Shown: one piece after another, positions 1 through 63,883 of the stretch | Position numbering within the stretch: the stretch's first letter is position 1 | How the letters are laid out: each line of letters starts with the position of its first letter | Source: Fidelibacterota bacterium | GTDB lineage: Bacteria > Fidelibacterota > UBA2242 > JAOZSR01 | Length of the DNA: 63,883 bases | Direction: 5' to 3' | Assembly: GCA_029939575.1 (NCBI GenBank) | Contig: JAOZSR010000008.1 | Coordinates: forward strand, 1 to 63,883 | Notes under the pieces: model-generated | Told to the model about the DNA's origin: nothing | Database searches by the model: none | Seen by the model: the letters and a program-made list of their open reading frames with translations, nothing else | Made by a program: the position numbers and the translations under genes

Positions 1-2
1 AG

Positions 3-44
3 TTATTAGTCGATAAAGCAATACAAATTATTGAACTTGAATAA
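3..44 (+). CDS. C-terminal tail of an upstream gene (partial)
   Basis: An open frame runs in from the left edge and encodes about 13 residues of helix-like sequence ending in ...IIELE before a TAA at 42-44. The family cannot be named from so little. The stop codon overlaps the TAAC that opens the palindrome at 42-182, just as the stop of the next gene overlaps the second palindrome. That arrangement is typical of gene cassettes. Confidence 0.4.
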   Translation, partial: LLVDKAIQIIELE

Positions 45-182
45 CAGCCAGTGCATAATACATGGTATAGTGCATGCGGGTTTCAGCGGTTCTCGAGCGT
101 TTGCGGATCGTGAAAAAGGTCAGTGTAACCTGATAGGAAATCTCTCGTAATCCCGCACGACACCATACCATTAAACGTTACC
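42..182 (+). repeat. attC-like imperfect palindrome 1
   Basis: The outer ends are TAAC (42-45) and GTTA (177-180). The inner arms at 62-80 and 152-171 pair over about 19 bp (ATGGTAT, GTG and TGCGGG blocks) with one mismatch and one bulged base, around an unpaired centre of about 70 bases. Bulged, imperfect arms with TAAC/GTTA ends are features of integron attC sites. The right end reads GTTACCG, so it matches the G-TT core but not the full GTTRRRY consensus. The segment is clearly more G+C-rich than its surroundings. Confidence 0.5.
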
Positions 183-1446
183 GGTTATTGGAAAAAAAGA
201 GATTTCGACAGTAATGAAAGTTAAATTATCTTTGTAGAAAAGGTTTTTATATGACAAAAATTGAGAAAAATATAAATTTGGATTTTTATAACAAAGTAAT
301 ACAATTACTGAATGTTGCTCGGAAATCAGTAATTCAGACCGTGAACAAAACAATGGTTTATACCTATTTTGAAATCGGAAAAATCATTGTTGAAGAAGAA
401 CAAAAAGGGAAAACAAGAGCAGAATACGGGAAAAAGATACTTCAAGGACTTTCGGAAAGATTAAGTAAAGAATGTGGTCGTGGTTTTTCAGTTGATAATT
501 TGGAAAATATGCGACGGTTTTATTTAGCCTACTCAATTACCGAAAAATCATCTCGGAAATCTATCAAAGAAAATTCCGAAACAGTGTCTCGGAATTCTGA
601 TAGGATTGACTTTAAATTAAGTTGGTCACATTATCTATTCTTAGTTAGAGTTGATAATCCAGACGAGAGACAATTTTATGAGATAGAAGCAATAAATAAT
701 AATTGGAGTTTAAGAGAATTACAAAGACAATTTGATACAGCATTATTTGAAAGATTGGCATTAAGCAGAGACAAGAAAGGCGTTAAAAAATTATCTAAAA
801 AAGGACAGTTAATTGAAAAACCAAAAGATACGGTAAAAGACCCGTATATTCTTGAATTTTTAGGTTTAAAAGAAGAAAGCATATATTCTGAAACTGAATT
901 AGAACAAAAAATAATAGATAAATTAGAACACTTTTTACTTGAACTTGGAAAAGGATTTACATTTGTTGGCAGACAAGTCCGTTTTACTTTCGATGATAAA
1001 CATTTTAGAATTGATTTAGTATTTTATAACAGAATTTTGCAATGTTTCGTATTAGTAGATTTGAAAATTGGGGAAATTTCACATCAAGACTTAGGACAAA
1101 TGCAAATGTATGTAAACTATTATGACAGAAAAGTAAAACTTGAAAATGAGAATAAAACTATTGGAATAATACTTTGTAAAAAGAAAAATGAGACGTTAGT
1201 AGAAATCACTCTTCCTGAAAATAATGAACAAATTTTTGCAAGTAAATATCAAACTGTTTTACCAAGTAAGAAAGAACTGAGAGAATTGATTGAAAACAAA
1301 GAAGATAAAGAACCGACAAATCGCTAACAAAGTATAAAAATGATAGCCGAAACAGTAGTAAATATGAACATTGTAGCCCGCTTCAATTTTTCTGTAACTT
1401 GAAAGGAAAGTACCACGCAGTCGGCAACTTTTCATATATTAACCCG
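178..1446 (+). mobile_element. possible integron-type gene cassette carrying the DUF1016 gene
   Basis: The gene at 251-1327 lies between two palindromes with TAAC...GTTA ends (42-182 and 1322-1452). If both are attC-like sites cut at G^TT, the segment from 178 to 1446 would be one circularisable cassette: one promoterless ORF followed by its own recombination site. No integrase gene is present in the window, so this would be a cassette lacking a local integrase. The cassette interpretation is inference from structure. Confidence 0.4.
251..1327 (+). CDS. DUF1016 / PDDEXK nuclease domain protein (YhcG-like)
   Basis: A 358-residue protein with the two-part layout of the YhcG/DUF1016 family: an N-terminal helical DUF1016 domain (about residues 15-170, including the GFSVDNLENMRRFY and LSWSHYLFLVRV stretches) and a C-terminal PD-(D/E)XK nuclease-like domain (about 200-340). 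The likely active site is D255 in RIDLVFYN and the D270-L-K272 core, followed by the family's QMQMYVNYYD stretch. Such proteins are common cargo of defence islands and integron cassettes; the function of most is unproven. The ATG at 251 follows AAAGG. The stop codon forms the start of an attC-like palindrome. Family call is firm; the role in DNA defence or repair is inference. Confidence 0.85.
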   Translation: MTKIEKNINLDFYNKVIQLLNVARKSVIQTVNKTMVYTYFEIGKIIVEEEQKGKTRAEYGKKILQGLSERLSKECGRGFSVDNLENMRRFYLAYSITEKSSRKSIKENSETVSRNSDRIDFKLSWSHYLFLVRVDNPDERQFYEIEAINNNWSLRELQRQFDTALFERLALSRDKKGVKKLSKKGQLIEKPKDTVKDPYILEFLGLKEESIYSETELEQKIIDKLEHFLLELGKGFTFVGRQVRFTFDDKHFRIDLVFYNRILQCFVLVDLKIGEISHQDLGQMQMYVNYYDRKVKLENENKTIGIILCKKKNETLVEITLPENNEQIFASKYQTVLPSKKELRELIENKEDKEPTNR

Positions 1447-1452
1447 TTAGAT
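1322..1452 (+). repeat. attC-like imperfect palindrome 2
   Basis: TAAC at 1325-1328 overlaps the stop codon of the DUF1016 gene. The far end, GTTAGAT at 1446-1452, fits the attC R' consensus GTTRRRY exactly. Between them, GCCGA at 1346-1350 pairs with TCGGC at 1421-1425, and ATGA (1340-1343) with TCAT (1432-1435), leaving unpaired bases. The arms are less perfect than those of palindrome 1, but the geometry and length (about 130 bp) are similar. Confidence 0.45.
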
Positions 1453-1518
1453 CATAAATAAAATGGAGATATTATCATGATTGGAATTTATTTAATTGGG
1501 ATTTTTAGGTAGAATATA

Positions 1519-2559
1519 ATGAATAATAAAGCTTTAAAAAAAATATCAATTATTATCCCCCATTTTAATGGGGAAGAGATTCTTGTTGATTGTCTTAATT
1601 CAATCTATAAAACCTGTTCACTTGATCTTGATATTATTCTGGTTGATAACGGGTCGACAGATAATAGTGTAGCTCTGGTAGAACAACAATTTCCATCTGT
1701 AATAATTTTGAAGCAGGAAGAAAATCTGGGATTCGCCGGTGGTTGTAATGCAGGAGTCAAACACGCTTCTACCCCTTATGTGCTAATTTTAAATAATGAT
1801 ACTGTTCATGATCCGGGTTGGATTGATTATTTATTAGAGCAGATTGAATCTGATGACAATATTTCTGCAGTTCAACCAAAACTACGTTCATTCCAGAATC
1901 GTGAAAAGTTTGACTATTCCGGAGCAGCCGGTGGGGAAATAGACATCTTTGGGTTTCCTTTTGCCAGGGGCAGAATTTTTGATAAAATTGAAAATGACCT
2001 GGGACAATATGATTCACACTCAAATCAAATTTTCTGGGCTTCGGGAACAGCATTTTTAGCCAGGCGGGATGTAATGCTTAGGGCAGGGCTGTTTGATGAG
2101 GATTTTTTCGCTCATATGGAAGAAATTGACCTGGATTGGCGCATGCAACTCATGGGGTATAAAATTGTCGTTGAACCAAAGGCGATTATCTATCATAGGT
2201 CCGGTTATACACTTGGAGCGGAATCTTCTTTTAAGAAATATCTTAACCACCGCAATGCCCTTTTTATGTTTCTGTCAAATTATCGTACTTTGTTAACTTG
2301 CTATCTTTTTCCCATGAGAATTGCATTAGATCTAATGGCTATGATTTTTTCTCTGATAAAATTGGATTTTGGACGATTTGTGGCAATTATTAAAGCCCAT
2401 TTTAATATTCTTCTTCATCCCAAAAAAATAATCAGAAAGAGAAAACTCGTTAAATCTCTTCGAAAAGTTGGAGATGAAAAAATTATGTTGAAAATGTATA
2501 AAGGTTCAATTGCTATCAGTGCGCTACTTTTCGGGAAACGTGATTTTTTTGATAATTAA
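1519..2559 (+). CDS. family 2 glycosyltransferase (rhamnosyltransferase-like)
   Basis: A 346-residue GT-A fold glycosyltransferase of family GT2, in the WbbL/RfbF-like group. Visible motifs in order: ISIIIPHFNGEEI at the N-terminus, DNGSTDNS, NLGFAGGCNAG, the nucleotide-sugar and metal motif LILNNDT, and the acceptor-side acid motif FDEDFFAHMEEIDLDWRM near residue 200. The last third has hydrophobic stretches (around residues 260-290) that suggest membrane association. It probably transfers a sugar from a nucleotide donor to a lipid-linked glycan on the cytoplasmic face. It stands alone next to the cassette-like region, not in a recognisable polysaccharide cluster, so donor and acceptor are unknown. 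Confidence 0.88.
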   Translation: MNNKALKKISIIIPHFNGEEILVDCLNSIYKTCSLDLDIILVDNGSTDNSVALVEQQFPSVIILKQEENLGFAGGCNAGVKHASTPYVLILNNDTVHDPGWIDYLLEQIESDDNISAVQPKLRSFQNREKFDYSGAAGGEIDIFGFPFARGRIFDKIENDLGQYDSHSNQIFWASGTAFLARRDVMLRAGLFDEDFFAHMEEIDLDWRMQLMGYKIVVEPKAIIYHRSGYTLGAESSFKKYLNHRNALFMFLSNYRTLLTCYLFPMRIALDLMAMIFSLIKLDFGRFVAIIKAHFNILLHPKKIIRKRKLVKSLRKVGDEKIMLKMYKGSIAISALLFGKRDFFDN

Positions 2560-2591
2560 GAGGGATTTTATAAAAAAATAAGTTTGTTGTT

Positions 2592-4262
2592 TTAGTCCGG
2601 TTGTCCTGAATCCTCGATAAAACAACGTGGATCCAAAGGTTCAATAATTATACTTTTTTCATATTTACATGCTGCTGTACCGGGATGAGAATTTTTAGGC
2701 TTCCAGACATATTTTTTCATTGTATAGATTACCGATACGACGGAAGAATGTTTTGATTTGCTTTTGTATGCCGCAATTCCGGCAGCTTTGGCAATAATAT
2801 CTTTTGGTAGTACATCAACCCGTTGAGGATTTCTGACAATAACATGGGATCCGCTAACATTTTGAGCATGGAACCAAAAATCAGAGCTGTTGGTTTTTTT
2901 ATGGGTCAATACATCATTGTCCTGAGCACTTCGTCCAACACGCAATTCCCATTTTCCAATAAAAATAGTAATATATGGTAATCTTTTATCTTCGAAACCA
3001 CTTTTCTTTTTTTGAGAAATAGCAGCCGGCATCGAAGTTTCGATTGTTTTTAATTCTCTAAAAAGTTGAGCCGAAATTATTTTCCTTTTAATAGCCTTGC
3101 TGCTTTCTATATTTTCCTGAATATTCTTAATCGATTGTACCAGTTTTTTCCTGGAATCTGTTAGTTTCCTGGCTTTTTTATAATATTTTTCAGCGTTTTC
3201 TGCCGGTGAAAGTTTTTTATCCATTTTAATTGTAATTTCTTCATCCGGCGATAATATTTTTTTTAATTTTATTTCCTGTTGTCCCTTTTTTAATTTATAC
3301 AAATTCGCCATTAAAATATCGCCGGTTTCTCGACAGGAATCCATTGTTGGAAAATCCGATAGTTCTTTTTGCTGGTTTTTTAATTTTCTTTCAAGATTTA
3401 ATATATATTTCTCGATTTTTTTTAATAACGAATTCCGCTTATCAAAAGTACTTTTCCACTTATAATAACTTGTTAAATAACCATCGGTTAAATCGACTAT
3501 ATTTGTATATTCCTGATACTTTTCCATATTAGTATTTAAAGGAATAATAGAGAATATCCCGGGCTCTTTTCCATAAATTCTGAAGCAGGGTTTTGAGGTT
3601 TCTAAAATTATTTCCAAATATTTGTTATACAATTCTGATATTTGATCAGGCGGCATAATATTTAAGGCTGATTTTATATCAAGTTTTGCTCTTTGACAAA
3701 TTTCCAATATAAGGGTTTTTGAAAAAATAGGTATAGATAACTTTGAAAAAATGAAATTTATATTTCTGTCTCGGTTATTTTCAACAACCCTGTTAAAATC
3801 CTTTGCCAAAGGTTCTGAGATTTTTCCATGATTAAAATCCTGAAGCAGAGGAATTTCGCTTGATTTTCGTTTTTTAAATACAGTTAGAATTTCAAATTCC
3901 CGGTTAAAGTGAATAATATTGCCGGCAATACCAAACAATTGAAAAAGTAGAAAAGTGCTGTCACTGAATTTTATTAAAATCTGACGATCAATTTTATGAA
4001 TTAATATCTCAGAAATATGTTTGCCTTCTATTTTTGGAAAAATATGTACTTTTTTCTTTGGTGTCGGAGTTGTTTTTTCAATATTTAGCATTGGCAAAGG
4101 TGGATTTACGGAGAAATGTAAATTTTTATATTCCGAATTGCTAATTACCGGAAGAATTATCTCTCCTTTACGGTAGGTAAAAGGTTTTCCAAAGATTGCT
4201 CCGGAAATTTCTTTTCTGAAAAATTCTGATAATATTCTAAAATGAAACCAACTATTAAACAA
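2592..4262 (-). CDS. rqcH: RqcH/NFACT family ribosome quality control protein
   Basis: A 556-residue protein of the NFACT family (RqcH, older name fibronectin-binding protein A). The order is an NFACT-N domain (about 1-190), a HhH-like segment (about 195-270), a long coiled coil rich in Lys/Glu (about 280-420) and an NFACT-R/DUF814 domain (about 435-540) with the signature WFHAQNVSGSHVIVR and the late KPKNSHPGTA...YEKSIIIEP block. RqcH homologues bind 50S subunits obstructed by peptidyl-tRNA and recruit tRNA-Ala to add alanine tails that mark the peptide for degradation. The gene ends 4 bp before the convergently placed glycosyltransferase region and lies 4 bp downstream of the lipoprotein gene at 4267-4713, probably in one transcript. 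Confidence 0.88.
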   Translation of the reverse strand: MFNSWFHFRILSEFFRKEISGAIFGKPFTYRKGEIILPVISNSEYKNLHFSVNPPLPMLNIEKTTPTPKKKVHIFPKIEGKHISEILIHKIDRQILIKFSDSTFLLFQLFGIAGNIIHFNREFEILTVFKKRKSSEIPLLQDFNHGKISEPLAKDFNRVVENNRDRNINFIFSKLSIPIFSKTLILEICQRAKLDIKSALNIMPPDQISELYNKYLEIILETSKPCFRIYGKEPGIFSIIPLNTNMEKYQEYTNIVDLTDGYLTSYYKWKSTFDKRNSLLKKIEKYILNLERKLKNQQKELSDFPTMDSCRETGDILMANLYKLKKGQQEIKLKKILSPDEEITIKMDKKLSPAENAEKYYKKARKLTDSRKKLVQSIKNIQENIESSKAIKRKIISAQLFRELKTIETSMPAAISQKKKSGFEDKRLPYITIFIGKWELRVGRSAQDNDVLTHKKTNSSDFWFHAQNVSGSHVIVRNPQRVDVLPKDIIAKAAGIAAYKSKSKHSSVVSVIYTMKKYVWKPKNSHPGTAACKYEKSIIIEPLDPRCFIEDSGQPD

Positions 4263-4266
4263 TGAA

Positions 4267-4713
4267 TTACCCCAGATGTTTTTTCTTATTAAAAATAAAT
4301 TTATGGTAAAAGCACAATACTTTTATTTTGATATAGCCATTGATATGAATTTCTCCCTGCTTATTAAATAATGATTGAAGAAGTCCTTTTGTACCAGTTA
4401 GCATATCCCTGTATCTAATTTCTGTTTTAAAAGGAACCTCTTCCATATTTCCGGCTGGCACAATAATTTTTTTCTCGTTATAATAGCTGTTAATTTTCTC
4501 TCCATTAATAAAAATATCAAAATTGATTTCCGTGACTGTAATTTTTACCGGATTGGGATTAGTAACTGGTAAAATAAATTCTATTGTGATAGATTTTTTT
4601 CCAATATTTTTCAGGCTAATATCTTTAACATCGGCTATTTTGACAGGTTTCAAAATGCAACTGGTCAGAAGACTGCAAATTACAATAATGATCATTAATG
4701 AATATTTTTTCAA
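4267..4713 (-). CDS. LEA14-like (water stress/hypersensitive response domain) lipoprotein
   Basis: A 148-residue protein with a lipoprotein signal peptide: a charged start, a hydrophobic core and a lipobox LLTSC, with Cys19 as the likely lipidation site. The rest matches an LEA type 2 (WHy) immunoglobulin-like fold: ISLKNIGKKSITIEFILPVTNPNPVKI is the typical first half, with the NPNP turn, and the protein ends with paired beta strands. Bacterial members are periplasmic or surface lipoproteins of unclear function. It precedes rqcH with a 4 bp gap and is divergent from the lipid cluster at 4912, so the 4714-4911 segment probably contains promoters for both directions. Confidence 0.7.
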   Translation of the reverse strand: MKKYSLMIIIVICSLLTSCILKPVKIADVKDISLKNIGKKSITIEFILPVTNPNPVKITVTEINFDIFINGEKINSYYNEKKIIVPAGNMEEVPFKTEIRYRDMLTGTKGLLQSLFNKQGEIHINGYIKIKVLCFYHKFIFNKKKHLG

Positions 4714-4911
4714 TATTTCTCCAAATTGTTTTCCTGCAATATTAAACTTTCATTGATTGCAAAACAATAAAAATCTAAGGTGAAAATTCTACTAAAATAA
4801 AATGATTTACATATACAATAAATTAATTTATATTCTAATATAAGAAGGTTATTAATACAGATGTGAAAAATTAGTCTTAATTATGTTTTTGAAGAAAAAA
4901 GGTGTGATAAA

Positions 4912-5157
4912 ATGCAATTCTCTGATAGAATACTTTCGATTATTAAAGAAGATGTTGAAAAAGCCAATAATATTAGTTTAGATACCAATATCAGAAAGGA
5001 CCTTGAAATTGATTCCCTTGATTTTTTAATTGTTATAAATAGTATCGAAGATGAATTTTCAATTAATATTGATGAAAAAGATTTTAGTGAGATTGAAACA
5101 ATAGGTGAAATGATTTTGAAGTTGGAAGAGCAATTCCCAGATATTGGAAAAGATTGA
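4912..5157 (+). CDS. acyl carrier protein (first gene of lipid cluster)
   Basis: An 81-residue acyl carrier protein. The phosphopantetheine attachment site is Ser35 in DLEIDSLDFL, followed by the helix II/III pattern IEDEFSINIDE. It would hold the acyl chain as a thioester for the next enzyme. It is the first gene of a run of seven with overlaps or tiny gaps, and its stop lies 1 bp before the start of the alpha-oxoamine synthase at 5159. A dedicated ACP beside a serine-palmitoyltransferase-type enzyme is a known feature of several bacterial sphingolipid loci. The start ATG follows AAAGGTG at a suitable distance. Confidence 0.92.
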   Translation: MQFSDRILSIIKEDVEKANNISLDTNIRKDLEIDSLDFLIVINSIEDEFSINIDEKDFSEIETIGEMILKLEEQFPDIGKD

Positions 5158-5158
5158 T

Positions 5159-6343
5159 ATGAGTGAAAATTTTTATAAAAATTTATTCATCGATAAAAGT
5201 ATTGCTGACAAATTAAATTTTAATCCCTATTACCCTATTATTGAATCCGGTATTTCAAATCCGGTATTGATTAAAGGTGAAAACTTTATTGATCTGGCAT
5301 CTAATGATTACCTGGGGCTTACGAATAATGAAGATGTCAAAAATTGTATTATAAAAAGTTTGCGTAAATATGGCGCCTCAATGTGTGGGACACCAATTGC
5401 CACAGGCTATGTTGATATTTTTAAAAAAGCAGAGATGAAACTTTCGAATTTTCTGGGATTAGAGGATTCTATAATTTTTCCTTCCTGTTTTCAGGCTAAT
5501 GTCAGTCTCTTTCCCTCAATTATTAATTCAAAGGATTTAATTATTTTTGACCAATATGTTCACGCTTCAATGATCCAAAGTATCAGAACAACGGACTGTA
5601 AGATTAAGCCCTTTAAACATAACAATTTGGAGCATTTGGAAAATTTACTTAAAAGATCAACCGGATTTAGGGAAGTTTTTGTTGTAACTGAATCTGTTTT
5701 TTCTACTGAAGGCGTAATAGCACCTTTTAAGGAAATAGTAGATTTATGTAATAAATTTAATGCAATTCCGGTCATTGACGATTCACATGGAATTGGAGTA
5801 ATTGGAAGTACCGGCAAGGGAATTTTAGAGTTCTGCCAGATCAGTAATTATTCCGGAATATATACAGCTTCCTTAGGAAAAGGAATCGCTAATGCCGGTG
5901 GTATAATTAGTGGGAAAAATGCATTAATCGATTTTCTTCGTTATAGTTGCAGTGGATTGATTTATTCCACAGCCTTGCCTCCTTATATTTTTTCCGGTAT
6001 AATCAAAGTACTTGAAATTATTGAAAAAGATTATGACTCTCTTAGCAAAAAAATGTGGGCTAATAAAAATTTTATTGCTGAAAAATTAACAAAAAAGGGA
6101 TTCGGAATTTATGAGGGGAAAGCTCCAATTATAGCAATAATTGGAGGCAGTCTGGAAAATACAATCTGGTTGGCAAGGGAATTTTATTATAGACATATTC
6201 TTACAACTCCTTTTGTTCCTCCATCGGTTCCTCCTGAAAAAGGTATTGTACGTCTTATTGCCGGTTCCAATTTGTCCTCAGATTCTTTAGATAAAATCCA
6301 GTTAGCGATTTATGAAATTGGAAAACTTCTTTCATTAAAATAA
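5159..6343 (+). CDS. alpha-oxoamine synthase (serine palmitoyltransferase / KBL / BioF-like)
   Basis: A 394-residue PLP enzyme of the alpha-oxoamine synthase family, which condenses an amino acid with an acyl thioester and releases CO2. Landmarks: ASNDYLGL near residue 50, the cofactor-stacking His135 in QYVHASM, the PLP-contacting DDSHGIGVIG (His210), the Schiff-base Lys241 in SLGKGIANAGG and the YSTALPP segment after it. BioF, KBL and serine palmitoyltransferase share these motifs, so substrate is not fixed by them. The adjacent ACP, lipid kinase and SDR favour a sphingolipid-type long-chain base. I chose ATG 5159 (TGATATG junction) rather than TTG 5144, because it follows a GGAAAAG site and avoids overlap. 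Confidence 0.88.
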   Translation: MSENFYKNLFIDKSIADKLNFNPYYPIIESGISNPVLIKGENFIDLASNDYLGLTNNEDVKNCIIKSLRKYGASMCGTPIATGYVDIFKKAEMKLSNFLGLEDSIIFPSCFQANVSLFPSIINSKDLIIFDQYVHASMIQSIRTTDCKIKPFKHNNLEHLENLLKRSTGFREVFVVTESVFSTEGVIAPFKEIVDLCNKFNAIPVIDDSHGIGVIGSTGKGILEFCQISNYSGIYTASLGKGIANAGGIISGKNALIDFLRYSCSGLIYSTALPPYIFSGIIKVLEIIEKDYDSLSKKMWANKNFIAEKLTKKGFGIYEGKAPIIAIIGGSLENTIWLAREFYYRHILTTPFVPPSVPPEKGIVRLIAGSNLSSDSLDKIQLAIYEIGKLLSLK

Positions 6344-6350
6344 ACTCCGG

Positions 6351-7358
6351 ATGTCATTTATGCAAAAAAAATATTTTCTGATTATGAATCCAGGCTCACG
6401 TGGTGGAAAAAGTAAGAAACTTTTTAATACAATATTTAGATATTTAGAAAAACGAAATATTAAATACGACTTCCAAATTACTGAAAATTTGGAAAATGCC
6501 AAACAACTGTCATTAAAGGCAAATAAATCAGGATACCAAAATATTGTCGCTGTTGGAGGTGATGGTACTATCAACAATGTTATTAATGGTTTTTTTAATA
6601 AAGATGGCCACAGGATTTCCAATGCTAAAATGGGAGTAATTTATTCCGGAACCAGTCCGGATTTTTGTAAAAGTTATCATATTCCATACAAAAACATTGA
6701 GCAAATTATGGAAACTCTGATTGCCGGCATCACTACTACTATTCAAATTGGAAAAATTTCTTTATGTAAAACATATCAGCCAGATTATCATAACAAAGCA
6801 CTTAATGAATCTGTCCAAAATTCTGAATTAATAACCCGTTTTTTTGGATGTTGTGTGAATATTGGGCTAGGCCCAATGTTGGCCAGAAAATCAAATAGTG
6901 GAATCAGGAAAAAACTTGGCGATTTTGGAGGAACTTTTATCGCCCTTATCCAAACTTTATTGACTTATAAAGCATCAGATTTTCTGATTGAAACAGACGG
7001 GGTAAGGCAAGAAATAAAAAAAATGTTCAGCCTTTCTGTTGGGAAAACCCGCTATATTGCATCCGGAATTAAAGTAAAAAATGATTTAATTGAAGGTGAT
7101 AATAAATTTTACAATCTTATTGTACAAAAATTGGAACTGAAAGATGTAGCCCGATGTTTGCGAAATATTTATAGTGGAAATACTTTTAAAAATAGCAATA
7201 CAATGACCTTAGAATATTCCAAACAAATCAGTATTTATGGTAATAACCAATCACCGGAGGTGGAATTCGATGGTGATCCGCAGGGATATTTACCATGTCA
7301 GATTGAAATGGCCGGAAATAAACTTGAATTAATCACAGAAAGAAATCATGTTAACTGA
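6351..7358 (+). CDS. diacylglycerol kinase-fold lipid kinase
   Basis: A 335-residue protein of the diacylglycerol/sphingosine kinase (DAGK_cat, YegS/DgkB) fold. The N-terminus has the nucleotide motif MNPGSRGGK, followed near residue 65 by the catalytic GGDGTINNVINGF motif; a beta-sandwich C-terminal domain ends near LPCQIEMAGNKLELI. These enzymes phosphorylate lipid hydroxyls such as those of diacylglycerol, sphingoid bases or ceramide using ATP. In the Caulobacter sphingolipid locus a kinase of this fold phosphorylates ceramide, so a ceramide-like or long-chain-base substrate is a reasonable inference here. It starts 7 bp after the alpha-oxoamine synthase and overlaps the next gene by 11 bp. 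Confidence 0.85.
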   Translation: MSFMQKKYFLIMNPGSRGGKSKKLFNTIFRYLEKRNIKYDFQITENLENAKQLSLKANKSGYQNIVAVGGDGTINNVINGFFNKDGHRISNAKMGVIYSGTSPDFCKSYHIPYKNIEQIMETLIAGITTTIQIGKISLCKTYQPDYHNKALNESVQNSELITRFFGCCVNIGLGPMLARKSNSGIRKKLGDFGGTFIALIQTLLTYKASDFLIETDGVRQEIKKMFSLSVGKTRYIASGIKVKNDLIEGDNKFYNLIVQKLELKDVARCLRNIYSGNTFKNSNTMTLEYSKQISIYGNNQSPEVEFDGDPQGYLPCQIEMAGNKLELITERNHVN

Positions 7359-8367
7359 GAGAGATTATATTGAAATAATAAACAAGGTCATGAAGCAAAA
7401 TTGTAGCTGCACAGATCATGGTTTTGAAACTGATGCTACTCAAATTGAAATCTCAGACTCGAAATTATTGTTTTCTATGGATAATTATTCTGAAGAGGAT
7501 TTGTTAAGAGAAAATGATCCCTATTCTATGGGCTGGAATTTAGCAGCCGGAAGTATCAGCGATATTTATGCTGCCGGTGGTATTCCTAAATATTTTGGTC
7601 ATTCTATGAGTGTTTCGCAAACATGGGATGAAAAATATGTAGAGAAATTCACTCTTGGAATTGCAAATGTTCTGCAAAAAACAGATACAATATTTATGGG
7701 TGGTGACCTTAGCAAAGCAAAAAAATGGAAATATACTGCTTCTGTGATTGGAACGCTTGCTGGAAATCCATTAACCCGAAAAGGAGCAAAAGCTAAGGAT
7801 ATTATCTATATTACAGGAAAAATCGGCATCGGAAATTTGGAAGCAGCATTCACTCTTTTCTCTGATAAAAAAATCTCATCTGCTATTAGCAACAAAATTG
7901 AAACCAGATACAAACTCCATTCTGAAAAAGCAAAACTTGTTAGAAAATATGGAACAGCATGTATTGATACCAGTGATGGAACTTTTAATTCATTAAATAT
8001 TCTTTCGGAAATCAATTCTGTTGGATATGTAATCGATAATCTTCCCATTCATTCAAAGGGTATATTATTCGCAAAACTTGTATCTTTGCCAAAAGAGTTG
8101 CTTTTTTTAGGTGAATGTGGTGAATATGAATTGTTATTCACAATAGATCAAAATGATGAGGAATCATTTCTGAAAGAGGCAAAAGAACAGAGGTTGGTTT
8201 ATCATCGTCTGGGAAGAGTTGTAGCAAATAGAAATTTTAAAAAATTAATAACTAAACAAAATGCCGAATTAAATTTGTCGGAAATCCAATTCCGTGCCAG
8301 AGATTTTGAAAATGTAAAAGATTATTTAAAAGCGATCACTAATTCTATTTCAAAACAGAGGATGTAA
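7348..8367 (+). CDS. ThiL-like (AIR synthase-related fold) kinase in lipid cluster
   Basis: A 339-residue protein of the PurM/ThiL superfamily. ThiL-type landmarks are present: MGWNLAAGSISDIYAAGGIP (the IGWKAL..NLSDIAAMGA region), the GGDLSKA motif in place of GGDT, TASVIGTL, the RKGAKAKDIIYITG block and DTSDGTFNSLN in place of DISDGL. The N-terminal GDDAA metal motif of thiamine-monophosphate kinase is replaced by ETDATQ, and the usual D-x-x-VEGVHF reads DNYSEEDLL. True ThiL phosphorylates thiamine monophosphate. No thiamine gene is nearby, and the gene overlaps its neighbour by 11 bp, so a role in the lipid pathway is more likely than a role in thiamine synthesis. That is inference. Confidence 0.75.
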   Translation: MLTERDYIEIINKVMKQNCSCTDHGFETDATQIEISDSKLLFSMDNYSEEDLLRENDPYSMGWNLAAGSISDIYAAGGIPKYFGHSMSVSQTWDEKYVEKFTLGIANVLQKTDTIFMGGDLSKAKKWKYTASVIGTLAGNPLTRKGAKAKDIIYITGKIGIGNLEAAFTLFSDKKISSAISNKIETRYKLHSEKAKLVRKYGTACIDTSDGTFNSLNILSEINSVGYVIDNLPIHSKGILFAKLVSLPKELLFLGECGEYELLFTIDQNDEESFLKEAKEQRLVYHRLGRVVANRNFKKLITKQNAELNLSEIQFRARDFENVKDYLKAITNSISKQRM

Positions 8368-9642
8368 ATGAAAAAGCGAGTAGTAATTACAGGAATTGGC
8401 CCGGTTGTGTATCAGAGAACAGGAAAAAATGAATTTTGGCAATCGATTCTTGAGATGCGGATTTTCCCCCAAAAAATATCAACAATTTTCACCGATCATT
8501 ATAATTATAATTCAAAATATTATATACCTTTTCCCGAAGAAAAAATTGAAAATTATGATATTCCACGATTTTATGACAAAATTATGTCAGTGGAAGATAA
8601 AATCACAATAATCGGGGCGAAGTTAGCATTGCAGGATAGTGGCTTTGATATTCAAAAAACCGGCAGGAAATTTCAGATACCAACATTACAAAATACTGAT
8701 GTAATTCTTGGAACCGGGTTTAGCGGTCTGGAAAATTCATTCCGGTCATACGTCGCTCATTTATTCTCAGGGCAAAAAAATAATATCCCGCAAATAGAAC
8801 TTAACCGTTTTCACCGAATGATAATTCCTATGACAATGCCAAACTCTGTTGCCGCCTGGTTATCAATCCTTTTCAACTTCAAAGGAAGTTCATATACTAT
8901 AAATGCATCTTGTGCTTCAGGAACTTTTGCCATCGGAGAAGCATTTCGCCGAATAAAGGATGGATATTCTAAAATAGTTATTTCCGGAGGTGTGGAATGC
9001 CTGAAAGAAAAAAACGGATCTGTAATGCGAGGTTTTGATGTACTTGGGGCTTTGACAAAATCCGAAGATGGCTTGCCTATTCCTTTTTCAAAGGACCGCA
9101 GCGGTTTTCTTTTTTGTGAAGGTGGTGCCTGTATTCTCGTACTCGAGGAATTAGAACAGGCTTTGGGCAGAGGCGCTCAGATCTATGCTGAAATAATTGA
9201 TTTTAAATCTAATAGTGATGCTCATAATATTGTAAAAATTGATGAATCCGGAAAACAAATAACAAAACTATTAAGAGGGTTAGTTAAAAATCGACAGATT
9301 GACTATTTTAATTCCCACGGAACCGGCACTTTACTCAATGATCAGGTAGAAGCAAATTCAATTCTGGAAATATTTGGCGATAAAAATTCCCAGCCAAAAA
9401 TTAATTCTACAAAAGGACTTCTCGGGCATAGTATTGGAGCAAGTGGAGCCCTGGAAACTGCTGTAACCGCTCTTTCCATCAAGCATCAAAAAGTTCATGG
9501 AAACCAGACACCGAATCAAATTGAAAACCTGAATCTGATTTCAGAATCTACCGATTTAAATATTGAATATGCTATTTCCGGTTCCTATGGATTTGGAGGG
9601 CATAATGGAGGGCTTCTTTTAAAAAAATATGTCGAAAACTGA
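8368..9642 (+). CDS. beta-ketoacyl-ACP synthase (KAS I/II type)
   Basis: A 424-residue condensing enzyme of the FabB/FabF thiolase fold. It begins with the typical KKRVVITGIGPV strand and has a complete Cys-His-His set: Cys182 in INASCASGTFAIGEA, His317 in FNSHGTGTLLNDQVEA and His354 in KGLLGHSIGASGA, with the glycine-rich YGFGGHNGG near the end. It would extend an acyl-ACP by two carbons with decarboxylation of malonyl-ACP. It starts directly after the ThiL-like stop and overlaps the SDR gene by 14 bp. In this cluster it may build or extend the acyl chain on the local ACP. FabF-like housekeeping function is less likely given the absence of fabG/fabZ/fabI neighbours. Confidence 0.9.
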   Translation: MKKRVVITGIGPVVYQRTGKNEFWQSILEMRIFPQKISTIFTDHYNYNSKYYIPFPEEKIENYDIPRFYDKIMSVEDKITIIGAKLALQDSGFDIQKTGRKFQIPTLQNTDVILGTGFSGLENSFRSYVAHLFSGQKNNIPQIELNRFHRMIIPMTMPNSVAAWLSILFNFKGSSYTINASCASGTFAIGEAFRRIKDGYSKIVISGGVECLKEKNGSVMRGFDVLGALTKSEDGLPIPFSKDRSGFLFCEGGACILVLEELEQALGRGAQIYAEIIDFKSNSDAHNIVKIDESGKQITKLLRGLVKNRQIDYFNSHGTGTLLNDQVEANSILEIFGDKNSQPKINSTKGLLGHSIGASGALETAVTALSIKHQKVHGNQTPNQIENLNLISESTDLNIEYAISGSYGFGGHNGGLLLKKYVEN

Positions 9643-10690
9643 GAAAATAATAATTACCGGTGCAAATGGTTTTATTGGAAGTCATATTGTCAGAAAATTT
9701 TTAGATGAAAAATTGACAGTTGATTGTCTCGTCAGGAAAAGCAGTGATTTGTCAAACCTTTCCAATCTTAATATAAATCTAATATATGGAGATATCCGTA
9801 ATAAAAATGAGCTTGTCAAGGCATTTAGTGGAAAGGATTTGGTAATTCATACAGCAGCATTGGTCAGAGATTGGGGGGAATATAAAGATTTTTATGATAT
9901 TAATGTAACTGGTGTCTTGAATACTCTTATTGCGTGTTTGGAAGTTGGAATTAAAAATGTTATAATAACCGGTTCAAACTCGGTTTATGGGGAGGAAAAT
10001 TGTGAATTGACAAAAGACGAAACTTTCCCCTTTAACTCACATTATAAATATTTTCTGGACAAAATTTTTCCCTGTAAATTAAATTATTATCGGGATACTA
10101 AAGCCATTGGCACACAAAAATCAATCGAATTTGCAAAAAAACACAACCTGAATCTAACGATTCTGGAGCCGGTTTGGGTATTTGGAGAGAGAGAATTTAA
10201 CACTGGTTTTTTTGATTATTTAAAAACCGCAAAATCAGGAATTCCATTATTACCGGGATCAACAAAAAATCTTTTCCATGTTATATATGCTGGGGATTTG
10301 GCGAATTCTTTTTTTCTGGCCTGGAAAAAAAAGTTGACCGGAGTAAATCGTTTTATTATTGCTAATGACAAACCTGAATCAATGGAAAAAATTTATTCAT
10401 TATTTTGTAAATCGGCTAAAATCAAAAAACCTGCAAATTTATTAAAATGGATGATATATCCGGTCGGTTTTATTATGGAATTATTTTCGACCTTGTTCAG
10501 AACAAAAAATCCACCATTGTTAACTCGCGGCAGAATCAATATGTTTTATGATACAATAAAATTTTCTGCTAAAAAAGCCAGGCGAGAACTCGGCTTTTCC
10601 CAACAATATACTCTTGAACAATCTATTACCAAAACAGTACAATGGTATATAGATAATAATTTTTTTAACAATGTACATAAAGCAGGTTAA
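9629..10690 (+). CDS. NAD-dependent epimerase/dehydratase family SDR (3-beta-HSD/CerR-like)
   Basis: A 353-residue extended short-chain dehydrogenase. The Rossmann motif TGANGFIGSHIVRKFL is at the N-terminus, HTAALVRDWG marks the cofactor pocket, GSNSVYGE supplies the catalytic Ser region and YYRDTKAIGTQ carries the Tyr-x-x-x-Lys pair. The C-terminal half has a hydrophobic stretch (around 270-290), as in 3-beta-hydroxysteroid dehydrogenase-like members that act on membrane lipids. The Caulobacter ceramide reductase CerR belongs to the same broad family, so reduction of a 3-keto group on a sphingoid or ceramide intermediate fits the setting. It overlaps the ketoacyl synthase gene by 14 bp. Confidence 0.83.
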   Translation: MSKTEKIIITGANGFIGSHIVRKFLDEKLTVDCLVRKSSDLSNLSNLNINLIYGDIRNKNELVKAFSGKDLVIHTAALVRDWGEYKDFYDINVTGVLNTLIACLEVGIKNVIITGSNSVYGEENCELTKDETFPFNSHYKYFLDKIFPCKLNYYRDTKAIGTQKSIEFAKKHNLNLTILEPVWVFGEREFNTGFFDYLKTAKSGIPLLPGSTKNLFHVIYAGDLANSFFLAWKKKLTGVNRFIIANDKPESMEKIYSLFCKSAKIKKPANLLKWMIYPVGFIMELFSTLFRTKNPPLLTRGRINMFYDTIKFSAKKARRELGFSQQYTLEQSITKTVQWYIDNNFFNNVHKAG

Positions 10691-10694
10691 GAAG

Positions 10695-11990
10695 ATGCAA
10701 AAAATTAAAAATATAGTATCAATTAATAAGACCTGGTTTAATTTTCAATTAAAGACCGGAGTTTTTTTTCATTATTTTAAAGAGTTAATTCAAAAGAAAA
10801 TGTCAATTAAATCTTTCTTTTTTCTTATGAAACGTTTGAATTATTTTGTTTCCCAACTCCAGGAAAATAAATTTGTGAAGATTGGAAAAAATACTCGCTT
10901 AAATCTATATATTCCTGATTTTCCCACACCCTCCTTTTACACAGCATGTAATAAATTTAAAGAATTTGAACAAAAACTTCCCTGTACAACAGCGTTAATC
11001 TCTATTACTTCTGCCTGTAAATACAACTGCCAGCATTGTTATCAAAAATATGATATTGGAAAAGATGGAGATATTAATAAAACAATTGAGGTAGTTAAAA
11101 AACTCCAGGATATGGGAATTGCTTTTTTCAACATTGAAGGTGGTGAACCATTTTTAGTATTTGATAAATTGGAAAAAATCTGCACGGCAATAAATAATCG
11201 TTCTGAAATATGGATAAATTCTTCAGGTGATGGAATGAGTTCGGATAAACTCGCAGTATTGAAAAAATTAGGTGTAAAAGCAGTCATGTTTTCATTGCAC
11301 AGTTCCAATCCGGATGAATTGAATAAATTCATGGGTTCAGAATCAGCCTGGAAAAATTTGTCAAAGGGAATTGAATTATGTCACCAGGCTAATATTGTAG
11401 TAGCTTTTAATATTTGTCTTGGAAAAAAGGATTTTTATAATGGTGAATTTGAAAAAATAATGGAAACAGCTAAAGTATTTAAGGCAGCAATAATTCAATT
11501 AATAAATCCAAAACCAGCTGGTGGTTGGCTAAAAAGTGGTGCAGACATATTCTCCAAAGAAGATCTGGCACATGTCAAAACCTTAGTAAATAAATATAAC
11601 CACTCACCAAAATACAGGCAATATCCGGCTATCTCTGCCCAGATTAATGAAGAGGATAAAAATATGTTTGGCTGTACTGCCGGTGGAACCGATCGTTTTT
11701 ATATCAATGCCAAAGGCGATGTCCAGCCATGTGAATTTCTCAATATATCTTTTGGAAATATTAATGATGAGGATTTCTCAATAATTTATAAGAGAATGCG
11801 TAATATTTTTAAGAATCCCGGTGAAGATTGGTTATGTCAAAAATATTCAAAGGATATTTATCAAATTTATTTTGAAAATAATTTAAAAGCATTACCACTA
11901 AATAAAGAATTGTCAGAACAGATATATTTAAATTGGGATAGAGGAAATCCGACCGAGTTATATGACAAAATTGAAAATGAGTTGGCGTAA
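10695..11990 (+). CDS. radical SAM/SPASM domain protein
   Basis: A 431-residue radical SAM enzyme. The [4Fe-4S] motif CKYNCQHC (Cys108, Cys112, Cys115) lies after an N-terminal extension of about 100 residues, followed by NIEGGEPF and a TIM-barrel core. A SPASM-like C-terminal region has further cysteines in FGCTAGGTDRFYINAKGDVQPCEF and a late WLCQKY. Members modify peptides, proteins or small molecules; the substrate is unknown here. I chose ATG 10695 because AGG at 10684-10686 lies at Shine-Dalgarno distance; ATG 10671 in the same frame would overlap the SDR gene by 20 bp. Its position at the end of the lipid cluster suggests a radical modification of the lipid product, but this is a guess. 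Confidence 0.85.
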   Translation: MQKIKNIVSINKTWFNFQLKTGVFFHYFKELIQKKMSIKSFFFLMKRLNYFVSQLQENKFVKIGKNTRLNLYIPDFPTPSFYTACNKFKEFEQKLPCTTALISITSACKYNCQHCYQKYDIGKDGDINKTIEVVKKLQDMGIAFFNIEGGEPFLVFDKLEKICTAINNRSEIWINSSGDGMSSDKLAVLKKLGVKAVMFSLHSSNPDELNKFMGSESAWKNLSKGIELCHQANIVVAFNICLGKKDFYNGEFEKIMETAKVFKAAIIQLINPKPAGGWLKSGADIFSKEDLAHVKTLVNKYNHSPKYRQYPAISAQINEEDKNMFGCTAGGTDRFYINAKGDVQPCEFLNISFGNINDEDFSIIYKRMRNIFKNPGEDWLCQKYSKDIYQIYFENNLKALPLNKELSEQIYLNWDRGNPTELYDKIENELA

Positions 11991-12370
11991 TATCCGAAAT
12001 AAATAAAATAGGATATATGTAGTATTGCTTTCTATGCAAATTAAAAAGATGGGTAAAGATTAATGTAAATTTTCAAAAAAATATTACAAGATAATATTTG
12101 TGAAACTGTAAACGAATATTCGGGGATGTTCATTAAAAAAATATATAACTACTCAGATGTTTTCAGAGTAGAAAACACTTTGTAGTTAGGAAAAGTCGGT
12201 GAGGCGAAATAAATCTACTATCCTATTTTAATCATTAATAAAAGAGATTTGTTTTTGGGTTTAATCAATAAAGTTTTTTGTGGAACATTTTTAGATTTAA
12301 TTAGTATATTATACTCTTGAAAATTAGAATGAATAGAAAAAATCTTTTATGAAGTATAAGGAGATTATTT
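11991..12370 (+). other. intergenic region between lipid cluster and ABC operon
   Basis: 380 bp of AT-rich sequence. A 6-bp inverted repeat (CTACTC at 12150 region with GAGTAG about 11 bases on) has no T-run and is not a convincing terminator. TATATTATAC near 12305 could serve as a -10 element, but no good -35 box is at the right distance. The Shine-Dalgarno site AAGGAG of the next gene is at 12358-12363. No RNA gene is visible. Confidence 0.5.
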
Positions 12371-13321
12371 ATGATTAAAGTTAAAAATTTAACAAAACAT
12401 TATGGAAACGTCAAAGCGGTCAACGGGATTAGTTTTGAGGTACAGGATGGAGAGATTTTAGGTTTTTTGGGGCCAAATGGAGCAGGTAAAACTACTACCT
12501 TGCGTATCTTGACATCCTATCTGGCGCCAACTGGTGGTAATATTTATGTTGATGACCTGAATGTAATTGATGATTCTGAAGAAATTCGGAAACTTATAGG
12601 CTATTTACCGGAACAAAATCCACTTTATGATGATATGCGGGTTTATGATTTTTTAGAATTTGTTGCCATGGCGCGAAGTATTGAAAAAAATATTTTTAAA
12701 ACCAGAATGAATGAGGTCATTAATCTATGTGGATTAAAAGGTGTTGTCCACAAATCAATTAATGAATTATCAAAAGGATACAGACAGAGGGTTGGGCTTG
12801 CACAGGCCATAATTCATGATCCAAAAATTCTGATTCTGGATGAACCGACTACAGGCTTGGATCCAAACCAAATTGTTGAGATCAGGGAATTGATAAAAGC
12901 ACTTGGAAAGAAAAAAACTGTTATTATTTCAAGTCACATTTTACAGGAAATACAGGCAACTGCTGACAGAATGATAATTATTAATAAAGGTGATATTGCT
13001 GCGAATGGTACAATCGGCGAACTAATGAGTGATTTCAAAGGTAAAACTCGCCTGACAATGGAAGTTAAAAATGCTACTGTTGAAGATATGAAAAAAATCA
13101 CTGATGAAATCAAATCCATTGAACTTAAAAATGTTGCAATAGAGAATGAATTACTTTGCAGTCATCTTGAATATTCCAATGAGATTGACCCCCGTGAAAA
13201 TATTTTTAAATATGCCGTAAAAAATAATTGGATCATTATGGAAATGAATCGCCACAAAACAAGTCTGGAAGATGTGTTTAGAAATCTGACAATTGAAGAA
13301 GGAGGTTCAAATGAAAAATAA
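12371..13321 (+). CDS. ABC transporter ATP-binding protein (GldA-like)
   Basis: A 316-residue ABC ATPase. Walker A is GPNGAGKTT (about residues 35-43), the signature is LSKGYRQRVGLAQA, Walker B is ILILDEPTTGLDP, and the H-loop is ISSHIL. A C-terminal extension of about 90 residues follows, ending TSLEDVFRNLT, as in the ABC-2 exporter ATPases. Together with the next three genes it matches the GldA/GldF/GldG arrangement of FCB bacteria: an ATPase, an ABC-2 permease and a large extracytoplasmic protein. The substrate of these transporters is not known. Its stop overlaps the start of the permease, showing translational coupling. Confidence 0.9.
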   Translation: MIKVKNLTKHYGNVKAVNGISFEVQDGEILGFLGPNGAGKTTTLRILTSYLAPTGGNIYVDDLNVIDDSEEIRKLIGYLPEQNPLYDDMRVYDFLEFVAMARSIEKNIFKTRMNEVINLCGLKGVVHKSINELSKGYRQRVGLAQAIIHDPKILILDEPTTGLDPNQIVEIRELIKALGKKKTVIISSHILQEIQATADRMIIINKGDIAANGTIGELMSDFKGKTRLTMEVKNATVEDMKKITDEIKSIELKNVAIENELLCSHLEYSNEIDPRENIFKYAVKNNWIIMEMNRHKTSLEDVFRNLTIEEGGSNEK

Positions 13322-14027
13322 TATTCTAATGATATATAAAAAAGAAATGTCTGCATTTTTTAATGGTCCGGTAGCCTATATTACATTAGTTGTATTCCTG
13401 TCAATTGGGGGTTGGTTGTTCACCAGTACTTTTTTTCTGCGCCAACAATCTGACTTGCGGCAACTATTTGATTTAATTCCATTGCTTTTTATCTTTTTTA
13501 TTCCGGCTATTAGTATGAGCCTGGTAGCCAAGGAAAAACAAACAGGCACTATGGAATTTTTGGTAACTCTGCCAGTATCGGACACAGAAATTGTTTTGGG
13601 GAAATTTTTTTCAGCCCTGGCTTTGATAGGTGTTTTTCTGCTTTTTACATTAGTCCATTTTTTTACTTTATTGATTGTTGGAAATAATATTGACATTGGT
13701 GCCTTATTATCCGGATATATGGGATTGTTTCTGGTTGGAGCAGTTTATGCGTCGATTGGCACATTTGGCAGTGCTTCAACAAATAATCAAATCGTTGCTT
13801 TTATAGTCAGCCTATTAATTATTTTTATCTTTTTTATAATGGGCAAAGTACTAATGTTGATTCCACCGGGATTAGGCGCAATAGTACAATATTTAAGTAT
13901 TGATTATCATCTCAATAATATTTCACGTGGTGTAATTGACACACGAAATCTGATATATTTCGGATCGGTGATTGTATTTTTCCTCACATTGAGTGTCAGG
14001 TTTTTAGAAATGAGAAAATGGAGGTAA
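13311..14027 (+). CDS. ABC-2 type permease (GldF-like)
   Basis: A 238-residue membrane protein with about six hydrophobic segments: one near the N-terminus after MSAFFNGPVAYI, then around 50-75, 100-130, 135-160, 165-185 and at the C-terminus. The N-terminal KKEMSAFFNGPVAY and the loop AKEKQTGTMEFLVTLPVSD are typical of GldF/ABC-2 permeases, the latter corresponding to the coupling helix that meets the ATPase. The ATG at 13311 is chosen because AAGGAGG lies 5-11 bases upstream; the upstream in-frame TTG at 13293 would place that site inside the gene. The frame overlaps the ATPase stop by 11 bp. Confidence 0.88.
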   Translation: MKNNILMIYKKEMSAFFNGPVAYITLVVFLSIGGWLFTSTFFLRQQSDLRQLFDLIPLLFIFFIPAISMSLVAKEKQTGTMEFLVTLPVSDTEIVLGKFFSALALIGVFLLFTLVHFFTLLIVGNNIDIGALLSGYMGLFLVGAVYASIGTFGSASTNNQIVAFIVSLLIIFIFFIMGKVLMLIPPGLGAIVQYLSIDYHLNNISRGVIDTRNLIYFGSVIVFFLTLSVRFLEMRKWR

Positions 14028-14029
14028 AA

Positions 14030-15649
14030 ATGGCAAATATTAACAATAAAAAACAATTAACTACTTTTATAATTTTATTCGCAGTAATTATCATCATCCT
14101 GAATATTGTTTCAAGAAAAATGTTTTTCCGGATCGATGTAACAGATAATAATATTTATTCTTTATCCAATTCCAGTAAATCAGTTATCAAAAAATTAGAT
14201 GACAGAATTGTCGCTAAAGTATTTTTCTCGGAAAATATTCCAGGTCAATTAGCTAATTCGCGACGCTATTTACAGGATCTTCTTGAAGAATACCAGGCCT
14301 ATTCAAACGGTAATTTTCATTTTGAATTAATTTCACCTGATGATAATGAAGATGCACAGAAAGAAGCACAGAGTTATCGTATTCCACCTGTACAAATGCA
14401 AGTTGTGGAAAATGATAAAATTGAAATTAAAAATGCATATATGGGTTTGGTTTTGCTATATAATGATAAACAGGAGGCTATTCCGGTTATCCAAACCAGT
14501 GATGGTCTGGAATACACTTTAACAGCTGCTATTAAAAAAATATCTGCTACTGACCTGGCTCAAATTGGAGTTGTTTCTGATTCAAAAACAGAAAACCCAA
14601 CAACAAAACTTGAACAGGAATTAAATAAAATCTATTCAGTCAGACAAACTTCATTAGATAGCAAAATTCCCCAGGAAATCAATACTATTTTAATGAATGG
14701 AGTAACAGATTCTTTAAGCCTGGATCAATTATACAATCTTGATCAGTTTATTCTTCGCGGTGGAAGACTATTTATTGGACAATCCCGTTCTATTGCTCAT
14801 CTTCAAAAAGGGATAGCTGACGAAATCAAATCAAATATTTTTCCATTTCTCGAACATTATGGGATTAAAATTGGTCGGGATATGCTAACAGATAAAAAAT
14901 GTGGTCAGGTTCAGGTTCAACGACAAATGGGAATATTTAATATTCCGGTTCCGATAAATTATCAACCATTCCTTACTTTAAATAATTTTAATACGGAAAA
15001 TCTGATCGTGAAAAATCTTGAGGAAGTAAGGATTTTCTTTGCTCATGAAGTTTTCCCTGCAAATGATAGTGTGAATTTCACATCTTTGATAAAAACATCA
15101 AATCAAACAGGTTCAATATCCCCTGGTATGATCCCACAACAAAGTCCCTATGGTGGTGGTTATTCCATGGCTCAGGGATACAATATCAGACCACATAACA
15201 ATAAAATAAACAGCAGTAATCCAGCTTTAACATCTTTTCCTTTAAAAAATAAAAATGTTGTCGGATTGGTTGATGGATTTATGACAAGTTTTTTCAAAGA
15301 TAGTAGTGCATACAACTCCAGGGAATTATTTTTAAGTCAAACTGACAAGGGGCAAATTTTACTAGTTGGTGATAATCAATTTTTTAATGACCAAAGAGCC
15401 GGAGGAATACCGGAAAATCTGAGTTTTATTATGAACAGTATAGATTTTCTTGCTGGTGATCAGGAGTTGTTAGAGATCAGATCACGTGGAATTACCGCCA
15501 GACCATTGGATGAATTACCGGATTCATCGCGTCGTTTCTGGAAATGGCTGAATGTAATATTACCATCGTTTTTAGTAATTTTATTAGGTCTTTATCGAAT
15601 GAAGAGAAATAAAGATAAAAGAAACATGTTGGAGGAGATTTATGGCTAA
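14030..15649 (+). CDS. GldG-like extracytoplasmic ABC transporter component
   Basis: A 539-residue protein with an N-terminal transmembrane helix (about residues 8-30), a large GldG/ABC-type uncharacterised transport domain (from RIDVTDNNIYSLSNSSKSVIKKL onwards) and a C-terminal transmembrane helix (about 510-530) with a short cytoplasmic tail rich in Arg/Lys. The opening motif (D-x-T-x-x-x-x-Y-S-L-S) is the hallmark of this family. ATG 14030 follows GGAGG at 14020-14024 and lies 2 bp beyond the permease stop; ATG 14018 would put the ribosome-binding site in the coding region. A repetitive Gly/Pro/Tyr-rich stretch near residue 370 is probably a flexible loop. It is the third member of the GldA/F/G-like set. 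Confidence 0.85.
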   Translation: MANINNKKQLTTFIILFAVIIIILNIVSRKMFFRIDVTDNNIYSLSNSSKSVIKKLDDRIVAKVFFSENIPGQLANSRRYLQDLLEEYQAYSNGNFHFELISPDDNEDAQKEAQSYRIPPVQMQVVENDKIEIKNAYMGLVLLYNDKQEAIPVIQTSDGLEYTLTAAIKKISATDLAQIGVVSDSKTENPTTKLEQELNKIYSVRQTSLDSKIPQEINTILMNGVTDSLSLDQLYNLDQFILRGGRLFIGQSRSIAHLQKGIADEIKSNIFPFLEHYGIKIGRDMLTDKKCGQVQVQRQMGIFNIPVPINYQPFLTLNNFNTENLIVKNLEEVRIFFAHEVFPANDSVNFTSLIKTSNQTGSISPGMIPQQSPYGGGYSMAQGYNIRPHNNKINSSNPALTSFPLKNKNVVGLVDGFMTSFFKDSSAYNSRELFLSQTDKGQILLVGDNQFFNDQRAGGIPENLSFIMNSIDFLAGDQELLEIRSRGITARPLDELPDSSRRFWKWLNVILPSFLVILLGLYRMKRNKDKRNMLEEIYG

Positions 15650-16160
15650 AAGAAAAAACAACTGGAAAAAATATATCATTGCACTGGTCGTAGTTTTATT
15701 CTTATTACTAATATCAAACCTTCGGGATAAAAAATATGAACCTAAGCAAAAAGATCTATTTAAAATTGACGCCAACGAGATAAACGCATTTACAATTAGC
15801 AAAGATACTTTATCTGTAACAGTTATCAAATTTGATACAACCTGGATTTTTGAAGCGCCTGATACGGGATCAATAAAAATGCAAAGAGTGAATGACTTTT
15901 TTGCTAATGTGGTTAACGGGAAAAGTACCGGTTATGCAACAGACAAACCAGAGAAATACCCTCAATATAACATTACTGAACAATTGGGAACAAAAATTGA
16001 ATTAAAAAATGGGGAAACTGTTTTGGCAACTGTTATTGCCGGCAGATCAAAATCTAACTGGAATACCAGCTATGTTAAGTTTCCAGATGATCCAAAGGTT
16101 TATAGAACACAAAATAATATCCTGTTTTCTTGTAGTGAACGTGCAAGTTTTTGGCGTTAA
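15642..16160 (+). CDS. DUF4340 domain protein, short form
   Basis: A 172-residue protein with a short basic N-terminus, one transmembrane helix (about residues 10-26) and an extracytoplasmic DUF4340-like domain (FTISKDTLSVTVIKFDTTWIFEAP, then RVNDFFANVVNGK, the usual W.l..P and helix pattern). DUF4340 proteins commonly sit directly behind GldG-like genes and many have about 300-450 residues with two repeats; this one has a single repeat. It overlaps the GldG-like gene by 8 bp and is followed by a clear terminator, so it closes the operon. Whether it is a natural short form or has lost its C-terminus cannot be told from one sequence. Confidence 0.75.
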   Translation: MAKRKNNWKKYIIALVVVLFLLLISNLRDKKYEPKQKDLFKIDANEINAFTISKDTLSVTVIKFDTTWIFEAPDTGSIKMQRVNDFFANVVNGKSTGYATDKPEKYPQYNITEQLGTKIELKNGETVLATVIAGRSKSNWNTSYVKFPDDPKVYRTQNNILFSCSERASFWR

Positions 16161-16188
16161 AGTATCTCCAAAAATCTATTATATTAAA

Positions 16189-16222
16189 GGCGGGTTGAAT
16201 TTTTTCAATCCGCCTTTTTTTT
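16189..16222 (+). terminator. intrinsic terminator of the GldA/F/G-like operon
   Basis: An 11-bp stem (GGCGGGTTGAA at 16189-16199 with TTCAATCCGCC at 16204-16214, one G-T pair) closes a small T-rich loop and is followed by eight T residues. Confidence 0.9.
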
Positions 16223-16263
16223 AATAGAAGTAAAAAAAAGTTTAAATTTTCAAATATTTTTGT

Positions 16264-16292
16264 TTGACAATTTTAGATATTTTTTATATCAT
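16264..16292 (+). promoter_or_regulatory. sigma-70 type promoter of first secreted paralogue
   Basis: TTGACA at 16264-16269, a 17-base spacer and TATCAT at 16287-16292 (five of six positions match TATAAT). The initiation site would be about 30 bases before the translation start. Confidence 0.65.
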
Positions 16293-16327
16293 TATATTGC
16301 AATACAGACTTGAAAGAAGGTTCAAAT

Positions 16328-16753
16328 TTGATAAAATTAAAACAAATATCGAGACACATAATTATTTATTTCCTTCTGTTTACATCTATTCTCGCAAGTT
16401 CACCACTTTTTACAATTATCCAGGAAGAGTGTAAGTCTTACAAATTACCAATAACTTTTAATATGATGAATTTAGTGGAAAGGCCTGATGGAAGTACAGA
16501 ATTAAACCTGAATATTATAAGCGAAAGAAATAAATTTGACACCAATATGCTTGTAGGATTTTATGCCTCAGGTAAAGGTATTTTAGAAACCGATCTAAAT
16601 ATTAAAAAAGTTAATATTTACATTAAAGTGAAATATAAAAATGTTCGCCAAATTATTGTCTCTGCCCAAAAAAAAGATATCCTGAAATATGTAAATAATG
16701 AGATTTCTTACAGTGATTTTATCAATAAAATTAATTATAAATATACAAAATAA
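16328..16753 (+). CDS. small secreted protein, paralogue A
   Basis: A 141-residue protein of no family I recognise. A hydrophobic signal segment (IIIYFLLFTSILASS) precedes a mature part of about 110 residues with alternating beta-like strands and the landmarks FNMMNLVERPDG, LVGFYASGKGIL and YSDFINKI. The protein at 17064-17483 has the same length and the same landmarks (SMMSLLELPNG, LVGYYAAGKAIQ, YSDFMKKV), so the two are tandem paralogues. TTG at 16328 is chosen because AAGAAGG lies 7 bases upstream; TTG at 16310 would hold that site inside the gene. It has its own promoter at 16264-16292 and probably acts in the periplasm or outside. Confidence 0.75.
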   Translation: MIKLKQISRHIIIYFLLFTSILASSPLFTIIQEECKSYKLPITFNMMNLVERPDGSTELNLNIISERNKFDTNMLVGFYASGKGILETDLNIKKVNIYIKVKYKNVRQIIVSAQKKDILKYVNNEISYSDFINKINYKYTK

Positions 16754-16999
16754 AATTATTACATGATTTTCTAATTCTTCTAAATTCTGATAATTTACTT
16801 TTAATTATTGTGGTTTGTAAAAGTAATGTCCTGCGTTTTCTACTGTATGTAACAATTTGAATGGCCGCTTTTGGAAATTTTAAAACCAGTTAAGTGGCTG
16901 TTATCATTTATTAATCTAAAAAGATATAAAGAGATCTTAAAAAATCATTTACTTAAATTCCACTAACCATTAAGAATCATATAGAGCCTAAAAAATCAA

Positions 17000-17028
17000 T
17001 TGACAAAGACGAAAATATTTTATAAAAT
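17000..17028 (+). promoter_or_regulatory. sigma-70 type promoter of second secreted paralogue
   Basis: TTGACA at 17000-17005, a 17-base spacer and TAAAAT at 17023-17028 (five of six). It lies 36 bases before the GTG start of the gene it would serve, the same layout as for the first paralogue. Confidence 0.65.
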
Positions 17029-17063
17029 TAACAAAGAAATTGAGTATAGCAGGAGGTATTATA

Positions 17064-17483
17064 GTGAAAAAAAGTAAAAAATCTATTTTTCTTTTAATTA
17101 TTATCTTATTATCAATTTCATCTTTAACCTTTGGTAATTCCCAATTTTTATCAATTGTACAGAGAGTGTGTGCATCATATCAGCTTAAAATGGAATATAG
17201 CATGATGAGTCTACTTGAGTTGCCAAATGGAAATCAGGAATTAACAATTACAATGAATAGTACCAGAAATAATTTTGACAAGAGTTTATTAGTTGGATAT
17301 TATGCAGCTGGTAAAGCAATACAAAAAACAAATTTTAATATTGAAAGTGTCATAATTATTGTGAATATTGAATATAAATCTGTAATGCAAATTATATCTT
17401 CTGTTAAAAAAGAAGATGTCTTGGATTATTCGTCTAATAAAATAGATTATAGTGATTTTATGAAGAAAGTAACTTATCTTTGA
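17064..17483 (+). CDS. small secreted protein, paralogue B
   Basis: A 139-residue protein starting at GTG 17064, which follows AGGAGG (17051-17056) at 7 bases; the in-frame TTG at 17040 would contain that site. A basic N-terminus and a hydrophobic signal (FLLIIILLSISSLTFG) precede a mature domain that aligns along its length with the product of 16328-16753, including MM..L, LVGYYAAGK and YSDF. No function is known. The small membrane protein at 17511 follows after 27 bp and then a terminator, so these two may share a transcript. Confidence 0.75.
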   Translation: MKKSKKSIFLLIIILLSISSLTFGNSQFLSIVQRVCASYQLKMEYSMMSLLELPNGNQELTITMNSTRNNFDKSLLVGYYAAGKAIQKTNFNIESVIIIVNIEYKSVMQIISSVKKEDVLDYSSNKIDYSDFMKKVTYL

Positions 17484-17510
17484 AATAACAATAAAATAAT
17501 GGAGGAATTT

Positions 17511-17744
17511 ATGGATCCTTTTTCATGGTCTTATACTATTGCAATGTATCTAAAGGGAATTGGTTGGGCAATTGTTGCTTCACTTGGATTTTCTTTTGGT
17601 GTTGGTCTTGCTATCAAAGTTTTTGATTGGCTGTCAACTGACATTAATGAATGGGAAGAAATTAAAAAAGGTAATATGGGTGTTGCTTTAATTTTAGTAG
17701 CATTAATTGTTATGGTTGGTTTATTGGTACATAAAGTAATTTAA
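17511..17744 (+). CDS. small two-helix membrane protein (DUF350-like)
   Basis: A 77-residue protein with two transmembrane helices (about residues 14-36 and 52-73) joined by an acidic loop, INEWEEIKKGNMGVAL, which resembles one half of a DUF350/UPF0719 repeat (the conserved K-GN-xxVAL). ATG 17511 follows GGAGG (17501-17505); ATG 17499 overlaps that site and is unlikely. Function is unknown. It lies behind the second secreted paralogue, so the membrane and secreted proteins may work together. Confidence 0.7.
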   Translation: MDPFSWSYTIAMYLKGIGWAIVASLGFSFGVGLAIKVFDWLSTDINEWEEIKKGNMGVALILVALIVMVGLLVHKVI

Positions 17745-17770
17745 TCAATCCGTACAGTTAAACATGTTTT

Positions 17771-17800
17771 AAGGCTTCTTTTTTTTGAAGCCTTTTTTTT
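17771..17800 (+). terminator. intrinsic terminator after small membrane protein gene
   Basis: AAGGCTTC (17771-17778) pairs with GAAGCCTT (17787-17794) around a T-rich loop, followed by a run of T residues. Confidence 0.88.
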
Positions 17801-18107
17801 TATTTTTGGAACAAAACACTCAGTTTATTGTATAAAAAGGGTATTTTGAAAAGATGAAATAAAATTTACTAACTCCTTAATAAAAGTATTAAGTAATCTC
17901 CTCCTATCCCTTGCTTAATATTCATGCCACAGCTATCCCTCACTTTAGTTGTGGCATTTTTTTATTATATCAATTATATGTATTACTGATGGATTTTTAA
18001 AGATATACAGCCTGATACTATTAAAGTAAAAAATTAGTTAAAAATCATACAGGTTTATATGTTTTTAATACACAAAATTTTAAAAATGAACAAAGTAATC
18101 AAAGCCT
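17801..18107 (+). other. intergenic region with a second terminator and possible small transcript
   Basis: After the first terminator there are about 120 bases with no ORF, then a second terminator-like hairpin at 17924-17963. The stretch contains a CU-rich segment, TCTCCTCCTATCCC at about 17897-17910, that is complementary to strong Shine-Dalgarno sequences. Beyond 17964 the sequence is AT-rich filler before the end of the convergent rlmN gene. Confidence 0.35.
17924..17963 (+). terminator. second intrinsic terminator
   Basis: ATGCCACAGCT (17924-17934) pairs with AGTTGTGGCAT (17947-17957; one G-T pair) and is followed by seven T residues. No ORF lies between it and the terminator at 17771-17800, so it should end a separate, short RNA or act as a back-up. 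The T-run direction fits the plus strand. Confidence 0.8.
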
Positions 18108-19145
18108 TTATGAATGTTCTGCATACAATTGCCCACAGGCTGCCGAAATATCCTGCCCCTTACTCCTACGGATGGTAACCACAAATGGCGCCTTTATAAT
18201 AAGATTCATAAATTTATTAATGGTGTTTTCATCAGGGCATTTATATTTAACATGACTATTTTCATTAAAAGGGATTATATTCAATTTACATGGTAATGAA
18301 CTTAACATTTTAATCAATCTCTTTGCATCTTCAGGAGTATCATTAAAATCTTTGATTAAAATATATTCAAAGGTGATTTTTCTATGGATTTTTTTATAAT
18401 AGTATTTTGCAGCTTCGAGAAGATCATTAATAGGATATTTTGTATTAATTGGTACTAATTCATCTCGTTGTCTGTTATTACTTCCATTTAGAGAAATGGC
18501 CAGGTTAAACCTGTAACCCTGATCTGCAATTTTTTTTATGGCTGGTATAATACCACATGTAGAAATTGTAATATGTCTATTTGATAATGCAGGTCCGGCT
18601 TCGTTATTCAGAATTTTTGCTGCCTTGATAGAATTTTCATAATTCAAAAAGGGTTCACCCATTCCCATAAAAACCACATTGGTAATTGGATTGTCTTCAC
18701 TGTTATTGATTACAAAAAATTGATCAATTATTTCCCCGGTTGTTAATTTTCGTTTATATCCCATTAGCCCTGTTGCACAATAAGGACATCCAATATTACA
18801 TCCAACCATTGTTGACAGACATAAGGTGACCCGCTTTCCATCATTCATATAAACAGATTCAATTAATTCTCCATCTTTTAGTTGGAAAAGGTATTTTCTG
18901 GTATCATCTATTTTGGATGCTGCAACCAGTTTGATTTTTAGCAAGGAAATAACAGTTTTAGAATCGGATTTTTTAAGGAATTTCTTTGATAAATTTGTCA
19001 TTTCGGAGATGCTCATGGCGCCTTGCTTATACATCCAGTGAAAAACCTGTTTGGCGCGGAAAGGTTTTTCCCCGATTTCTGTCACCCAATTTTCTAATTC
19101 TTTTAAATCTAACCCTTTTAAAATAATTTTTTCGTTTTCTGACAA
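18108..19145 (-). CDS. rlmN: 23S rRNA A2503 / tRNA A37 methyltransferase RlmN
   Basis: A 345-residue radical SAM methyltransferase. The iron-sulfur motif is Cys116, Cys120 and Cys123 in CNIGCPYC, followed by GLMGYKRKLTTGEI, the SAM-binding MGMGEPFLNYENS and, near the C-terminus, the conserved methyl-carrying Cys in DISAACGQL. RlmN methylates C2 of adenosine 2503 in 23S rRNA and of A37 in some tRNAs, using a methyl-cysteine intermediate. The length is normal. It sits 29 bp downstream of the TolC-like gene on the same strand. Confidence 0.95.
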   Translation of the reverse strand: MSENEKIILKGLDLKELENWVTEIGEKPFRAKQVFHWMYKQGAMSISEMTNLSKKFLKKSDSKTVISLLKIKLVAASKIDDTRKYLFQLKDGELIESVYMNDGKRVTLCLSTMVGCNIGCPYCATGLMGYKRKLTTGEIIDQFFVINNSEDNPITNVVFMGMGEPFLNYENSIKAAKILNNEAGPALSNRHITISTCGIIPAIKKIADQGYRFNLAISLNGSNNRQRDELVPINTKYPINDLLEAAKYYYKKIHRKITFEYILIKDFNDTPEDAKRLIKMLSSLPCKLNIIPFNENSHVKYKCPDENTINKFMNLIIKAPFVVTIRRSKGQDISAACGQLYAEHS

Positions 19146-19174
19146 GTAAGTACCTTTTTATATAAGTCTGTAAT

Positions 19175-20668
19175 TTAATAATTACCAATATCTTTAGACA
19201 GATCTTTTAAGTTTGCGGTTGGGATAAACCAGGAAAAATCATCAATTGTTTTACAAAGTGTGATGCGGGAACCAATATGTAGATAAATTGCTCTGGCATA
19301 TTCCATTTCACATTCATGATTGAGTAGGAATGCATTTTTAACTTGTTCAAATGTAATTTCCTGATTTGAATATTTTGTTAAGAAGACTTTATATAGTTTG
19401 CCGGAACTAATCATATTATTGCTTAATTTTTCAAGATTCTTTTCGATGTTTGCAATATCCAGTAAGTTTTTTTGAACCTCGGTTTTTATCTTATTTTTTA
19501 TATGTTCTTCTTTTGCTTGAACTATCATTAATTTATATCGATTTTGCAGGGCTTTTTCATTAGAAGGAAAGGGTTCAAAAATTGGAACTGCCAGATTTAA
19601 CCCGATATTCCAATTATCAACAAGCCGATTTGGTCTTAATGGATCAAATCCATTGGCAAAACCATAATTGGAAAACAATGAAATTTTTGGTTTATTTCCA
19701 GCATTTGCAAGGTCGATATATTTTTTACGTATTTCTATCTCATTTTCTAACAGTTTAATTTCTAATCGGGTATCCAAAGCAATTTTTATCAATCCCTGAG
19801 AATTTAGATTGGTAGCGAATTCAAATCCAAAGTCGCCATAAATTGAAAACGCAGAATCTGGCATACCAATTATTGAAGAAAGATTTAATTTTTCTATCTT
19901 ATAATTTTTTTCAATATTTGATAATTCAATTTTTAATTGATTCATCATAATACCTGCTGATAAAAAATCAGAATAATATAAACTATCATTAATAAAAAAA
20001 TTAGTTGATATATCCATTAATTTTTCAGTTTGGTTGATATTCTGGTGATATAATTCTCTGATTTCCTGAAGATACAATACTATATAAAAAATTCTTAAAA
20101 TATTCTCTGTTAACAAAAACACATCTTCTTGCATTCTTAATAATTTTGAATTTTGCTCAGATTTCGCGATATCGATAGCATTTGATAATCGTCCAAAGGA
20201 AAAAACATCCATTTCTGAATGAAGGTTTATTCCAAGTGAATTCTTGGCACCAAATTGCATAGATCTGTTTTCAGAAAGAGAAACTGACGGGGTTTTGAAA
20301 TTATTGCTATAATGACTTGATAAATAAACTTTTGGAAGTTTCCCGGCTTCTGCTTTTTCTATATTTTGCTTAGCAATTTCATTTGACAATTCATATATTT
20401 TTAGAATCTTATCTTTTTTTAATGTTTTTTTATAACAATCTGATAGAGATAATTTTTCCTGGCAAAATAGGGTTGCTGATTGAATAATTAAAATTGAAAT
20501 AAAAGCAAATACAGTTATAGAATTAATTAAAATGCTTCTAATAATCTGATTGTTGGATTTATTTCCCTGTCCACTTTTCTTTTTTTTACGGCAGGTAAAC
20601 ACTTTTTTATTATAATTGAAGCTGCATAGAATTAGTTTTATATTATTTGAATATTTTTTTTTCATCAA
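19175..20668 (-). CDS. TolC family outer membrane efflux protein
   Basis: A 497-residue protein with the TolC/OEP pattern. After a long basic N-terminus a signal-like hydrophobic segment (about residues 45-68) precedes LSLSDCYKKTLKKDK, the usual start of the first coiled coil. A second repeat begins near residue 290 (LIKIALDTRLEIKLLENEIEIRKKYIDLANAGNKPKISLFSNYGF) and has the family's A.....P..SL pattern. The protein would form a trimeric outer-membrane channel with an alpha-barrel. The extra 45 N-terminal residues are odd; no later Met gives a better start. No inner-membrane pump or adaptor gene is adjacent. Confidence 0.85.
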   Translation of the reverse strand: MMKKKYSNNIKLILCSFNYNKKVFTCRKKKKSGQGNKSNNQIIRSILINSITVFAFISILIIQSATLFCQEKLSLSDCYKKTLKKDKILKIYELSNEIAKQNIEKAEAGKLPKVYLSSHYSNNFKTPSVSLSENRSMQFGAKNSLGINLHSEMDVFSFGRLSNAIDIAKSEQNSKLLRMQEDVFLLTENILRIFYIVLYLQEIRELYHQNINQTEKLMDISTNFFINDSLYYSDFLSAGIMMNQLKIELSNIEKNYKIEKLNLSSIIGMPDSAFSIYGDFGFEFATNLNSQGLIKIALDTRLEIKLLENEIEIRKKYIDLANAGNKPKISLFSNYGFANGFDPLRPNRLVDNWNIGLNLAVPIFEPFPSNEKALQNRYKLMIVQAKEEHIKNKIKTEVQKNLLDIANIEKNLEKLSNNMISSGKLYKVFLTKYSNQEITFEQVKNAFLLNHECEMEYARAIYLHIGSRITLCKTIDDFSWFIPTANLKDLSKDIGNY

Positions 20669-20753
20669 TTCATTTTTTAATTATTGTCAATACATACCAG
20701 AAAAAATCAGTAATTATAAATATAGAATGTATTTTTCCTAAAAACAACTGAAT

Positions 20754-20785
20754 AAAAAAAGCCCTTTTTAGAAAAAAGGGCTTTT
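20754..20785 (-). terminator. intrinsic terminator of the GldL/M-like operon
   Basis: A stem made of AAAAGCCCTTTTT and AAAAAGGGCTTTT is flanked by an A-run on the left, which is a T-run on the minus strand. It lies just after the stop codon of the gene ending at 20806. Confidence 0.85.
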
Positions 20786-20805
20786 AAAATTATTTTTTGG
20801 ATTTA

Positions 20806-22044
20806 TTAGAATTTATCCAACCTGAATTGAATTCCAAAGTGTGTTGCAAAGCGTGGAAAATAATCTTTGTTCTCTCCATCTAAATAATAAACAAATGTAA
20901 TTGGTAAAGCGATTGATTCATTAATATTAAGAGTGAATTTAGACAGAAAACTGGTTGCACTATTTAATTGCATTGAGAATAAAAATTTTGGATATATATT
21001 ATGTGCCAAGGCAGAAGAATAATCCATTCTAAGGAAAAATCCAAAACCCACTTCATTAGCATTATTAAAATGTTCATTTTCCCGATTTTTATTGCGATAT
21101 ATGAGTCTTTTTTCACCATCGACATCAACTATTTTTCGATTTGCAATTCTATAAAATGCGAATCCCGGTTTTATTTGAAAAGCACCTTTCATTTTTTTCA
21201 TAGGCGCCCCAAAATTAACATAAGCTAATCCCGAAACATCCATATAACTTATTAATGAATCAGTTGTTTTATTAATAGATGGATCACTGGATAAAACATC
21301 TGCTGTATTGGTTAAAAAATTTAATTCACCATAAAAATTGCTATAATTAAAGGCGCCAAAACCACCAATTCCACCATTGAGACGTTCCCAGTCTTCTGCT
21401 CCTGGTCTAATTCCAATATCAATTAATGAAGGCATTTGCATACCGAGTTTGAAAACCGGTGTGGCTACTCCAATTCGCATTGTACCGGCATCTGCGTGTG
21501 GTAAGCCCATTAATTCATTTCCCCATTCAAAAAGAAGGCCGGAAGAATTACTAAGTCGATAAATGGAGCGGCTAAGTCCGATTAATAAACTGGAATTTGT
21601 CCAGAATAATTCTTTGTTTAAATAATCCAATTCGGGTTTTATCTGGGTGTCCTGGAAAGGAGCGGTTGTATCTAAATGATAATATTGATCTTTTTCAGCT
21701 ATAGTCATCATCAGGGTTGAACCAAGTACCCAGTTAACCATTTCACTTTCAATAACGTTAAATCCGGAAACATGAGAACCATATCGTAATTGATAAACCT
21801 GATTTTTTCGTGATTTACTGCGAATGGCAATAAGAATATCTCCCGGATATATTTCAGGAATATCATCACCTGTAATGCTGGCATATTCAATTACGGCATT
21901 TTCTACTAATAGTCTGTAGGGTTCATATTCGATTGTCCAGGCTTCAAAGCGTCTTGCATCCAGTTGTTTTAATAAATCTGCATTTAGTAATAATGGCATA
22001 ACCAAAATCATTAAAAATAATAGGATATTTTTTTTGTGTGTCAT
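20806..22044 (-). CDS. barrel-tailed envelope protein B of the GldL/M-like operon
   Basis: A 412-residue protein with a signal peptide (ILLFLMILVMPLLLNA) and no family I can name. An N-terminal domain of about 140 residues (LEAWTIEYEPYRLLVENAVIEYA region and a DILIAIRSKSRKNQVYQLRYG strand) is followed by a C-terminal half rich in alternating beta strands and ending in FGIQFRLDKF, as in outer-membrane barrels. The segment MRIGVATPVFKLGMQMPSLIDIG parallels FGLATEVFKFYMTMPSRYPGS of the next gene upstream, so the two are paralogues. It is the last gene of the operon and is closed by a terminator. Confidence 0.65.
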   Translation of the reverse strand: MTHKKNILLFLMILVMPLLLNADLLKQLDARRFEAWTIEYEPYRLLVENAVIEYASITGDDIPEIYPGDILIAIRSKSRKNQVYQLRYGSHVSGFNVIESEMVNWVLGSTLMMTIAEKDQYYHLDTTAPFQDTQIKPELDYLNKELFWTNSSLLIGLSRSIYRLSNSSGLLFEWGNELMGLPHADAGTMRIGVATPVFKLGMQMPSLIDIGIRPGAEDWERLNGGIGGFGAFNYSNFYGELNFLTNTADVLSSDPSINKTTDSLISYMDVSGLAYVNFGAPMKKMKGAFQIKPGFAFYRIANRKIVDVDGEKRLIYRNKNRENEHFNNANEVGFGFFLRMDYSSALAHNIYPKFLFSMQLNSATSFLSKFTLNINESIALPITFVYYLDGENKDYFPRFATHFGIQFRLDKF

Positions 22045-22054
22045 AATACACCTC

Positions 22055-23347
22055 TTAGAAATAAATTGAAATTGAAGGAGTTATCAACCATCCGGGTTTC
22101 CAGGTAAAGGTATCCGGGTCAACATCAGCAACGTAATGTTTATTACCTTTTGTGTCAAAGTCCAATGACTTCCAGAAAAAAGTACCAGAGAGATCAACAC
22201 TTAGCCATTCAAGAATAGTCCGGGATACATAAAATTGTAGACTTCCAAAACCGGTCATACTAATATTTAGTTGTGATGCCAATTTCCATTTATTATAGTG
22301 TTTATCATTCATATCAGATGCGTATTCCGCCCTGACAGTACCCTGCAATAATTCCATAGGATCAGTTCTGTCAAGTTCTATAAACTTATGTTGTTCTCCC
22401 TCCAGAGTATCAGTATGGCCATATACAAATTGTGAGTAGCATGCTCCAAAACTCATTCTTAAAGAACCCTGGGGAATTTTAAAGCCCGGTTCATCTTCAC
22501 TGGAACCGATCCTGTTTGTAAAACTGTAATAAATAGATCCCGTTGAATTGGAGTAAATTACATCTTTATTATCATAATATGTCAGTTCTTCACTACTTTT
22601 ACGAAAATCCATATCCTGGAAACTTACAGAGCCGCCAAAAGTTGGTGTATCAAATTTTAATCCACCACCATAGGAACCATCAAGTGGGTGTCCATTACCT
22701 AAGGAGCCGGGATATCGTGATGGCATGGTCATGTAAAACTTAAAAACCTCGGTGGCTAATCCAAAGTTCATCGTGCTGGAAGACGATGTAGGAAAACCAA
22801 TTTCAGGTTGTCCAAATTCCAGGGCAAGTGCAAATTTGGGATTGATTCGTAAAAATAATCTTTGAAGAACCCTAATGTCTACCCGGCGATGAGTCCACCA
22901 AAATGCATCTCTACATTGTTTATAGTTTCGTTCTTTGAAAACGCTGACAATATCTCCCGAAGATTCGGATATTTCAAATTCCTCTAACATATCCCAGGCA
23001 TATTGCCGGCTAACCAATGATTTGATTAATTCCGGAGGAAGTTGCTTTAGTATTTCTTTGTCTAATTTGTTTAAGGCACCGCCTCGGCTGGTAGCGTAGG
23101 CTTTATCTAACTCGGTTTCAACATTTTGCCTGAGAATTACAAAGACTCTTAATTCATCTGTTTCCTGAATCTCAAGATCAGCCATTGGGTCAATTTTTGT
23201 TAAAGTGTCAATATACTTTCGTAAAAATTCACGGCTAAAATTTCTATCTTTTACTATCCATGCTTTTACAGTTGCCCCGGACTGTGATTGCCCGATTAAA
23301 AGTAGAGGAATGAATAATAATAACATGATTTTTGCTGGTAATTTCAT
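22055..23347 (-). CDS. barrel-tailed envelope protein A of the GldL/M-like operon
   Basis: A 430-residue protein with a signal peptide (IMLLLFIPLLLIGQSQS). The N-terminal part (about 25-165) is mostly helical and charged, with YAWDMLEEFEISESSG and AFWWTHRRVDIRVLQR as landmarks; the rest looks like an outer-membrane beta-barrel with a closing strand LITPSISIYF. It shares layout and a central motif with the product of 20806-22044. It lies 15 bp after the GldM-like gene, where GldN or other outer-membrane partners occur in type IX operons, but I see no GldN signature. A structural partner of the motor is an inference from position. Confidence 0.65.
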   Translation of the reverse strand: MKLPAKIMLLLFIPLLLIGQSQSGATVKAWIVKDRNFSREFLRKYIDTLTKIDPMADLEIQETDELRVFVILRQNVETELDKAYATSRGGALNKLDKEILKQLPPELIKSLVSRQYAWDMLEEFEISESSGDIVSVFKERNYKQCRDAFWWTHRRVDIRVLQRLFLRINPKFALALEFGQPEIGFPTSSSSTMNFGLATEVFKFYMTMPSRYPGSLGNGHPLDGSYGGGLKFDTPTFGGSVSFQDMDFRKSSEELTYYDNKDVIYSNSTGSIYYSFTNRIGSSEDEPGFKIPQGSLRMSFGACYSQFVYGHTDTLEGEQHKFIELDRTDPMELLQGTVRAEYASDMNDKHYNKWKLASQLNISMTGFGSLQFYVSRTILEWLSVDLSGTFFWKSLDFDTKGNKHYVADVDPDTFTWKPGWLITPSISIYF

Positions 23348-23362
23348 TGCGTCCCCTTTGTG

Positions 23363-24790
23363 CTAATAATTATACTGATATTGTTTACGATGTTCACTGA
23401 CTTGTTTTAATTCATCCCAGATTTTAAAACTAATTTCCTGAAATGCTGTTTCTTCAAATGGTTTTTCAATTTCCACTAACCATTTATATTGTTTTTTACT
23501 TCCAATAACTACTGGCTCGCCTTCTTGTTGATTTCGTACTATTCCACCGCGTTGTTGAAATCTCAAGACTTTATTTGATTTTCCAAAAGTAGTAATCTTG
23601 AAGTATACATTATTGCTACCAGCATCTCTACTGAGAAATTCAATTTCCGGTGGTGGTGGCTTTAAAACCTGGATTTGATGACTCATAGAGTTAATTTTAT
23701 TCCCTGCAACATAGACCTGAAATTCTACTGTCCCTTCTTTATCAAAATTATCAAAAAGTACTTGGGCGCTGTTAACTCGTTTGTTTTCAACTGCATTACC
23801 GCTTACTTCTACAGAAATATCTTCTATAGGTATACCTCTTAAACTTCCATCAAAAGTATAAGCTTCTCCAAAATAAATCTGTTTTACGGTTGGAGCGATT
23901 GTCCAAACAGGTGGTCGTACATTGAGACCAAACTCTACACTTGTTTTTTCATCATCATTATTCCTGGTACCTACTATTTTAATATGGCCACTTTTTAACC
24001 CGACTCCTTTAATAATGGTTTCGGGAGTTCGTACAATTTTATCAGTTACTAATTCAGAACCCTGGATAACAGAAATTCTAAAATCTGAATTTTCTTTAAC
24101 ACCACCGATATAAATTGGTACTTCCCAGTTTAGCCCTTGTAATACTGAATATGAGTCCTTTGGTGTTTGCATTGTAAATGGTGATGCGGCTCCAACCCCG
24201 ATTGGAACAATTTTATTGGGAAAGGTTTTGCTTAATGGGATTCTACCTACCTGTTTTATAGCTGAAATCAATTTTTTTACAATAGCTTCATCTTTGTAGG
24301 CATGCATCCATTTCTCATGCAATTCTTCATTAAATTGTGGTTTAACACTTAAATCAGCAGTCACCTGGTAAGCAACATTCAATTCTTTTTCAAAATCTTT
24401 TTTTGGTATAGTTACTGTAAACCACTTATCTCCTTCTTCTTGGTTCAAAGGAGATAATTTGTATTCAAAGACTTTCGCACCCTCAACCAAACCATTTTCA
24501 TTTGTTTTTTTGAACAGTAATTTGCCTTTTAGTGAATTTTTATCAAAAAAACCGTTGAGTTGCAAATTCAAAGTTAATGTTTCTTTTTCATGATAAGGTG
24601 CGATTTGCCCGATATTTACAAGCTGCTCTACCTTGTCCTTGGCAATCGCGAGAATTGTTTTTTCTACTTTGTCTTTATATTCTTTTACTTCTCCTTCTAC
24701 AGAAAAAAAACTAATAATTGTAGCAAGATAAATAACAAAATATATTTCAACACGAGCATGAAACTTTTTCTTAAACTTTTTTTTGCGCAT
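23363..24790 (-). CDS. GldM-like motor protein
   Basis: A 475-residue protein with a basic N-terminus, a single transmembrane helix (about residues 14-31) and a long periplasmic part built of beta-sandwich-like repeats, with LKPPPPEIEF before the last domain. This is the architecture of GldM/PorM, whose helix pairs with GldL in a proton-driven motor. The helix entrance has Arg13 and Glu15 (HARVEIYFVIYLATI); GldM uses an Arg at a similar place. The usual GldM has about 510 residues. Sequence similarity is not obvious by eye beyond the layout, so the call rests mainly on architecture and on the GldL-like gene 40 bp upstream. Confidence 0.65.
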   Translation of the reverse strand: MRKKKFKKKFHARVEIYFVIYLATIISFFSVEGEVKEYKDKVEKTILAIAKDKVEQLVNIGQIAPYHEKETLTLNLQLNGFFDKNSLKGKLLFKKTNENGLVEGAKVFEYKLSPLNQEEGDKWFTVTIPKKDFEKELNVAYQVTADLSVKPQFNEELHEKWMHAYKDEAIVKKLISAIKQVGRIPLSKTFPNKIVPIGVGAASPFTMQTPKDSYSVLQGLNWEVPIYIGGVKENSDFRISVIQGSELVTDKIVRTPETIIKGVGLKSGHIKIVGTRNNDDEKTSVEFGLNVRPPVWTIAPTVKQIYFGEAYTFDGSLRGIPIEDISVEVSGNAVENKRVNSAQVLFDNFDKEGTVEFQVYVAGNKINSMSHQIQVLKPPPPEIEFLSRDAGSNNVYFKITTFGKSNKVLRFQQRGGIVRNQQEGEPVVIGSKKQYKWLVEIEKPFEETAFQEISFKIWDELKQVSEHRKQYQYNY

Positions 24791-24830
24791 TAGTCACCTG
24801 ACAGTAATTAGTTTAATAAAAACTATATCT

Positions 24831-25349
24831 TTATTTTGCACTTAATATTCGTTGGATTTCCTGGCGTACTTTCAGTGAAACCTGTTCATCAATTAATTTA
24901 TTCATTCCTTCAGTAACTTTTTTCAGTTCTTCCGCTTGATTTTTTAATAATAAATTATTTTCAGCAATTTGTGTTGACAGTTTTCCTGATTTACTGGCAA
25001 AAGTTGCCATAACATCTACAAATTCAGGAATATCCTGGGGACTAATCTCAAAAATATCCTCTTCTTCTTGTTCTTCTTCTGCTGCGGCTTCTTCGGCCAG
25101 GGTTTGTTTATATGCCTCTTTTCCGGCTGTATAAATTGTCCAGGCATATAAAAGCAACATACTGAACTCTAACGCCAGCCCTCCAATTGTTAAATATTCA
25201 ATAAGGCCAAAGCCCTCTTCATTAACATTTAATACTGTTTTCAAACCAACGATAACGATTAAAAATGCCGCTCCGGAATATACCAACGCCTGTCTTGTTG
25301 GATATTTGGAAGCAACTGATCTTTTCTTTTTTTTCGGTTTCTCACTCAT
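24831..25349 (-). CDS. GldL-like motor protein
   Basis: A 172-residue protein with two transmembrane helices (about residues 20-40 and 51-72) and a long cytoplasmic C-terminal helix with an acidic run (EEAAAEEEQEEEDIFE) and a coiled-coil tail (TQIAENNLLLKNQAEEL...). This matches GldL/PorL: two helices, an acidic residue in the second (Glu61 in GGLALEFSMLLLYAW, at the place of the essential GldL Glu) and a cytoplasmic tail. GldL forms a pentamer around two GldM helices. It is the first gene of the minus-strand operon and has a plausible promoter at 25384-25411. Confidence 0.7.
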   Translation of the reverse strand: MSEKPKKKKRSVASKYPTRQALVYSGAAFLIVIVGLKTVLNVNEEGFGLIEYLTIGGLALEFSMLLLYAWTIYTAGKEAYKQTLAEEAAAEEEQEEEDIFEISPQDIPEFVDVMATFASKSGKLSTQIAENNLLLKNQAEELKKVTEGMNKLIDEQVSLKVRQEIQRILSAK

Positions 25350-25383
25350 AATATTCCCTATTCCTTAATTGTTTGTTTATTAT

Positions 25384-25411
25384 ATTTTATAAATATTATT
25401 TAAAAAGTCAA
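25384..25411 (-). promoter_or_regulatory. promoter of the GldL/M-like operon
   Basis: On the minus strand TTGACT (complement of 25406-25411) is followed by 16 bases and TAAAAT (complement of 25384-25389). Each box matches five of six sigma-70 consensus positions. It lies 35 bases upstream of the GldL-like start. Confidence 0.55.
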
Positions 25412-25761
25412 TACAAAAATGCTTTTTTAAAGAACTATAATAATTGTTATAAATCTCTATTCAAAATCATCATGTAAACCCTATCTCGAGTGCGTAGTTA
25501 ATTTATTGAATTTAAAAACAATCCATATAAACCGCAACTATTAGGAAATTTTAATTTAATAGGAATAATTAAATTTGTAGGATAAAAACATGTTATGTTT
25601 TTAATCTTTGGTTAAAATAAATTTAGGTCTGTTGTCTGATGGTTTGACTATTGCTTATCTGATTTTTGAGAAATGATATTGAAGGAAAAGAGGAAAAAGG
25701 ATTAAGACATCCTGCCAAAAAACTGAAATGTGAATTAACATTCCTCCACACTCAATTAAAT
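25412..25761 (-). other. intergenic region upstream of the GldL/M-like operon
   Basis: 350 bp of AT-rich sequence between the thioesterase stop and the operon promoter. I see no ORF with a good start, no RNA fold and no convincing terminator for the thioesterase transcript. Confidence 0.4.
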
Positions 25762-26235
25762 TTATTTAACAAAAGCCGCTTTACCCGGGAAACCGAGTTT
25801 TTTCATTGCGATTTTTTCAGGATAAACAAAATATTCAACAAGTCCTTTAGCGCATAATTGTTTTTCGCCATCAAATAATTCTACTTCAAAAATGGCTTGC
25901 CTCTTTTTGTGATTGTTGAGCAAGGCTTTAGTCTTTATTTTACCCTTTTTAAGGAATACTGGTTTCAGGTATTTAATATTAATGTTAGAAGTTACGCCAC
26001 CGGTTCCAAGTAAAACATTGACTGCCCAGGCTGCTGTTTCATCCATAATAGTTGCCTGAATTCCGCCATGTAAAATGCTGTTATATCCTTCATAAGCCCG
26101 GTCTGGCTCCCAAAAAGATAATAGGCAATCGTTTTCTAAGAAAAATTCCAGTTTTAAACCGATCTCGTTTTTTGGAGAGCAGCCAAAACAGTTAAAATTC
26201 TTAGTTTTGGCAAAAGGATTGATAATTTTTTTCAA
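25762..26235 (-). CDS. PaaI-type hotdog thioesterase
   Basis: A 157-residue protein with a single hotdog domain of the 4HBT/PaaI family. FNCFGCSPKNEIGLKLEF at the N-terminus and GYNSILHGGIQATIMDETAAWAV, with HGG and the helix Asp-Glu, are the family's typical signature; INIKYLKPVFLKKGKIKTKA and the FVYPE end complete the sheet. It would hydrolyse an acyl-CoA or acyl-ACP thioester in the cytoplasm. Substrate is not shown. It starts 4 bp after the stop of the LPP20-like gene, so the two are co-transcribed, an odd pairing of a cytoplasmic and an exported protein. Confidence 0.88.
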   Translation of the reverse strand: MKKIINPFAKTKNFNCFGCSPKNEIGLKLEFFLENDCLLSFWEPDRAYEGYNSILHGGIQATIMDETAAWAVNVLLGTGGVTSNINIKYLKPVFLKKGKIKTKALLNNHKKRQAIFEVELFDGEKQLCAKGLVEYFVYPEKIAMKKLGFPGKAAFVK

Positions 26236-26239
26236 TAGG

Positions 26240-27694
26240 TTATTCCAATCCCAATTCTTTGAATGTTTTAGTAATTAACTGGTCACTCACTTTGGTAATT
26301 GCGTTTATTCCGGCCTGTTCTTCAGAATTTCCGGCACCTTTATTATTTAGGATAAAATTCCCGGCAATGTTTTGTTCTTTTACATTAAAAATTCGAATAG
26401 TCCCCCGCGCCCAGGAAAAAATAAATTTGTCACTTACTTTATTGGTTTGTCCACTGCTAACAGTACCCAGAATAATGAGGTCAGTTCCTGATTGTTTGAC
26501 AGTTTCCATGATTTTTTGGGGTGATTCTGATTTGATTTCATCTTCGGAAATTTCCTGGAAAATATTATTCTCCAGTATTGTAAAACCGGCATTGTTAAAT
26601 CTTTCTAACAAAGCATTTTCAAGGTATGAAATTTTAACTGGCTGTCCTAAATTTGTTTCAATAATTTTAATTATTATTTTGTTGTCAGACAGAATTTCAA
26701 AAAGATATTTATTTGATTCACCTTTAAATTGATCTGGGAAGTCAACTGTTGCTTCAATTTTTAATTTTCCGCCCGAACTAACTTGTCTTACATTACAGTT
26801 GGCCTGTCCGGCCTGATTAGTATAGGTTTTGGATGATATAGTTGCTTTACCTTCGAGAATTTTAAAAACAACAGGTAAACCGGACATAGGATATTTTTTG
26901 TCACCGTCCTGGCAAAAAATTGTCAAAACCAAGGGCTTGGCTAAATCTTCGCCTATTTTGGTGAATTGATCATAATCCAAGCCTTCAATTCTGATACCGG
27001 TTTCCAGGTTAGTGATTTTTGCCAGAACTTTATCAGAGAAAAAATCCAATTTTGCTTTTACTGTTGGTGCAATACCGATTAATTCCTGTAAAGGTTTGAG
27101 ATTATTATTTACTAATTTCAATTGTTCAATAGCAATAAAGATTTTCCCCATTTCTGCAAGTTCCATTGATTCGGCAAATCCCTGCTCAGCAACCATTTTT
27201 GTTTCATTAATCAGGTCGTTTATAAATTTTTTGTGTTTAGTTTTTGAAAATGGAACAGAAGCAAAGGCTCTGTATTCGATTTTGAATTTCATCAGACCGG
27301 TTTTTTCTTTCCATTTTTCTATATAAATTTGGTCAGGTTTCACAGAAATAATATTTTTGGAAATAACTTTTACTTTTGAGCTGGCATAAGCGTTATCTGA
27401 CTCAACCTGACCGGAAGTCTCAATAACCTGATCAACGATTTCACCGGAAATAACAGCACCAAGAGATTCAATGATCTCTCTTTTTGCTGAAGAAATTGCA
27501 TCAGCTCTGGCATCAGCCTCTTCAGCAAATTTATGAGATATTCCCACAAAAACACCTGGAGGCGGATTGTCAATCCATTTGGGGCGTGGTTCTTCTGTAA
27601 TATTGGTCTGCCCGAAACTATTCACACAAAATATGATTAGCAGAGTGATAATCCGGGAAATATTATTAATCAGTTTATTACAAGAAAACATCAT
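26240..27694 (-). CDS. LPP20-like exported protein with Ig-like insert
   Basis: A 484-residue exported protein: a signal peptide (ISRIITLLIIFCVNSFGQ), then an LPP20-like domain (about 35-170) starting with RPKWIDNPPPGVFVGISHKFAEEADARADAI-type sequence, a helical linker (about 170-250), a central beta domain with PMSGLPVVFKILEGKA and TNQAGQANCNVRQVSSGGKLKIEA (Ig-like, big-domain style, about 270-350), and a C-terminal alpha/beta domain (about 360-484; GTDLIILGTVSSGQT). That last part resembles the CsgG/FlgT-type fold. Similar proteins sit in the periplasm or outer membrane. GGAG precedes the ATG at 27694. Function unknown. Confidence 0.7.
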   Translation of the reverse strand: MMFSCNKLINNISRIITLLIIFCVNSFGQTNITEEPRPKWIDNPPPGVFVGISHKFAEEADARADAISSAKREIIESLGAVISGEIVDQVIETSGQVESDNAYASSKVKVISKNIISVKPDQIYIEKWKEKTGLMKFKIEYRAFASVPFSKTKHKKFINDLINETKMVAEQGFAESMELAEMGKIFIAIEQLKLVNNNLKPLQELIGIAPTVKAKLDFFSDKVLAKITNLETGIRIEGLDYDQFTKIGEDLAKPLVLTIFCQDGDKKYPMSGLPVVFKILEGKATISSKTYTNQAGQANCNVRQVSSGGKLKIEATVDFPDQFKGESNKYLFEILSDNKIIIKIIETNLGQPVKISYLENALLERFNNAGFTILENNIFQEISEDEIKSESPQKIMETVKQSGTDLIILGTVSSGQTNKVSDKFIFSWARGTIRIFNVKEQNIAGNFILNNKGAGNSEEQAGINAITKVSDQLITKTFKELGLE

Positions 27695-27919
27695 TATTTT
27701 TCTCCTTTTAAATAAGCCAAAGTTTTACGATATTTCATAATTAGCAAGTTAAAAAAATATAGTTATAAATCAAATAAGTAAAATGAAATTATAGCACTTG
27801 ATGATAATGTTGACAGGATATAAAATTATTAACACAAGTTTAACATTTCATTAATTTTAGGTTAACATATTGATTTTTTAATTAGGCGGAATTAAAGATT
27901 ATTAAAAGGACTTAAGAAA

Positions 27920-28969
27920 ATGAGGAAGATAAAATTAAAAAATAGATTATTAATATTATTAGTATCAATCAGTAGTTTGCTCATAGCAAATGCCTCAGAA
28001 ACTACTTCTGATTGGCAAATTTCCGGGTCTGTAATAAGCGACTATTACCACATAACAAAATCAGACTCAAATGCACATTCCGGTTATAAACCAAAGGAGT
28101 TCAAACAAATTAATCAGGATTTTGAAGGAAATACTGGATTTCAGATAAGACGAATATACTTAACTTTTGACAATAAAATTTTAGATAACCTTAGCGCAAG
28201 AATTCGTTTTGAAATGGGAAATACTCCATTTTCACAGACAAAAATGGAGCCTTTTGTAAAAGATGCTTATCTGAAATGGAAAATAAATAAAAACCATTCA
28301 CTATATTATGGAATTCAGAGTTCTGCTGCTTTTGGATTAATGGAAAAATTCTGGAGTTATCGTAAGATGCAAAAAACAGGTAGTGATTATTTTGGGATTC
28401 GCAGTTCAAGAGATTTTGGAATTGGTTTAAAAGGTAAATTAGCAGGAAAGGTTGGATATCATGTAATAGCCGGAAATGGTGAAGGTAACAAGTCAGAAAA
28501 AACAGGAGCTATGACAAAACTTTATGCTGCTGCTATTGATTATTCACCAATCAAAAATCTAACAATCCAGGTATATGGAGATGCTTTTGTTTGTGAAGGC
28601 AGAGATAAGGAAATCACATCTCATATATTTGCCGGATATAAAACCGATATATTCAGAGCGGGATTTCAATTTACTCATCAAACAGATGTATTGTTACAAT
28701 CAGCACATATAGGCACAGTTGATTTAATTGTTGTCCCTGTAATTATAAAAATTACTGAAAAGATAAATGTAATGGCGCAAATTGCTCAATATAAAGTATC
28801 AGAAGCACTCGATTATAATCAGACATTTATAGTGGCTGGAGTAGATTTTCAGTTGGCAAAAAATATAAACATTATGCCAAATGTTGAAATGGTTCAATAT
28901 CATTTTAATGACGAATCAAACAAAACAGATTTAGTAAATAAATTGACAATTTCATACAAATTTAAATAA
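27920..28969 (+). CDS. phosphate-selective porin O/P-like outer membrane porin
   Basis: A 349-residue protein with a signal peptide (LLILLVSISSLLIANA) followed by a beta-barrel of the OprO/OprP type. Landmarks are DWQISGSVISDYYH, TGFQIRRIYLTFDNKILDNLSARIRFE (the characteristic early hairpin), FVKDAYLKW and the closing KLTISYKFK, which ends on an aromatic residue as outer-membrane barrels do. Solute specificity cannot be read from the sequence; many FCB members are general diffusion porins. It stands alone, with a bidirectional terminator after it. Confidence 0.78.
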   Translation: MRKIKLKNRLLILLVSISSLLIANASETTSDWQISGSVISDYYHITKSDSNAHSGYKPKEFKQINQDFEGNTGFQIRRIYLTFDNKILDNLSARIRFEMGNTPFSQTKMEPFVKDAYLKWKINKNHSLYYGIQSSAAFGLMEKFWSYRKMQKTGSDYFGIRSSRDFGIGLKGKLAGKVGYHVIAGNGEGNKSEKTGAMTKLYAAAIDYSPIKNLTIQVYGDAFVCEGRDKEITSHIFAGYKTDIFRAGFQFTHQTDVLLQSAHIGTVDLIVVPVIIKITEKINVMAQIAQYKVSEALDYNQTFIVAGVDFQLAKNINIMPNVEMVQYHFNDESNKTDLVNKLTISYKFK

Positions 28970-29153
28970 GGAAAATAAATAAATGAAAATTTTTTAATTA
29001 ATTTGCCGAAAGTGTAGAATTATATTTGGTAATTTTCTTGAAAATAATGTCATTTATCTTGGTTGGTGAATAATGGGAAAATTTCTCATAACTTTAATGA
29101 ATTTTTATTATTTCAATCTTAAGGTTCCTATTTTCTGAGTTATATAAAAAAAT

Positions 29154-29180
29154 AAAAAAGCCGGTAAAACCGGCTTTTTA
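29154..29180. terminator. bidirectional intrinsic terminator
   Basis: A 10-bp stem (AAAAGCCGGT at 29156-29165 with ACCGGCTTTT at 29169-29178) and a 3-base loop, flanked by A-run and T-run. It can serve both the porin gene on the plus strand and the convergent gene ending at 29205. Confidence 0.88.
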
Positions 29181-29204
29181 AAATATATTTTTAAAATAAA
29201 TTTT

Positions 29205-29981
29205 TTAAACAGGAACTTCTTCAAAAGACCAAATATAATTTAGATTAAGAATTTCACCGGGATTTTTAGATTTTTCAAAAAGTCGCAATACATCCCTTAA
29301 TATAGCAGTCTGAAGAGTAATATGATTTGCCTTTCCGAGCAATCGGCCAAAAGGAAAATTAATAAAAGCACTTCTTGGAGGTGCAAAAAATGCAGTTTGT
29401 TCATAAAAAGGGGATAAAACTGCGGTTGAAATTTTGTTTTTTTCGATGATTGCTGCCATTTTACAAGCCGCTTCGCCAGTCATATAAGAAGTCGGGATTA
29501 TTAGGGCTCCCTCGCTTTTATTCTCTTGTAATTTGTTAACTAATGATTTAACACTACTAGTAAACATTTTTTCATCGTCACAAATTCCGGAAAAACTATA
29601 ACTATTATCTGTTAGTTTGCCGATTTTCCCCTCTTTCTGGAGAAGTATAAGTCTTCCCAGGGGAAAAACTACATTATAATCTTCTTTCGCCTCGTCAATA
29701 TTCCAATCAGGAGCAAAAAATCTAAGATCCGCAGGGTCGAAATTTAAAGGAATTTCTCTAAATTTGTAATCGGATTTTTTTCCTTCATTTGTGAAAGGCT
29801 CTTGGTTATTGAGATAGGCTCCGGCTACAGTTACTAAAGTGATTGTGCTTTCCAATAATTTATTTGGAAAAGGAGTCCAGGATGTTGTTTTTAGGGGCTC
29901 TTTCATTTTGTAGGAGCGGGATAATTGCTCATACATTAATCTTTTTGTCGGGTTTAAAAAATTAAAATCAGTTTTTCTCAT
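29205..29981 (-). CDS. glycine/betaine/D-proline reductase selenoprotein B-like protein without Sec
   Basis: A 258-residue protein with the conserved layout of the GrdB/PrdB family: TLVTVAGAYLNNQEPF (family VTTAGVHL..Q.PF), FREIPLNFDPADLRFFAPDWN, the NVVFPLGRLILLQKEGKIGKL block, and a Rossmann-like half ending GALIIPTSYMTGEAACKMAAIIEKNKISTAVL. The family's selenocysteine or cysteine redox site is not present and the protein is shorter than GrdB (about 435 residues). It is therefore probably a paralogue that binds a related substrate or acts in another reaction, not a glycine reductase. It is monocistronic, and its true role is unknown. Confidence 0.65.
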   Translation of the reverse strand: MRKTDFNFLNPTKRLMYEQLSRSYKMKEPLKTTSWTPFPNKLLESTITLVTVAGAYLNNQEPFTNEGKKSDYKFREIPLNFDPADLRFFAPDWNIDEAKEDYNVVFPLGRLILLQKEGKIGKLTDNSYSFSGICDDEKMFTSSVKSLVNKLQENKSEGALIIPTSYMTGEAACKMAAIIEKNKISTAVLSPFYEQTAFFAPPRSAFINFPFGRLLGKANHITLQTAILRDVLRLFEKSKNPGEILNLNYIWSFEEVPV

Positions 29982-30437
29982 GGGGTAATTTAATATTTAA
30001 TAACAAAAAATCAACAGAGAAATTATCAGTTTTGAAAAAAAATAATGACAAAGTTTATTAGTCTAATATTTTGTATGTTAATGTGTTAGGTGAATTGAAG
30101 AGTTGTTTTACAAATAATATATTTAGGAAATTATTTAAAGTTAGAATTTTTTTAAATTTTATCAATTCTTGTAATATCTCATTTAATTCATATTGAAATA
30201 ATTATTGTCTTTACATTTTTTTAATATTTGTTATTAAACTAAATAAAGACAAAAAAATAAAAAAATTTATTGAATGATTATGTACAGGAGAAATATATGT
30301 TAATAGTATATATACTTCTTGAATTTTATAAAGTGTCAAGTTTATTTTTTTTCTTGTTATTTTTGATGATTTAATGGCATAACTTTTGTGATAGTAATGA
30401 AATTGTTCTTTAAATTAAAATTTATGGAGATAACATA
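29982..30437 (+). other. upstream region of the methylmalonyl-CoA operon
   Basis: 456 bp, extremely AT-rich, between divergent genes. It holds the possible 25-codon ORF at 30297-30374 and the Shine-Dalgarno site TATGGAGATAAC before 30438. I looked for a cobalamin riboswitch, because the operon needs B12, and saw no B12-box-like GCCACTG element. Confidence 0.45.
30297..30374 (+). CDS. possible 25-residue hydrophobic small protein
   Basis: ATG 30297 follows AGGAG (30286-30290) at the ideal 6 bases. The 25-codon frame encodes MLIVYILLEFYKVSSLFFF-like hydrophobic sequence and ends at TAA 30372, 63 bases before the mutase gene. It could be a small membrane protein or a leader peptide. The composition of the region favours hydrophobic chance ORFs, so only the ribosome-binding site makes it credible. 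Confidence 0.35.
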   Translation: MLIVYILLEFYKVSSLFFFLLFLMI

Positions 30438-32111
30438 ATGTCTTTTGATAAAAAAATGGATGAAAAATTTCAAAAATGGGAATCAACTACTTTAAAAAAA
30501 GTCACAGATAGGTTTCCTGAACGAAAACAGGAATTTGTTACAAATTCCTGGATTCCATCTGATAGGGTTTCATTACCAAAAAGTAGTGATCTGGAAAATT
30601 ATATGGAAAAATTAGGCTTGCCGGGGGAATATCCATATACCCGTGGTGTTCAGCCAACAATGTACAGAGGGCGTTTTTGGACTATGAGACAATACGCAGG
30701 ATTTGGTACTGCAGAAGAATCAAATAAAAGGTATAGATATTTATTGGACCAGGGGCAGACTGGCCTATCAATAGCTTTTGATTTACCAACTCAAATTGGT
30801 TATGATTCAAGTGATTCCATGAGTATTGGTGAGGTTGGAAAAGTTGGAGTTGCTGTTGACACTCTTAAAGATATGGAAATCCTGTTTGACAAAATTCCAC
30901 TTGATAAAATTTCAACTTCAATGACGATTAATGCACCTGCATCGGTACTATTAGCCTTCTATATTGCTGTTGCCGAAAAACAGGGTATTGCAAAAAATAA
31001 ATTAACGGGAACAATTCAGAATGATATTTTAAAAGAATATATTGCCCGTGGAACATATATCTTCCCGCCACGACCTTCACTCAGATTAATTACTAATATT
31101 TTTGATTATTGCTCAAAAGAAGTACCAAAATGGAACACGATCAGTATTTCCGGCTATCATATTAGAGAAGCAGGCTCTACTGCTGTTCAGGAAGTGGCAT
31201 TTACTTTGGCAGATGGAATAGAATATGTGAAATCTGCAATTGCTACCGGACTTGATGTAGATAAATTTGCTGGGCGTTTATCTTTTTTCTTTAATTCCCA
31301 TAATGATTTGTTGGAAGAGATAGCGAAATTCAGAGCTGCTCGCAGAATCTGGGCGAAAATTATGAAAGAAAAATTTAACGCAAAGAATGATAAATCTCTG
31401 ATGTTGCGGTTTCATACTCAAACCGGAGGGAGCACGTTGACAGCACAGCAACCTGATAATAATGTAGTTAGAGTTGCTATGCAAACCCTGGCTGCAGTAC
31501 TTGGCGGTACTCAAAGTTTACATACAAATTCCAAAGACGAAGCCCTTGGGTTACCAACTGAAGATTCCGTGAGAGTTGCACTGAGAACTCAGCAAATTAT
31601 TGCTCATGAATCAGGTGTAACAAATTCAATTGATCCCCTGGCTGGTTCATATTACGTTGAAAATCTGACCGATATAATTGAGAAAGAAGTATGGAAATAT
31701 TTAGATAAAATTGAAAAAATCGGTGGTATGGTTTACGCAATTGAACAAGGATATGTTCAAAAAGAAATTCAGGATTCCGCTTACAACTATCAGAGAGAAG
31801 TGGAAGAAGAGCAAAGAATCATTGTTGGTGTCAATAAATTCACTTCTAAAGAAGAACCGCCAAGAGACATTTTAAAAGTTAATCCTAATCTTCGGGAAGT
31901 ACAGATCAGAAAAATTAATGAAGTAAAAAATTCACGGAACAATGAAATGGTTCAAAATTGTTTGAAGGTTTTAAAGGAAAAAGCAGAACAACCGGACCTT
32001 AATCTAATGCCTTTTATTCTTGATGCAGCAAGAGAATATGCTACATTAGGGGAAATATGCGGAGTACTACGAGGCGTGTTTGGTGAATACCAGGAATCAA
32101 TTGTTTTATAA
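30438..32111 (+). CDS. methylmalonyl-CoA mutase, catalytic (large) subunit
   Basis: A 557-residue protein consisting only of the substrate-binding TIM barrel of methylmalonyl-CoA mutase; the B12 domain is in the next gene. Landmarks: [66 protein letters not shown] and [16 protein letters not shown]. It interconverts (R)-methylmalonyl-CoA and succinyl-CoA with adenosylcobalamin. Separate catalytic and B12 chains are typical of many anaerobes and archaea. It is the first gene of a run of eight with gaps of at most 33 bp. The start ATG follows TATGGAGATAACATA. Confidence 0.95.
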
Positions 32112-32128
32112 AGATCAAAGGAGTCAAA

Positions 32129-32530
32129 ATGACTGATATAGTTAGAATTCTAATTGCAAAACCAGGTCTGGACGGACATGATCGGGGAGCAAAATATATA
32201 GCCAGGGCATTAAAAGAAAATGGCTACGAGGTGATTTATACCGGATTAAGGCAAACACCTGAATCAATAGTAAAAACAGCAATCCAGGAAGATGTTAATT
32301 ATATTGGACTTAGCCTGTTATCGGGAGCGCATAACGAACTTTTTCCTCAGGTAATAGATTTGCTCAAAAAGAATGAAGCGGATGATATTGTTGTTTTTGG
32401 TGGTGGGGTAATCCCTGAAGATGATATTGCATCTCTCATGGAAAAAGGAGTTAAGGCAATATTTACTCCAGGAACTTCAATTAAAGAGGTAATTAGTTTT
32501 ATTGAAAATAATGAAAAGAAAAATAAATAA
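32129..32530 (+). CDS. methylmalonyl-CoA mutase, cobalamin-binding (small) subunit
   Basis: A 133-residue flavodoxin-like B12-binding domain. The base-off ligand motif DGHDRG has His17, followed by YTGLRQTPESIVKTAI, the Ser/Gly loop GLSLLSGAH and the late GGGVIPEDD. It binds adenosylcobalamin and pairs with the large subunit encoded 17 bp upstream. It ends directly before the MeaB-like gene (0 bp gap). Confidence 0.95.
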   Translation: MTDIVRILIAKPGLDGHDRGAKYIARALKENGYEVIYTGLRQTPESIVKTAIQEDVNYIGLSLLSGAHNELFPQVIDLLKKNEADDIVVFGGGVIPEDDIASLMEKGVKAIFTPGTSIKEVISFIENNEKKNK

Positions 32531-33487
32531 ATGGAACTTGGAGATAAAGTTTTAAAAGGGCATATACGCTCTATTGGTAAAGCCATTAGTTGTATAGAAA
32601 ACAACAGACCGGAAAAGGAGCAGTTGATTGATTATTTATATCCTTTTTGTGGAAAAGCAGAGGTAATTGGAGTTACCGGATCGCCGGGAGCTGGCAAATC
32701 CACTTTAGTTGATAAATTAATTAAACGAGAACGTAAACTTGGGAAAAAGGTTGGAATTATTGCTGTTGATCCCAGTTCACCATTTTCCGGCGGTGCGATT
32801 TTAGGAGACCGGCTTCGCATGCAAAATCATGCTTCTGATGATGATGTTTATATACGTTCTATGGCCTCAAGAGGGCATCTTGGAGGAATCGCTACTGCTA
32901 CAGCAGATGCAATAAAAATTTTTGATGCTGCGGGATTTGATCTGATAATTATTGAAACAATTGGGGTCGGGCAAACCGAAATAGAGGTTATGGATTTGGC
33001 TGACCTGGTATTACTGGTCCTTGTACCCGGGATGGGTGATGAGATTCAGGCATTGAAAGCCGGCATAATGGAAATTGGTGATATTTATGTAATTAATAAA
33101 AAAGATCATGATGGCGCCCAAAAACTTTATGCTGAAGTTGAATATGTTTTAAATATAAATCAATCTGAAAATGATAAAGAAAAAAATCCAATTATATTGA
33201 CCTCTGCTAATTTGGATGAGGGAATTGATGATCTTGTGAAGTGTTATCGTGATTATTTTAAGTATATTCGATGCAATAATATATTAGAGGAAAAACGCAA
33301 GAAAAGGATTGTGAATGAAATTAATCATATTTTCACTGAGAAAATTATATCAGAAGTAAACCAATTTTTACATATTGAAAAAAAAATCAATCAGTGGGTC
33401 AAAAATATTTTGCATGAAAAAGTTGGCCCTTATACTTTAATTAATAAGAAAATTGAACAATTTATTAAGGAGTTTAAAGAGCAATGA
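32531..33487 (+). CDS. meaB: MeaB/ArgK-type P-loop GTPase, mutase chaperone
   Basis: A 318-residue G3E family GTPase. Walker A is GSPGAGKST (residues 50-58), Switch-like DPSSPFSGGAILGDRLRM follows, and IIETIGVGQTE is the base of Switch II; NKKDHDGA provides the guanine-recognition NKxD. MeaB proteins gate cofactor loading of methylmalonyl-CoA mutase and protect it from inactivation. It sits directly behind the B12 subunit, and the last 4 bases overlap the epimerase start (ATGA), so coupled translation is likely. Confidence 0.95.
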   Translation: MELGDKVLKGHIRSIGKAISCIENNRPEKEQLIDYLYPFCGKAEVIGVTGSPGAGKSTLVDKLIKRERKLGKKVGIIAVDPSSPFSGGAILGDRLRMQNHASDDDVYIRSMASRGHLGGIATATADAIKIFDAAGFDLIIIETIGVGQTEIEVMDLADLVLLVLVPGMGDEIQALKAGIMEIGDIYVINKKDHDGAQKLYAEVEYVLNINQSENDKEKNPIILTSANLDEGIDDLVKCYRDYFKYIRCNNILEEKRKKRIVNEINHIFTEKIISEVNQFLHIEKKINQWVKNILHEKVGPYTLINKKIEQFIKEFKEQ

Positions 33488-33882
33488 TCAGTCAAATAAA
33501 TCATATTGGAATTGCTGTAAAATCGCTTGAAAATCATATTGCATTTTACCGGGATATTTTAAAACTTAAGCTTTTAGACCTGGAAGAGGTCAATAGTCAG
33601 AAAGTAAAAACAGCCATGTTTAAAATCGGAGAAGTCAAAATCGAGTTACTTGAACCTACATCAGAAGAGAGTCCAATTGCAAAATTTATCAATAAAAAGG
33701 GTGAAGGCATCCATCATATTGCTTATGAAACCGATGATGTGGTAAATGAAATAAAATATTTGGAAGAACAGGGTATTAATATGATAGATAAAATTCCGAG
33801 ATATGGAGCACATGGTACTAAAATAGCATTTTTGCATCCAAAAAGTTCTGGCAAAGTTTTAACAGAAATATGCCAGAAATAA
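33484..33882 (+). CDS. mce: methylmalonyl-CoA epimerase
   Basis: A 132-residue VOC/glyoxalase fold protein. NHIGIAVKSLENHIAFYRDIL carries the first metal His, KIELLEPTSEESPIAKFINKKGEGIHHIAY the second and the Glu (GEGIHHIA), and KVLTEICQK the last Glu. It converts the (S) and (R) forms of methylmalonyl-CoA. Length is normal. It overlaps meaB by 4 bp and is 33 bp before the decarboxylase alpha subunit, so it joins the mutase with the (S)-specific carboxyl transfer step. Confidence 0.94.
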   Translation: MISQINHIGIAVKSLENHIAFYRDILKLKLLDLEEVNSQKVKTAMFKIGEVKIELLEPTSEESPIAKFINKKGEGIHHIAYETDDVVNEIKYLEEQGINMIDKIPRYGAHGTKIAFLHPKSSGKVLTEICQK

Positions 33883-33915
33883 ATTTATTTTTAATCATAA
33901 CTAAATGAGGTCCTG

Positions 33916-35466
33916 ATGAGCAGGGAACGAAAAATCCTTGAGTTAAAAGAAAAAATTGAGAAAGCCAAACTTGGTGGTGGGCAAAAATATATTGATAAAC
34001 AACACGAGCGGGGAAAACTTACTGCCAGAGAAAGGATATTTCTTTTACTAGATGATAAAAGTTTTGAAGAACTTGATTTATTCAAAACCCATAACTGTTC
34101 CGATTTTGGAATGGAAAATAAAAAAATAGACGGTGATGGGATTGTGACCGGGTATGGTACAATTCATGGCAGACTTGTTTTTGTGTATTCCTTTGATTTT
34201 ACGGTTTTTGGTGGTTCATTGTCAAAAAGTGTGGGCGAAAAGATTGTCAAGGTTCAGGAAATGGCAGCCAAAAACGGAGCACCAATCATTGGGATCAATG
34301 ATTCCGGTGGTGCCAGAATCCAGGAAGGAGTCGATTCCCTGGCTGGTTATACGGAAATTTTTCTTAATAATGTTTTATATTCCGGTGTAGTACCTCAAAT
34401 AAGTGCAATTGTCGGACCAGCTGCCGGAGGAGCGGTTTATTCACCAGCCTTAACAGATTTTATTTTTATGGTCAGAAAATCTGCATATATGTTTTTGACC
34501 GGGCCTAAAATTGTCAAAACTGTAACTCACGAAGATATAACTGCAGAAGAACTTGGTGGTGCTGATACTCATGCCACCAAAACCGGAATTACTCATTTTT
34601 CTTATGATGATGAGAAAAGTCTTTTTGCAGGAATTCGTGATCTTGTTCAGTATATTCCTCAGAATAATCTTGAAAATACACCTTTCCTGGAAAATGAAGA
34701 CACACCTAATAGAATCGATGAAGAATTAAATTATTTGGTTCCTGACAATCCCCATAAACCTTATGATATGAAAAAAATTCTATATTCAATTTTGGATATG
34801 GGTGAATTTATGGAAGTTCAGAAATATTATGCCCAAAATATTATAATTGGTTTTGGCCGTTTAAATGGAAAATCTGTTGGTGTCGTTGCTAATCAACCAA
34901 ATTACATGGCTGGCGTCCTTGATAGTAACTCGTCGGTTAAAGCAGCGCGTTTTGTTCGTTTTTGTGATGCTTTTAATATTCCGATTATCACTTTTGAAGA
35001 TGTGCCCGGATTTATGCCTGGCACTAATCAGGAATTCAACGGTATTATTAAACATGGGGCAAAGTTGCTTTTTGCTTATGCCGAAGCAACAGTTCCAAAG
35101 ATTACTGTTATTACCAGGAAAGGATACGGTGGTGCTTTTTGTGTGATGAACTCCAAACAATTACGTGGGGATTTTAGTTATGCCTGGCCTTCTTCGGAAA
35201 TTGCTGTAATGGGTCCTGAAGGTGCCAGTGAAATCATTTTTCGTAAAGAAATTAAAGAATCTGATAATCCCGGTGAAAAATTGACTAAAAAAATTCAGGA
35301 ATACAGAGAAAAATTTGCAAATCCCTATGTCGCTGCTTCAAAAGGATATATTGATGAAGTTATTGAGCCAAAAATCACCAGATATAAATTAATAAAAGCG
35401 TTGGAAATGCTGGCAAATAAAAGAGATAATATTCCTGTTAAAAAGCATGGTAATATTCCGTTATAG
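33916..35466 (+). CDS. mmdA: methylmalonyl-CoA decarboxylase / acyl-CoA carboxylase, carboxyltransferase (alpha) subunit
   Basis: A 516-residue carboxyltransferase of the PccB/MmdA family. Both crotonase-like halves are seen: GKLTARERI, VYSFDFTVFGGSLS, INDSGGARIQEGVDSLAGY and the GPAAGGAVYSPALTDF oxyanion-hole region in the N-half; VANQPNYMAGVLD, FEDVPGFMPGTNQE and RKGYGGAFCVMNS in the C-half. It moves the carboxyl group between (S)-methylmalonyl-CoA and the biotin carrier at 35852. The OadG- and OadB-like neighbours make a sodium-pumping decarboxylase the better call than an ATP-driven propionyl-CoA carboxylase, as no biotin carboxylase gene is present. Confidence 0.92.
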   Translation: MSRERKILELKEKIEKAKLGGGQKYIDKQHERGKLTARERIFLLLDDKSFEELDLFKTHNCSDFGMENKKIDGDGIVTGYGTIHGRLVFVYSFDFTVFGGSLSKSVGEKIVKVQEMAAKNGAPIIGINDSGGARIQEGVDSLAGYTEIFLNNVLYSGVVPQISAIVGPAAGGAVYSPALTDFIFMVRKSAYMFLTGPKIVKTVTHEDITAEELGGADTHATKTGITHFSYDDEKSLFAGIRDLVQYIPQNNLENTPFLENEDTPNRIDEELNYLVPDNPHKPYDMKKILYSILDMGEFMEVQKYYAQNIIIGFGRLNGKSVGVVANQPNYMAGVLDSNSSVKAARFVRFCDAFNIPIITFEDVPGFMPGTNQEFNGIIKHGAKLLFAYAEATVPKITVITRKGYGGAFCVMNSKQLRGDFSYAWPSSEIAVMGPEGASEIIFRKEIKESDNPGEKLTKKIQEYREKFANPYVAASKGYIDEVIEPKITRYKLIKALEMLANKRDNIPVKKHGNIPL

Positions 35467-35474
35467 GAGCAAGA

Positions 35475-35819
35475 ATGTTTGAAAATATAATTAAAAATAA
35501 TGGATTTAATATCGCTATTAGTGGAATTATTATTGTTTTTGCCGGTTTAGTTCTTATAGCTTTAACTATAATAATTTTTAATAAAATATTTCATAAAGCC
35601 CATCAAAATAAAGAGGTTGTTGATAAAAAAACCGAAACTGTTCCTGAAATTAGTCCTAACAAAATACCAGATGATATTTTAACGGCAATTTCTGTAGGAA
35701 TAGAGTGTTATCGGAAAATTCATTTTGATGAACTTCAAACCGAAATAACATTTAAACATGGAGGAAATCGTTCTGCCTGGAGTTTAGGATCAAAATTTGA
35801 GCAAAGAGAACGAATTTAA
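35475..35819 (+). CDS. OadG/MmdD-like small membrane subunit of decarboxylase
   Basis: A 114-residue protein with one N-terminal transmembrane helix (about residues 14-38, GIIIVFAGLVLIALTIIIF) followed by a charged linker and a small C-terminal part with ILTAISVGIECYRKIH and the ending SAWSLGSKFEQRERI. The helix-plus-tail layout and its place between the alpha subunit and the biotin carrier are typical of the gamma/delta subunits of Na+-pumping oxaloacetate and methylmalonyl-CoA decarboxylases, which hold the complex together. Gaps to both neighbours are short (8 and 32 bp). Confidence 0.85.
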   Translation: MFENIIKNNGFNIAISGIIIVFAGLVLIALTIIIFNKIFHKAHQNKEVVDKKTETVPEISPNKIPDDILTAISVGIECYRKIHFDELQTEITFKHGGNRSAWSLGSKFEQRERI

Positions 35820-35851
35820 TTTAGTTAATAAATTCTCACAAGGATTGGTAA

Positions 35852-36307
35852 ATGAAAGAAAAAAAGATAGAACTTGAAATAAATGGGAAAGATTATTCTG
35901 TTATTATTAATGAATTTAACGCCCATGATGCTGTTGTTACTGTAAATGATAATAAATACAAAGTATTACTTAAAGACCTTGGAATTGAGCAGGTATCGGA
36001 TCTTCAGCCAAAACTCGTTCATAATTCGGAACCAATTTCTATTGATACAAACAGAACACCGGTCAAATTACATCGTCCGAAATCAATGGTAAATGCATCT
36101 TCAATAGTAGCACCATTACCCGGATTAATATTGAAACTCAATGTTAGAGTTGGGGATGAGGTGAAATCAGGCCAACAGCTATTGATTATGGAAGCTATGA
36201 AAATGGAAAATGAGATTAGGGCAAAGAATAATGGCCTTGTAAAAGAAATATTGGTAAAAGAGGGCGATTCTGTTGATGAAGGTTCTGTCCTAATTACTTT
36301 AGAATAG
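35852..36307 (+). CDS. biotin carboxyl carrier subunit of decarboxylase
   Basis: A 151-residue protein. The last 70 residues are a biotinyl domain with the biotinylation site Lys117 in the classical EAMKMEN and the preceding VAPLPGLILKLNVRVGDEVKSGQQL. The first 75 residues form a small beta-rich docking part. It carries CO2 from the carboxyltransferase (mmdA) to the membrane subunit (36321). It is 13 bp before the beta subunit. Confidence 0.95.
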   Translation: MKEKKIELEINGKDYSVIINEFNAHDAVVTVNDNKYKVLLKDLGIEQVSDLQPKLVHNSEPISIDTNRTPVKLHRPKSMVNASSIVAPLPGLILKLNVRVGDEVKSGQQLLIMEAMKMENEIRAKNNGLVKEILVKEGDSVDEGSVLITLE

Positions 36308-36320
36308 TCGGGGAAAGCAC

Positions 36321-37490
36321 ATGGACTTGATTATACAAATTCTTTCTACTACCGGTTTTGCTAATATGGCTTGGGGAAATCTGGTCATGATAATTGTTGG
36401 AGCCGGTGCAATTTATCTGGCAATCGCAAAAAATTATGAGCCCTTACTTCTACTACCAATTGGGTTTGGAGTAATAGTGGGAAATATTCCCTATATGCCC
36501 GGATTACCACTTGGAGTATATGATACAGTTGCAAACGGAGCCAGTCAAAACAGTGTATTTAGTATTTTTTATTATGGAGTTACATCAGGTATTTTTCCTC
36601 CATTAATTTTTCTTGGAATTGGAGCTTTGACTGATTTTTCATCTTTAATTTCTAACCCTAAATCAGTTTTGCTTGGAGCTGCTGCCCAAACTGGTATTTT
36701 TATAACTTTTCTCGGCGCTTTAATGCTTGGCTTTACAGATGTTCAGGCTGCTTCTATTGGAATAATTGGCGGGGCGGACGGACCAACTTCAATTTTTTTA
36801 GCCTCGAATTTGGCTCCTGAATTATTGGGCCCGATTGCAATTGCAGCTTATTCATATATGGCATTGGTACCACTGATTCAGCCACCAATTATGAAATTAT
36901 TGACTACCGTGGAAGAGCGAAAAATCAGAATGAAATCTCCGCGAAAAGTCAGTCGTCTGGAAAAAATATTATTCCCAATCATTGTTGTGCTTGTGGCCGC
37001 ATTAATAGCGCCTGGTTCTCTTTCCCTGGTAGGAATGCTTGGATTAGGAAACTTGCTAAAAGAGAGTGGTGTAACTAAAAGACTTGCCAATACAGCAGGG
37101 AACGCCTTATTGGATATCTGCACTATACTATTATCCTTTTCTGTTGGAGCAAGTACCCAGGCAAGCAGAATTGTTGATGGTGTGAATGTTGGTTTTCTTA
37201 CTCCTAAATCTTTGGGAATATTTGCACTGGGGCTTTTTTCATTTATTGTAGCAACATTTTTTGGATTATTATTCGCTAAATTTATGAACTTGTTTCTAAA
37301 GGAAAAGATTAATCCTTTGATTGGAGCAGCCGGAGTGTCGGCTGTACCGGATTCAGCCAGAGTTGTTCAGCATTTTGCCCAAAAATATGATAATGATAAT
37401 CATTTGCTTTTTCATGCAATGGCTCCCAATGTTTCCGGTGTTATTGGTTCAGCAATAGCAGCCGGAGTTTTTCTGGCTATATTTAATTGA
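36321..37490 (+). CDS. mmdB: sodium-pumping decarboxylase beta subunit (MmdB/OadB)
   Basis: A 389-residue polytopic membrane protein. The conserved Na+ and carboxybiotin region is clear: GIFPPLIFLGIGALTDFSSL (with the functional Asp), IIGGADGPTSIFLAS (with its Asp) and, in the second half, GVSAVPDSARVVQ and the NVSGVIGSAIAAGVF end. It decarboxylates carboxybiotin with uptake of a proton and exports 1-2 Na+. Length is near the usual 375-430 residues. It closes the eight-gene operon, which runs propionyl/methylmalonyl/succinyl-CoA interconversion and stores the energy as a sodium gradient. Confidence 0.95.
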   Translation: MDLIIQILSTTGFANMAWGNLVMIIVGAGAIYLAIAKNYEPLLLLPIGFGVIVGNIPYMPGLPLGVYDTVANGASQNSVFSIFYYGVTSGIFPPLIFLGIGALTDFSSLISNPKSVLLGAAAQTGIFITFLGALMLGFTDVQAASIGIIGGADGPTSIFLASNLAPELLGPIAIAAYSYMALVPLIQPPIMKLLTTVEERKIRMKSPRKVSRLEKILFPIIVVLVAALIAPGSLSLVGMLGLGNLLKESGVTKRLANTAGNALLDICTILLSFSVGASTQASRIVDGVNVGFLTPKSLGIFALGLFSFIVATFFGLLFAKFMNLFLKEKINPLIGAAGVSAVPDSARVVQHFAQKYDNDNHLLFHAMAPNVSGVIGSAIAAGVFLAIFN

Positions 37491-37620
37491 TATTGGAAAA
37501 ATTTTTACACGAATGGATATTATTAATTTTATTAAATATGGAACTAAGTAAAACCTATTGGATAAAAAATACAATTCAGTAAATCAAGTTAGTCCAGTAT
37601 AAAGAAAAAAAGGAGATGTA

Positions 37621-38859
37621 ATGAATCCTCAAGAGAAATTAAAAAAATATTTTAAGGAAAATCGTGAATCTATTAAAAATGAGATGGTTGATTTAATTAC
37701 AAAAATGGTAGCTGAAAAAACTGTAAATGTTGTTTCGGAAAAACTTAGCGAACATCCCTATTTAAAATTTCGTGGTGAAGAATATCGGGTTGGAAATATT
37801 GTCAAAAAATTTCTGTCAGAAATTGATGTGAAATATGATGAGTTTTCACGTATGGAAGGTCGACCAAATATTATTGGTGGTATAGGAAAAAATAAGAGTG
37901 GGAAAAGACTGTTAATGCCAGCTCATATGGATATTGTTCCAGCCGGAGAGGGATGGGATACTGATCCTTTCGAAGTGGTTGAGAAAGATGGAATGTTATA
38001 TGGCAGAGGCACACTTGACAATAAAGGACCACTTGTGTCAATTTTACTCGCTGCCAAGATTATGAAAAAGTTGGAGTTAGACCAGGAAATTGATGGTCAG
38101 TTAATGATTGCTGCTTTAGCTGATGAAGAAGCGGAAGACCCGGATGGAATAGATTATGGAATCGGATATTTAATGGATGAAGCTTTAATTGATCCAACCT
38201 GGGCGATAATTCCTGACATTGGTGAAAATATGAAAGGGATTGATATCGCAGAAAAAGGACGCACAGTATTCAAAATCAAATCAAAAGGAAAACAGGCCCA
38301 TGGATCAACGCCAGAACTTGGTATTAATGCGGTATTTATGATGGCAAAATTGGTAGCAGAAATAGAAAAAATGAAATTTGATTATGATGTACATGATGTC
38401 TTAGGGCATCCTAGTCTTAATCTTGGAGAAATTCATGGTGGTGCAGCTCCTAATATTGTCCCGGGAACCTGTGAAATTATTTTAGACATTCGTACTGTTC
38501 CTGGTATGACCAAAGAAAAGGTAATTGGCCAACTACAAAAATGTATTGATAAAGTTGAGAATGGCAAATTTGAAATTAATGTTATGGCCTGGAATGAACC
38601 TCATGCAATTAATCCTGATAATGAAATTGTAGACGTTATTAAGAAATATACAAAAGATATTATAGGTGTAGAGCCAAAAGCCTTTGGAATGGGTGGTGGA
38701 ACCTATGCAAAAACATTGAACATGAAAAATGTGCTGGCAGTTGGGTTTGGTCCTGGTGATGATACAGCTTTTCATGTGGAAAATGAATATGTTGAAATTG
38801 ATCAATTAATCGATTTTTCTTTATTAACATTATTAATCGCATTTGATCTTTTAAAGTAA
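37621..38859 (+). CDS. M20 family metallopeptidase (PepV/ArgE-like dipeptidase)
   Basis: A 412-residue protein of the M20 peptidase family. The metal ligands appear in PAHMDIVPAGEGW (His/Asp), YGRGTLDNKGPLV (Asp), ADEEAEDPDG (catalytic Glu pair) and the later IIPDIGE. The lid domain spans about 205-330 with KQAHGSTPELGINAV, and the last His is in DDTAFHVENEY. It probably removes amino acids from small peptides. AAGGAG lies just upstream of the ATG. It follows the methylmalonyl-CoA operon after 130 bp and is ended by its own terminator, so it is likely a separate unit. A peptide-fermenting lifestyle would fit. Confidence 0.9.
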   Translation: MNPQEKLKKYFKENRESIKNEMVDLITKMVAEKTVNVVSEKLSEHPYLKFRGEEYRVGNIVKKFLSEIDVKYDEFSRMEGRPNIIGGIGKNKSGKRLLMPAHMDIVPAGEGWDTDPFEVVEKDGMLYGRGTLDNKGPLVSILLAAKIMKKLELDQEIDGQLMIAALADEEAEDPDGIDYGIGYLMDEALIDPTWAIIPDIGENMKGIDIAEKGRTVFKIKSKGKQAHGSTPELGINAVFMMAKLVAEIEKMKFDYDVHDVLGHPSLNLGEIHGGAAPNIVPGTCEIILDIRTVPGMTKEKVIGQLQKCIDKVENGKFEINVMAWNEPHAINPDNEIVDVIKKYTKDIIGVEPKAFGMGGGTYAKTLNMKNVLAVGFGPGDDTAFHVENEYVEIDQLIDFSLLTLLIAFDLLK

Positions 38860-38883
38860 ATTTTTGTACATATTATTGAGGAA

Positions 38884-38913
38884 GGGATAGTATATTAACT
38901 ATCCCTTTTTTTT
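38884..38913 (+). terminator. intrinsic terminator of the M20 peptidase gene
   Basis: GGGATAGT (38884-38891) pairs with ACTATCCC (38898-38905) and is followed by eight T residues. Confidence 0.9.
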
Positions 38914-38972
38914 ACAATAATTAGCAAAAATGCAACTCAATTGCATCTTTGCAACTTTTTTTTTCAAAACAC

Positions 38973-39001
38973 TTGACATTAATAGTTAGACGGATTTAAA
39001 T
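38973..39001 (+). promoter_or_regulatory. possible promoter of the degenerate regulator gene
   Basis: A perfect TTGACA at 38973-38978 is followed after 17 bases by TTAAAT at 38996-39001 (four of six). It is 46 bases upstream of the regulator start. The -10 match is weak. Confidence 0.45.
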
Positions 39002-39047
39002 TTCAACAGCAAAAAATATAACTTTTTATGTAAGGCATTTTAAATAA

Positions 39048-40982
39048 ATGAAGAAAAAATCTATTTCAGAAAATAAAAAAATTGCTGCGACAGATGGAAT
39101 ATTAATTGTTAATAGAAAAATGAAAATAAACGAGATAGATCAGGTTGCTCTGAGGATTTCCGGTCTCAATATTAAAGATTATAATGGTAAACTGATTGAA
39201 ACTTTTTTAACAAATCCAAAGGAGGATTTGTTTTATTTTGAAGAAACATTTAGTTCGGGCAGGGCATTTTATAATTTATCTCTAAACATAAAATGTTCAA
39301 AACAATTGTCAGAAAATGAATCGATGAATGTAATCTCGTCGATAATTCCAATTAATAAACCAGGTAAATTACCCAAAAAACTCATTTTTGTTTTTAGAAA
39401 TACAAAATCGCATATTGCATTATCGCAACTTGTAAATAAAGTTACTAAAGAGAAAAACAATTTTAGCCAAAACCTTAAATTTCTAACTGATAACTGCTTT
39501 GAGTCAATTTTATCAATTGATCAGGAAGGAAAAATTCTTTCTAATAATTCTAATGTTTTAAAGTTATTCAAAAGGACATCTGAGGAAATAATTGGAAAAT
39601 CTATTTTTGATTTCATTTCAGAAATTCCGGTAGAAGAGGACATTAATATTGAGTATGGAATTGAAAAGAAGCAGGATTTCTTATCTTTCTTAAAATGTGA
39701 TGAAAGTGTTAAAAAAGAAAATTTGGAAATGATAGATGAATATACTTCTGAAAAAAATGAAAATAAGGATGATAGCAAAGAAGAAAAAGAAAGTACTGAA
39801 GAAAAAGTTAACCTGAAAACACTTATTTTTACAGGAGAAATTAATATTAATAACAATCAAGAATCTGATTCTTCAGGTGTTTTAACAGCAGGTTATATAT
39901 TAAGTGAGACCGGTGAGGTAAAAAATATTTTATGTATAATCTCTCCAAAAATAGAACAGGCAAAAGATGTTGTTGCCGAAACATTACCGACTCTTCCGGA
40001 ATCTGCTTATATCATTGAAGATAATCCGGCCATGGAAAAAGTATATGCAGAAATTGATAATATCTCGGAATTCAATGAAAATGTATTTATTAATGGTCCA
40101 AAAGGTACCGGCAAACTTCATGTTGCGCGGATATTACATGAAAGAAGTGAAAACTCATCTTCGGAATTTGAAGAATTTACCTATGATTTGCTTGCCGAAG
40201 AATATGAAATGCAATCTGGAAATATTATTCAGAAAAAATTGTTCGGTTTTGTAAACGATGATGCCATTTTTGTACCGGGGAGAATTCATACTATAAATAA
40301 TGGTACTATATATTTTAAATCAATTGAAGATTTTCCTATGGAAATCCAGGAACAATTATACGAAACTATTTCAAAACCTGCCATTGAAGATGAAGAAGAA
40401 TTGGTGGAGCCTGTGAAATGCAGAGTTGTTTTATCCAGTTCTATTCCCTTTGATGAGTTAGAAGATAAAATTTTTCCGGGGCTTTATACAATGTTTCAGG
40501 ATAACATTATCTATGTACCCACTTTAAAAGAAAGAATTACTGATATTGTTAAATTTATCAAACATTTTTTAAACATTTTTAATGAAGAGTATGATAAAGA
40601 AATCAAATCTGTTACACCTGAATTATTAAGTCAAATGATTAACTATTCATGGCCTGGTAATTTTAATGAATTGGAGACCAAGCTTAAAGAAGCATACTTC
40701 AATTGTAATGATTTGATAATTTCAAAAGTGGATATGTTCTTGCCTGATGTACAAGTTAATGAACAGGTAAATGAACAAACGGAAATCGCTCCAATATCAG
40801 GTAATGATGCATTTATTGACAAAATTCTTTCTTACGAGGATCCTTTAAAAAATGTTGAAAAAATCGCCTTGGAAGCAATTTTGGAAAAATTTGAGGGGCA
40901 TAGACAAAAAACGGCAGAAGTTTTGGGAATGAATAAATCTACTCTTTGGCGTAAAATGAAAAAATATGATCTAATAACCTAA
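39048..40982 (+). CDS. PAS-AAA-HTH regulator with degenerate sigma-54 interaction domain
   Basis: A 644-residue protein with the domain order of an NtrC-type enhancer-binding protein: PAS-like regions (about 12-120 and 147-195), an acidic linker (about 225-255), a AAA+ domain (about 320-560) and a Fis-type helix-turn-helix (about 600-640; HRQKTAEVLGMNKSTLWRKM). Walker A is present as GPKGTGK (350-356). However, the sigma-54-contacting GAFTGA loop is missing (FGFVNDDAIFVPGR instead) and Walker B lacks the Asp-Glu pair (NGTIYFKSIEDF for GGTLFLDEI). The late LKERITDIVKF and NYSWPGNFNELE remain. It probably cannot drive sigma-54 open complex formation and may act as a DNA-binding repressor or co-regulator. 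Confidence 0.8.
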   Translation: MKKKSISENKKIAATDGILIVNRKMKINEIDQVALRISGLNIKDYNGKLIETFLTNPKEDLFYFEETFSSGRAFYNLSLNIKCSKQLSENESMNVISSIIPINKPGKLPKKLIFVFRNTKSHIALSQLVNKVTKEKNNFSQNLKFLTDNCFESILSIDQEGKILSNNSNVLKLFKRTSEEIIGKSIFDFISEIPVEEDINIEYGIEKKQDFLSFLKCDESVKKENLEMIDEYTSEKNENKDDSKEEKESTEEKVNLKTLIFTGEININNNQESDSSGVLTAGYILSETGEVKNILCIISPKIEQAKDVVAETLPTLPESAYIIEDNPAMEKVYAEIDNISEFNENVFINGPKGTGKLHVARILHERSENSSSEFEEFTYDLLAEEYEMQSGNIIQKKLFGFVNDDAIFVPGRIHTINNGTIYFKSIEDFPMEIQEQLYETISKPAIEDEEELVEPVKCRVVLSSSIPFDELEDKIFPGLYTMFQDNIIYVPTLKERITDIVKFIKHFLNIFNEEYDKEIKSVTPELLSQMINYSWPGNFNELETKLKEAYFNCNDLIISKVDMFLPDVQVNEQVNEQTEIAPISGNDAFIDKILSYEDPLKNVEKIALEAILEKFEGHRQKTAEVLGMNKSTLWRKMKKYDLIT

Positions 40983-40995
40983 ATTACAGAATGAT

Positions 40996-41325
40996 ATGAA
41001 AATTGCAATACCAGCAGAAAACCACTATCTTGATGTTCCGATTATTCCAAATTTTAACGAATGTTTTTATTTTATAATTTTTAATACAGAATCTCCCGGA
41101 CAATATACATATTTTAAAAATCCTTATAAAAAAACTATTAGCGGATGGGAAATATTCTGTGCTCAATTCCTGATTAGCCAGAATATTGATTTAGTAATTT
41201 GTTCCAAAAACATTGATCCTGTTGGATGTAGATTATTGATTGAAAATGATATTACAGTTTTTGATAAACAATCCGGAACTGTAAGAGATGCATTAAAATT
41301 ATTAAAACGACAAAAATATTTTTAA
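40996..41325 (+). CDS. NifX/NifB-type iron-molybdenum cofactor binding domain protein
   Basis: A 109-residue single-domain protein of the dinitrogenase FeMo-cofactor biosynthesis family. MKIAIPAENHYLDVPIIPNFNECFYFIIFN at the N-terminus and the ribonuclease H-like core with LISQNIDLVICSKNIDPVGCRLLIENDITVF and GTVRDALKLL match the family. Other members bind metal-sulfur clusters, yet no nitrogenase gene is near. It lies 13 bp behind the degenerate regulator, so the two are probably co-transcribed and may be functionally tied. Confidence 0.8.
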   Translation: MKIAIPAENHYLDVPIIPNFNECFYFIIFNTESPGQYTYFKNPYKKTISGWEIFCAQFLISQNIDLVICSKNIDPVGCRLLIENDITVFDKQSGTVRDALKLLKRQKYF

Positions 41326-41403
41326 TATTCCCACAATATTATCTTATAGTAATGACAATTATAATATTCTTTATATAAAACAGTTCAATCAAAGAGGTCT
41401 CAA

Positions 41404-42807
41404 ATGACTAATAATATACTAATTAAAAATCCGTCTTTTTGTATTACTGCTGGTAATAGGTCTGATATTAGTAGTTTTTCAAAAGGTCATATCTACATTG
41501 AAAATAACAAAATTAAATCTATTGGACCGGAACCATCGGACCATCAGGCCGATATTGAAATTGATGGCTCAAGAATGCTTGTGCTGCCAGGATTAATTAA
41601 CACACATCATCATTTTTTTCAAACTCTTACGAGGAATATTTTTTGTACTCAACAATCCCCACTTTTTGATTGGTTATTAACAAATTATGAGATATGGAGA
41701 GAGATTGATGAAGAGGGGTTTTTTGTAAGTGCAAAACTTGCGATTGGCGAATTGTTAAAATCCGGTTGCACTACGACCTCAGATCATCTTTACCTTTTTC
41801 CGGGCAAAACATCAAAAGAATTAATTGATAGTGAAATAAAAGCAGCAACTGAAGCCGGGATTAGATTTCAACCAACCAGAGGTTCGATGTCTTTGGGGAA
41901 ATCTAAAGGCGGGTTACCTCCCGATGATGTAATTCAGTCAGAGCAAATAATTACTGCAGATATTATTCGTTTATTAAAAAAATATCATGATGATTCTGTA
42001 GGATCTATGACCAGAATATCTCTGGCCCCTTGTTCTCCTTTTTCTGTTACGTCGGGTTTGATGAAAAAAACTGTTGCCCTGGCAAAAGAATATAATCTGA
42101 ATATTCACACTCACCTGGCAGAAACTATTGATGAAGAGAATTTTTGCCTCAAACAATTTGGAGTACGTCCTTTTCAATATCTAAAAGATTTAGGCTGGAT
42201 CAGATCAAACGCCTGGTTTGCTCATTCTATTTTTCTAAATCAGGAAGAAATTAATGAACTTGGAGATAAAGGAGCCGGAATTTCCCATTGTCCAACCTCG
42301 AACATGCGTCTTGGCTCAGGAATAGCGCCAATTAAAGAAATGTTATCCAAAAATGTAAAAGTAAGCCTTGGAGTTGATGGATCAGCTTCCAATGATTCTT
42401 CCAATATGCTCAATGAATTACGAAATTCAATGTTATTATCAAGATTGAGAAAACACTCTCAATGGTTGTCAGCTGAAGAAATTTTCTATATGGCAACAAA
42501 AGGAGGTGCCGAGGTTCTGGGACGTGATGATATTGGAACCCTGGAAGTTGGAAAACAAGCAGATTTAATAATGATTTCACTGGATAGATTAGAGTTTTCC
42601 GGTGCGAAACATGACCCTCTGGGAGCAGTAATATTTTCACTGCCCGCACAACCAGTTGATTATGTTATTGTCAATGGAAAAATTGTTGTGAAAGAGGGGA
42701 ATTTGGTCAACATTGATGAAGCGGATTTGCTTAGAAGACATAGTGCAATTTCTACAAATATTTTACAAAGAGTTGAGAAAAAGACAAATTTAAAATTATT
42801 TCGATAA
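41404..42807 (+). CDS. amidohydrolase (8-oxoguanine deaminase/hydroxyatrazine hydrolase-like)
   Basis: A 467-residue metal-dependent amidohydrolase, subtype I, cytosine/guanine deaminase-like. The first metal motif is LINTHHHFFQTLTRN (His68 and His70), the third His is in HTHLAETIDEE, the fourth in WFAHSIFLN and the Asp in SLGVDGSASNDSSNM. HHxFQTLTR is characteristic of 8-oxoguanine deaminase and the AtzB/TrzN-like group, so deamination or dechlorination of a purine-like ring is likely; 8-oxoguanine is my best guess. The ATG follows AGAGGTCTCAA. It is monocistronic or precedes the small barrel gene by 40 bp. Confidence 0.88.
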   Translation: MTNNILIKNPSFCITAGNRSDISSFSKGHIYIENNKIKSIGPEPSDHQADIEIDGSRMLVLPGLINTHHHFFQTLTRNIFCTQQSPLFDWLLTNYEIWREIDEEGFFVSAKLAIGELLKSGCTTTSDHLYLFPGKTSKELIDSEIKAATEAGIRFQPTRGSMSLGKSKGGLPPDDVIQSEQIITADIIRLLKKYHDDSVGSMTRISLAPCSPFSVTSGLMKKTVALAKEYNLNIHTHLAETIDEENFCLKQFGVRPFQYLKDLGWIRSNAWFAHSIFLNQEEINELGDKGAGISHCPTSNMRLGSGIAPIKEMLSKNVKVSLGVDGSASNDSSNMLNELRNSMLLSRLRKHSQWLSAEEIFYMATKGGAEVLGRDDIGTLEVGKQADLIMISLDRLEFSGAKHDPLGAVIFSLPAQPVDYVIVNGKIVVKEGNLVNIDEADLLRRHSAISTNILQRVEKKTNLKLFR

Positions 42808-42847
42808 CTGAAAAATAGAGTCTAATTGCTCAATACGGAGTGTGAAT

Positions 42848-43474
42848 TTGAAAAAATGTACAATCCTGATTTACTTACTGCTTTTTCCATCTATAATATT
42901 TTGCCAGGAATTATACTTCAAAACCGGAGTTGATATACCAGGTAAACTCAAACTCAACAGCAAGATTAAAGATGTTGAGTTTACTACTATTGATGATATT
43001 GAAACCCATTTATTTTATGGCCTTCATTTTGAAATTGAATATTTGCATTATCTTTTTGAAAAAATTGGTGCTGGAGGTGGATTTTGCTATGAAAGTGAGT
43101 TACGATCAAATTCAGATGATTTAGAAACATTTGGATTTAATACAATGCCAATATATTTTATTTTAAAATATGATTTTTTATGTAGAAATTATTTTAAAGT
43201 TAGTTTTTTAAACAGATTAGGATATTCTGCGGTAGGCATTACCAGTGATAAAATGGAAGAATTTGAAAATCAAAGTGGTGATTTTTATTATGGATTTGGT
43301 TTTGCTGTTAAAGATTTAAAATCACAAAGATTTTACCTTGAAATTTTTTATTCGGTATCCCAGGCTAATTTTAGTAAAACCGGGGGAGCAAAATCAATAG
43401 AGCATATTTATAAATATCCAAAATATAGTTTAACTATTGGAAAAGTTTTGAATTTTTCCAGAGATAAAAAGTGA
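42848..43474 (+). CDS. small outer membrane beta-barrel protein
   Basis: A 208-residue protein with a signal peptide (CTILIYLLLFPSIIFCQ) followed by antiparallel beta strands alternating in hydrophobicity, with several aromatic girdle positions (FGLHFEIEYLHYLFEKIGAGGGF-like). It looks like an OmpW/PorT-like eight- to ten-strand barrel, but no specific family is clear. TTG 42848 follows GGAG (42837-42840) at 7 bases and is preferred over GTG 42842, which has only one base of spacing. The stop overlaps the GTG start of the CotH gene, so the two are translationally coupled. Confidence 0.6.
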   Translation: MKKCTILIYLLLFPSIIFCQELYFKTGVDIPGKLKLNSKIKDVEFTTIDDIETHLFYGLHFEIEYLHYLFEKIGAGGGFCYESELRSNSDDLETFGFNTMPIYFILKYDFLCRNYFKVSFLNRLGYSAVGITSDKMEEFENQSGDFYYGFGFAVKDLKSQRFYLEIFYSVSQANFSKTGGAKSIEHIYKYPKYSLTIGKVLNFSRDKK

Positions 43475-44961
43475 AATATTTTCATGTTCTAATTTTGATC
43501 ATCCTGTTATTTTGGGAGGCATGTTTTTTTAACACTTCCAATCCTACAAATTCTTTATCAGCCAAAATCAGCTACCTTAAATTTAACAATTCAATTTGTG
43601 CAATTGATTATGACAAGCATCAAATTCTGTTTCCGCTTCCTAAAAAATTTTATCAATCAGATGATTTTCCAGCAATTATTCATTATTCAATTCCGGAAAA
43701 CAATCTTTTTTATATTGATTCTTCTCTGGTTGAGAAAAGTGATGTTTATATATTTGAAAATATATCAATTAATGACACTTTAACTGTGACAATAGAAGAT
43801 GAGGATTCAAGACAGCCATATTCTCTGATTTTCACTGGAATTCCAATTGTTCAGATTTTTTCATCTCAAATAATGGATGATGTCAGGTTGCCGGCTTCTT
43901 TTATTTTGACGGCCCCTGATGCATCTGATAATATTCAGACCTGTCAAATTGCTATGGAAAAACGGGGAAGTTCAACATCTCGTTTAGAAAAAAATTCTTT
44001 TAGTTTTGAATTCCGCAAAAAAAACAACTGGGCTACCAAGGAAGAGCAAAAAATTTTATCTATGAGGGAAGATGATGACTGGATATTAGATGCTGCTTAC
44101 TGGGATCGCTCGTTTATGCGAAATAGAATTTCACACGATCTTTTTTTGGATCTTTGGGAAATACCTTATTCAAATGATGGTCAATCTACAATAAAAGGTG
44201 AATATGTTGAATTGTTTTTGAATAATGAATATTTTGGTATTTATATTTTATCAGAACGTGTTGACAGAAAATTATTACAGTTATCTAAACAAAATTCAAT
44301 TTTGTTTAAAGCAGTTAATGACCAATTGGAACTCAGGCAAAAATATAATGTACAGTATCCGAATGAAATAAATCGAGCAGGAATATTTCAGGCCTGGGAG
44401 GAATTAACTGAATTGCAAAATTTAATAGAGTCTTCCGGGCAAAGGGAATTTCAATCTGAGATACTGAAATATGTAAATATTAACAATGTTGTCAATTTTC
44501 ATATTTTACTGATGATTACATCTGCTTTAGATAATGCAGGGCGAAATTATTTTTTGGCAAGAAACGAGAATGGAAAATATTTTTTTGTTCCCTGGGATTT
44601 GGATGCGACTTTTGGACGATATGCTTTTAGTTCGAAATGGAATCCTTATGTATGGAAAAAAAACTGGAATGATAATTTTTTACTTAATCCTCTGATGAAG
44701 GAAGATTTTTACATAGCATTGTTAAAATCCAGGTATGCTGAATTGCGTCAAAATATTTTGCTTGAAGAATTTATTGTTAGCCGATTTGATGAATATTATA
44801 AATTGCTATATAATTCCGGTGCTTATAAAAGAAATATCAAACGTTGGCCGGTTACTGATGAATATTATGATGATGATGACTTTGAAAAAGATTTTGAATA
44901 TATTAAATCTTGGATATCGCGAAGAATAATCAGGTTGGATACAATAATGGATAATTTGTAA
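43471..44961 (+). CDS. CotH kinase family protein
   Basis: A 496-residue protein whose central part is a CotH kinase domain (about 160-440): MEKRGSSTSRLEKNSFSFEFRKK, WILDAAYWDRSFMRNRISHDLF, GEYVELFLNNEYFGIYILSERVDRKLL and YFFVPWDLDATFGR, the last holding the catalytic Asp positions seen in CotH. Spore coat CotH is an atypical kinase that phosphorylates serines of partner proteins; in non-sporulating bacteria CotH proteins are often exported. An N-terminal hydrophobic stretch (residues 5-15) and an early Cys (LLFWEACFF) suggest export, possibly as a lipoprotein. The GTG start overlaps the barrel gene by 4 bp. Substrate unknown. Confidence 0.85.
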   Translation: MKYFHVLILIILLFWEACFFNTSNPTNSLSAKISYLKFNNSICAIDYDKHQILFPLPKKFYQSDDFPAIIHYSIPENNLFYIDSSLVEKSDVYIFENISINDTLTVTIEDEDSRQPYSLIFTGIPIVQIFSSQIMDDVRLPASFILTAPDASDNIQTCQIAMEKRGSSTSRLEKNSFSFEFRKKNNWATKEEQKILSMREDDDWILDAAYWDRSFMRNRISHDLFLDLWEIPYSNDGQSTIKGEYVELFLNNEYFGIYILSERVDRKLLQLSKQNSILFKAVNDQLELRQKYNVQYPNEINRAGIFQAWEELTELQNLIESSGQREFQSEILKYVNINNVVNFHILLMITSALDNAGRNYFLARNENGKYFFVPWDLDATFGRYAFSSKWNPYVWKKNWNDNFLLNPLMKEDFYIALLKSRYAELRQNILLEEFIVSRFDEYYKLLYNSGAYKRNIKRWPVTDEYYDDDDFEKDFEYIKSWISRRIIRLDTIMDNL

Positions 44962-45044
44962 AACAATCGGCCAACTCCTTTTAGAATTAAATTTGGTTTG
45001 CCTCAGTAGAAAGTGCTGGTTGGTTATGAAAAATATTATAGAAA

Positions 45045-45794
45045 TTATTTTTTATGTTCCAAAAACCATTCAAATAAACCGGATTCATTATAGGCTTTAG
45101 ACCAGGAATTATGGTTTGCTTCAGGATAGATCGTGAGTTTGACATTTCCGCCATATTTTTTTAATGCTGAAACCATATTTTCAGATTCCTGCAAAGGAAC
45201 TACATTATCCAGTTTCCCATGAAAAACCCAGGTTGGAATGTGTTTAATTTTCCTGGTTACTCTTGGTTCACCGCCTCCGCAAATCGGGGCAATTGCTGCA
45301 AATTTATCAGGGAATTCACAAGCCAATGCCCAGGTCCCATAGCCTCCCATACTTAATCCTGTCAGATAGATCCTGCTTTTATCGACATTATAATTTTTTA
45401 CAACATTATCAACAAGAGTGTTTAAAACTTCTAATTGATGAAAACTTGTCCACCAGTCTCCCTCCGGACATTGCGGTGAAATGACAATAAAAGGAAAATT
45501 TTTATCTTTTTCGACAATTTTTGGAGGTCCCCAGACTTTTACTTTTTCCAGGTTATTTCCCCTTTCTCCGGCTCCATGAAGAAATAGAATTAATGGCCAT
45601 TCTTTTGCCGATGTTTTATATTCTTCCGGTAAATATAGCAGGTAATTCGTTTCCAGATTTTTCTTTATTTCTACCTTGAAATTATGAGCATATTGACCAG
45701 GTTCTGTTTGCATTTGAAATTTCATTGTCGAGCACCTCATACTAAAAATTAAAAGGAATGATATTATTAAAGTTAAATTCTGTTTTTCACTCAT
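45045..45794 (-). CDS. exported alpha/beta hydrolase (poly(3-hydroxybutyrate) depolymerase/LpqC-like esterase)
   Basis: A 249-residue hydrolase with an N-terminal hydrophobic export signal (LTLIISFLLIFSMRC, possible lipobox). The catalytic nucleophile is Ser148 in GLSMGG; the oxyanion region is LFLHGAGERG, the acid is in the GKLDNVVPL region and the His in EANHNSWSKAY. This layout suits the esterase/phospholipase group often annotated as prolyl oligopeptidase-like or LpqC-like, found in carbohydrate-ester degradation. Substrate not shown. It is convergent with the CotH gene and I saw no good terminator between them. Confidence 0.82.
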   Translation of the reverse strand: MSEKQNLTLIISFLLIFSMRCSTMKFQMQTEPGQYAHNFKVEIKKNLETNYLLYLPEEYKTSAKEWPLILFLHGAGERGNNLEKVKVWGPPKIVEKDKNFPFIVISPQCPEGDWWTSFHQLEVLNTLVDNVVKNYNVDKSRIYLTGLSMGGYGTWALACEFPDKFAAIAPICGGGEPRVTRKIKHIPTWVFHGKLDNVVPLQESENMVSALKKYGGNVKLTIYPEANHNSWSKAYNESGLFEWFLEHKK

Positions 45795-45965
45795 GTTTTC
45801 TCCTGTATTAGATTAATTATATATAATATAATTTATTATACAGTTTTTTGAAAATGTAATTTTTAGCCTATTTCTGATTTTGATTTTATAAAAAAAACAA
45901 AGGATTTTTTCTCTAAAATGAATTACATTAATAAACTGTTTAAATAATTATAATGGAGGTTTAAA

Positions 45966-46832
45966 ATGATAAGAAAACAGAGTGTAAAAAAAATAATTTA
46001 TGAATATGTAATGATAGGAATGGGTTCAATTATAATGTCACTTGGGCTTGTGATATTTCTGGCACCGGCTAAAATTGCTCCCGGAGGTGTAAGTGGTCTG
46101 GCAATTGTTTTGTATCATTCGTTTAATTTGCCAATGGGTATTATGATGTTAATATTCAATATACCTCTCTTTATTATGGGAATAAAAATATTGGGTAAAA
46201 AATTTGGTTCCCGAACATTATATGCTTTTATACTTCTATCCGTAGCGACAGATTTATTTAATAAATTCCTTCCTGCACAATCTTCTGTTACGGAACCGCT
46301 TTTAGCTTCAATTTTTGGTGGAATCATTTTGGGAGCTGGTCTGGGACTAGTATTCCGGTTTAAGGGTACAACCGGTGGGTCAGATATTGTTGGGCAGATT
46401 ATTAATAAGTACACAGATTTATCTATTGGAACAAGTATCATGTTAGTCGATTTCTTTATTATTTCTATTGCAGGTTTAGCTTTTAGAGATATCAATCTGG
46501 CTCTTTATGGCTTTATTGGACTATATTTTTCTTCTCGGGTAATTGATTTGATTATTGATGGATTTGATTATGCCCGTTCATTCTATATTGTAAGCGAAAA
46601 GAAAGATGAGATAATGGATGCTATAATAAAAGAAATGGGGCGTGGTGGAACACTATTGGATGGTAAAGGTTTTTATACACGAAAAAAGCGAGATTTGTTA
46701 TTTACAGTATGTACCAGGAAAGAAGTGGGGGGGCTTAAAGAACTTGTGCTTAATATTGATCCCGATGCCTTTATCATTGTTAATAATGTACATGAGGTTA
46801 TTGGAGAAGGATTTAGACGACGAAGTAAATAG
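45966..46832 (+). CDS. YitT family membrane protein
   Basis: A 288-residue protein with five to six transmembrane helices in the first 200 residues (YitT membrane domain; the PAKIAPGGVSGLAIVLYH and FKGTTGGSDIVGQIINK motifs are typical) and a C-terminal cytoplasmic DUF2179 domain (about 215-285; DAIIKEMGRGGTLLDGKGFYTRKKRDLLFTVC). Function is poorly understood; members have been proposed to be transporters. GGAGG lies before the ATG. Confidence 0.92.
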   Translation: MIRKQSVKKIIYEYVMIGMGSIIMSLGLVIFLAPAKIAPGGVSGLAIVLYHSFNLPMGIMMLIFNIPLFIMGIKILGKKFGSRTLYAFILLSVATDLFNKFLPAQSSVTEPLLASIFGGIILGAGLGLVFRFKGTTGGSDIVGQIINKYTDLSIGTSIMLVDFFIISIAGLAFRDINLALYGFIGLYFSSRVIDLIIDGFDYARSFYIVSEKKDEIMDAIIKEMGRGGTLLDGKGFYTRKKRDLLFTVCTRKEVGGLKELVLNIDPDAFIIVNNVHEVIGEGFRRRSK

Positions 46833-46934
46833 TAATACATTACTAAAAAGTTGATTCTAAAAATAATCAGGTTTAATTTATTAATGATTATATTTAATAA
46901 TGATGAATTTTTGTTATTTACATGGGAATAAAAT

Positions 46935-47369
46935 ATGGAAAGAAAATTATACCGTAGCAGCAAAGAAAATATTTTAGGTGGTGTTTGTGGTGGTTTATCA
47001 AGGTATTTTGGGATTGATCTGGTAATTATCAGATTGATTAGTTTAATATTATTATTTCACGGAGCGGGATTATTTTTTTATATTGTTGCCTGGATTATTA
47101 TACCTATGGAGCCAAAGGGATACTATTTTGAAAAAAAGGAAAAGATGATCAACTTTACAAACAACAAAATTGCAATTGGGATAACTCTCATCGTTGTGGG
47201 ATTATTGTTGGGTTTGAATCAATTTTGGTTTCTTGATAGATTGGTCAGTCAGATTTTTCATCTTTCCTGGAAGTATATAATTCCAATTTGCCTGGTTATT
47301 GCCGGTATTATAATTATTAGTCAAAACAAGGATAAAATCATCAAGAAAGATCCTCATGACTTTAGATAA
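46935..47369 (+). CDS. PspC domain membrane protein
   Basis: A 144-residue protein. The N-terminal PspC domain is clear: KLYRSSKENILGGVCGGLSRYFGIDLVIIRL, followed by a helix, LFFYIVAWIIIPMEP. Two further hydrophobic segments (about 75-95 and 113-132) resemble the DUF5668 or LiaF-type extension. PspC proteins sense or respond to envelope stress. It is on the same strand as the YitT and nitroreductase genes, 102 and 49 bp away, and could be co-transcribed. Confidence 0.9.
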   Translation: MERKLYRSSKENILGGVCGGLSRYFGIDLVIIRLISLILLFHGAGLFFYIVAWIIIPMEPKGYYFEKKEKMINFTNNKIAIGITLIVVGLLLGLNQFWFLDRLVSQIFHLSWKYIIPICLVIAGIIIISQNKDKIIKKDPHDFR

Positions 47370-47418
47370 TTCTGTTAATTTATTTTAATGGAAAATTTTT
47401 TTATTTGGGAATGAATTT

Positions 47419-47937
47419 ATGATAGAATTACTAAGAAAAAGACGTACTATTCGAAAATTTAAAGACCAGAAAATAGATAAAAAAGAATTAGAAATATTAA
47501 AAGAAGGGGTCTTGCGATCACCGGCTTCCAGAGCTATTGATCCCTGGGAATTTATTTTTGTAGATCAAAAAGATTTGATAGCAGATTTAGCAAAATCAAA
47601 GCAACATGGATCCGCTTTTATGAAAAACGCTCCTTTGGCAATAGTCGTCTGTGCAGATGTTAGAAAATCAGATGTCTGGATTGAAGATTGTTCGATTGCG
47701 TCAATAATTATTCAATTAATCGGAGAGTCACTTGGATTGGGTAGTTGTTGGGTGCAAATCAGAAACAGGAGACATGATAATCAAATTAGTTCAGTAGAAT
47801 ATGTACAGAAACTTTTAAAAATGCCTTCCTATATGCAGGTAGAATCTATAATTGCGATTGGATATCCCCAGGAAAAAAGAGAGAGTAAAAAATTTGATAA
47901 ATTGGCGTTTGATAAAATTCATATAAATGAATATTAG
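47419..47937 (+). CDS. nitroreductase family protein
   Basis: A 172-residue FMN-dependent nitroreductase-fold protein. LLRKRRTIRKFKDQKIDK supplies the FMN phosphate-binding Arg-rich start, LRSPASRAIDPWEFIFV the second FMN contact, and SIIIQLIGESLGLGSCWVQIRNR and ESIIAIGYPQEKRE the dimer helix and closing loop. It would reduce nitro compounds, quinones or similar electron acceptors with NAD(P)H. Length is typical of the short group. Confidence 0.92.
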   Translation: MIELLRKRRTIRKFKDQKIDKKELEILKEGVLRSPASRAIDPWEFIFVDQKDLIADLAKSKQHGSAFMKNAPLAIVVCADVRKSDVWIEDCSIASIIIQLIGESLGLGSCWVQIRNRRHDNQISSVEYVQKLLKMPSYMQVESIIAIGYPQEKRESKKFDKLAFDKIHINEY

Positions 47938-48391
47938 GTTTTTTTTCTCTGATTAACCTGGCATAAAGGATAATCAGTTCTTTATAGATATTTCATCTAA
48001 AACTTGAAACATTTAACATTATAAATTATTAATATAAGGATGATGAATTAGTAAAAAGTGGAAATCGAGTCATTCTGAGAGAGTTTCGAACGAAGAATCC
48101 CAAGCCCATTGTAGACGAGATTCTTCGTTGCTACGCTTCCTCAGACTATGTCCGGCTTTCGACGGAAAGACAGCTTCGATTCTTTTTACGAAGCCATCAA
48201 GGATAAGAAATAGGATAACTAATGAACAAGATTTGCATTTTCTATTTTTTTGATACTAATATTTTTTATTGTATTTGTTTTTCATGTTAAAATATTTATC
48301 TTTTATATATATATTTGCTTGGTACCATTGAAAAAAATAGAAGAGATATTGTTCAATAGAGAAAATAATTAGTAATAATAGGAGTCTTTAA
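47938..48391 (+). other. intergenic region with an inverted repeat
   Basis: 454 bp. It contains the inverted repeat at 48069-48150 and a further G+C-rich stretch to about 48215, both unlike the AT-rich surroundings. A TATATTTG at 48310-48317 resembles the Bacteroidota -7 box but lacks a partner -33 box. The Shine-Dalgarno site ATAGGAG of the next gene is at about 48379-48385. Confidence 0.45.
48069..48150. repeat. MITE-like inverted repeat with CATTCTGAG...GAAGAATC core
   Basis: AACGAAGAATC (48089-48099) and GATTCTTCGTT (48119-48129) form a perfect 11-bp inverted repeat around a 19-base loop. The outer flanks GTCATTCTGAG (48069-48079) and CTCAGACTATG (48140-48150) pair partly. Repeats of the type TCATTCTGAG(CGAAG)...GAAGAATCTC are dispersed in many environmental bacterial genomes, so this looks like a degenerate copy of such a family. 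Confidence 0.6.
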
Positions 48392-49576
48392 ATGAGGAAA
48401 ACATTATTTACTTTACTAATAATATTGGGAATATCGACTTGTTTATTTTCTCAGACTCAGATTGCTGTATTGGATTTTATTGGGAAAAATGTAAATACTG
48501 ATGAGGCCAGTGCATTGAGTGATAGACTTGGGATTGAAATGTACAGAACCGGTAAGTTTAGAGTCATTGAACGGGAAAAAATTGATGAAATTTTAGAAGA
48601 ACAGGGATTTCAATTGAGTGGTTGTACATCAACTGACTGTGCAATTCAAATTGGTAAATTAGCTCAGGTTGAGCGAGTAGTTGCCGGAAGTATAAGCAGA
48701 GTTGGAGCAGTATTTTCAATTGCAGCCCGTATTATTGATGTTGAGTCAGGCGAGATTTTAAAAACCGCAATTTATGATTATGAAGGAAATATTGGGAAAT
48801 TACTGTTAACCGGAATGCAGAAAGTTGCAGAAGAATTGGCCGGAGAAGCAAATCCGGTTGCCACAATAGTACCTGAAAAACAACAAACTACCCAGGTATC
48901 CCGGGAAAGTAAGGCTGATAATAAAAATTCCCAGGTTATCGCTCCGTCGGTTACAAAACAGAACCAACCAAAACCCAAAATTAATAACAATGAGTCCTAT
49001 TCCCGCTCAAAAAGAAAAATTTCATTTGGCCTGTTGGCAGGTCCAAATACATCAGGGGTTATTGGTGAGGATATTTCTGAATTTTACAAACCACGTCCAA
49101 TGGCATTTAATTTTGGTACATTTTTTAGTTACTCAATTAATAAAAACCTTCAATTGCGTCTTGAATTGTTTTTATGTCCAAAAGGACATTCTTATGAAAT
49201 AAATGAATTCGAAATTCGACACTATCGAAACTATCTGGAATTACCTGTTCTTGTACAATTTAATTTTCCAAATACAAAAAGAAATTTCTTTATGTATTTG
49301 GGGGCATCAGGCGGAACTCTTTTATCAGACGAATATAGTTATTTTCAGGATGGTGAAGAAATTAATATAGATCTTCAGGGTCTTACTCATTCAAACATGC
49401 CTGAATTAACCCCAGGTGAATCTGTTTTTATTTTAGGAAGTGGTTTTCATTTGAGTCCCCATATAACAACAGAATTCCGGATGGATATCGGAACTACCCC
49501 GATTTATGAAAATGAAGAAGATATTTCGAATATGAGCGTAACATTTCTGTTCGGATTTATTCTACCTTTTAAATAA
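48392..49576 (+). CDS. CsgG-like domain fused to an outer membrane barrel
   Basis: A 394-residue exported protein. After a signal peptide (LFTLLIILGISTCLFSQ) comes a CsgG-type alpha/beta domain (about 22-150; QIAVLDFIGKNV, FRVIEREKIDEILEEQGFQLSGCTSTDCAIQIGKL, ERVVAGSISRVGAVF, RIIDVESGEIL), then a Gln/Ser/Lys-rich linker (about 165-205), then a PorT-type beta-barrel (about 207-394; FGLLAGPNTSGVIG, LRLELFLCPKGHSYE, FLFGFILPFK). CsgG-like domains help assemble or sense envelope complexes. The two domains in one chain tie a periplasmic receptor to an outer-membrane anchor. It is monocistronic. Confidence 0.85.
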   Translation: MRKTLFTLLIILGISTCLFSQTQIAVLDFIGKNVNTDEASALSDRLGIEMYRTGKFRVIEREKIDEILEEQGFQLSGCTSTDCAIQIGKLAQVERVVAGSISRVGAVFSIAARIIDVESGEILKTAIYDYEGNIGKLLLTGMQKVAEELAGEANPVATIVPEKQQTTQVSRESKADNKNSQVIAPSVTKQNQPKPKINNNESYSRSKRKISFGLLAGPNTSGVIGEDISEFYKPRPMAFNFGTFFSYSINKNLQLRLELFLCPKGHSYEINEFEIRHYRNYLELPVLVQFNFPNTKRNFFMYLGASGGTLLSDEYSYFQDGEEINIDLQGLTHSNMPELTPGESVFILGSGFHLSPHITTEFRMDIGTTPIYENEEDISNMSVTFLFGFILPFK

Positions 49577-50123
49577 TAATAGGCAATAGTTCTCATGCTG
49601 ATCTTCTATGGGAGTGTAAATTTTGAATTGCCTCTTCTTTTTGATGAAAATTATTCAATACTACAATTACTTTTAGTGACAAGATCGAATTTTTCCAGTA
49701 TTATGAATCATAATATATTATATTGATTTTTGAAATGTTATAATATTTAATTAATGTTTGTGTGAAAACTTCATAGTTGATTGGTTTTTTTTGTAAATAT
49801 CTGACTGTTTTTGATAAAATATTTATGGTATTTTGTGTAATACATCACAATTTTTTTTAAAAAATAGGTGTTATAAACCGTTTTTTAGAAAAAAAAACTT
49901 GACAATAGACAAGAATATGGTTAACATTCTTCTGTTATAAAAAACAGGACGAGGGAAGTGTTAAGAATAATCATCATTAAATTGTTCAATTTCTTTATTT
50001 TAAAAAATATAAAATAATTAAGTAGAGAGGTGAAATTATCTAAATAAATTTTAATATTAGTCTTGGAAGACTCAAAAAAAAAGATAGGAATGGTGTAAGT
50101 ATTAACAATTAAGGAGGAATGGT
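49577..50123 (+). other. intergenic region with promoter and long leader
   Basis: 547 bp upstream of the large TonB receptor gene. It is AT-rich until a probable promoter at 49899-49927, so the leader would be about 190 bases. The leader has a short hairpin, AGTCTTGGAAGACT at 50059-50072, and ends in AAGGAGG at 50111-50117. I see no known riboswitch in it. Confidence 0.45.
49899..49927 (+). promoter_or_regulatory. probable promoter of the TonB receptor operon
   Basis: TTGACA at 49899-49904, a 17-base spacer and TAACAT at 49922-49927 (four of six). Confidence 0.45.
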
Positions 50124-53100
50124 ATGGTAAGACAGTTTTCTTTTTGTCTAATCTTTGTGATTTTGCCGTTTATGCTTTTCGGAGCATCGGGTAAAATTGC
50201 AGGAACGGTCGTTGATAAAACAACCGGCGAACCCCTTGCGGGCGTTAATATCATAGTTGAAGATGCAGCTTTAACATTAGGTGCGGCATCTAATGCTGAT
50301 GGTTATTACGTTATTATGAGAGTGCCAGGTGGAATTTATTCCATCCGAGCTACTTATATGGGACGCAAAGATGTTTTAGTAACTAATTTTAAAGTAACCT
50401 CAGGCTTTACAGCCGAATTAAACTTCGAATTGGAAGAGAAAGTTCTGGAAGGTGAAGTTGTTACTGTTACAGCACAGAGGAAGCTTTTTGAAAAAGATGC
50501 GACTTCAAGTGTATCTGTAACTACTGCCGAAGAACTGGAAACTATCCCTGTTCGTGGAACTCAGCAGATTATTGCAGGTATGGCAGGAGTTGTTGTTCAG
50601 GATGGTAACGTTCATATTCGTGGTGGACGTGCAAATGAAGTTGGATATTATGTAGAAGGTGCTTCTGCAGTTAATCCTATGAATAACACAAATGCTGTAA
50701 CTGTTATTAATGAAGCAGTTCAGGAGATGCAGGTTCTTGCTGGTGGCTATACTGCAGAAATGGGTGGAGCCAATGCCGGTATTATTAAACAGGAATTTAG
50801 AACCGGTGGAAAAAAACTAACAGGTTCTATTGATTATCAGCAAGATGGATTTACAGATCCTACAGAAGGAAAACAGTTTTTAGATACATATTCTTATGGT
50901 CATCAAATTGGTGTTTTTACATTAGGTGGTCCGTTACTCTCTGATAAAATTCGCTTTTTTGCTGCAGGTGAGTATGAAAACGAAGATGACAGACAGGTCA
51001 GATTTAGCGAGGGATACGAATTTGGTACAGGCAGAGAAGGTCTTGATTATGAAGATGTTTTCGTAGATGCTAATCCGGACAACAATGCCTTTGGACATGA
51101 TACTGTTAGTATTAAATATCCTGATGGATTCACACCTCATAATTCAAATGAGCGTTATACAATGAACGGTACTCTTTTATTAGATTTACCTGTTAAAATA
51201 CGCTTAGGTGGGGCATATACTCATCAACAATGGGATATAGAGACCACACCAATGCTTGATATCTTAAATGACAGAACTCCATATAACGTTAGTAACACAA
51301 TGTTATTAACAGCCAAAGCAACTGTTATATTAGGTTCAAATTCTTACCTGGACCTCAAATCAAGTTTTTATCAGAGAAGTCGTGAAAGAGGCGATTCCTG
51401 GTTTGATCATGATTGGAAAAAATATTATGATAGTACTGCTGTTGCAGAACATGGTGTTACATATCGGAATGCATGGAGACCGATGTATGATTATGAAATA
51501 TGTGGTTTTCCAATGGAAAGAAATGGCGATCCAAGCAATTTATATTTTAAAGACAATCAGTCTTATTTGAATTTTAGTTCGGATTATGTTTCACAGGTAA
51601 AACATCATCAGATTAAAGCGGGAGTTGATTTTAGACGCTACTCTATCCGTTCTTTTGATATTTCACCTTCGGTTATGCTATTTACTGCTGATCCGGCTGT
51701 TGGCGAAAGACTTGGTTATGAAACATTTGGTAGCATAGAAAATGTTCCGGCTGGTACATGGTTTCAAGAAGGCTATATAGATGCCTATGGATATGATATT
51801 TATGGCGAAGAAGTTGACGATATAAAAAAATATGGTGATAGTTTATATGTAGATGGTCCAAAACATCCCATACAGTTTGCAACTTACTTTCAGGATAAAA
51901 TTGAATTTAATGATTTGATCATTAATGCTGGTTTGCGTTTGGATTATTTTGATTCAGATGATAAAGAATTAAAAGATCCTATGGATCCGGATGTATATAC
52001 CAGTACTGGTATTATAACTGAAGATTCCTGGAAAGAAAAAGACCCATCAGTAATTATCAGCCCGCGTTTAGGATTTTCATTTCCTGCGACTGACAAAACA
52101 GTTTTTTATATGCAATATGGAAAATTTGCGCAGATGCCTACTTTAAATAATATCTATGCAAGTACTTTTACTATGTCAAGACAGATTTATAGTGGAGGAT
52201 TTTATTATATCAACCCAATTGGTTTTGGATTAGATCCAATTAAAACTACTTCCTATGAAGTTGGCTTAAAACAACAGGTATCTGATAATGCTGCTTTAGA
52301 AGTAACAGCTTTTTATAAAAATGAAAAAGGTAAAGTTCAGGTTTATAAACAACAAGTTGCAGCAAATTCAGTAATTAGTACATCTTATGAACGGTTTGTT
52401 AATCAGGATTTCTCTACCACAAAAGGAATAGAGTTAAGATTTACTATCAGACCAATAAATCATTTTTCAGGTGAAGTAAACTATACATTTACAAATGCTG
52501 AGGGTACTGCTTCAAATAGTACTTCTTATCATGGTGCAGTATATAGACTTACTCAGAAACCTACAACTATTAATCCATTAGATTATTCTCAGGCTCATAG
52601 TGGATCATTTAATCTTAGATACCAACTTGGTAAAAATGAAGGTGGACCTTTATTTAGTCAATTAGGTGCTAATTTGTTATTTACTTTCTCCAGTGGACAT
52701 CCGTTTACAAAGGTATATGTACCGGCTGGTGGACAGGTTACACCTTATGATGCTGGAACAGATTATATGAATGATACTCGATCCAGGCAGGCAGTTGAAC
52801 CAATTGGTTCGTCTGTGACACCATGGATTTTTCTTACTGACTTGAATTTTTTCAAGAGTATTGATCTTACAAAGAGTATTCGTGCAACTGTTTATATGAG
52901 AATAAATAATCTCTTCAATCGTAAAAATGTACTAAATGTATACCAGATGACCGGTAGTGCCGAAGATGATGGTTATATTAATGATGAAAATCGTTCAGCT
53001 TCGACAATAAATAATTATGGCGGCCAGAAATATGTTGATATGTATAAGGCTGTTAATGTTAGAAATGGTCAGTCATATTGGGATGATCTCGGAAATGAAC

Positions 53101-53150
53101 TTTACGGACATCCTCGTCAGATATTTTTTGGCGTAAAAATTGACTTCTAA
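50124..53150 (+). CDS. TonB-dependent receptor with carboxypeptidase-regulatory domain
   Basis: A 1008-residue outer-membrane receptor. Signal peptide (about 1-22), a CarboxypepD_reg-like domain (about 24-105; GKIAGTVVDKTTGEPLAGVNIIVEDA is its typical opening), a plug domain (about 120-230; TIPVRGTQQIIAGMAGVVVQDGNVHIRGGRANEVGYYVEG) and a long TonB barrel ending ...GHPRQIFFGVKIDF. It would take up a substrate through TonB-ExbBD energy; no SusD-like partner follows, so a SusC-type glycan pair is unlikely. The gene is followed after a 59-bp gap by the large sorted protein and the PorV-like protein, likely the same transcript. Confidence 0.92.
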   Translation: MVRQFSFCLIFVILPFMLFGASGKIAGTVVDKTTGEPLAGVNIIVEDAALTLGAASNADGYYVIMRVPGGIYSIRATYMGRKDVLVTNFKVTSGFTAELNFELEEKVLEGEVVTVTAQRKLFEKDATSSVSVTTAEELETIPVRGTQQIIAGMAGVVVQDGNVHIRGGRANEVGYYVEGASAVNPMNNTNAVTVINEAVQEMQVLAGGYTAEMGGANAGIIKQEFRTGGKKLTGSIDYQQDGFTDPTEGKQFLDTYSYGHQIGVFTLGGPLLSDKIRFFAAGEYENEDDRQVRFSEGYEFGTGREGLDYEDVFVDANPDNNAFGHDTVSIKYPDGFTPHNSNERYTMNGTLLLDLPVKIRLGGAYTHQQWDIETTPMLDILNDRTPYNVSNTMLLTAKATVILGSNSYLDLKSSFYQRSRERGDSWFDHDWKKYYDSTAVAEHGVTYRNAWRPMYDYEICGFPMERNGDPSNLYFKDNQSYLNFSSDYVSQVKHHQIKAGVDFRRYSIRSFDISPSVMLFTADPAVGERLGYETFGSIENVPAGTWFQEGYIDAYGYDIYGEEVDDIKKYGDSLYVDGPKHPIQFATYFQDKIEFNDLIINAGLRLDYFDSDDKELKDPMDPDVYTSTGIITEDSWKEKDPSVIISPRLGFSFPATDKTVFYMQYGKFAQMPTLNNIYASTFTMSRQIYSGGFYYINPIGFGLDPIKTTSYEVGLKQQVSDNAALEVTAFYKNEKGKVQVYKQQVAANSVISTSYERFVNQDFSTTKGIELRFTIRPINHFSGEVNYTFTNAEGTASNSTSYHGAVYRLTQKPTTINPLDYSQAHSGSFNLRYQLGKNEGGPLFSQLGANLLFTFSSGHPFTKVYVPAGGQVTPYDAGTDYMNDTRSRQAVEPIGSSVTPWIFLTDLNFFKSIDLTKSIRATVYMRINNLFNRKNVLNVYQMTGSAEDDGYINDENRSASTINNYGGQKYVDMYKAVNVRNGQSYWDDLGNELYGHPRQIFFGVKIDF

Positions 53151-53209
53151 TCCGGTGATAAGGTATGGTAATTAAGAAGCGAATGGATAATAAACAGGAG
53201 ATGAATATT

Positions 53210-56200
53210 ATGAAGAAAATTAAATTTGCCTTGCCTACCGTGCTTATCATATTATTATTTATTTTGGTAAGTGCAATGGCAAAAGGTATTTATACAAAAA
53301 AAGATTTAAACCTTGCGAAAACAACGCAAGATGCAGTAACAAAAATAATGTCTAATATTTCCAACTGGGGATGTTGGATTTTCTGGGATGCTACATCAGC
53401 ACATACTCCATCAGATGATTCAGGTGGTTTTTACCCACGGGGAACTTCTACTTGTATATATATGGACGGTATTGTCTGGGGTGGTCTTGTTGATACAACG
53501 GGAGATGGTAAAGGTGATCATATTCGCGTTGGTGGACAAACCTATGCAAGTGGAACACAACCAGGTTGGATAGAAGCTAGTGGCAGTGCTGTTGACTTTA
53601 TGGCTAATGACAGAGTTCAAATTTACAGGATTCGTAAAGATTGGGCAAGTTTAAGCGCTACCGATCCTTCTATATTGAAAGAAGCTAGTGAAATGGATAT
53701 GAGTGCAGAAGAAATTCTGGAAAATTATGAGTATTGCTGGAATAACTGGCCCTCAGATTTAGGTGCACCTGTTTATGATGATGGTACACCCGGTATTGCC
53801 GGTGCGGATCAGGTCCTTTGGCTTGTTGTTAATGATCTTGATCCATCCAGAACCTCTGATTTATATGGCTCTCCTCCTATGGGAATAGAACTGCAGATAA
53901 CAATCTGGGCTTATAATCAACCGACTACTACATTAGGACAATTAATGTTTAAAAAATTCCGCTTTATCAATAAATCGGATAATGTAATTGATTCTATGTT
54001 TGTAGCAAAATGGTCTGATCCTGATGTTGGTACTTATACTGATGATTTGGTTGGTTGTGATGTAGATAGAAGTTTGGGATTTGCTTATAGTGGTTTCAAA
54101 ACAGATGGTCTTTATAGCAATTTTAATTTGCCACCGGCAGCTATTGGATATGACTTTTTTCAGGGTCCCCTTGTAGATGGTGTTGCAGGACAGGATTTGA
54201 ATAAAAATGGTATTGATGATGCTGAAGATTATGGTATTTTCAATATGAAGAAAGTCGGTCCCGGCAAAATTAATCTGATAATGACCTCATTTGGTTATTT
54301 TGCGGCTGGTTCATCTATTGGTGATCCTGATCTGCAAACTTATGACGGAACATTGCAATGGTACAATTTACTGAATGGATATATTCCAACAGATGCTATT
54401 GACAATCCTTCTTCTTTTACTCATGGTTCCGGCCCGCTCGCAGGACAAGAAACAAAATTTCCTGTTGATGGTGATCCTTTTGCCATGACCGGCGATTTGG
54501 ATGCGTTTGGATCAAATCTTCCTCCTGGTGACAGAAGAATGTGTCTCGCTTCAGGACCTTTTACAATGGCTCCTGGTGATGAACAGGAATTAGTTGTTGC
54601 TGTAGTTGGTGGTATTGTAGCTGAGGCAGGTGGTGATAACCGTAATGCCATAGCACAATTAAAATTCAATGATGATTATGCTCAGTTTTTATATGACAAT
54701 CTCTTTGAAGGTGTTCCTTCTCCACCTCCGGCACCAAAAGTTAGTTTAAGCACTTTTGAAAATACTGCTTTACTTGAATGGGGTTCAGATATTGATGCTG
54801 TTAAAGCTACTGAAGCTGACGATCCAATTTTAGGATTTAATTTTCAGGGTTATAATGTCTATCAGTTGCCTTCTGCTGACGCTCCAAAAACACAGGCAAA
54901 ATTAGTTGCAACTTTTGATATTAAAGACAATGTAATGAATATTAGAGGAAGTCAATTTTTAGCCAGTGTTGGTGATATTGTAGAAATCCCAATTCAAAAA
55001 GGTTCCGATTCTGGTATAAAGAGATCTTTTATAATTGATAAAGATTATCTTAACGATTGTGAATTACATAATGGTAGTAAATACTATTTTGCTGTAACTG
55101 CTTATAATTATAATAGTAATCCTGCAGTTCCTGAACCTGCTTTGGAAAGTAGTTTAATACCGGTTGAAGTAATTCCACAGGCTCCATTACCTGGAACCGT
55201 GTTGGCTTATGAAGTAGGCGGCGATATTCCTGCTGAACATAGTGTAGGAACAGCTGGTGGAGGAATGACAGTAAGTGTTGTTGATCCTTATCAGATTACT
55301 GGTCATGATTATGAAGTCTTCTTTGATCTGCAGCATTATTATCGTGATGGTGACGGAATTTGGAAAGAAACAATATATCCTGATGCAGTAGGGAAATTAG
55401 CTAAAACAACAGATGTAACTGATACTGAAATTACAGCTGCTGCAGTCTATAGTCCGGTAGTTGGCGACGTGGATGTTGTTTTTACAATGTCTTATGGTTC
55501 CTCTGATGGATGTTGGATCGATGGAGTTGAATTTGAATTCCCAGCCGGTGTATCACCGAAATCTGCAGTAATTACAGATGGCGCTTATGGTAACTATCCT
55601 GATTATGGCCAGGCTGCTTTAGCAGTAAATGGTGTAATTAATGGAAATGTTGTATCATGGGGTGATTCTATAAGAAGTACAATTGGAGTAATTGAAGGTA
55701 ATATGTATTTTAGTATGAGTTTTGCTTCTGCTGATATAGAAGGAAATCTTCCTATGACTATTAGTTATTCTGTTTGGGATGATGCTTATAGTGGAGCAAT
55801 TGTTGACAAAATCGCAACTATTACACTTACTGAAATTGGTTACGAGTTTAAAACTATTAAACATTGGAATGTAAAAGATGTTGATGATGCAGAAGTAGTA
55901 TTGGAAGATCAACATATTCTAAACGGTGTTGTTGTAGATCACGTTGATGATGCTGGTGTGTTTGTAGCTGGCGGTGAAGAAGTTGGTGCGGATGCAGGGA
56001 ATATAGTAGATGGTATGTTACTAAACCTGACTGTTGGTTATGCCGCTCCATTAGACTTTGCTGGTGTTGATCAAACATTTGCTGACGGATCAACAAGATA
56101 TCGTCCAATGTGGCATATGAATTATTTTTATGATAATGGCAGGATAACTGATATACCCTATATGATAGATAGTTATATGCAACATGGTTGGTCAGGCGGA

Positions 56201-57106
56201 GAAGGTACTGCTCGTTCTATCGATGCCTATGGCTTTGGTACAACATCTGTTGATTTATTACAGAGAGATTATGAACTTCGTTTTACCGGTGAATATGATG
56301 CCGCAGTTGGTAATTATCATCCTATCAAAGATGGTACCGGATCTCTTGCGATTATATATGGAGCCAGAGGTTATGATCTGGCAACTCATCCGGATCCAAA
56401 CAACCCTGGTGATGGTTCTGCATTTTTTATTAGAATTCCATTCGAAGTATGGGATATGGAAGCTCCAGGCGGACCACAACAGGTATCTATGTTAATCTAT
56501 GATCGAGTAGGTGATCCGACAGCTGCTGAATTCTATGCCTTTAATCCTGCAGGTCGTATGTATTGCGAATTCTTAGTAGAACCTTATGCTGATGTTATTG
56601 CCGGTGCGGCTGGTGATTATTTAGAAAGTTCTAATTTGACCTGGAATACAATCTGGTGGAATTGTCAATGGACAACAGGCGATGTATTGCATTTTATCTA
56701 TGATAATCCTATTCAGCAAGGCTCAGATTTGTTTACATTTTCTACTGAATCAAATGTAATTGCAAATATAGACATAGCAAAAGATGCTGTTGAAGATATC
56801 AGGGTTTTTCCGAATCCTTATTATGCATATAATAGTGAATCAGCTAATCGGTTTGATGATTTTGTAACATTTAGTCATCTTCCGGCTAAAGTGACTATTA
56901 GACTTTTTAACCTTGCCGGACTTGAAGTCAGGAAGCTTGAAAAGGAAAGTACAGAACAATTCCTTGTCTGGGATTTGAGAAATGAATCAGATATGCCTGT
57001 AGCAAGTGGTGCATATATTGCTCATATTGATATGCCTGATCTTGATAAGGTGAAAATTTTGAAACTGTTTATTATTCAAGACAAACAGATAATGGAATTT
57101 TATTAA
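53210..57106 (+). CDS. large secreted protein with type IX-like C-terminal sorting domain
   Basis: A 1298-residue secreted protein. A signal peptide (KIKFALPTVLIILLFILVSAMAKG) is followed by a long extracellular region (about 40-500) with Asp- and Gly-rich beta segments, a fibronectin III-like module beginning PSPPPAPKVSLSTFENTALLEW (about 520-640), more beta-rich repeats with acidic loops, and a C-terminal domain of about 90 residues (VFPNPYYAYN, TIRLFNLAGLEVRKL, ASGAYIAHI, KLFII). That end resembles the type A sorting domain or FlgD-Ig fold of type IX substrates. ATG 53210 follows AGGAG at 9 bases; the in-frame ATG 53165 would add an unlikely 15-residue leader. Function is unknown. Confidence 0.8.
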   Translation: MKKIKFALPTVLIILLFILVSAMAKGIYTKKDLNLAKTTQDAVTKIMSNISNWGCWIFWDATSAHTPSDDSGGFYPRGTSTCIYMDGIVWGGLVDTTGDGKGDHIRVGGQTYASGTQPGWIEASGSAVDFMANDRVQIYRIRKDWASLSATDPSILKEASEMDMSAEEILENYEYCWNNWPSDLGAPVYDDGTPGIAGADQVLWLVVNDLDPSRTSDLYGSPPMGIELQITIWAYNQPTTTLGQLMFKKFRFINKSDNVIDSMFVAKWSDPDVGTYTDDLVGCDVDRSLGFAYSGFKTDGLYSNFNLPPAAIGYDFFQGPLVDGVAGQDLNKNGIDDAEDYGIFNMKKVGPGKINLIMTSFGYFAAGSSIGDPDLQTYDGTLQWYNLLNGYIPTDAIDNPSSFTHGSGPLAGQETKFPVDGDPFAMTGDLDAFGSNLPPGDRRMCLASGPFTMAPGDEQELVVAVVGGIVAEAGGDNRNAIAQLKFNDDYAQFLYDNLFEGVPSPPPAPKVSLSTFENTALLEWGSDIDAVKATEADDPILGFNFQGYNVYQLPSADAPKTQAKLVATFDIKDNVMNIRGSQFLASVGDIVEIPIQKGSDSGIKRSFIIDKDYLNDCELHNGSKYYFAVTAYNYNSNPAVPEPALESSLIPVEVIPQAPLPGTVLAYEVGGDIPAEHSVGTAGGGMTVSVVDPYQITGHDYEVFFDLQHYYRDGDGIWKETIYPDAVGKLAKTTDVTDTEITAAAVYSPVVGDVDVVFTMSYGSSDGCWIDGVEFEFPAGVSPKSAVITDGAYGNYPDYGQAALAVNGVINGNVVSWGDSIRSTIGVIEGNMYFSMSFASADIEGNLPMTISYSVWDDAYSGAIVDKIATITLTEIGYEFKTIKHWNVKDVDDAEVVLEDQHILNGVVVDHVDDAGVFVAGGEEVGADAGNIVDGMLLNLTVGYAAPLDFAGVDQTFADGSTRYRPMWHMNYFYDNGRITDIPYMIDSYMQHGWSGGEGTARSIDAYGFGTTSVDLLQRDYELRFTGEYDAAVGNYHPIKDGTGSLAIIYGARGYDLATHPDPNNPGDGSAFFIRIPFEVWDMEAPGGPQQVSMLIYDRVGDPTAAEFYAFNPAGRMYCEFLVEPYADVIAGAAGDYLESSNLTWNTIWWNCQWTTGDVLHFIYDNPIQQGSDLFTFSTESNVIANIDIAKDAVEDIRVFPNPYYAYNSESANRFDDFVTFSHLPAKVTIRLFNLAGLEVRKLEKESTEQFLVWDLRNESDMPVASGAYIAHIDMPDLDKVKILKLFIIQDKQIMEFY

Positions 57107-57154
57107 TAGTCATTAAAAAGTATGACAATAATAATGATGACTAAGGAGGAATAA

Positions 57155-58204
57155 ATGTTAAATAAAAATATTAAATATTCATTAATGTTGCTCTTCACAG
57201 TTTTGCTGGCTTTTAGCACTATTGCCTTTGCCGGTGATGCTGCCAGAATTGGAACGGCATCCGGAGTACAGGTCCAAATACCTGTTGGCGGTCGTAACTT
57301 TGCTATGGGTGGAGCTGATCTTGGAGCGACTATTGGCTTAGATGCTATTTATTTTAATCCTGCCGGATTAAGCGTTATTGAAAACAGAGGAGAAGCATTG
57401 TTTTCAAGCATGAGTTATATTGCAGACATTAACGTAAATTATTTTGCGGTCGGTTTCAATTCCGGGCGTGCAGGTAATATTGGAGTGTCAGTAAAAACTC
57501 TTAGTTTTGGTGAAAATATGCTTACAACTATCGAAGATCCTGATGGAAAAAGCGGTGCTGTTTTTTCACCTACTTATGCAACTCTTGGACTTACCTGGGC
57601 AAAAAGAATGACAGACAGAATTTCTTTTGGAATTACAAGCAAATTAATATATGAAAGTGTTCCGAGAGCAAGTGCTTCATCTTTTGCTATTGATGTTGGT
57701 CTGCAATATAGAGATCTCGTTGGAGTAGAAGGTCTTTGTCTTGGTATCGCAGTAAAGAACATTGGTACTGACATGGAATATTCCGGCGCAGCATTTCTAA
57801 ATAAAGGACTTCAGGAGGGTTCAAAATATAGCGATTTCAGTGGTATACCAGTCGCTAGTTATGGATTACCTTCCAGTCTGGAAATTGGTTTAAGTAAGGT
57901 TATGACCTTAGGAAATAATCAGTTAACAGTTGGTAGTAATTTTGTTTCCAATAATTATGAAAATGATAATTTAATTGTTGGTGGCGAATTTAAACTAATG
58001 GATATGCTTTTCTTGCGTGGTGGATATCGTGCAATGTTAAGTGATGCTGATATTGATGATGTAGCTGATCCGATTTTTGGATTAACATTTGGTGCCGGCC
58101 TTGAATATACTTTAGGCGGAGTTAATTTAGGTGTTGATTATACTTATCGGGCAGCAGAATATTTTGATGGAAACAATGTCTTTTGTCTAAAAATTGCGTT
58201 TTAA
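57155..58204 (+). CDS. PorV/PorQ family outer membrane protein
   Basis: A 349-residue barrel protein with a signal peptide (about 1-25) and the family signature: GVQVQIPVGGRNFAMGGADLGATIGLDAIYFNPAGLSVI, then regular barrel strands ending GVNLGVDYTYRAAEYFDGN and CLKIAF. PorV is a type IX shuttle that carries sorted proteins from the translocon to the attachment complex. Its place 49 bp behind a protein with a sorting domain suggests they are partners. AAGGAGG precedes the ATG, and a terminator follows. Confidence 0.85.
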   Translation: MLNKNIKYSLMLLFTVLLAFSTIAFAGDAARIGTASGVQVQIPVGGRNFAMGGADLGATIGLDAIYFNPAGLSVIENRGEALFSSMSYIADINVNYFAVGFNSGRAGNIGVSVKTLSFGENMLTTIEDPDGKSGAVFSPTYATLGLTWAKRMTDRISFGITSKLIYESVPRASASSFAIDVGLQYRDLVGVEGLCLGIAVKNIGTDMEYSGAAFLNKGLQEGSKYSDFSGIPVASYGLPSSLEIGLSKVMTLGNNQLTVGSNFVSNNYENDNLIVGGEFKLMDMLFLRGGYRAMLSDADIDDVADPIFGLTFGAGLEYTLGGVNLGVDYTYRAAEYFDGNNVFCLKIAF

Positions 58205-58225
58205 TCAAAAAATAATCAATTAATT

Positions 58226-58264
58226 AAAGGCCGATGTATATATTATATATCGGCCTTTTTTTTA
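58226..58264 (+). terminator. intrinsic terminator after the PorV-like gene
   Basis: GGCCGATGTATA (about 58229-58240) pairs with TATATCGGCC (58246-58255) and is followed by eight T residues. It ends 24 bases before the start of the next receptor gene. Confidence 0.88.
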
Positions 58265-58287
58265 ATATTGCGAACACAATGATCGTT

Positions 58288-60540
58288 ATGAAAAAACAAA
58301 AAAAACATAAACTATTTGTACTTTTAATAATATTTTTTATACTCGGAACGCTCTCATTACAGGGGGAAGAACTTCTTTTTTCCGGAGTTGTACGGGATTC
58401 GGTGAATTTTAAAAGAATACCCGATGTGAATATCTTTGTAAAAGATTCATATTTTGGAACAACAACAGATAAAAAAGGTTCTTTTCATATTAAATTAAAA
58501 GACCCTGCAGATGATTTGAAAATTGTTTTTAGCCATATTCAATATCAAAAAATTGAGTTTTCTGTAAAAGATATTGAAGAAAATAAGCTAATTCTACTGT
58601 CTCCTAAAAATATCTATTTAGGTGATGTAAACGTATCAGCGTTAAATAAAAGTTATGAGTACACACAGGAATTAACTAATCTTGTTTCGGAAATATCATC
58701 TGTAAATTTTGAGTTAAAAGGATATTCCGATGCTGCTGATATTTTACAAAGTGAGAGTAGTACCATGATCTCAGAATCATATAATGGGAAAAAAACAATT
58801 TCAGTACGTGGTATGGAAGGTAGCAATATCACTATTCTTTATGATGGGATCAGAATAAATAATAATTTTGATAATCTTTTTGACCTTTCGATCATCGAAC
58901 CATCATCACTTGAGCAAATTGATATTATAAAGGGTGGAAACTCATCTTCCTTTAGTTCTCTTGGAAATGCAGCGGTTGTTAACCTGATTCCCAAAAAAGA
59001 ACAGGACTATTTTTTACGTTTTAAACAAAAAATCGGGACCTACGATTCAGGAGACTGGAATTTGAATCTCTATAAAAAATTTGGGAATTTGTCCTGCTAT
59101 GGCTCCTATAAAGAAGGCGGCTCCTCTACCAGTTATTCCAGAATTGATTCATCTGTGATCCAGCGAAATCAGCATAATCATAGTCAATTGGTAAATCTGA
59201 TATATAATATTGGTGAAAAATCGGGAAACCCAAAACATACAATTTTTTACAATATTATGGATTCCGGGCGTGAGTTTTCACAGTTAACCTTTAAGGAAGA
59301 TTTTTCTACCAATCATACTTTTCAGGTGCTTGGATACAGAGGTGGCTTTGCTGAAAATTTCAAAACTAAAATTAATGTGATTAGTCAGTTATATAAAGAA
59401 AAGAATAGCCAGGGAATTGCAGACAATTCAAGGAATAGAAATATTGAAGATGAAAGCCTTGGAATTGATTTTAGGCAAAGTTATGAAAAAGAAAATTTTA
59501 ATTTGTATTTTAATTATGTTCGTGACCAAAGTGATCTTGATTTTTCTAATTATTTATTAAATGTATCCCAAAATTCCTATTATCCCTTTGAGCAAAATTA
59601 TACCAGAAAACAGCAGGCCTTTTCATTAGCTACAGAAATTATAGACGCTTCATCATCAGATTATTTGAGTTTTGAAAAGATGAATTTGAATATTAATTAT
59701 GAGATAATTTCTGACAAGATACCAGGCTTGGTTATGGATGTGAATCCTGAAAAAATCGATGTTAATTGGCAACAAACTTCATATTTGGCTTCAGTAGTAC
59801 TAAAATCAAAAAAAATTCTCTCTGATGTAAATATTTTTATTAATTACGGAGTTAGTAATAATATCCCAACTTTATATCAGCAGTTATCATTTAGAATCTA
59901 CAGAAATAGCGATAATAAATCAGAACGGCTACTTAAGGAAATGAAAAAACATTTTGAAGTCGATTGGGATTTTGGTAATAATGATCCTGATGAAGAATTA
60001 AAATACCGGATAAAAGGTGCTGTTTTTATTGATAAATATGAAAATAAGTTTAGAGAAATTTTTAAAACCAATAGTTTAATGAAATATTTTGACAATCGGA
60101 CTAATGCTTCAATTATGGGTGTTGAAAACGCATTTGATTGTAATTTATTCCGCCAAAAGATTTTTGGAACAGTTGCTTTTTCTAAATTTATTTTTTCTGA
60201 TCCATCTGCGTTTTCGTTTAAACCGGATACTAAAATAACTGTTTCTGCGCGTTACTCTTCAAAATTATTCAATATTGAAACTGTTTGGTTTGCTTATAAT
60301 GAACAGAGAGGAATAATTGAAGCAGAAGATGGAACTTTACAGGAAATGATTTTGCCAAAATTCAACAATTTTAATTTACATATCAGGCAGACAATAATTT
60401 TGGGCAAAATGAAATGTTATTTAGCCTTTAGTGGAAGGAATTTATTTAGTGAAGAAAGAGCTCTGGAGGGTATTGCTACAAGGGACAGGCGTTGGTATTT
60501 CTCAGCTGGATTTGATATAAAAAAACTGGTAATAATGTAA
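58288..60540 (+). CDS. second TonB-dependent receptor
   Basis: A 750-residue receptor with a basic start, a signal peptide (LFVLLIIFFILGTLSLQG), a carboxypeptidase-regulatory-like domain (about 25-110; LFSGVVRDSVNFKRIPDVNIFV), a plug domain (about 130-230; VRGMEGSNITILYDGIRINNNFDNLFDLSIIEPSSLEQIDIIKGG) and a barrel ending RRWYFSAGFDIKKLVIM. ATG 58288 (or ATG 58279) is preferred over 58234, which would place the start codon inside the preceding terminator hairpin. The plug motif is typical of siderophore/cobalamin-type receptors, but the ligand is unknown. The lipoprotein gene follows after 61 bp. Confidence 0.88.
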   Translation: MKKQKKHKLFVLLIIFFILGTLSLQGEELLFSGVVRDSVNFKRIPDVNIFVKDSYFGTTTDKKGSFHIKLKDPADDLKIVFSHIQYQKIEFSVKDIEENKLILLSPKNIYLGDVNVSALNKSYEYTQELTNLVSEISSVNFELKGYSDAADILQSESSTMISESYNGKKTISVRGMEGSNITILYDGIRINNNFDNLFDLSIIEPSSLEQIDIIKGGNSSSFSSLGNAAVVNLIPKKEQDYFLRFKQKIGTYDSGDWNLNLYKKFGNLSCYGSYKEGGSSTSYSRIDSSVIQRNQHNHSQLVNLIYNIGEKSGNPKHTIFYNIMDSGREFSQLTFKEDFSTNHTFQVLGYRGGFAENFKTKINVISQLYKEKNSQGIADNSRNRNIEDESLGIDFRQSYEKENFNLYFNYVRDQSDLDFSNYLLNVSQNSYYPFEQNYTRKQQAFSLATEIIDASSSDYLSFEKMNLNINYEIISDKIPGLVMDVNPEKIDVNWQQTSYLASVVLKSKKILSDVNIFINYGVSNNIPTLYQQLSFRIYRNSDNKSERLLKEMKKHFEVDWDFGNNDPDEELKYRIKGAVFIDKYENKFREIFKTNSLMKYFDNRTNASIMGVENAFDCNLFRQKIFGTVAFSKFIFSDPSAFSFKPDTKITVSARYSSKLFNIETVWFAYNEQRGIIEAEDGTLQEMILPKFNNFNLHIRQTIILGKMKCYLAFSGRNLFSEERALEGIATRDRRWYFSAGFDIKKLVIM

Positions 60541-60601
60541 AAAAAATATGTGAAATGTTAAAATGCTCATATTGTTTTATTAAAATAGGAATAACATTAA
60601 G

Positions 60602-61453
60602 TTGAAAATTAAAAACATACCAATAATTATAATTTTATTAATCTTGTTTTTTGGATGTACGGAAAATCCGTTTATGGAACCAGAAGATATTGTTATTATG
60701 GAGATAAAAGGGCAGGTGAAACTTAATGATGGTAGTCAACCTGATCAGGTATATGTTTGGTTTGAAAAAATCAACCAGGGTCTTTATACTGACCAGGATG
60801 GGAATTTTGTATTTTCTATAAATTCCAGTATGTTTGTTGGTAATGAATACAAGTTAAATGGAAGTGTAAAACTTTACTTTTATTTAGGAAATTATGCTCT
60901 TGATTCCTGCTATCTGGATTTTGCCGACGGAAAATTGCTGGAGAATTATTATTTTCAGCAGGATGGTACTATGAAGAGTACTAAATATCTTAAAAAATTA
61001 TTAAATATTGAGACTACTGTTAGCGATACCGTTTTTAAAGCCGGAATTGGGCAAATCCTTGAAATAATTGTTAATATTGAAGCTGTTTATGAACCGGTTG
61101 ATTTTTGGATTATGGCACGTTTTCTCAGACCAAGTGAACCAATATATTATAGTTTGATTTTCCAACCCGAGCCTTTTTCTTTAAATGACATTTTAATTCA
61201 TGATGTGCAGTCAGCACAACCTTATAGAGTAACTGTTGATATGAATAATCCATTTTTAAGTATTTATTATTTAGCATCAGACACTTTGAATTTTAAACAG
61301 GGGCAGTATCGAATTTTTCCTTTTATACTAATTGATAGAAATGTTCCTGATCAAATTTTGCAGGAAGTTGGTTATCATTTACCGTCATATTATAAAGATT
61401 TTCATATTTTGCCTATGAAAAGAGACGATGCTTTTATCCAATTTGAAGAATAG
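60602..61453 (+). CDS. lipoprotein with carboxypeptidase-regulatory-like domain
   Basis: A 283-residue lipoprotein: signal KNIPIIIILLILFFGC with Cys as lipidation site. Residues 33-75 (IKGQVKLNDGSQPDQVYVWFEKINQGLYTDQDGNFVF) resemble a carboxypeptidase-regulatory beta-sandwich; the rest is beta-rich and unrecognised, with the motif TVSDTVFKAGIGQILEIIVNIEAVYE. It starts with TTG at 60602 and follows the second TonB receptor, so it may be its surface partner, though it is not a SusD homologue. No close relative is known to me. Confidence 0.7.
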   Translation: MKIKNIPIIIILLILFFGCTENPFMEPEDIVIMEIKGQVKLNDGSQPDQVYVWFEKINQGLYTDQDGNFVFSINSSMFVGNEYKLNGSVKLYFYLGNYALDSCYLDFADGKLLENYYFQQDGTMKSTKYLKKLLNIETTVSDTVFKAGIGQILEIIVNIEAVYEPVDFWIMARFLRPSEPIYYSLIFQPEPFSLNDILIHDVQSAQPYRVTVDMNNPFLSIYYLASDTLNFKQGQYRIFPFILIDRNVPDQILQEVGYHLPSYYKDFHILPMKRDDAFIQFEE

Positions 61454-61502
61454 ACCAACAGTATATAATAAATGAATAAACCGAGATAATATTGGATGAA
61501 AA

Positions 61503-62255
61503 TCAAACAGGATTGTTAATGTTTACAAATTCCACATCCAGATTGAATTTTTCCTGTAAATGTTTACTAAGGCTTTTTATACCAAAAACTTCTGTCGCAT
61601 GATGGCCGGCAGACACAAAATGAATTTTTTCTTCCTTTGCAATATGTAGATTATATTCACTTACTTCACCGGTTAAATACAGATCAATTGCTTCCGGAAT
61701 GGCCTGAGTAACTTCCCGTTGTGCTCCACCACTAACGATCCCGACTGTATTAATTTTTTCAGGTCCAAAAGGAAAAACTATTAGATTTGGATTTATTTTT
61801 TCCTTGATGCTTTTTATGAAATCATCACTTTTTATATTATTTAACTTGCCTTTAAATCCGATTTTATTCCCTTTATATTCTACAAATGGTTCGATATCTT
61901 TTAATCCAAGAATTTTTGCAATCTGAAAATTATTCCCGACTTCCGAATGAGCATCGAGGGGCAAATGATATCCAAAAAAATTGATATTGTTTTCCAGTAA
62001 TAATTTAATCCTTTGTTTATAGCCTCCTTTATATAGCCTGGGATCTCCGTTCCAGATTAATCCATGGTGAACTATGATAGTATCAGCATTTTTTTCTATA
62101 GCCTTTTCGAATAATTCTACACATGCACTGACGCCGGTGACAATTTTCTTTATCTCTGTTTTTCCTTCGACCTGAAGTCCGTTTGGACAATAGTCCTGGA
62201 AATTTTTTACTGCTAAAAATTCATTCAGGTAGTTTTCTAATTCATTACATTTCAT
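61503..62255 (-). CDS. Nif3-like dinuclear metal center protein
   Basis: A 250-residue Nif3/YbgI family protein. The metal ligands appear in DTIIVHHGLIWNGDPRLYKGG, the middle GYHLPLDAHSEVGNN and the late VSAGHHATEVFGIKSL. It forms a hexameric toroid with two metals per subunit; the biochemical role is unsettled (annotated as GTP cyclohydrolase I type 2 in some databases). Length is typical of the short form. The gene is likely a separate unit. Confidence 0.93.
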   Translation of the reverse strand: MKCNELENYLNEFLAVKNFQDYCPNGLQVEGKTEIKKIVTGVSACVELFEKAIEKNADTIIVHHGLIWNGDPRLYKGGYKQRIKLLLENNINFFGYHLPLDAHSEVGNNFQIAKILGLKDIEPFVEYKGNKIGFKGKLNNIKSDDFIKSIKEKINPNLIVFPFGPEKINTVGIVSGGAQREVTQAIPEAIDLYLTGEVSEYNLHIAKEEKIHFVSAGHHATEVFGIKSLSKHLQEKFNLDVEFVNINNPV

Positions 62256-62364
62256 TTTTTATTTCCTCTTTTTGTTAATGTAATAATCTAAAGTATAAAA
62301 GCAAAATGGAATTAATATAAAAACTGAAACAAGATGGTTCGGAGTATTTTATATACCCTGATAA

Positions 62365-63678
62365 TTAGTCTGGAAATTTAATACAAAACTCAGTGAATCC
62401 ATTCTTTGATTCAAGTGAAAATATTAAATCATGATTCATTAAAATATCCCTCGTAAGGGTAAGTCCGATTCCCTGGCCTTTATTTTTTGTGCTGAAAAAC
62501 GGGGTAAAAATTTTAGTTTTGTTTTCCTGATTAATTCCGCAACCATTATCTCTTATAATTAATTTTCGAATAGGGGCATTTTGAGTAATAATTTCAATTG
62601 TACCATTATTTTTTACAGCCTCGATAGCATTTTTGAGAATATTGAGAATTACCATTTCCATTTGTTGAACATCAACTAATATATCAAATGATTTATCAGT
62701 AAAATTCATTGTCCATGTAATATTTTTATTTGAATTGGAAGCCATGAGTGTTTGAATAGATTTGAGAATTTCATGTAAGTTCTGTTTTTTTAACTTTGGC
62801 TTTGGTAATCTTGCTAAATCGGCGAAATTGGCCATAAATTTATTCAATCTTTCATTTCGTTTTACTGCTACTTTCAATGCATTTTCATAATCCTCTTTTT
62901 CTTCATTTTCTAAACCGGATGTAAATTCAAGTACAGAATTTAGGATGGAATTAATTGCTCCTACGGAATTATTTATTTCGTGGGACATCATTCTTATAAT
63001 TCTTTCGTAGGCGTTTTTTTCGCTTTTAAATATTTCCTTAGTTAATTCTTCGATAATGATAAAATGATGAGGAAATCCACGGTTAAAGAAATGTGATTTT
63101 TGACATTTGTAAGCTTTTAAACCATCTAGTTTTATGGTGGTGGATTCACCGGGTTCAAGTTTATTTATTTGATTTAAAAATATATTTTCAATTTTTGATA
63201 TTGCCGTATTTCCAACTTGTTGTTTAGTAATGCCAATAATTTGTTGAGCACGCGGGTTCAAAGATTTAATTTTATTGTCCAGATTAAGAATTATTATTCC
63301 AGAAGGAGAAGCATTTATTAATTGTTCCAGGAAATAATTTTGTTTTTCCATACTTACTTGCCGGAGTCTTAATGTTTCTATCATCTGATTGTAAACATCA
63401 ATAAGATTATCCATTTCCAACTGACCAACATTGACAAATTTTGTATTGAAATCTTTGATTTTGATTGCTTCGATTCCATCTGAAATTAAATTTAATGGGC
63501 GGATGAGTGAGTTGTAAAGATGTATCGAAAGAATAACTGATACTAAAATGAACAATTCAACTCCTGTAAAATACCATTTATTGGTTTCGAGTAATGGAAT
63601 TGAAACTAATAGTAATATTACATGTATTAGTGTAATAAATAGTATGTATTTGGTACGAATATTAAAAAGTTTTTTCAT
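62365..63678 (-). CDS. PAS domain sensor histidine kinase
   Basis: A 437-residue sensor kinase. Two transmembrane helices (about 10-30 and 38-57) enclose a very short loop; a HAMP-like segment (about 58-110) and a PAS domain (about 113-215; LINASPSGIIILNLDNKIKSLNPRAQQIIGI) follow. The HisKA phospho-acceptor His233 is in MSHEINNSVGAINS and the ATPase domain has N, G1 and G2 boxes (ILNILKNAIEAV, DNGCGI, GQGIGLTLTRDI). It resembles the NtrY-type group. No response regulator gene lies in the window; it may be beyond the right edge. The upstream (right) side runs into tandem repeats at 63705-63883, close to where its promoter should be. Confidence 0.93.
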   Translation of the reverse strand: MKKLFNIRTKYILFITLIHVILLLVSIPLLETNKWYFTGVELFILVSVILSIHLYNSLIRPLNLISDGIEAIKIKDFNTKFVNVGQLEMDNLIDVYNQMIETLRLRQVSMEKQNYFLEQLINASPSGIIILNLDNKIKSLNPRAQQIIGITKQQVGNTAISKIENIFLNQINKLEPGESTTIKLDGLKAYKCQKSHFFNRGFPHHFIIIEELTKEIFKSEKNAYERIIRMMSHEINNSVGAINSILNSVLEFTSGLENEEKEDYENALKVAVKRNERLNKFMANFADLARLPKPKLKKQNLHEILKSIQTLMASNSNKNITWTMNFTDKSFDILVDVQQMEMVILNILKNAIEAVKNNGTIEIITQNAPIRKLIIRDNGCGINQENKTKIFTPFFSTKNKGQGIGLTLTRDILMNHDLIFSLESKNGFTEFCIKFPD

Positions 63679-63704
63679 TGTTTAACACTTTATATATAAG
63701 TTTA

Positions 63705-63883
63705 TCTGATTTCCTGTTTTTTTCTTGTATCATAGTCAGCCTTGCCTGATTTCCTGTTCCCTGTATCACAGTCAGCCCTGCCTGTTTCTTGTTCCTTGTA
63801 TCATAATCAGCCCTGCCTGATTTCCTGTTCCCTGTATCACAGTCAGCCCTGCCTGTTTTCTGTTCCCTGTATCATAGGCAGCC
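63705..63883. repeat. C/T-rich tandem repeat, unit about 36 bp, running off the window
   Basis: Five copies are seen: 63705-63744 (diverged, with a T-run insertion), 63745-63780, 63781-63815, 63816-63851 and 63852-63883 (cut by the edge). Copies two and four are identical over 36 bp (CCTGATTTCC... through ...CAGCCCTG); copies three and five lack part of the ATT block, so the array repeats in pairs with a period of about 71 bp. The unit is much richer in C and G than the rest of the window. No unique spacers separate the copies. Confidence 0.9.

Follow-up and report, generated by a model that had tools for sequence, protein, structure and literature searches.

Seven adjacent genes in a Candidatus Neomarinimicrobiota genome belong to a nine-gene unit that is almost certainly real, given its recurrence in a fixed order in distant bacteria. 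The unit probably represents a lipid-type pathway; we found no description of it, nor of this gene combination, in the open-access literature. We tentatively propose, at somewhat less than even odds, that the nine genes direct the synthesis of a phosphorylated sphingoid-type lipid, wherein a UbiA-family prenyltransferase adding a second hydrophobic group replaces ceramide synthase.

A Conserved Nine-Gene Unit

The window analyzed herein is a stretch of 63,883 nucleotides. Positions 4912 to 11990 of its plus strand carry seven intact open reading frames, and the domains named for their products in the initial annotation are all present, with Pfam and NCBIfam profile searches in agreement:

4912..5157, + strand: dedicated acyl carrier protein (ACP); PF00550 (PP-binding), 1.1e-10; phosphopantetheine site DSLD at residues 34-37
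5159..6343, + strand: PLP-dependent alpha-oxoamine synthase (AOS); Aminotran_1_2, 2e-42; own clade
6351..7358, + strand: DAGK/YegS-fold lipid kinase; PF00781 (DAGK_cat), 1.1e-24, plus YegS_C; GGDGT motif
7348..8367, + strand: ThiL-like kinase (AIRS superfamily), cluster-specific subfamily; TIGR01379, 3e-41, 141 bits (cutoff 184)
8368..9642, + strand: FabF-like ketoacyl synthase (KAS); both KAS domains, Cys-His-His triad intact
9629..10690, + strand: extended SDR of the 3-beta-HSD/HpnA/OleD type; Epimerase/3Beta_HSD
10671..11990, + strand: radical SAM/SPASM enzyme (rSAM); Radical_SAM plus SPASM, CxxxCxxC and three more invariant Cys

With these starts, the intergenic distances are 1, 7, -11, 0, -14, and -20 bases. 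The genes nearly touch, as had been described, but some of the apparent overlaps hinge on start choice because alignments with relatives place the DAGK and rSAM starts probably at ATG 6360 and ATG 10695, respectively. For AOS, ATG 5159 is preferable to TTG 5144. The GC content of the cluster (0.326) compared to that of the window (0.325) gives no sign of recent transfer.

Key motifs are retained among relatives. The DSLD site is conserved among cluster ACPs, GGDGT is found in every copy of the lipid kinase, and the SDR motifs TGxxGFIGSH and YRDTK are present in most copies. The rSAM protein is the most conserved of the seven relative to genome G001 (62%), and it carries both the CxxxCxxC motif and the cysteines expected of a SPASM-type enzyme. 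The KAS scores 260 bits against the FabF equivalog model, below its cutoff of 494.

Beyond the window, we identified 16 single-contig loci in two phyla, Neomarinimicrobiota and Bacillota, that share the gene order UbiA, OYE flavoenzyme, ACP, AOS, DAGK, ThiL-like kinase, KAS, SDR, and rSAM. Cultured Desulfosporosinus is among the carriers. Protein identities across these loci are roughly 40-60%, and recurrence of the order at this divergence excludes chance association. The seven genes originally grouped together therefore do belong together, far beyond the FCB bacteria, but the set was incomplete in that UbiA and OYE are also members. In the genome containing the window, these two genes are adjacent to each other on another contig, and their products are 60% (UbiA) and 54% (OYE) identical to the G001 copies.

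Other carriers depart from the single-locus arrangement. The set is split into two pieces (L102 and L055) in a Bacteroidota genome. In Omnitrophota, a reduced version keeps a fused ACP-AOS (a single 485-amino acid ORF) next to DAGK, SDR, and UbiA, marking these as the core. No KAS was found in the Omnitrophota cluster and no OYE match in that genome, where a full-length rSAM homolog (35%) is encoded away from the cluster.

The Synthase Is Distinct from KBL, BioF, and SPT

The synthase had been described as related to serine palmitoyltransferase (SPT), with KBL and BioF as the relatives to be distinguished from it. In our tree, it groups with neither KBL nor BioF, and forms its own clade (support 100/100) that also lies outside SPT, whose clade is separate (support 96/95). 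KBL and BioF models do give its best NCBIfam scores, which might be taken to indicate housekeeping biotin or threonine genes that are neighbors by accident. However, these scores (280 of 460 for KBL and 275 of 426 for BioF) are far below cutoff, the genuine KBLs of this genome sit at C132, and no tdh or bio genes occur in the conserved gene set. A KBL or BioF identity is ruled out by the separate clade, the scores, and the gene context, and the conserved gene order together with the tree leaves the housekeeping explanation a vanishingly small probability.

Nor does the synthase match canonical SPT. It reaches only 249.8 bits of the 640 required by the NCBIfam SPT equivalog NF047600, although it keeps the catalytic residues: the catalytic Lys (TASLGK), the stacking His, the Asp (DDSHG), and the carboxylate-binding Arg365 are present, and these residues are invariant in 14 cluster synthases aligned to 3a2b. 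Because the protein falls outside the SPT clade, serine as its amino acid substrate is a guess.

Ceramide Synthase and the Likeness to Known Lipid Loci

A ceramide synthase (bCerS) homolog was found neither in the window nor in any cluster locus, while the positive control was recovered at 54% identity. This agrees with the initial annotation, which had nevertheless seen in the cluster a mirror of known sphingolipid loci. That likeness is looser than proposed because the cluster SDR is only 22-28% identical to CerR-type SDRs from real SPT-bCerS-CerR operons. Seemingly closer homologs in true SPT operons (36-39%) match over short ends, and full loci give the same 22-28%.

Given that ACP, an SPT-like synthase, an SDR, and a lipid kinase are all classical parts, the genes could belong to an ordinary sphingolipid pathway with its ceramide synthase encoded elsewhere in the genome; the negative bCerS result covers the window and the cluster loci. 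We consider such a pathway improbable, however, because the synthase branches apart from SPT with a score far short of the SPT cutoff, the loci contain no bCerS homolog, and such a pathway gives no role to the constant members UbiA, OYE, ThiL-like kinase, and rSAM. The sphingolipid locus of Caulobacter and Rhodobacteria (spt, acpR, aasR, bcerS, cerR, and the ceramide kinase gene CC_1160) shares with our cluster a dedicated ACP, a PLP synthase, an SDR, and a lipid kinase. In contrast, the conserved set described here showed no bCerS or acyl-ACP synthetase, its synthase is outside the SPT clade, and it adds UbiA, OYE, KAS, ThiL-like kinase, and rSAM.

Other systems share individual themes. In the SgaAB system of Pseudomonas fluorescens (PMC12134224), a local condensing enzyme likewise feeds an alpha-oxoamine synthase in making sphinganines, with an SDR nearby, but as one iterative type I PKS rather than a discrete KAS and ACP; the portion of that report available to us mentions neither a prenyltransferase nor paired kinases, both of which our cluster has. 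Ladderane clusters (PMC2649909) have only the KAS and radical SAM themes in common with it. In the sulfonolipid pathway, too, the first step is catalyzed by an alpha-oxoamine synthase, cysteate fatty acyltransferase, whose substrate is a fatty acyl thioester (PMC9304779). The cluster synthase is no closer to that enzyme than to KBL or SPT. We know of no UbiA, OYE, ThiL-like, or rSAM partners in the sulfonolipid pathway.

A UbiA Enzyme with an Altered Motif

The nearest solved structure to the cluster UbiA is DGGGP synthase by phmmer (5e-16), by profile (7e-16, positions 3-281), and by fold comparison (2.6e-9, first of 13). DGGGP synthase transfers a prenyl chain onto a phosphorylated one-chain backbone (PMC9385802). 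However, all 19 readable cluster copies carry NDxxGxxED in place of NDxxDxxxD, a motif that UbiA paralogs in genomes G000 and G001 retain. Since this Asp motif is altered throughout, the enzyme does not necessarily use an ordinary prenyl diphosphate as donor.

Among 16 genomes searched, a clear PcrB (GGGPS) occurs only in G000 and G001; carriers from Bacillota, Bacteroidota, and Omnitrophota have none or fall below threshold, save two partial, borderline matches of 24 bits. The UbiA acceptor in those carriers is therefore unlikely to be prenylglyceryl phosphate, and action on a PcrB product is unlikely overall, as most carriers have no PcrB. Instead, the acceptor could be the product of the cluster itself. 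The archaeal-type ether lipid genes of FCB bacteria (GGGPS plus DGGGPS, PMC7852524) offer a parallel, in that they, too, pair a phosphorylated backbone with a DGGGPS-like UbiA that would supply its second chain. In our case, by contrast, the backbone would be derived from an amino acid, GGGPS was not found in most carriers, and the UbiA motif is altered.

Rings are the usual targets of UbiA relatives, and PigH-like synthases condense a beta-ketoacyl-ACP with an amino acid to a product that cyclizes. One possibility is that the pathway yields not a membrane lipid but a prenylated small molecule for redox or signaling use, where the synthase would condense a beta-ketoacyl-ACP supplied by the KAS with an amino acid, and the product would close to a pyrrole- or pyrrolinone-type ring that UbiA prenylates and OYE and rSAM tune. 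A discrete KAS with an intact triad beside the ACP and the synthase is consistent with this, as is the frequency of OYE and rSAM enzymes in redox cofactor pathways. We nonetheless regard it as unlikely: the Omnitrophota cluster keeps DAGK, SDR, and UbiA but has no KAS, and its genome no OYE match; a dedicated DAGK/YegS kinase suggests a lipid; and UbiA is closest to DGGGP synthase rather than to aromatic prenyltransferases.

A ThiL-Like Kinase Specific to the Cluster

The predicted model of the ThiL-like protein (pLDDT 87) finds ThiL as its top fold matches, and D29, D45, S71-D72, GGD, and IDTSDG are invariant. Even so, cluster copies score 123-141 bits against TIGR01379, and none passes the cutoff of 184. 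The Bacteroidota genome G247 carries two genuine ThiL proteins alongside the ThiL-like one, making a housekeeping ThiL role unlikely. That role keeps a small chance in the genome containing the window and in Desulfosporosinus, neither of which has a ThiL above the TIGR01379 cutoff. The Omnitrophota genome has canonical ThiL and no match assignable as ThiL-like.

In plants, phytol kinase and phytyl-phosphate kinase together supply prenyltransferases. A similar two-step activation might operate here, wherein the DAGK enzyme makes a lipid monophosphate, the ThiL-like kinase converts this to a diphosphate, and UbiA takes the non-isoprenoid diphosphate as donor. The ThiL family performs a parallel conversion of phosphate monoester to diphosphate (TMP to TPP), and the ThiL-like protein keeps the fold and Asp motifs, yet is a distinct subfamily that coexists with two genuine ThiL proteins in Bacteroidota. 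Furthermore, the two kinase genes adjoin in all complete loci, and the cluster-specific change in the metal/diphosphate motif of UbiA would suit an unusual donor. However, Omnitrophota has DAGK and a UbiA with the same motif but no ThiL-like match in a genome with canonical ThiL, and UbiA donors are allylic, with no allylic alcohol obvious here. We judge this scheme, too, to have a minority chance of being correct.

Proposed Pathway and Its Implications

The best reading of the product predicted from these genes is a sphingoid-like aminolipid, as originally suggested. For the phosphorylated sphingoid-type lipid that we tentatively favor, we infer all substrates and the order of steps as follows. 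KAS and FAS enzymes would load a chain onto the dedicated ACP. The PLP synthase would then join the acyl-ACP to an amino acid, most likely serine, with loss of CO2 to give a 2-amino-3-ketone. An acyl-ACP substrate fits the AOS-ACP fusion and adjacency, as with AcpR-dependent SPT (PMC9386255), and a PKS working with an alpha-oxoamine synthase to make sphinganines is a precedent (PMC12134224). The SDR would reduce the ketone, and the DAGK-fold kinase would phosphorylate the hydroxyl group, for which a lipid kinase acting on ceramide is a precedent (PMC11324152). The UbiA relative of DGGGP synthase might then attach a second hydrophobic group to the phospho-base in ceramide synthase's stead, and the ThiL-like kinase, OYE, and rSAM may tailor the head or chain.

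We speculate further, at roughly one chance in several, that the product is a hybrid in which the UbiA with the rewired metal motif joins an isoprenoid, or an otherwise UbiA-transferred, second chain to an amino acid-derived sphingoid phosphate. If so, sphingolipid-type and archaeal-type chain chemistry would be united in one bacterial molecule.

We found nothing relevant on sphingolipids in Desulfosporosinus, or on the lipids of this genus, in the open-access literature. Because the pathway is common to uncultured Neomarinimicrobiota and culturable Desulfosporosinus-type bacteria, its product is open to a direct lipidomics search. In addition, two well-studied enzyme superfamilies could be probed for new substrates through the changed UbiA motif and the ThiL-like kinase peculiar to the cluster. 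Should the UbiA step prove correct, bacteria would be able to finish a sphingoid lipid with two chains while lacking a ceramide synthase, and these genes would provide markers for a missed lipid class that could be used on environmental genomes.

A nine-gene unit shared by distant phyla

All seven ORFs proposed in the initial annotation were recovered on the + strand at positions 4912-11990 of the window. Pfam and NCBIfam matches identify their products as an ACP, an alpha-oxoamine synthase (AOS), a DAGK/YegS-fold kinase, an AIRS/ThiL-like protein, a FabF-like ketoacyl synthase (KAS), an extended SDR, and a radical SAM/SPASM enzyme (rSAM). None of the seven reaches a curated NCBIfam cutoff, and thus all are divergent representatives of their superfamilies. 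With the listed starts, the intergenic gaps are 1, 7, -11, 0, -14, and -20 bases; ATG 5159 is the better start for the AOS, and comparison with relatives suggests that the DAGK and rSAM genes probably begin at ATG 6360 and ATG 10695. NFACT and LEA_2 genes lie upstream in the opposite orientation.

In G001, a second Neomarinimicrobiota genome from the same order and a different family, all seven genes are present, with unchanged order and about 41-62% identity. In this genome and in every complete Bacillota locus, the ACP gene is preceded by genes for a UbiA-family prenyltransferase and an Oxidored_FMN flavoenzyme (OYE), the latter with cysteines clustered at the C terminus in almost every copy. 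The order UbiA, OYE, ACP, AOS, DAGK, ThiL-like, KAS, SDR, rSAM is found in 16 single-contig loci (L051, L052, L054, L124-L136), and in a Clostridia genome (G248) these nine genes are divided between two contig ends (L106, L053). The window's genome has UbiA and OYE adjoining each other on contig C121 (84796-86979), with 60% and 54% identity to the G001 copies.

A close KAS relative occurs in only 3, and a close rSAM relative in only 2, of 245 genomes of the phylum. When 85,000 species genomes were scanned with an rSAM alignment, cluster carriers were found among Candidatus Neomarinimicrobiota, HGW-Firmicutes-12, a Clostridia MAG, Desulfosporosinus sp. HMP52, and a Bacteroidota MAG, and an rSAM homologue (35-37% identity) in two Omnitrophota. 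The family of HMP52 has a close rSAM in 16 of 46 genomes (a 17th match is weak, at 26%). Extracted loci revealed the complete set in 13 further genomes, plus two remnants at contig edges. Because the set recurs in several phyla at only 40-60% protein identity, the only sensible explanation is that it was inherited or transferred as one functional block.

The Bacteroidota genome has a 4-kb contig filled by a partial UbiA, OYE, ACP, AOS, and DAGK (L102) and a second locus with ThiL-like, SDR, and rSAM genes (L055); its KAS was not located. Omnitrophota genome G249 carries a reduced cluster comprising an ACP-AOS fusion (485 aa), DAGK, SDR, and UbiA. Neither Omnitrophota genome yielded an OYE match, and a TIGR01379 search there returned a canonical ThiL and weaker AIRS relatives.

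The two Neomarinimicrobiota genomes both have a Gld-type ABC transporter operon (ATPase, permease, GldG-like, and DUF4340-like) flanking the cluster; in the window it follows the cluster (12371-16160), whereas in the other genome it lies upstream (L039:16123-19910). Two similar 147-aa ORFs (window 16310-16753 and 17040-17483) seem to have arisen by tandem duplication of a gene for an exported protein. A small HTH protein (~150 aa), a candidate regulator, is encoded directly 5' of UbiA in three Bacillota loci (L052:1302-1757, L054:1371-1841, and L106:5970-6413), with family matches obtained for the first two. The Omnitrophota rSAM homologues (L056:9962-11278 and L057:9968-11281) lie away from the reduced cluster and seem to share a single conserved neighbourhood, with pdxA and ksgA upstream in L056. 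A third Neomarinimicrobiota genome (G004) retains an intact cluster KAS, but of the ThiL-like gene only the 3' end remains, next to a phosphofructokinase-type gene (C47, L040:711-2398), and OYE fragments with stops lie on contig C267 (L105:334-583); this cluster looks to be decaying or rearranged.

A distinct alpha-oxoamine synthase

The AOS is equally close to KBL and SPT in PDB searches. In a maximum-likelihood tree, the 20 cluster copies form a single clade (100/100) that is separate from KBL (98/92), the Bacteroidota SPT group (96/95), and BioF; deep placement relative to these groups is weak. All 14 aligned copies conserve the PLP lysine, stacking histidine, Asp, and carboxylate Arg. Genuine KBLs of the window's genome reside on contig C132, where a 589-aa ORF sits between two genes above the KBL cutoff (L104, 26084-30594). 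ACP adjacency and the Omnitrophota ACP-AOS fusion point to an acyl-ACP donor, as demonstrated for proteobacterial SPT (PMC9386255).

A proposed pathway with UbiA in place of ceramide synthase

Neither the window nor any of the cluster loci contains a bacterial ceramide synthase (bCerS) homologue, and the SDR shares 22-28% identity with CerR-type SDRs of real Bacteroidota SPT-bCerS-CerR operons. Every KAS copy retains Cys-His-His and every DAGK copy GGDGT. The nearest, remote relatives of the rSAM are MoaA and the peptide-maturing SkfB.

For the cluster UbiA (PRENYLTRANSFERASE), the archaeal DGGGP synthase is the nearest solved protein by sequence (5e-16) and by profile comparison (7e-16), and the first of 13 good matches to the predicted fold (pLDDT 86; 2.6e-9). 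In the reaction of that enzyme, a phosphorylated backbone bearing one chain receives a second prenyl chain (PMC9385802). Among 16 genomes searched, PcrB/GGGPS is clear only in the window's genome and G001 (two partial matches are borderline), which makes a prenylglyceryl phosphate an unlikely acceptor in most carriers.

Gene content and order, their conservation, the retained residues, and the lack of ceramide synthase homologues in the loci are observed; we infer the chemistry of every step. In the most likely route, KAS and FAS would load the ACP, the AOS would form a 2-amino-3-ketone, the SDR would reduce it, the DAGK-fold kinase would phosphorylate the product, and UbiA would attach a second hydrophobic group, substituting for ceramide synthase. 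The Pseudomonas PKS-AOS route to sphinganines (PMC12134224) demonstrates that pairing local chain building with an AOS is real chemistry.

The ThiL-like protein has the ThiL fold (pLDDT 87) and Asp motifs but departs from ThiL in the region aligned to GVHF, and every copy scores below the ThiL cutoff. In the Bacteroidota carrier it coexists with two true ThiL proteins. No ThiL above cutoff was found in the window's genome or Desulfosporosinus, and therefore the protein may act as TMP kinase there. Despite the similarity to DGGGP synthase, the motif NDxxGxxED occurs in all 19 readable cluster UbiAs, whereas UbiA paralogues of the window's genome and G001 retain NDxxDxxxD; the second motif (DYxGD) and the Y/K motif of the cluster enzymes are preserved. 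The chief rival proposal, that DAGK and the ThiL-like kinase make a lipid diphosphate serving as UbiA donor, would account for both the kinase pair and this odd motif, but leaves the Omnitrophota unexplained. A third option is a prenylated heterocycle as product.

All of the protein families are already known. We found no description of the gene combination, the separate AOS clade, or the UbiA signature in the open-access literature searched. We place the cluster among AOS-initiated lipid pathways in altered form, and there is a modest chance that its product represents a new lipid class.
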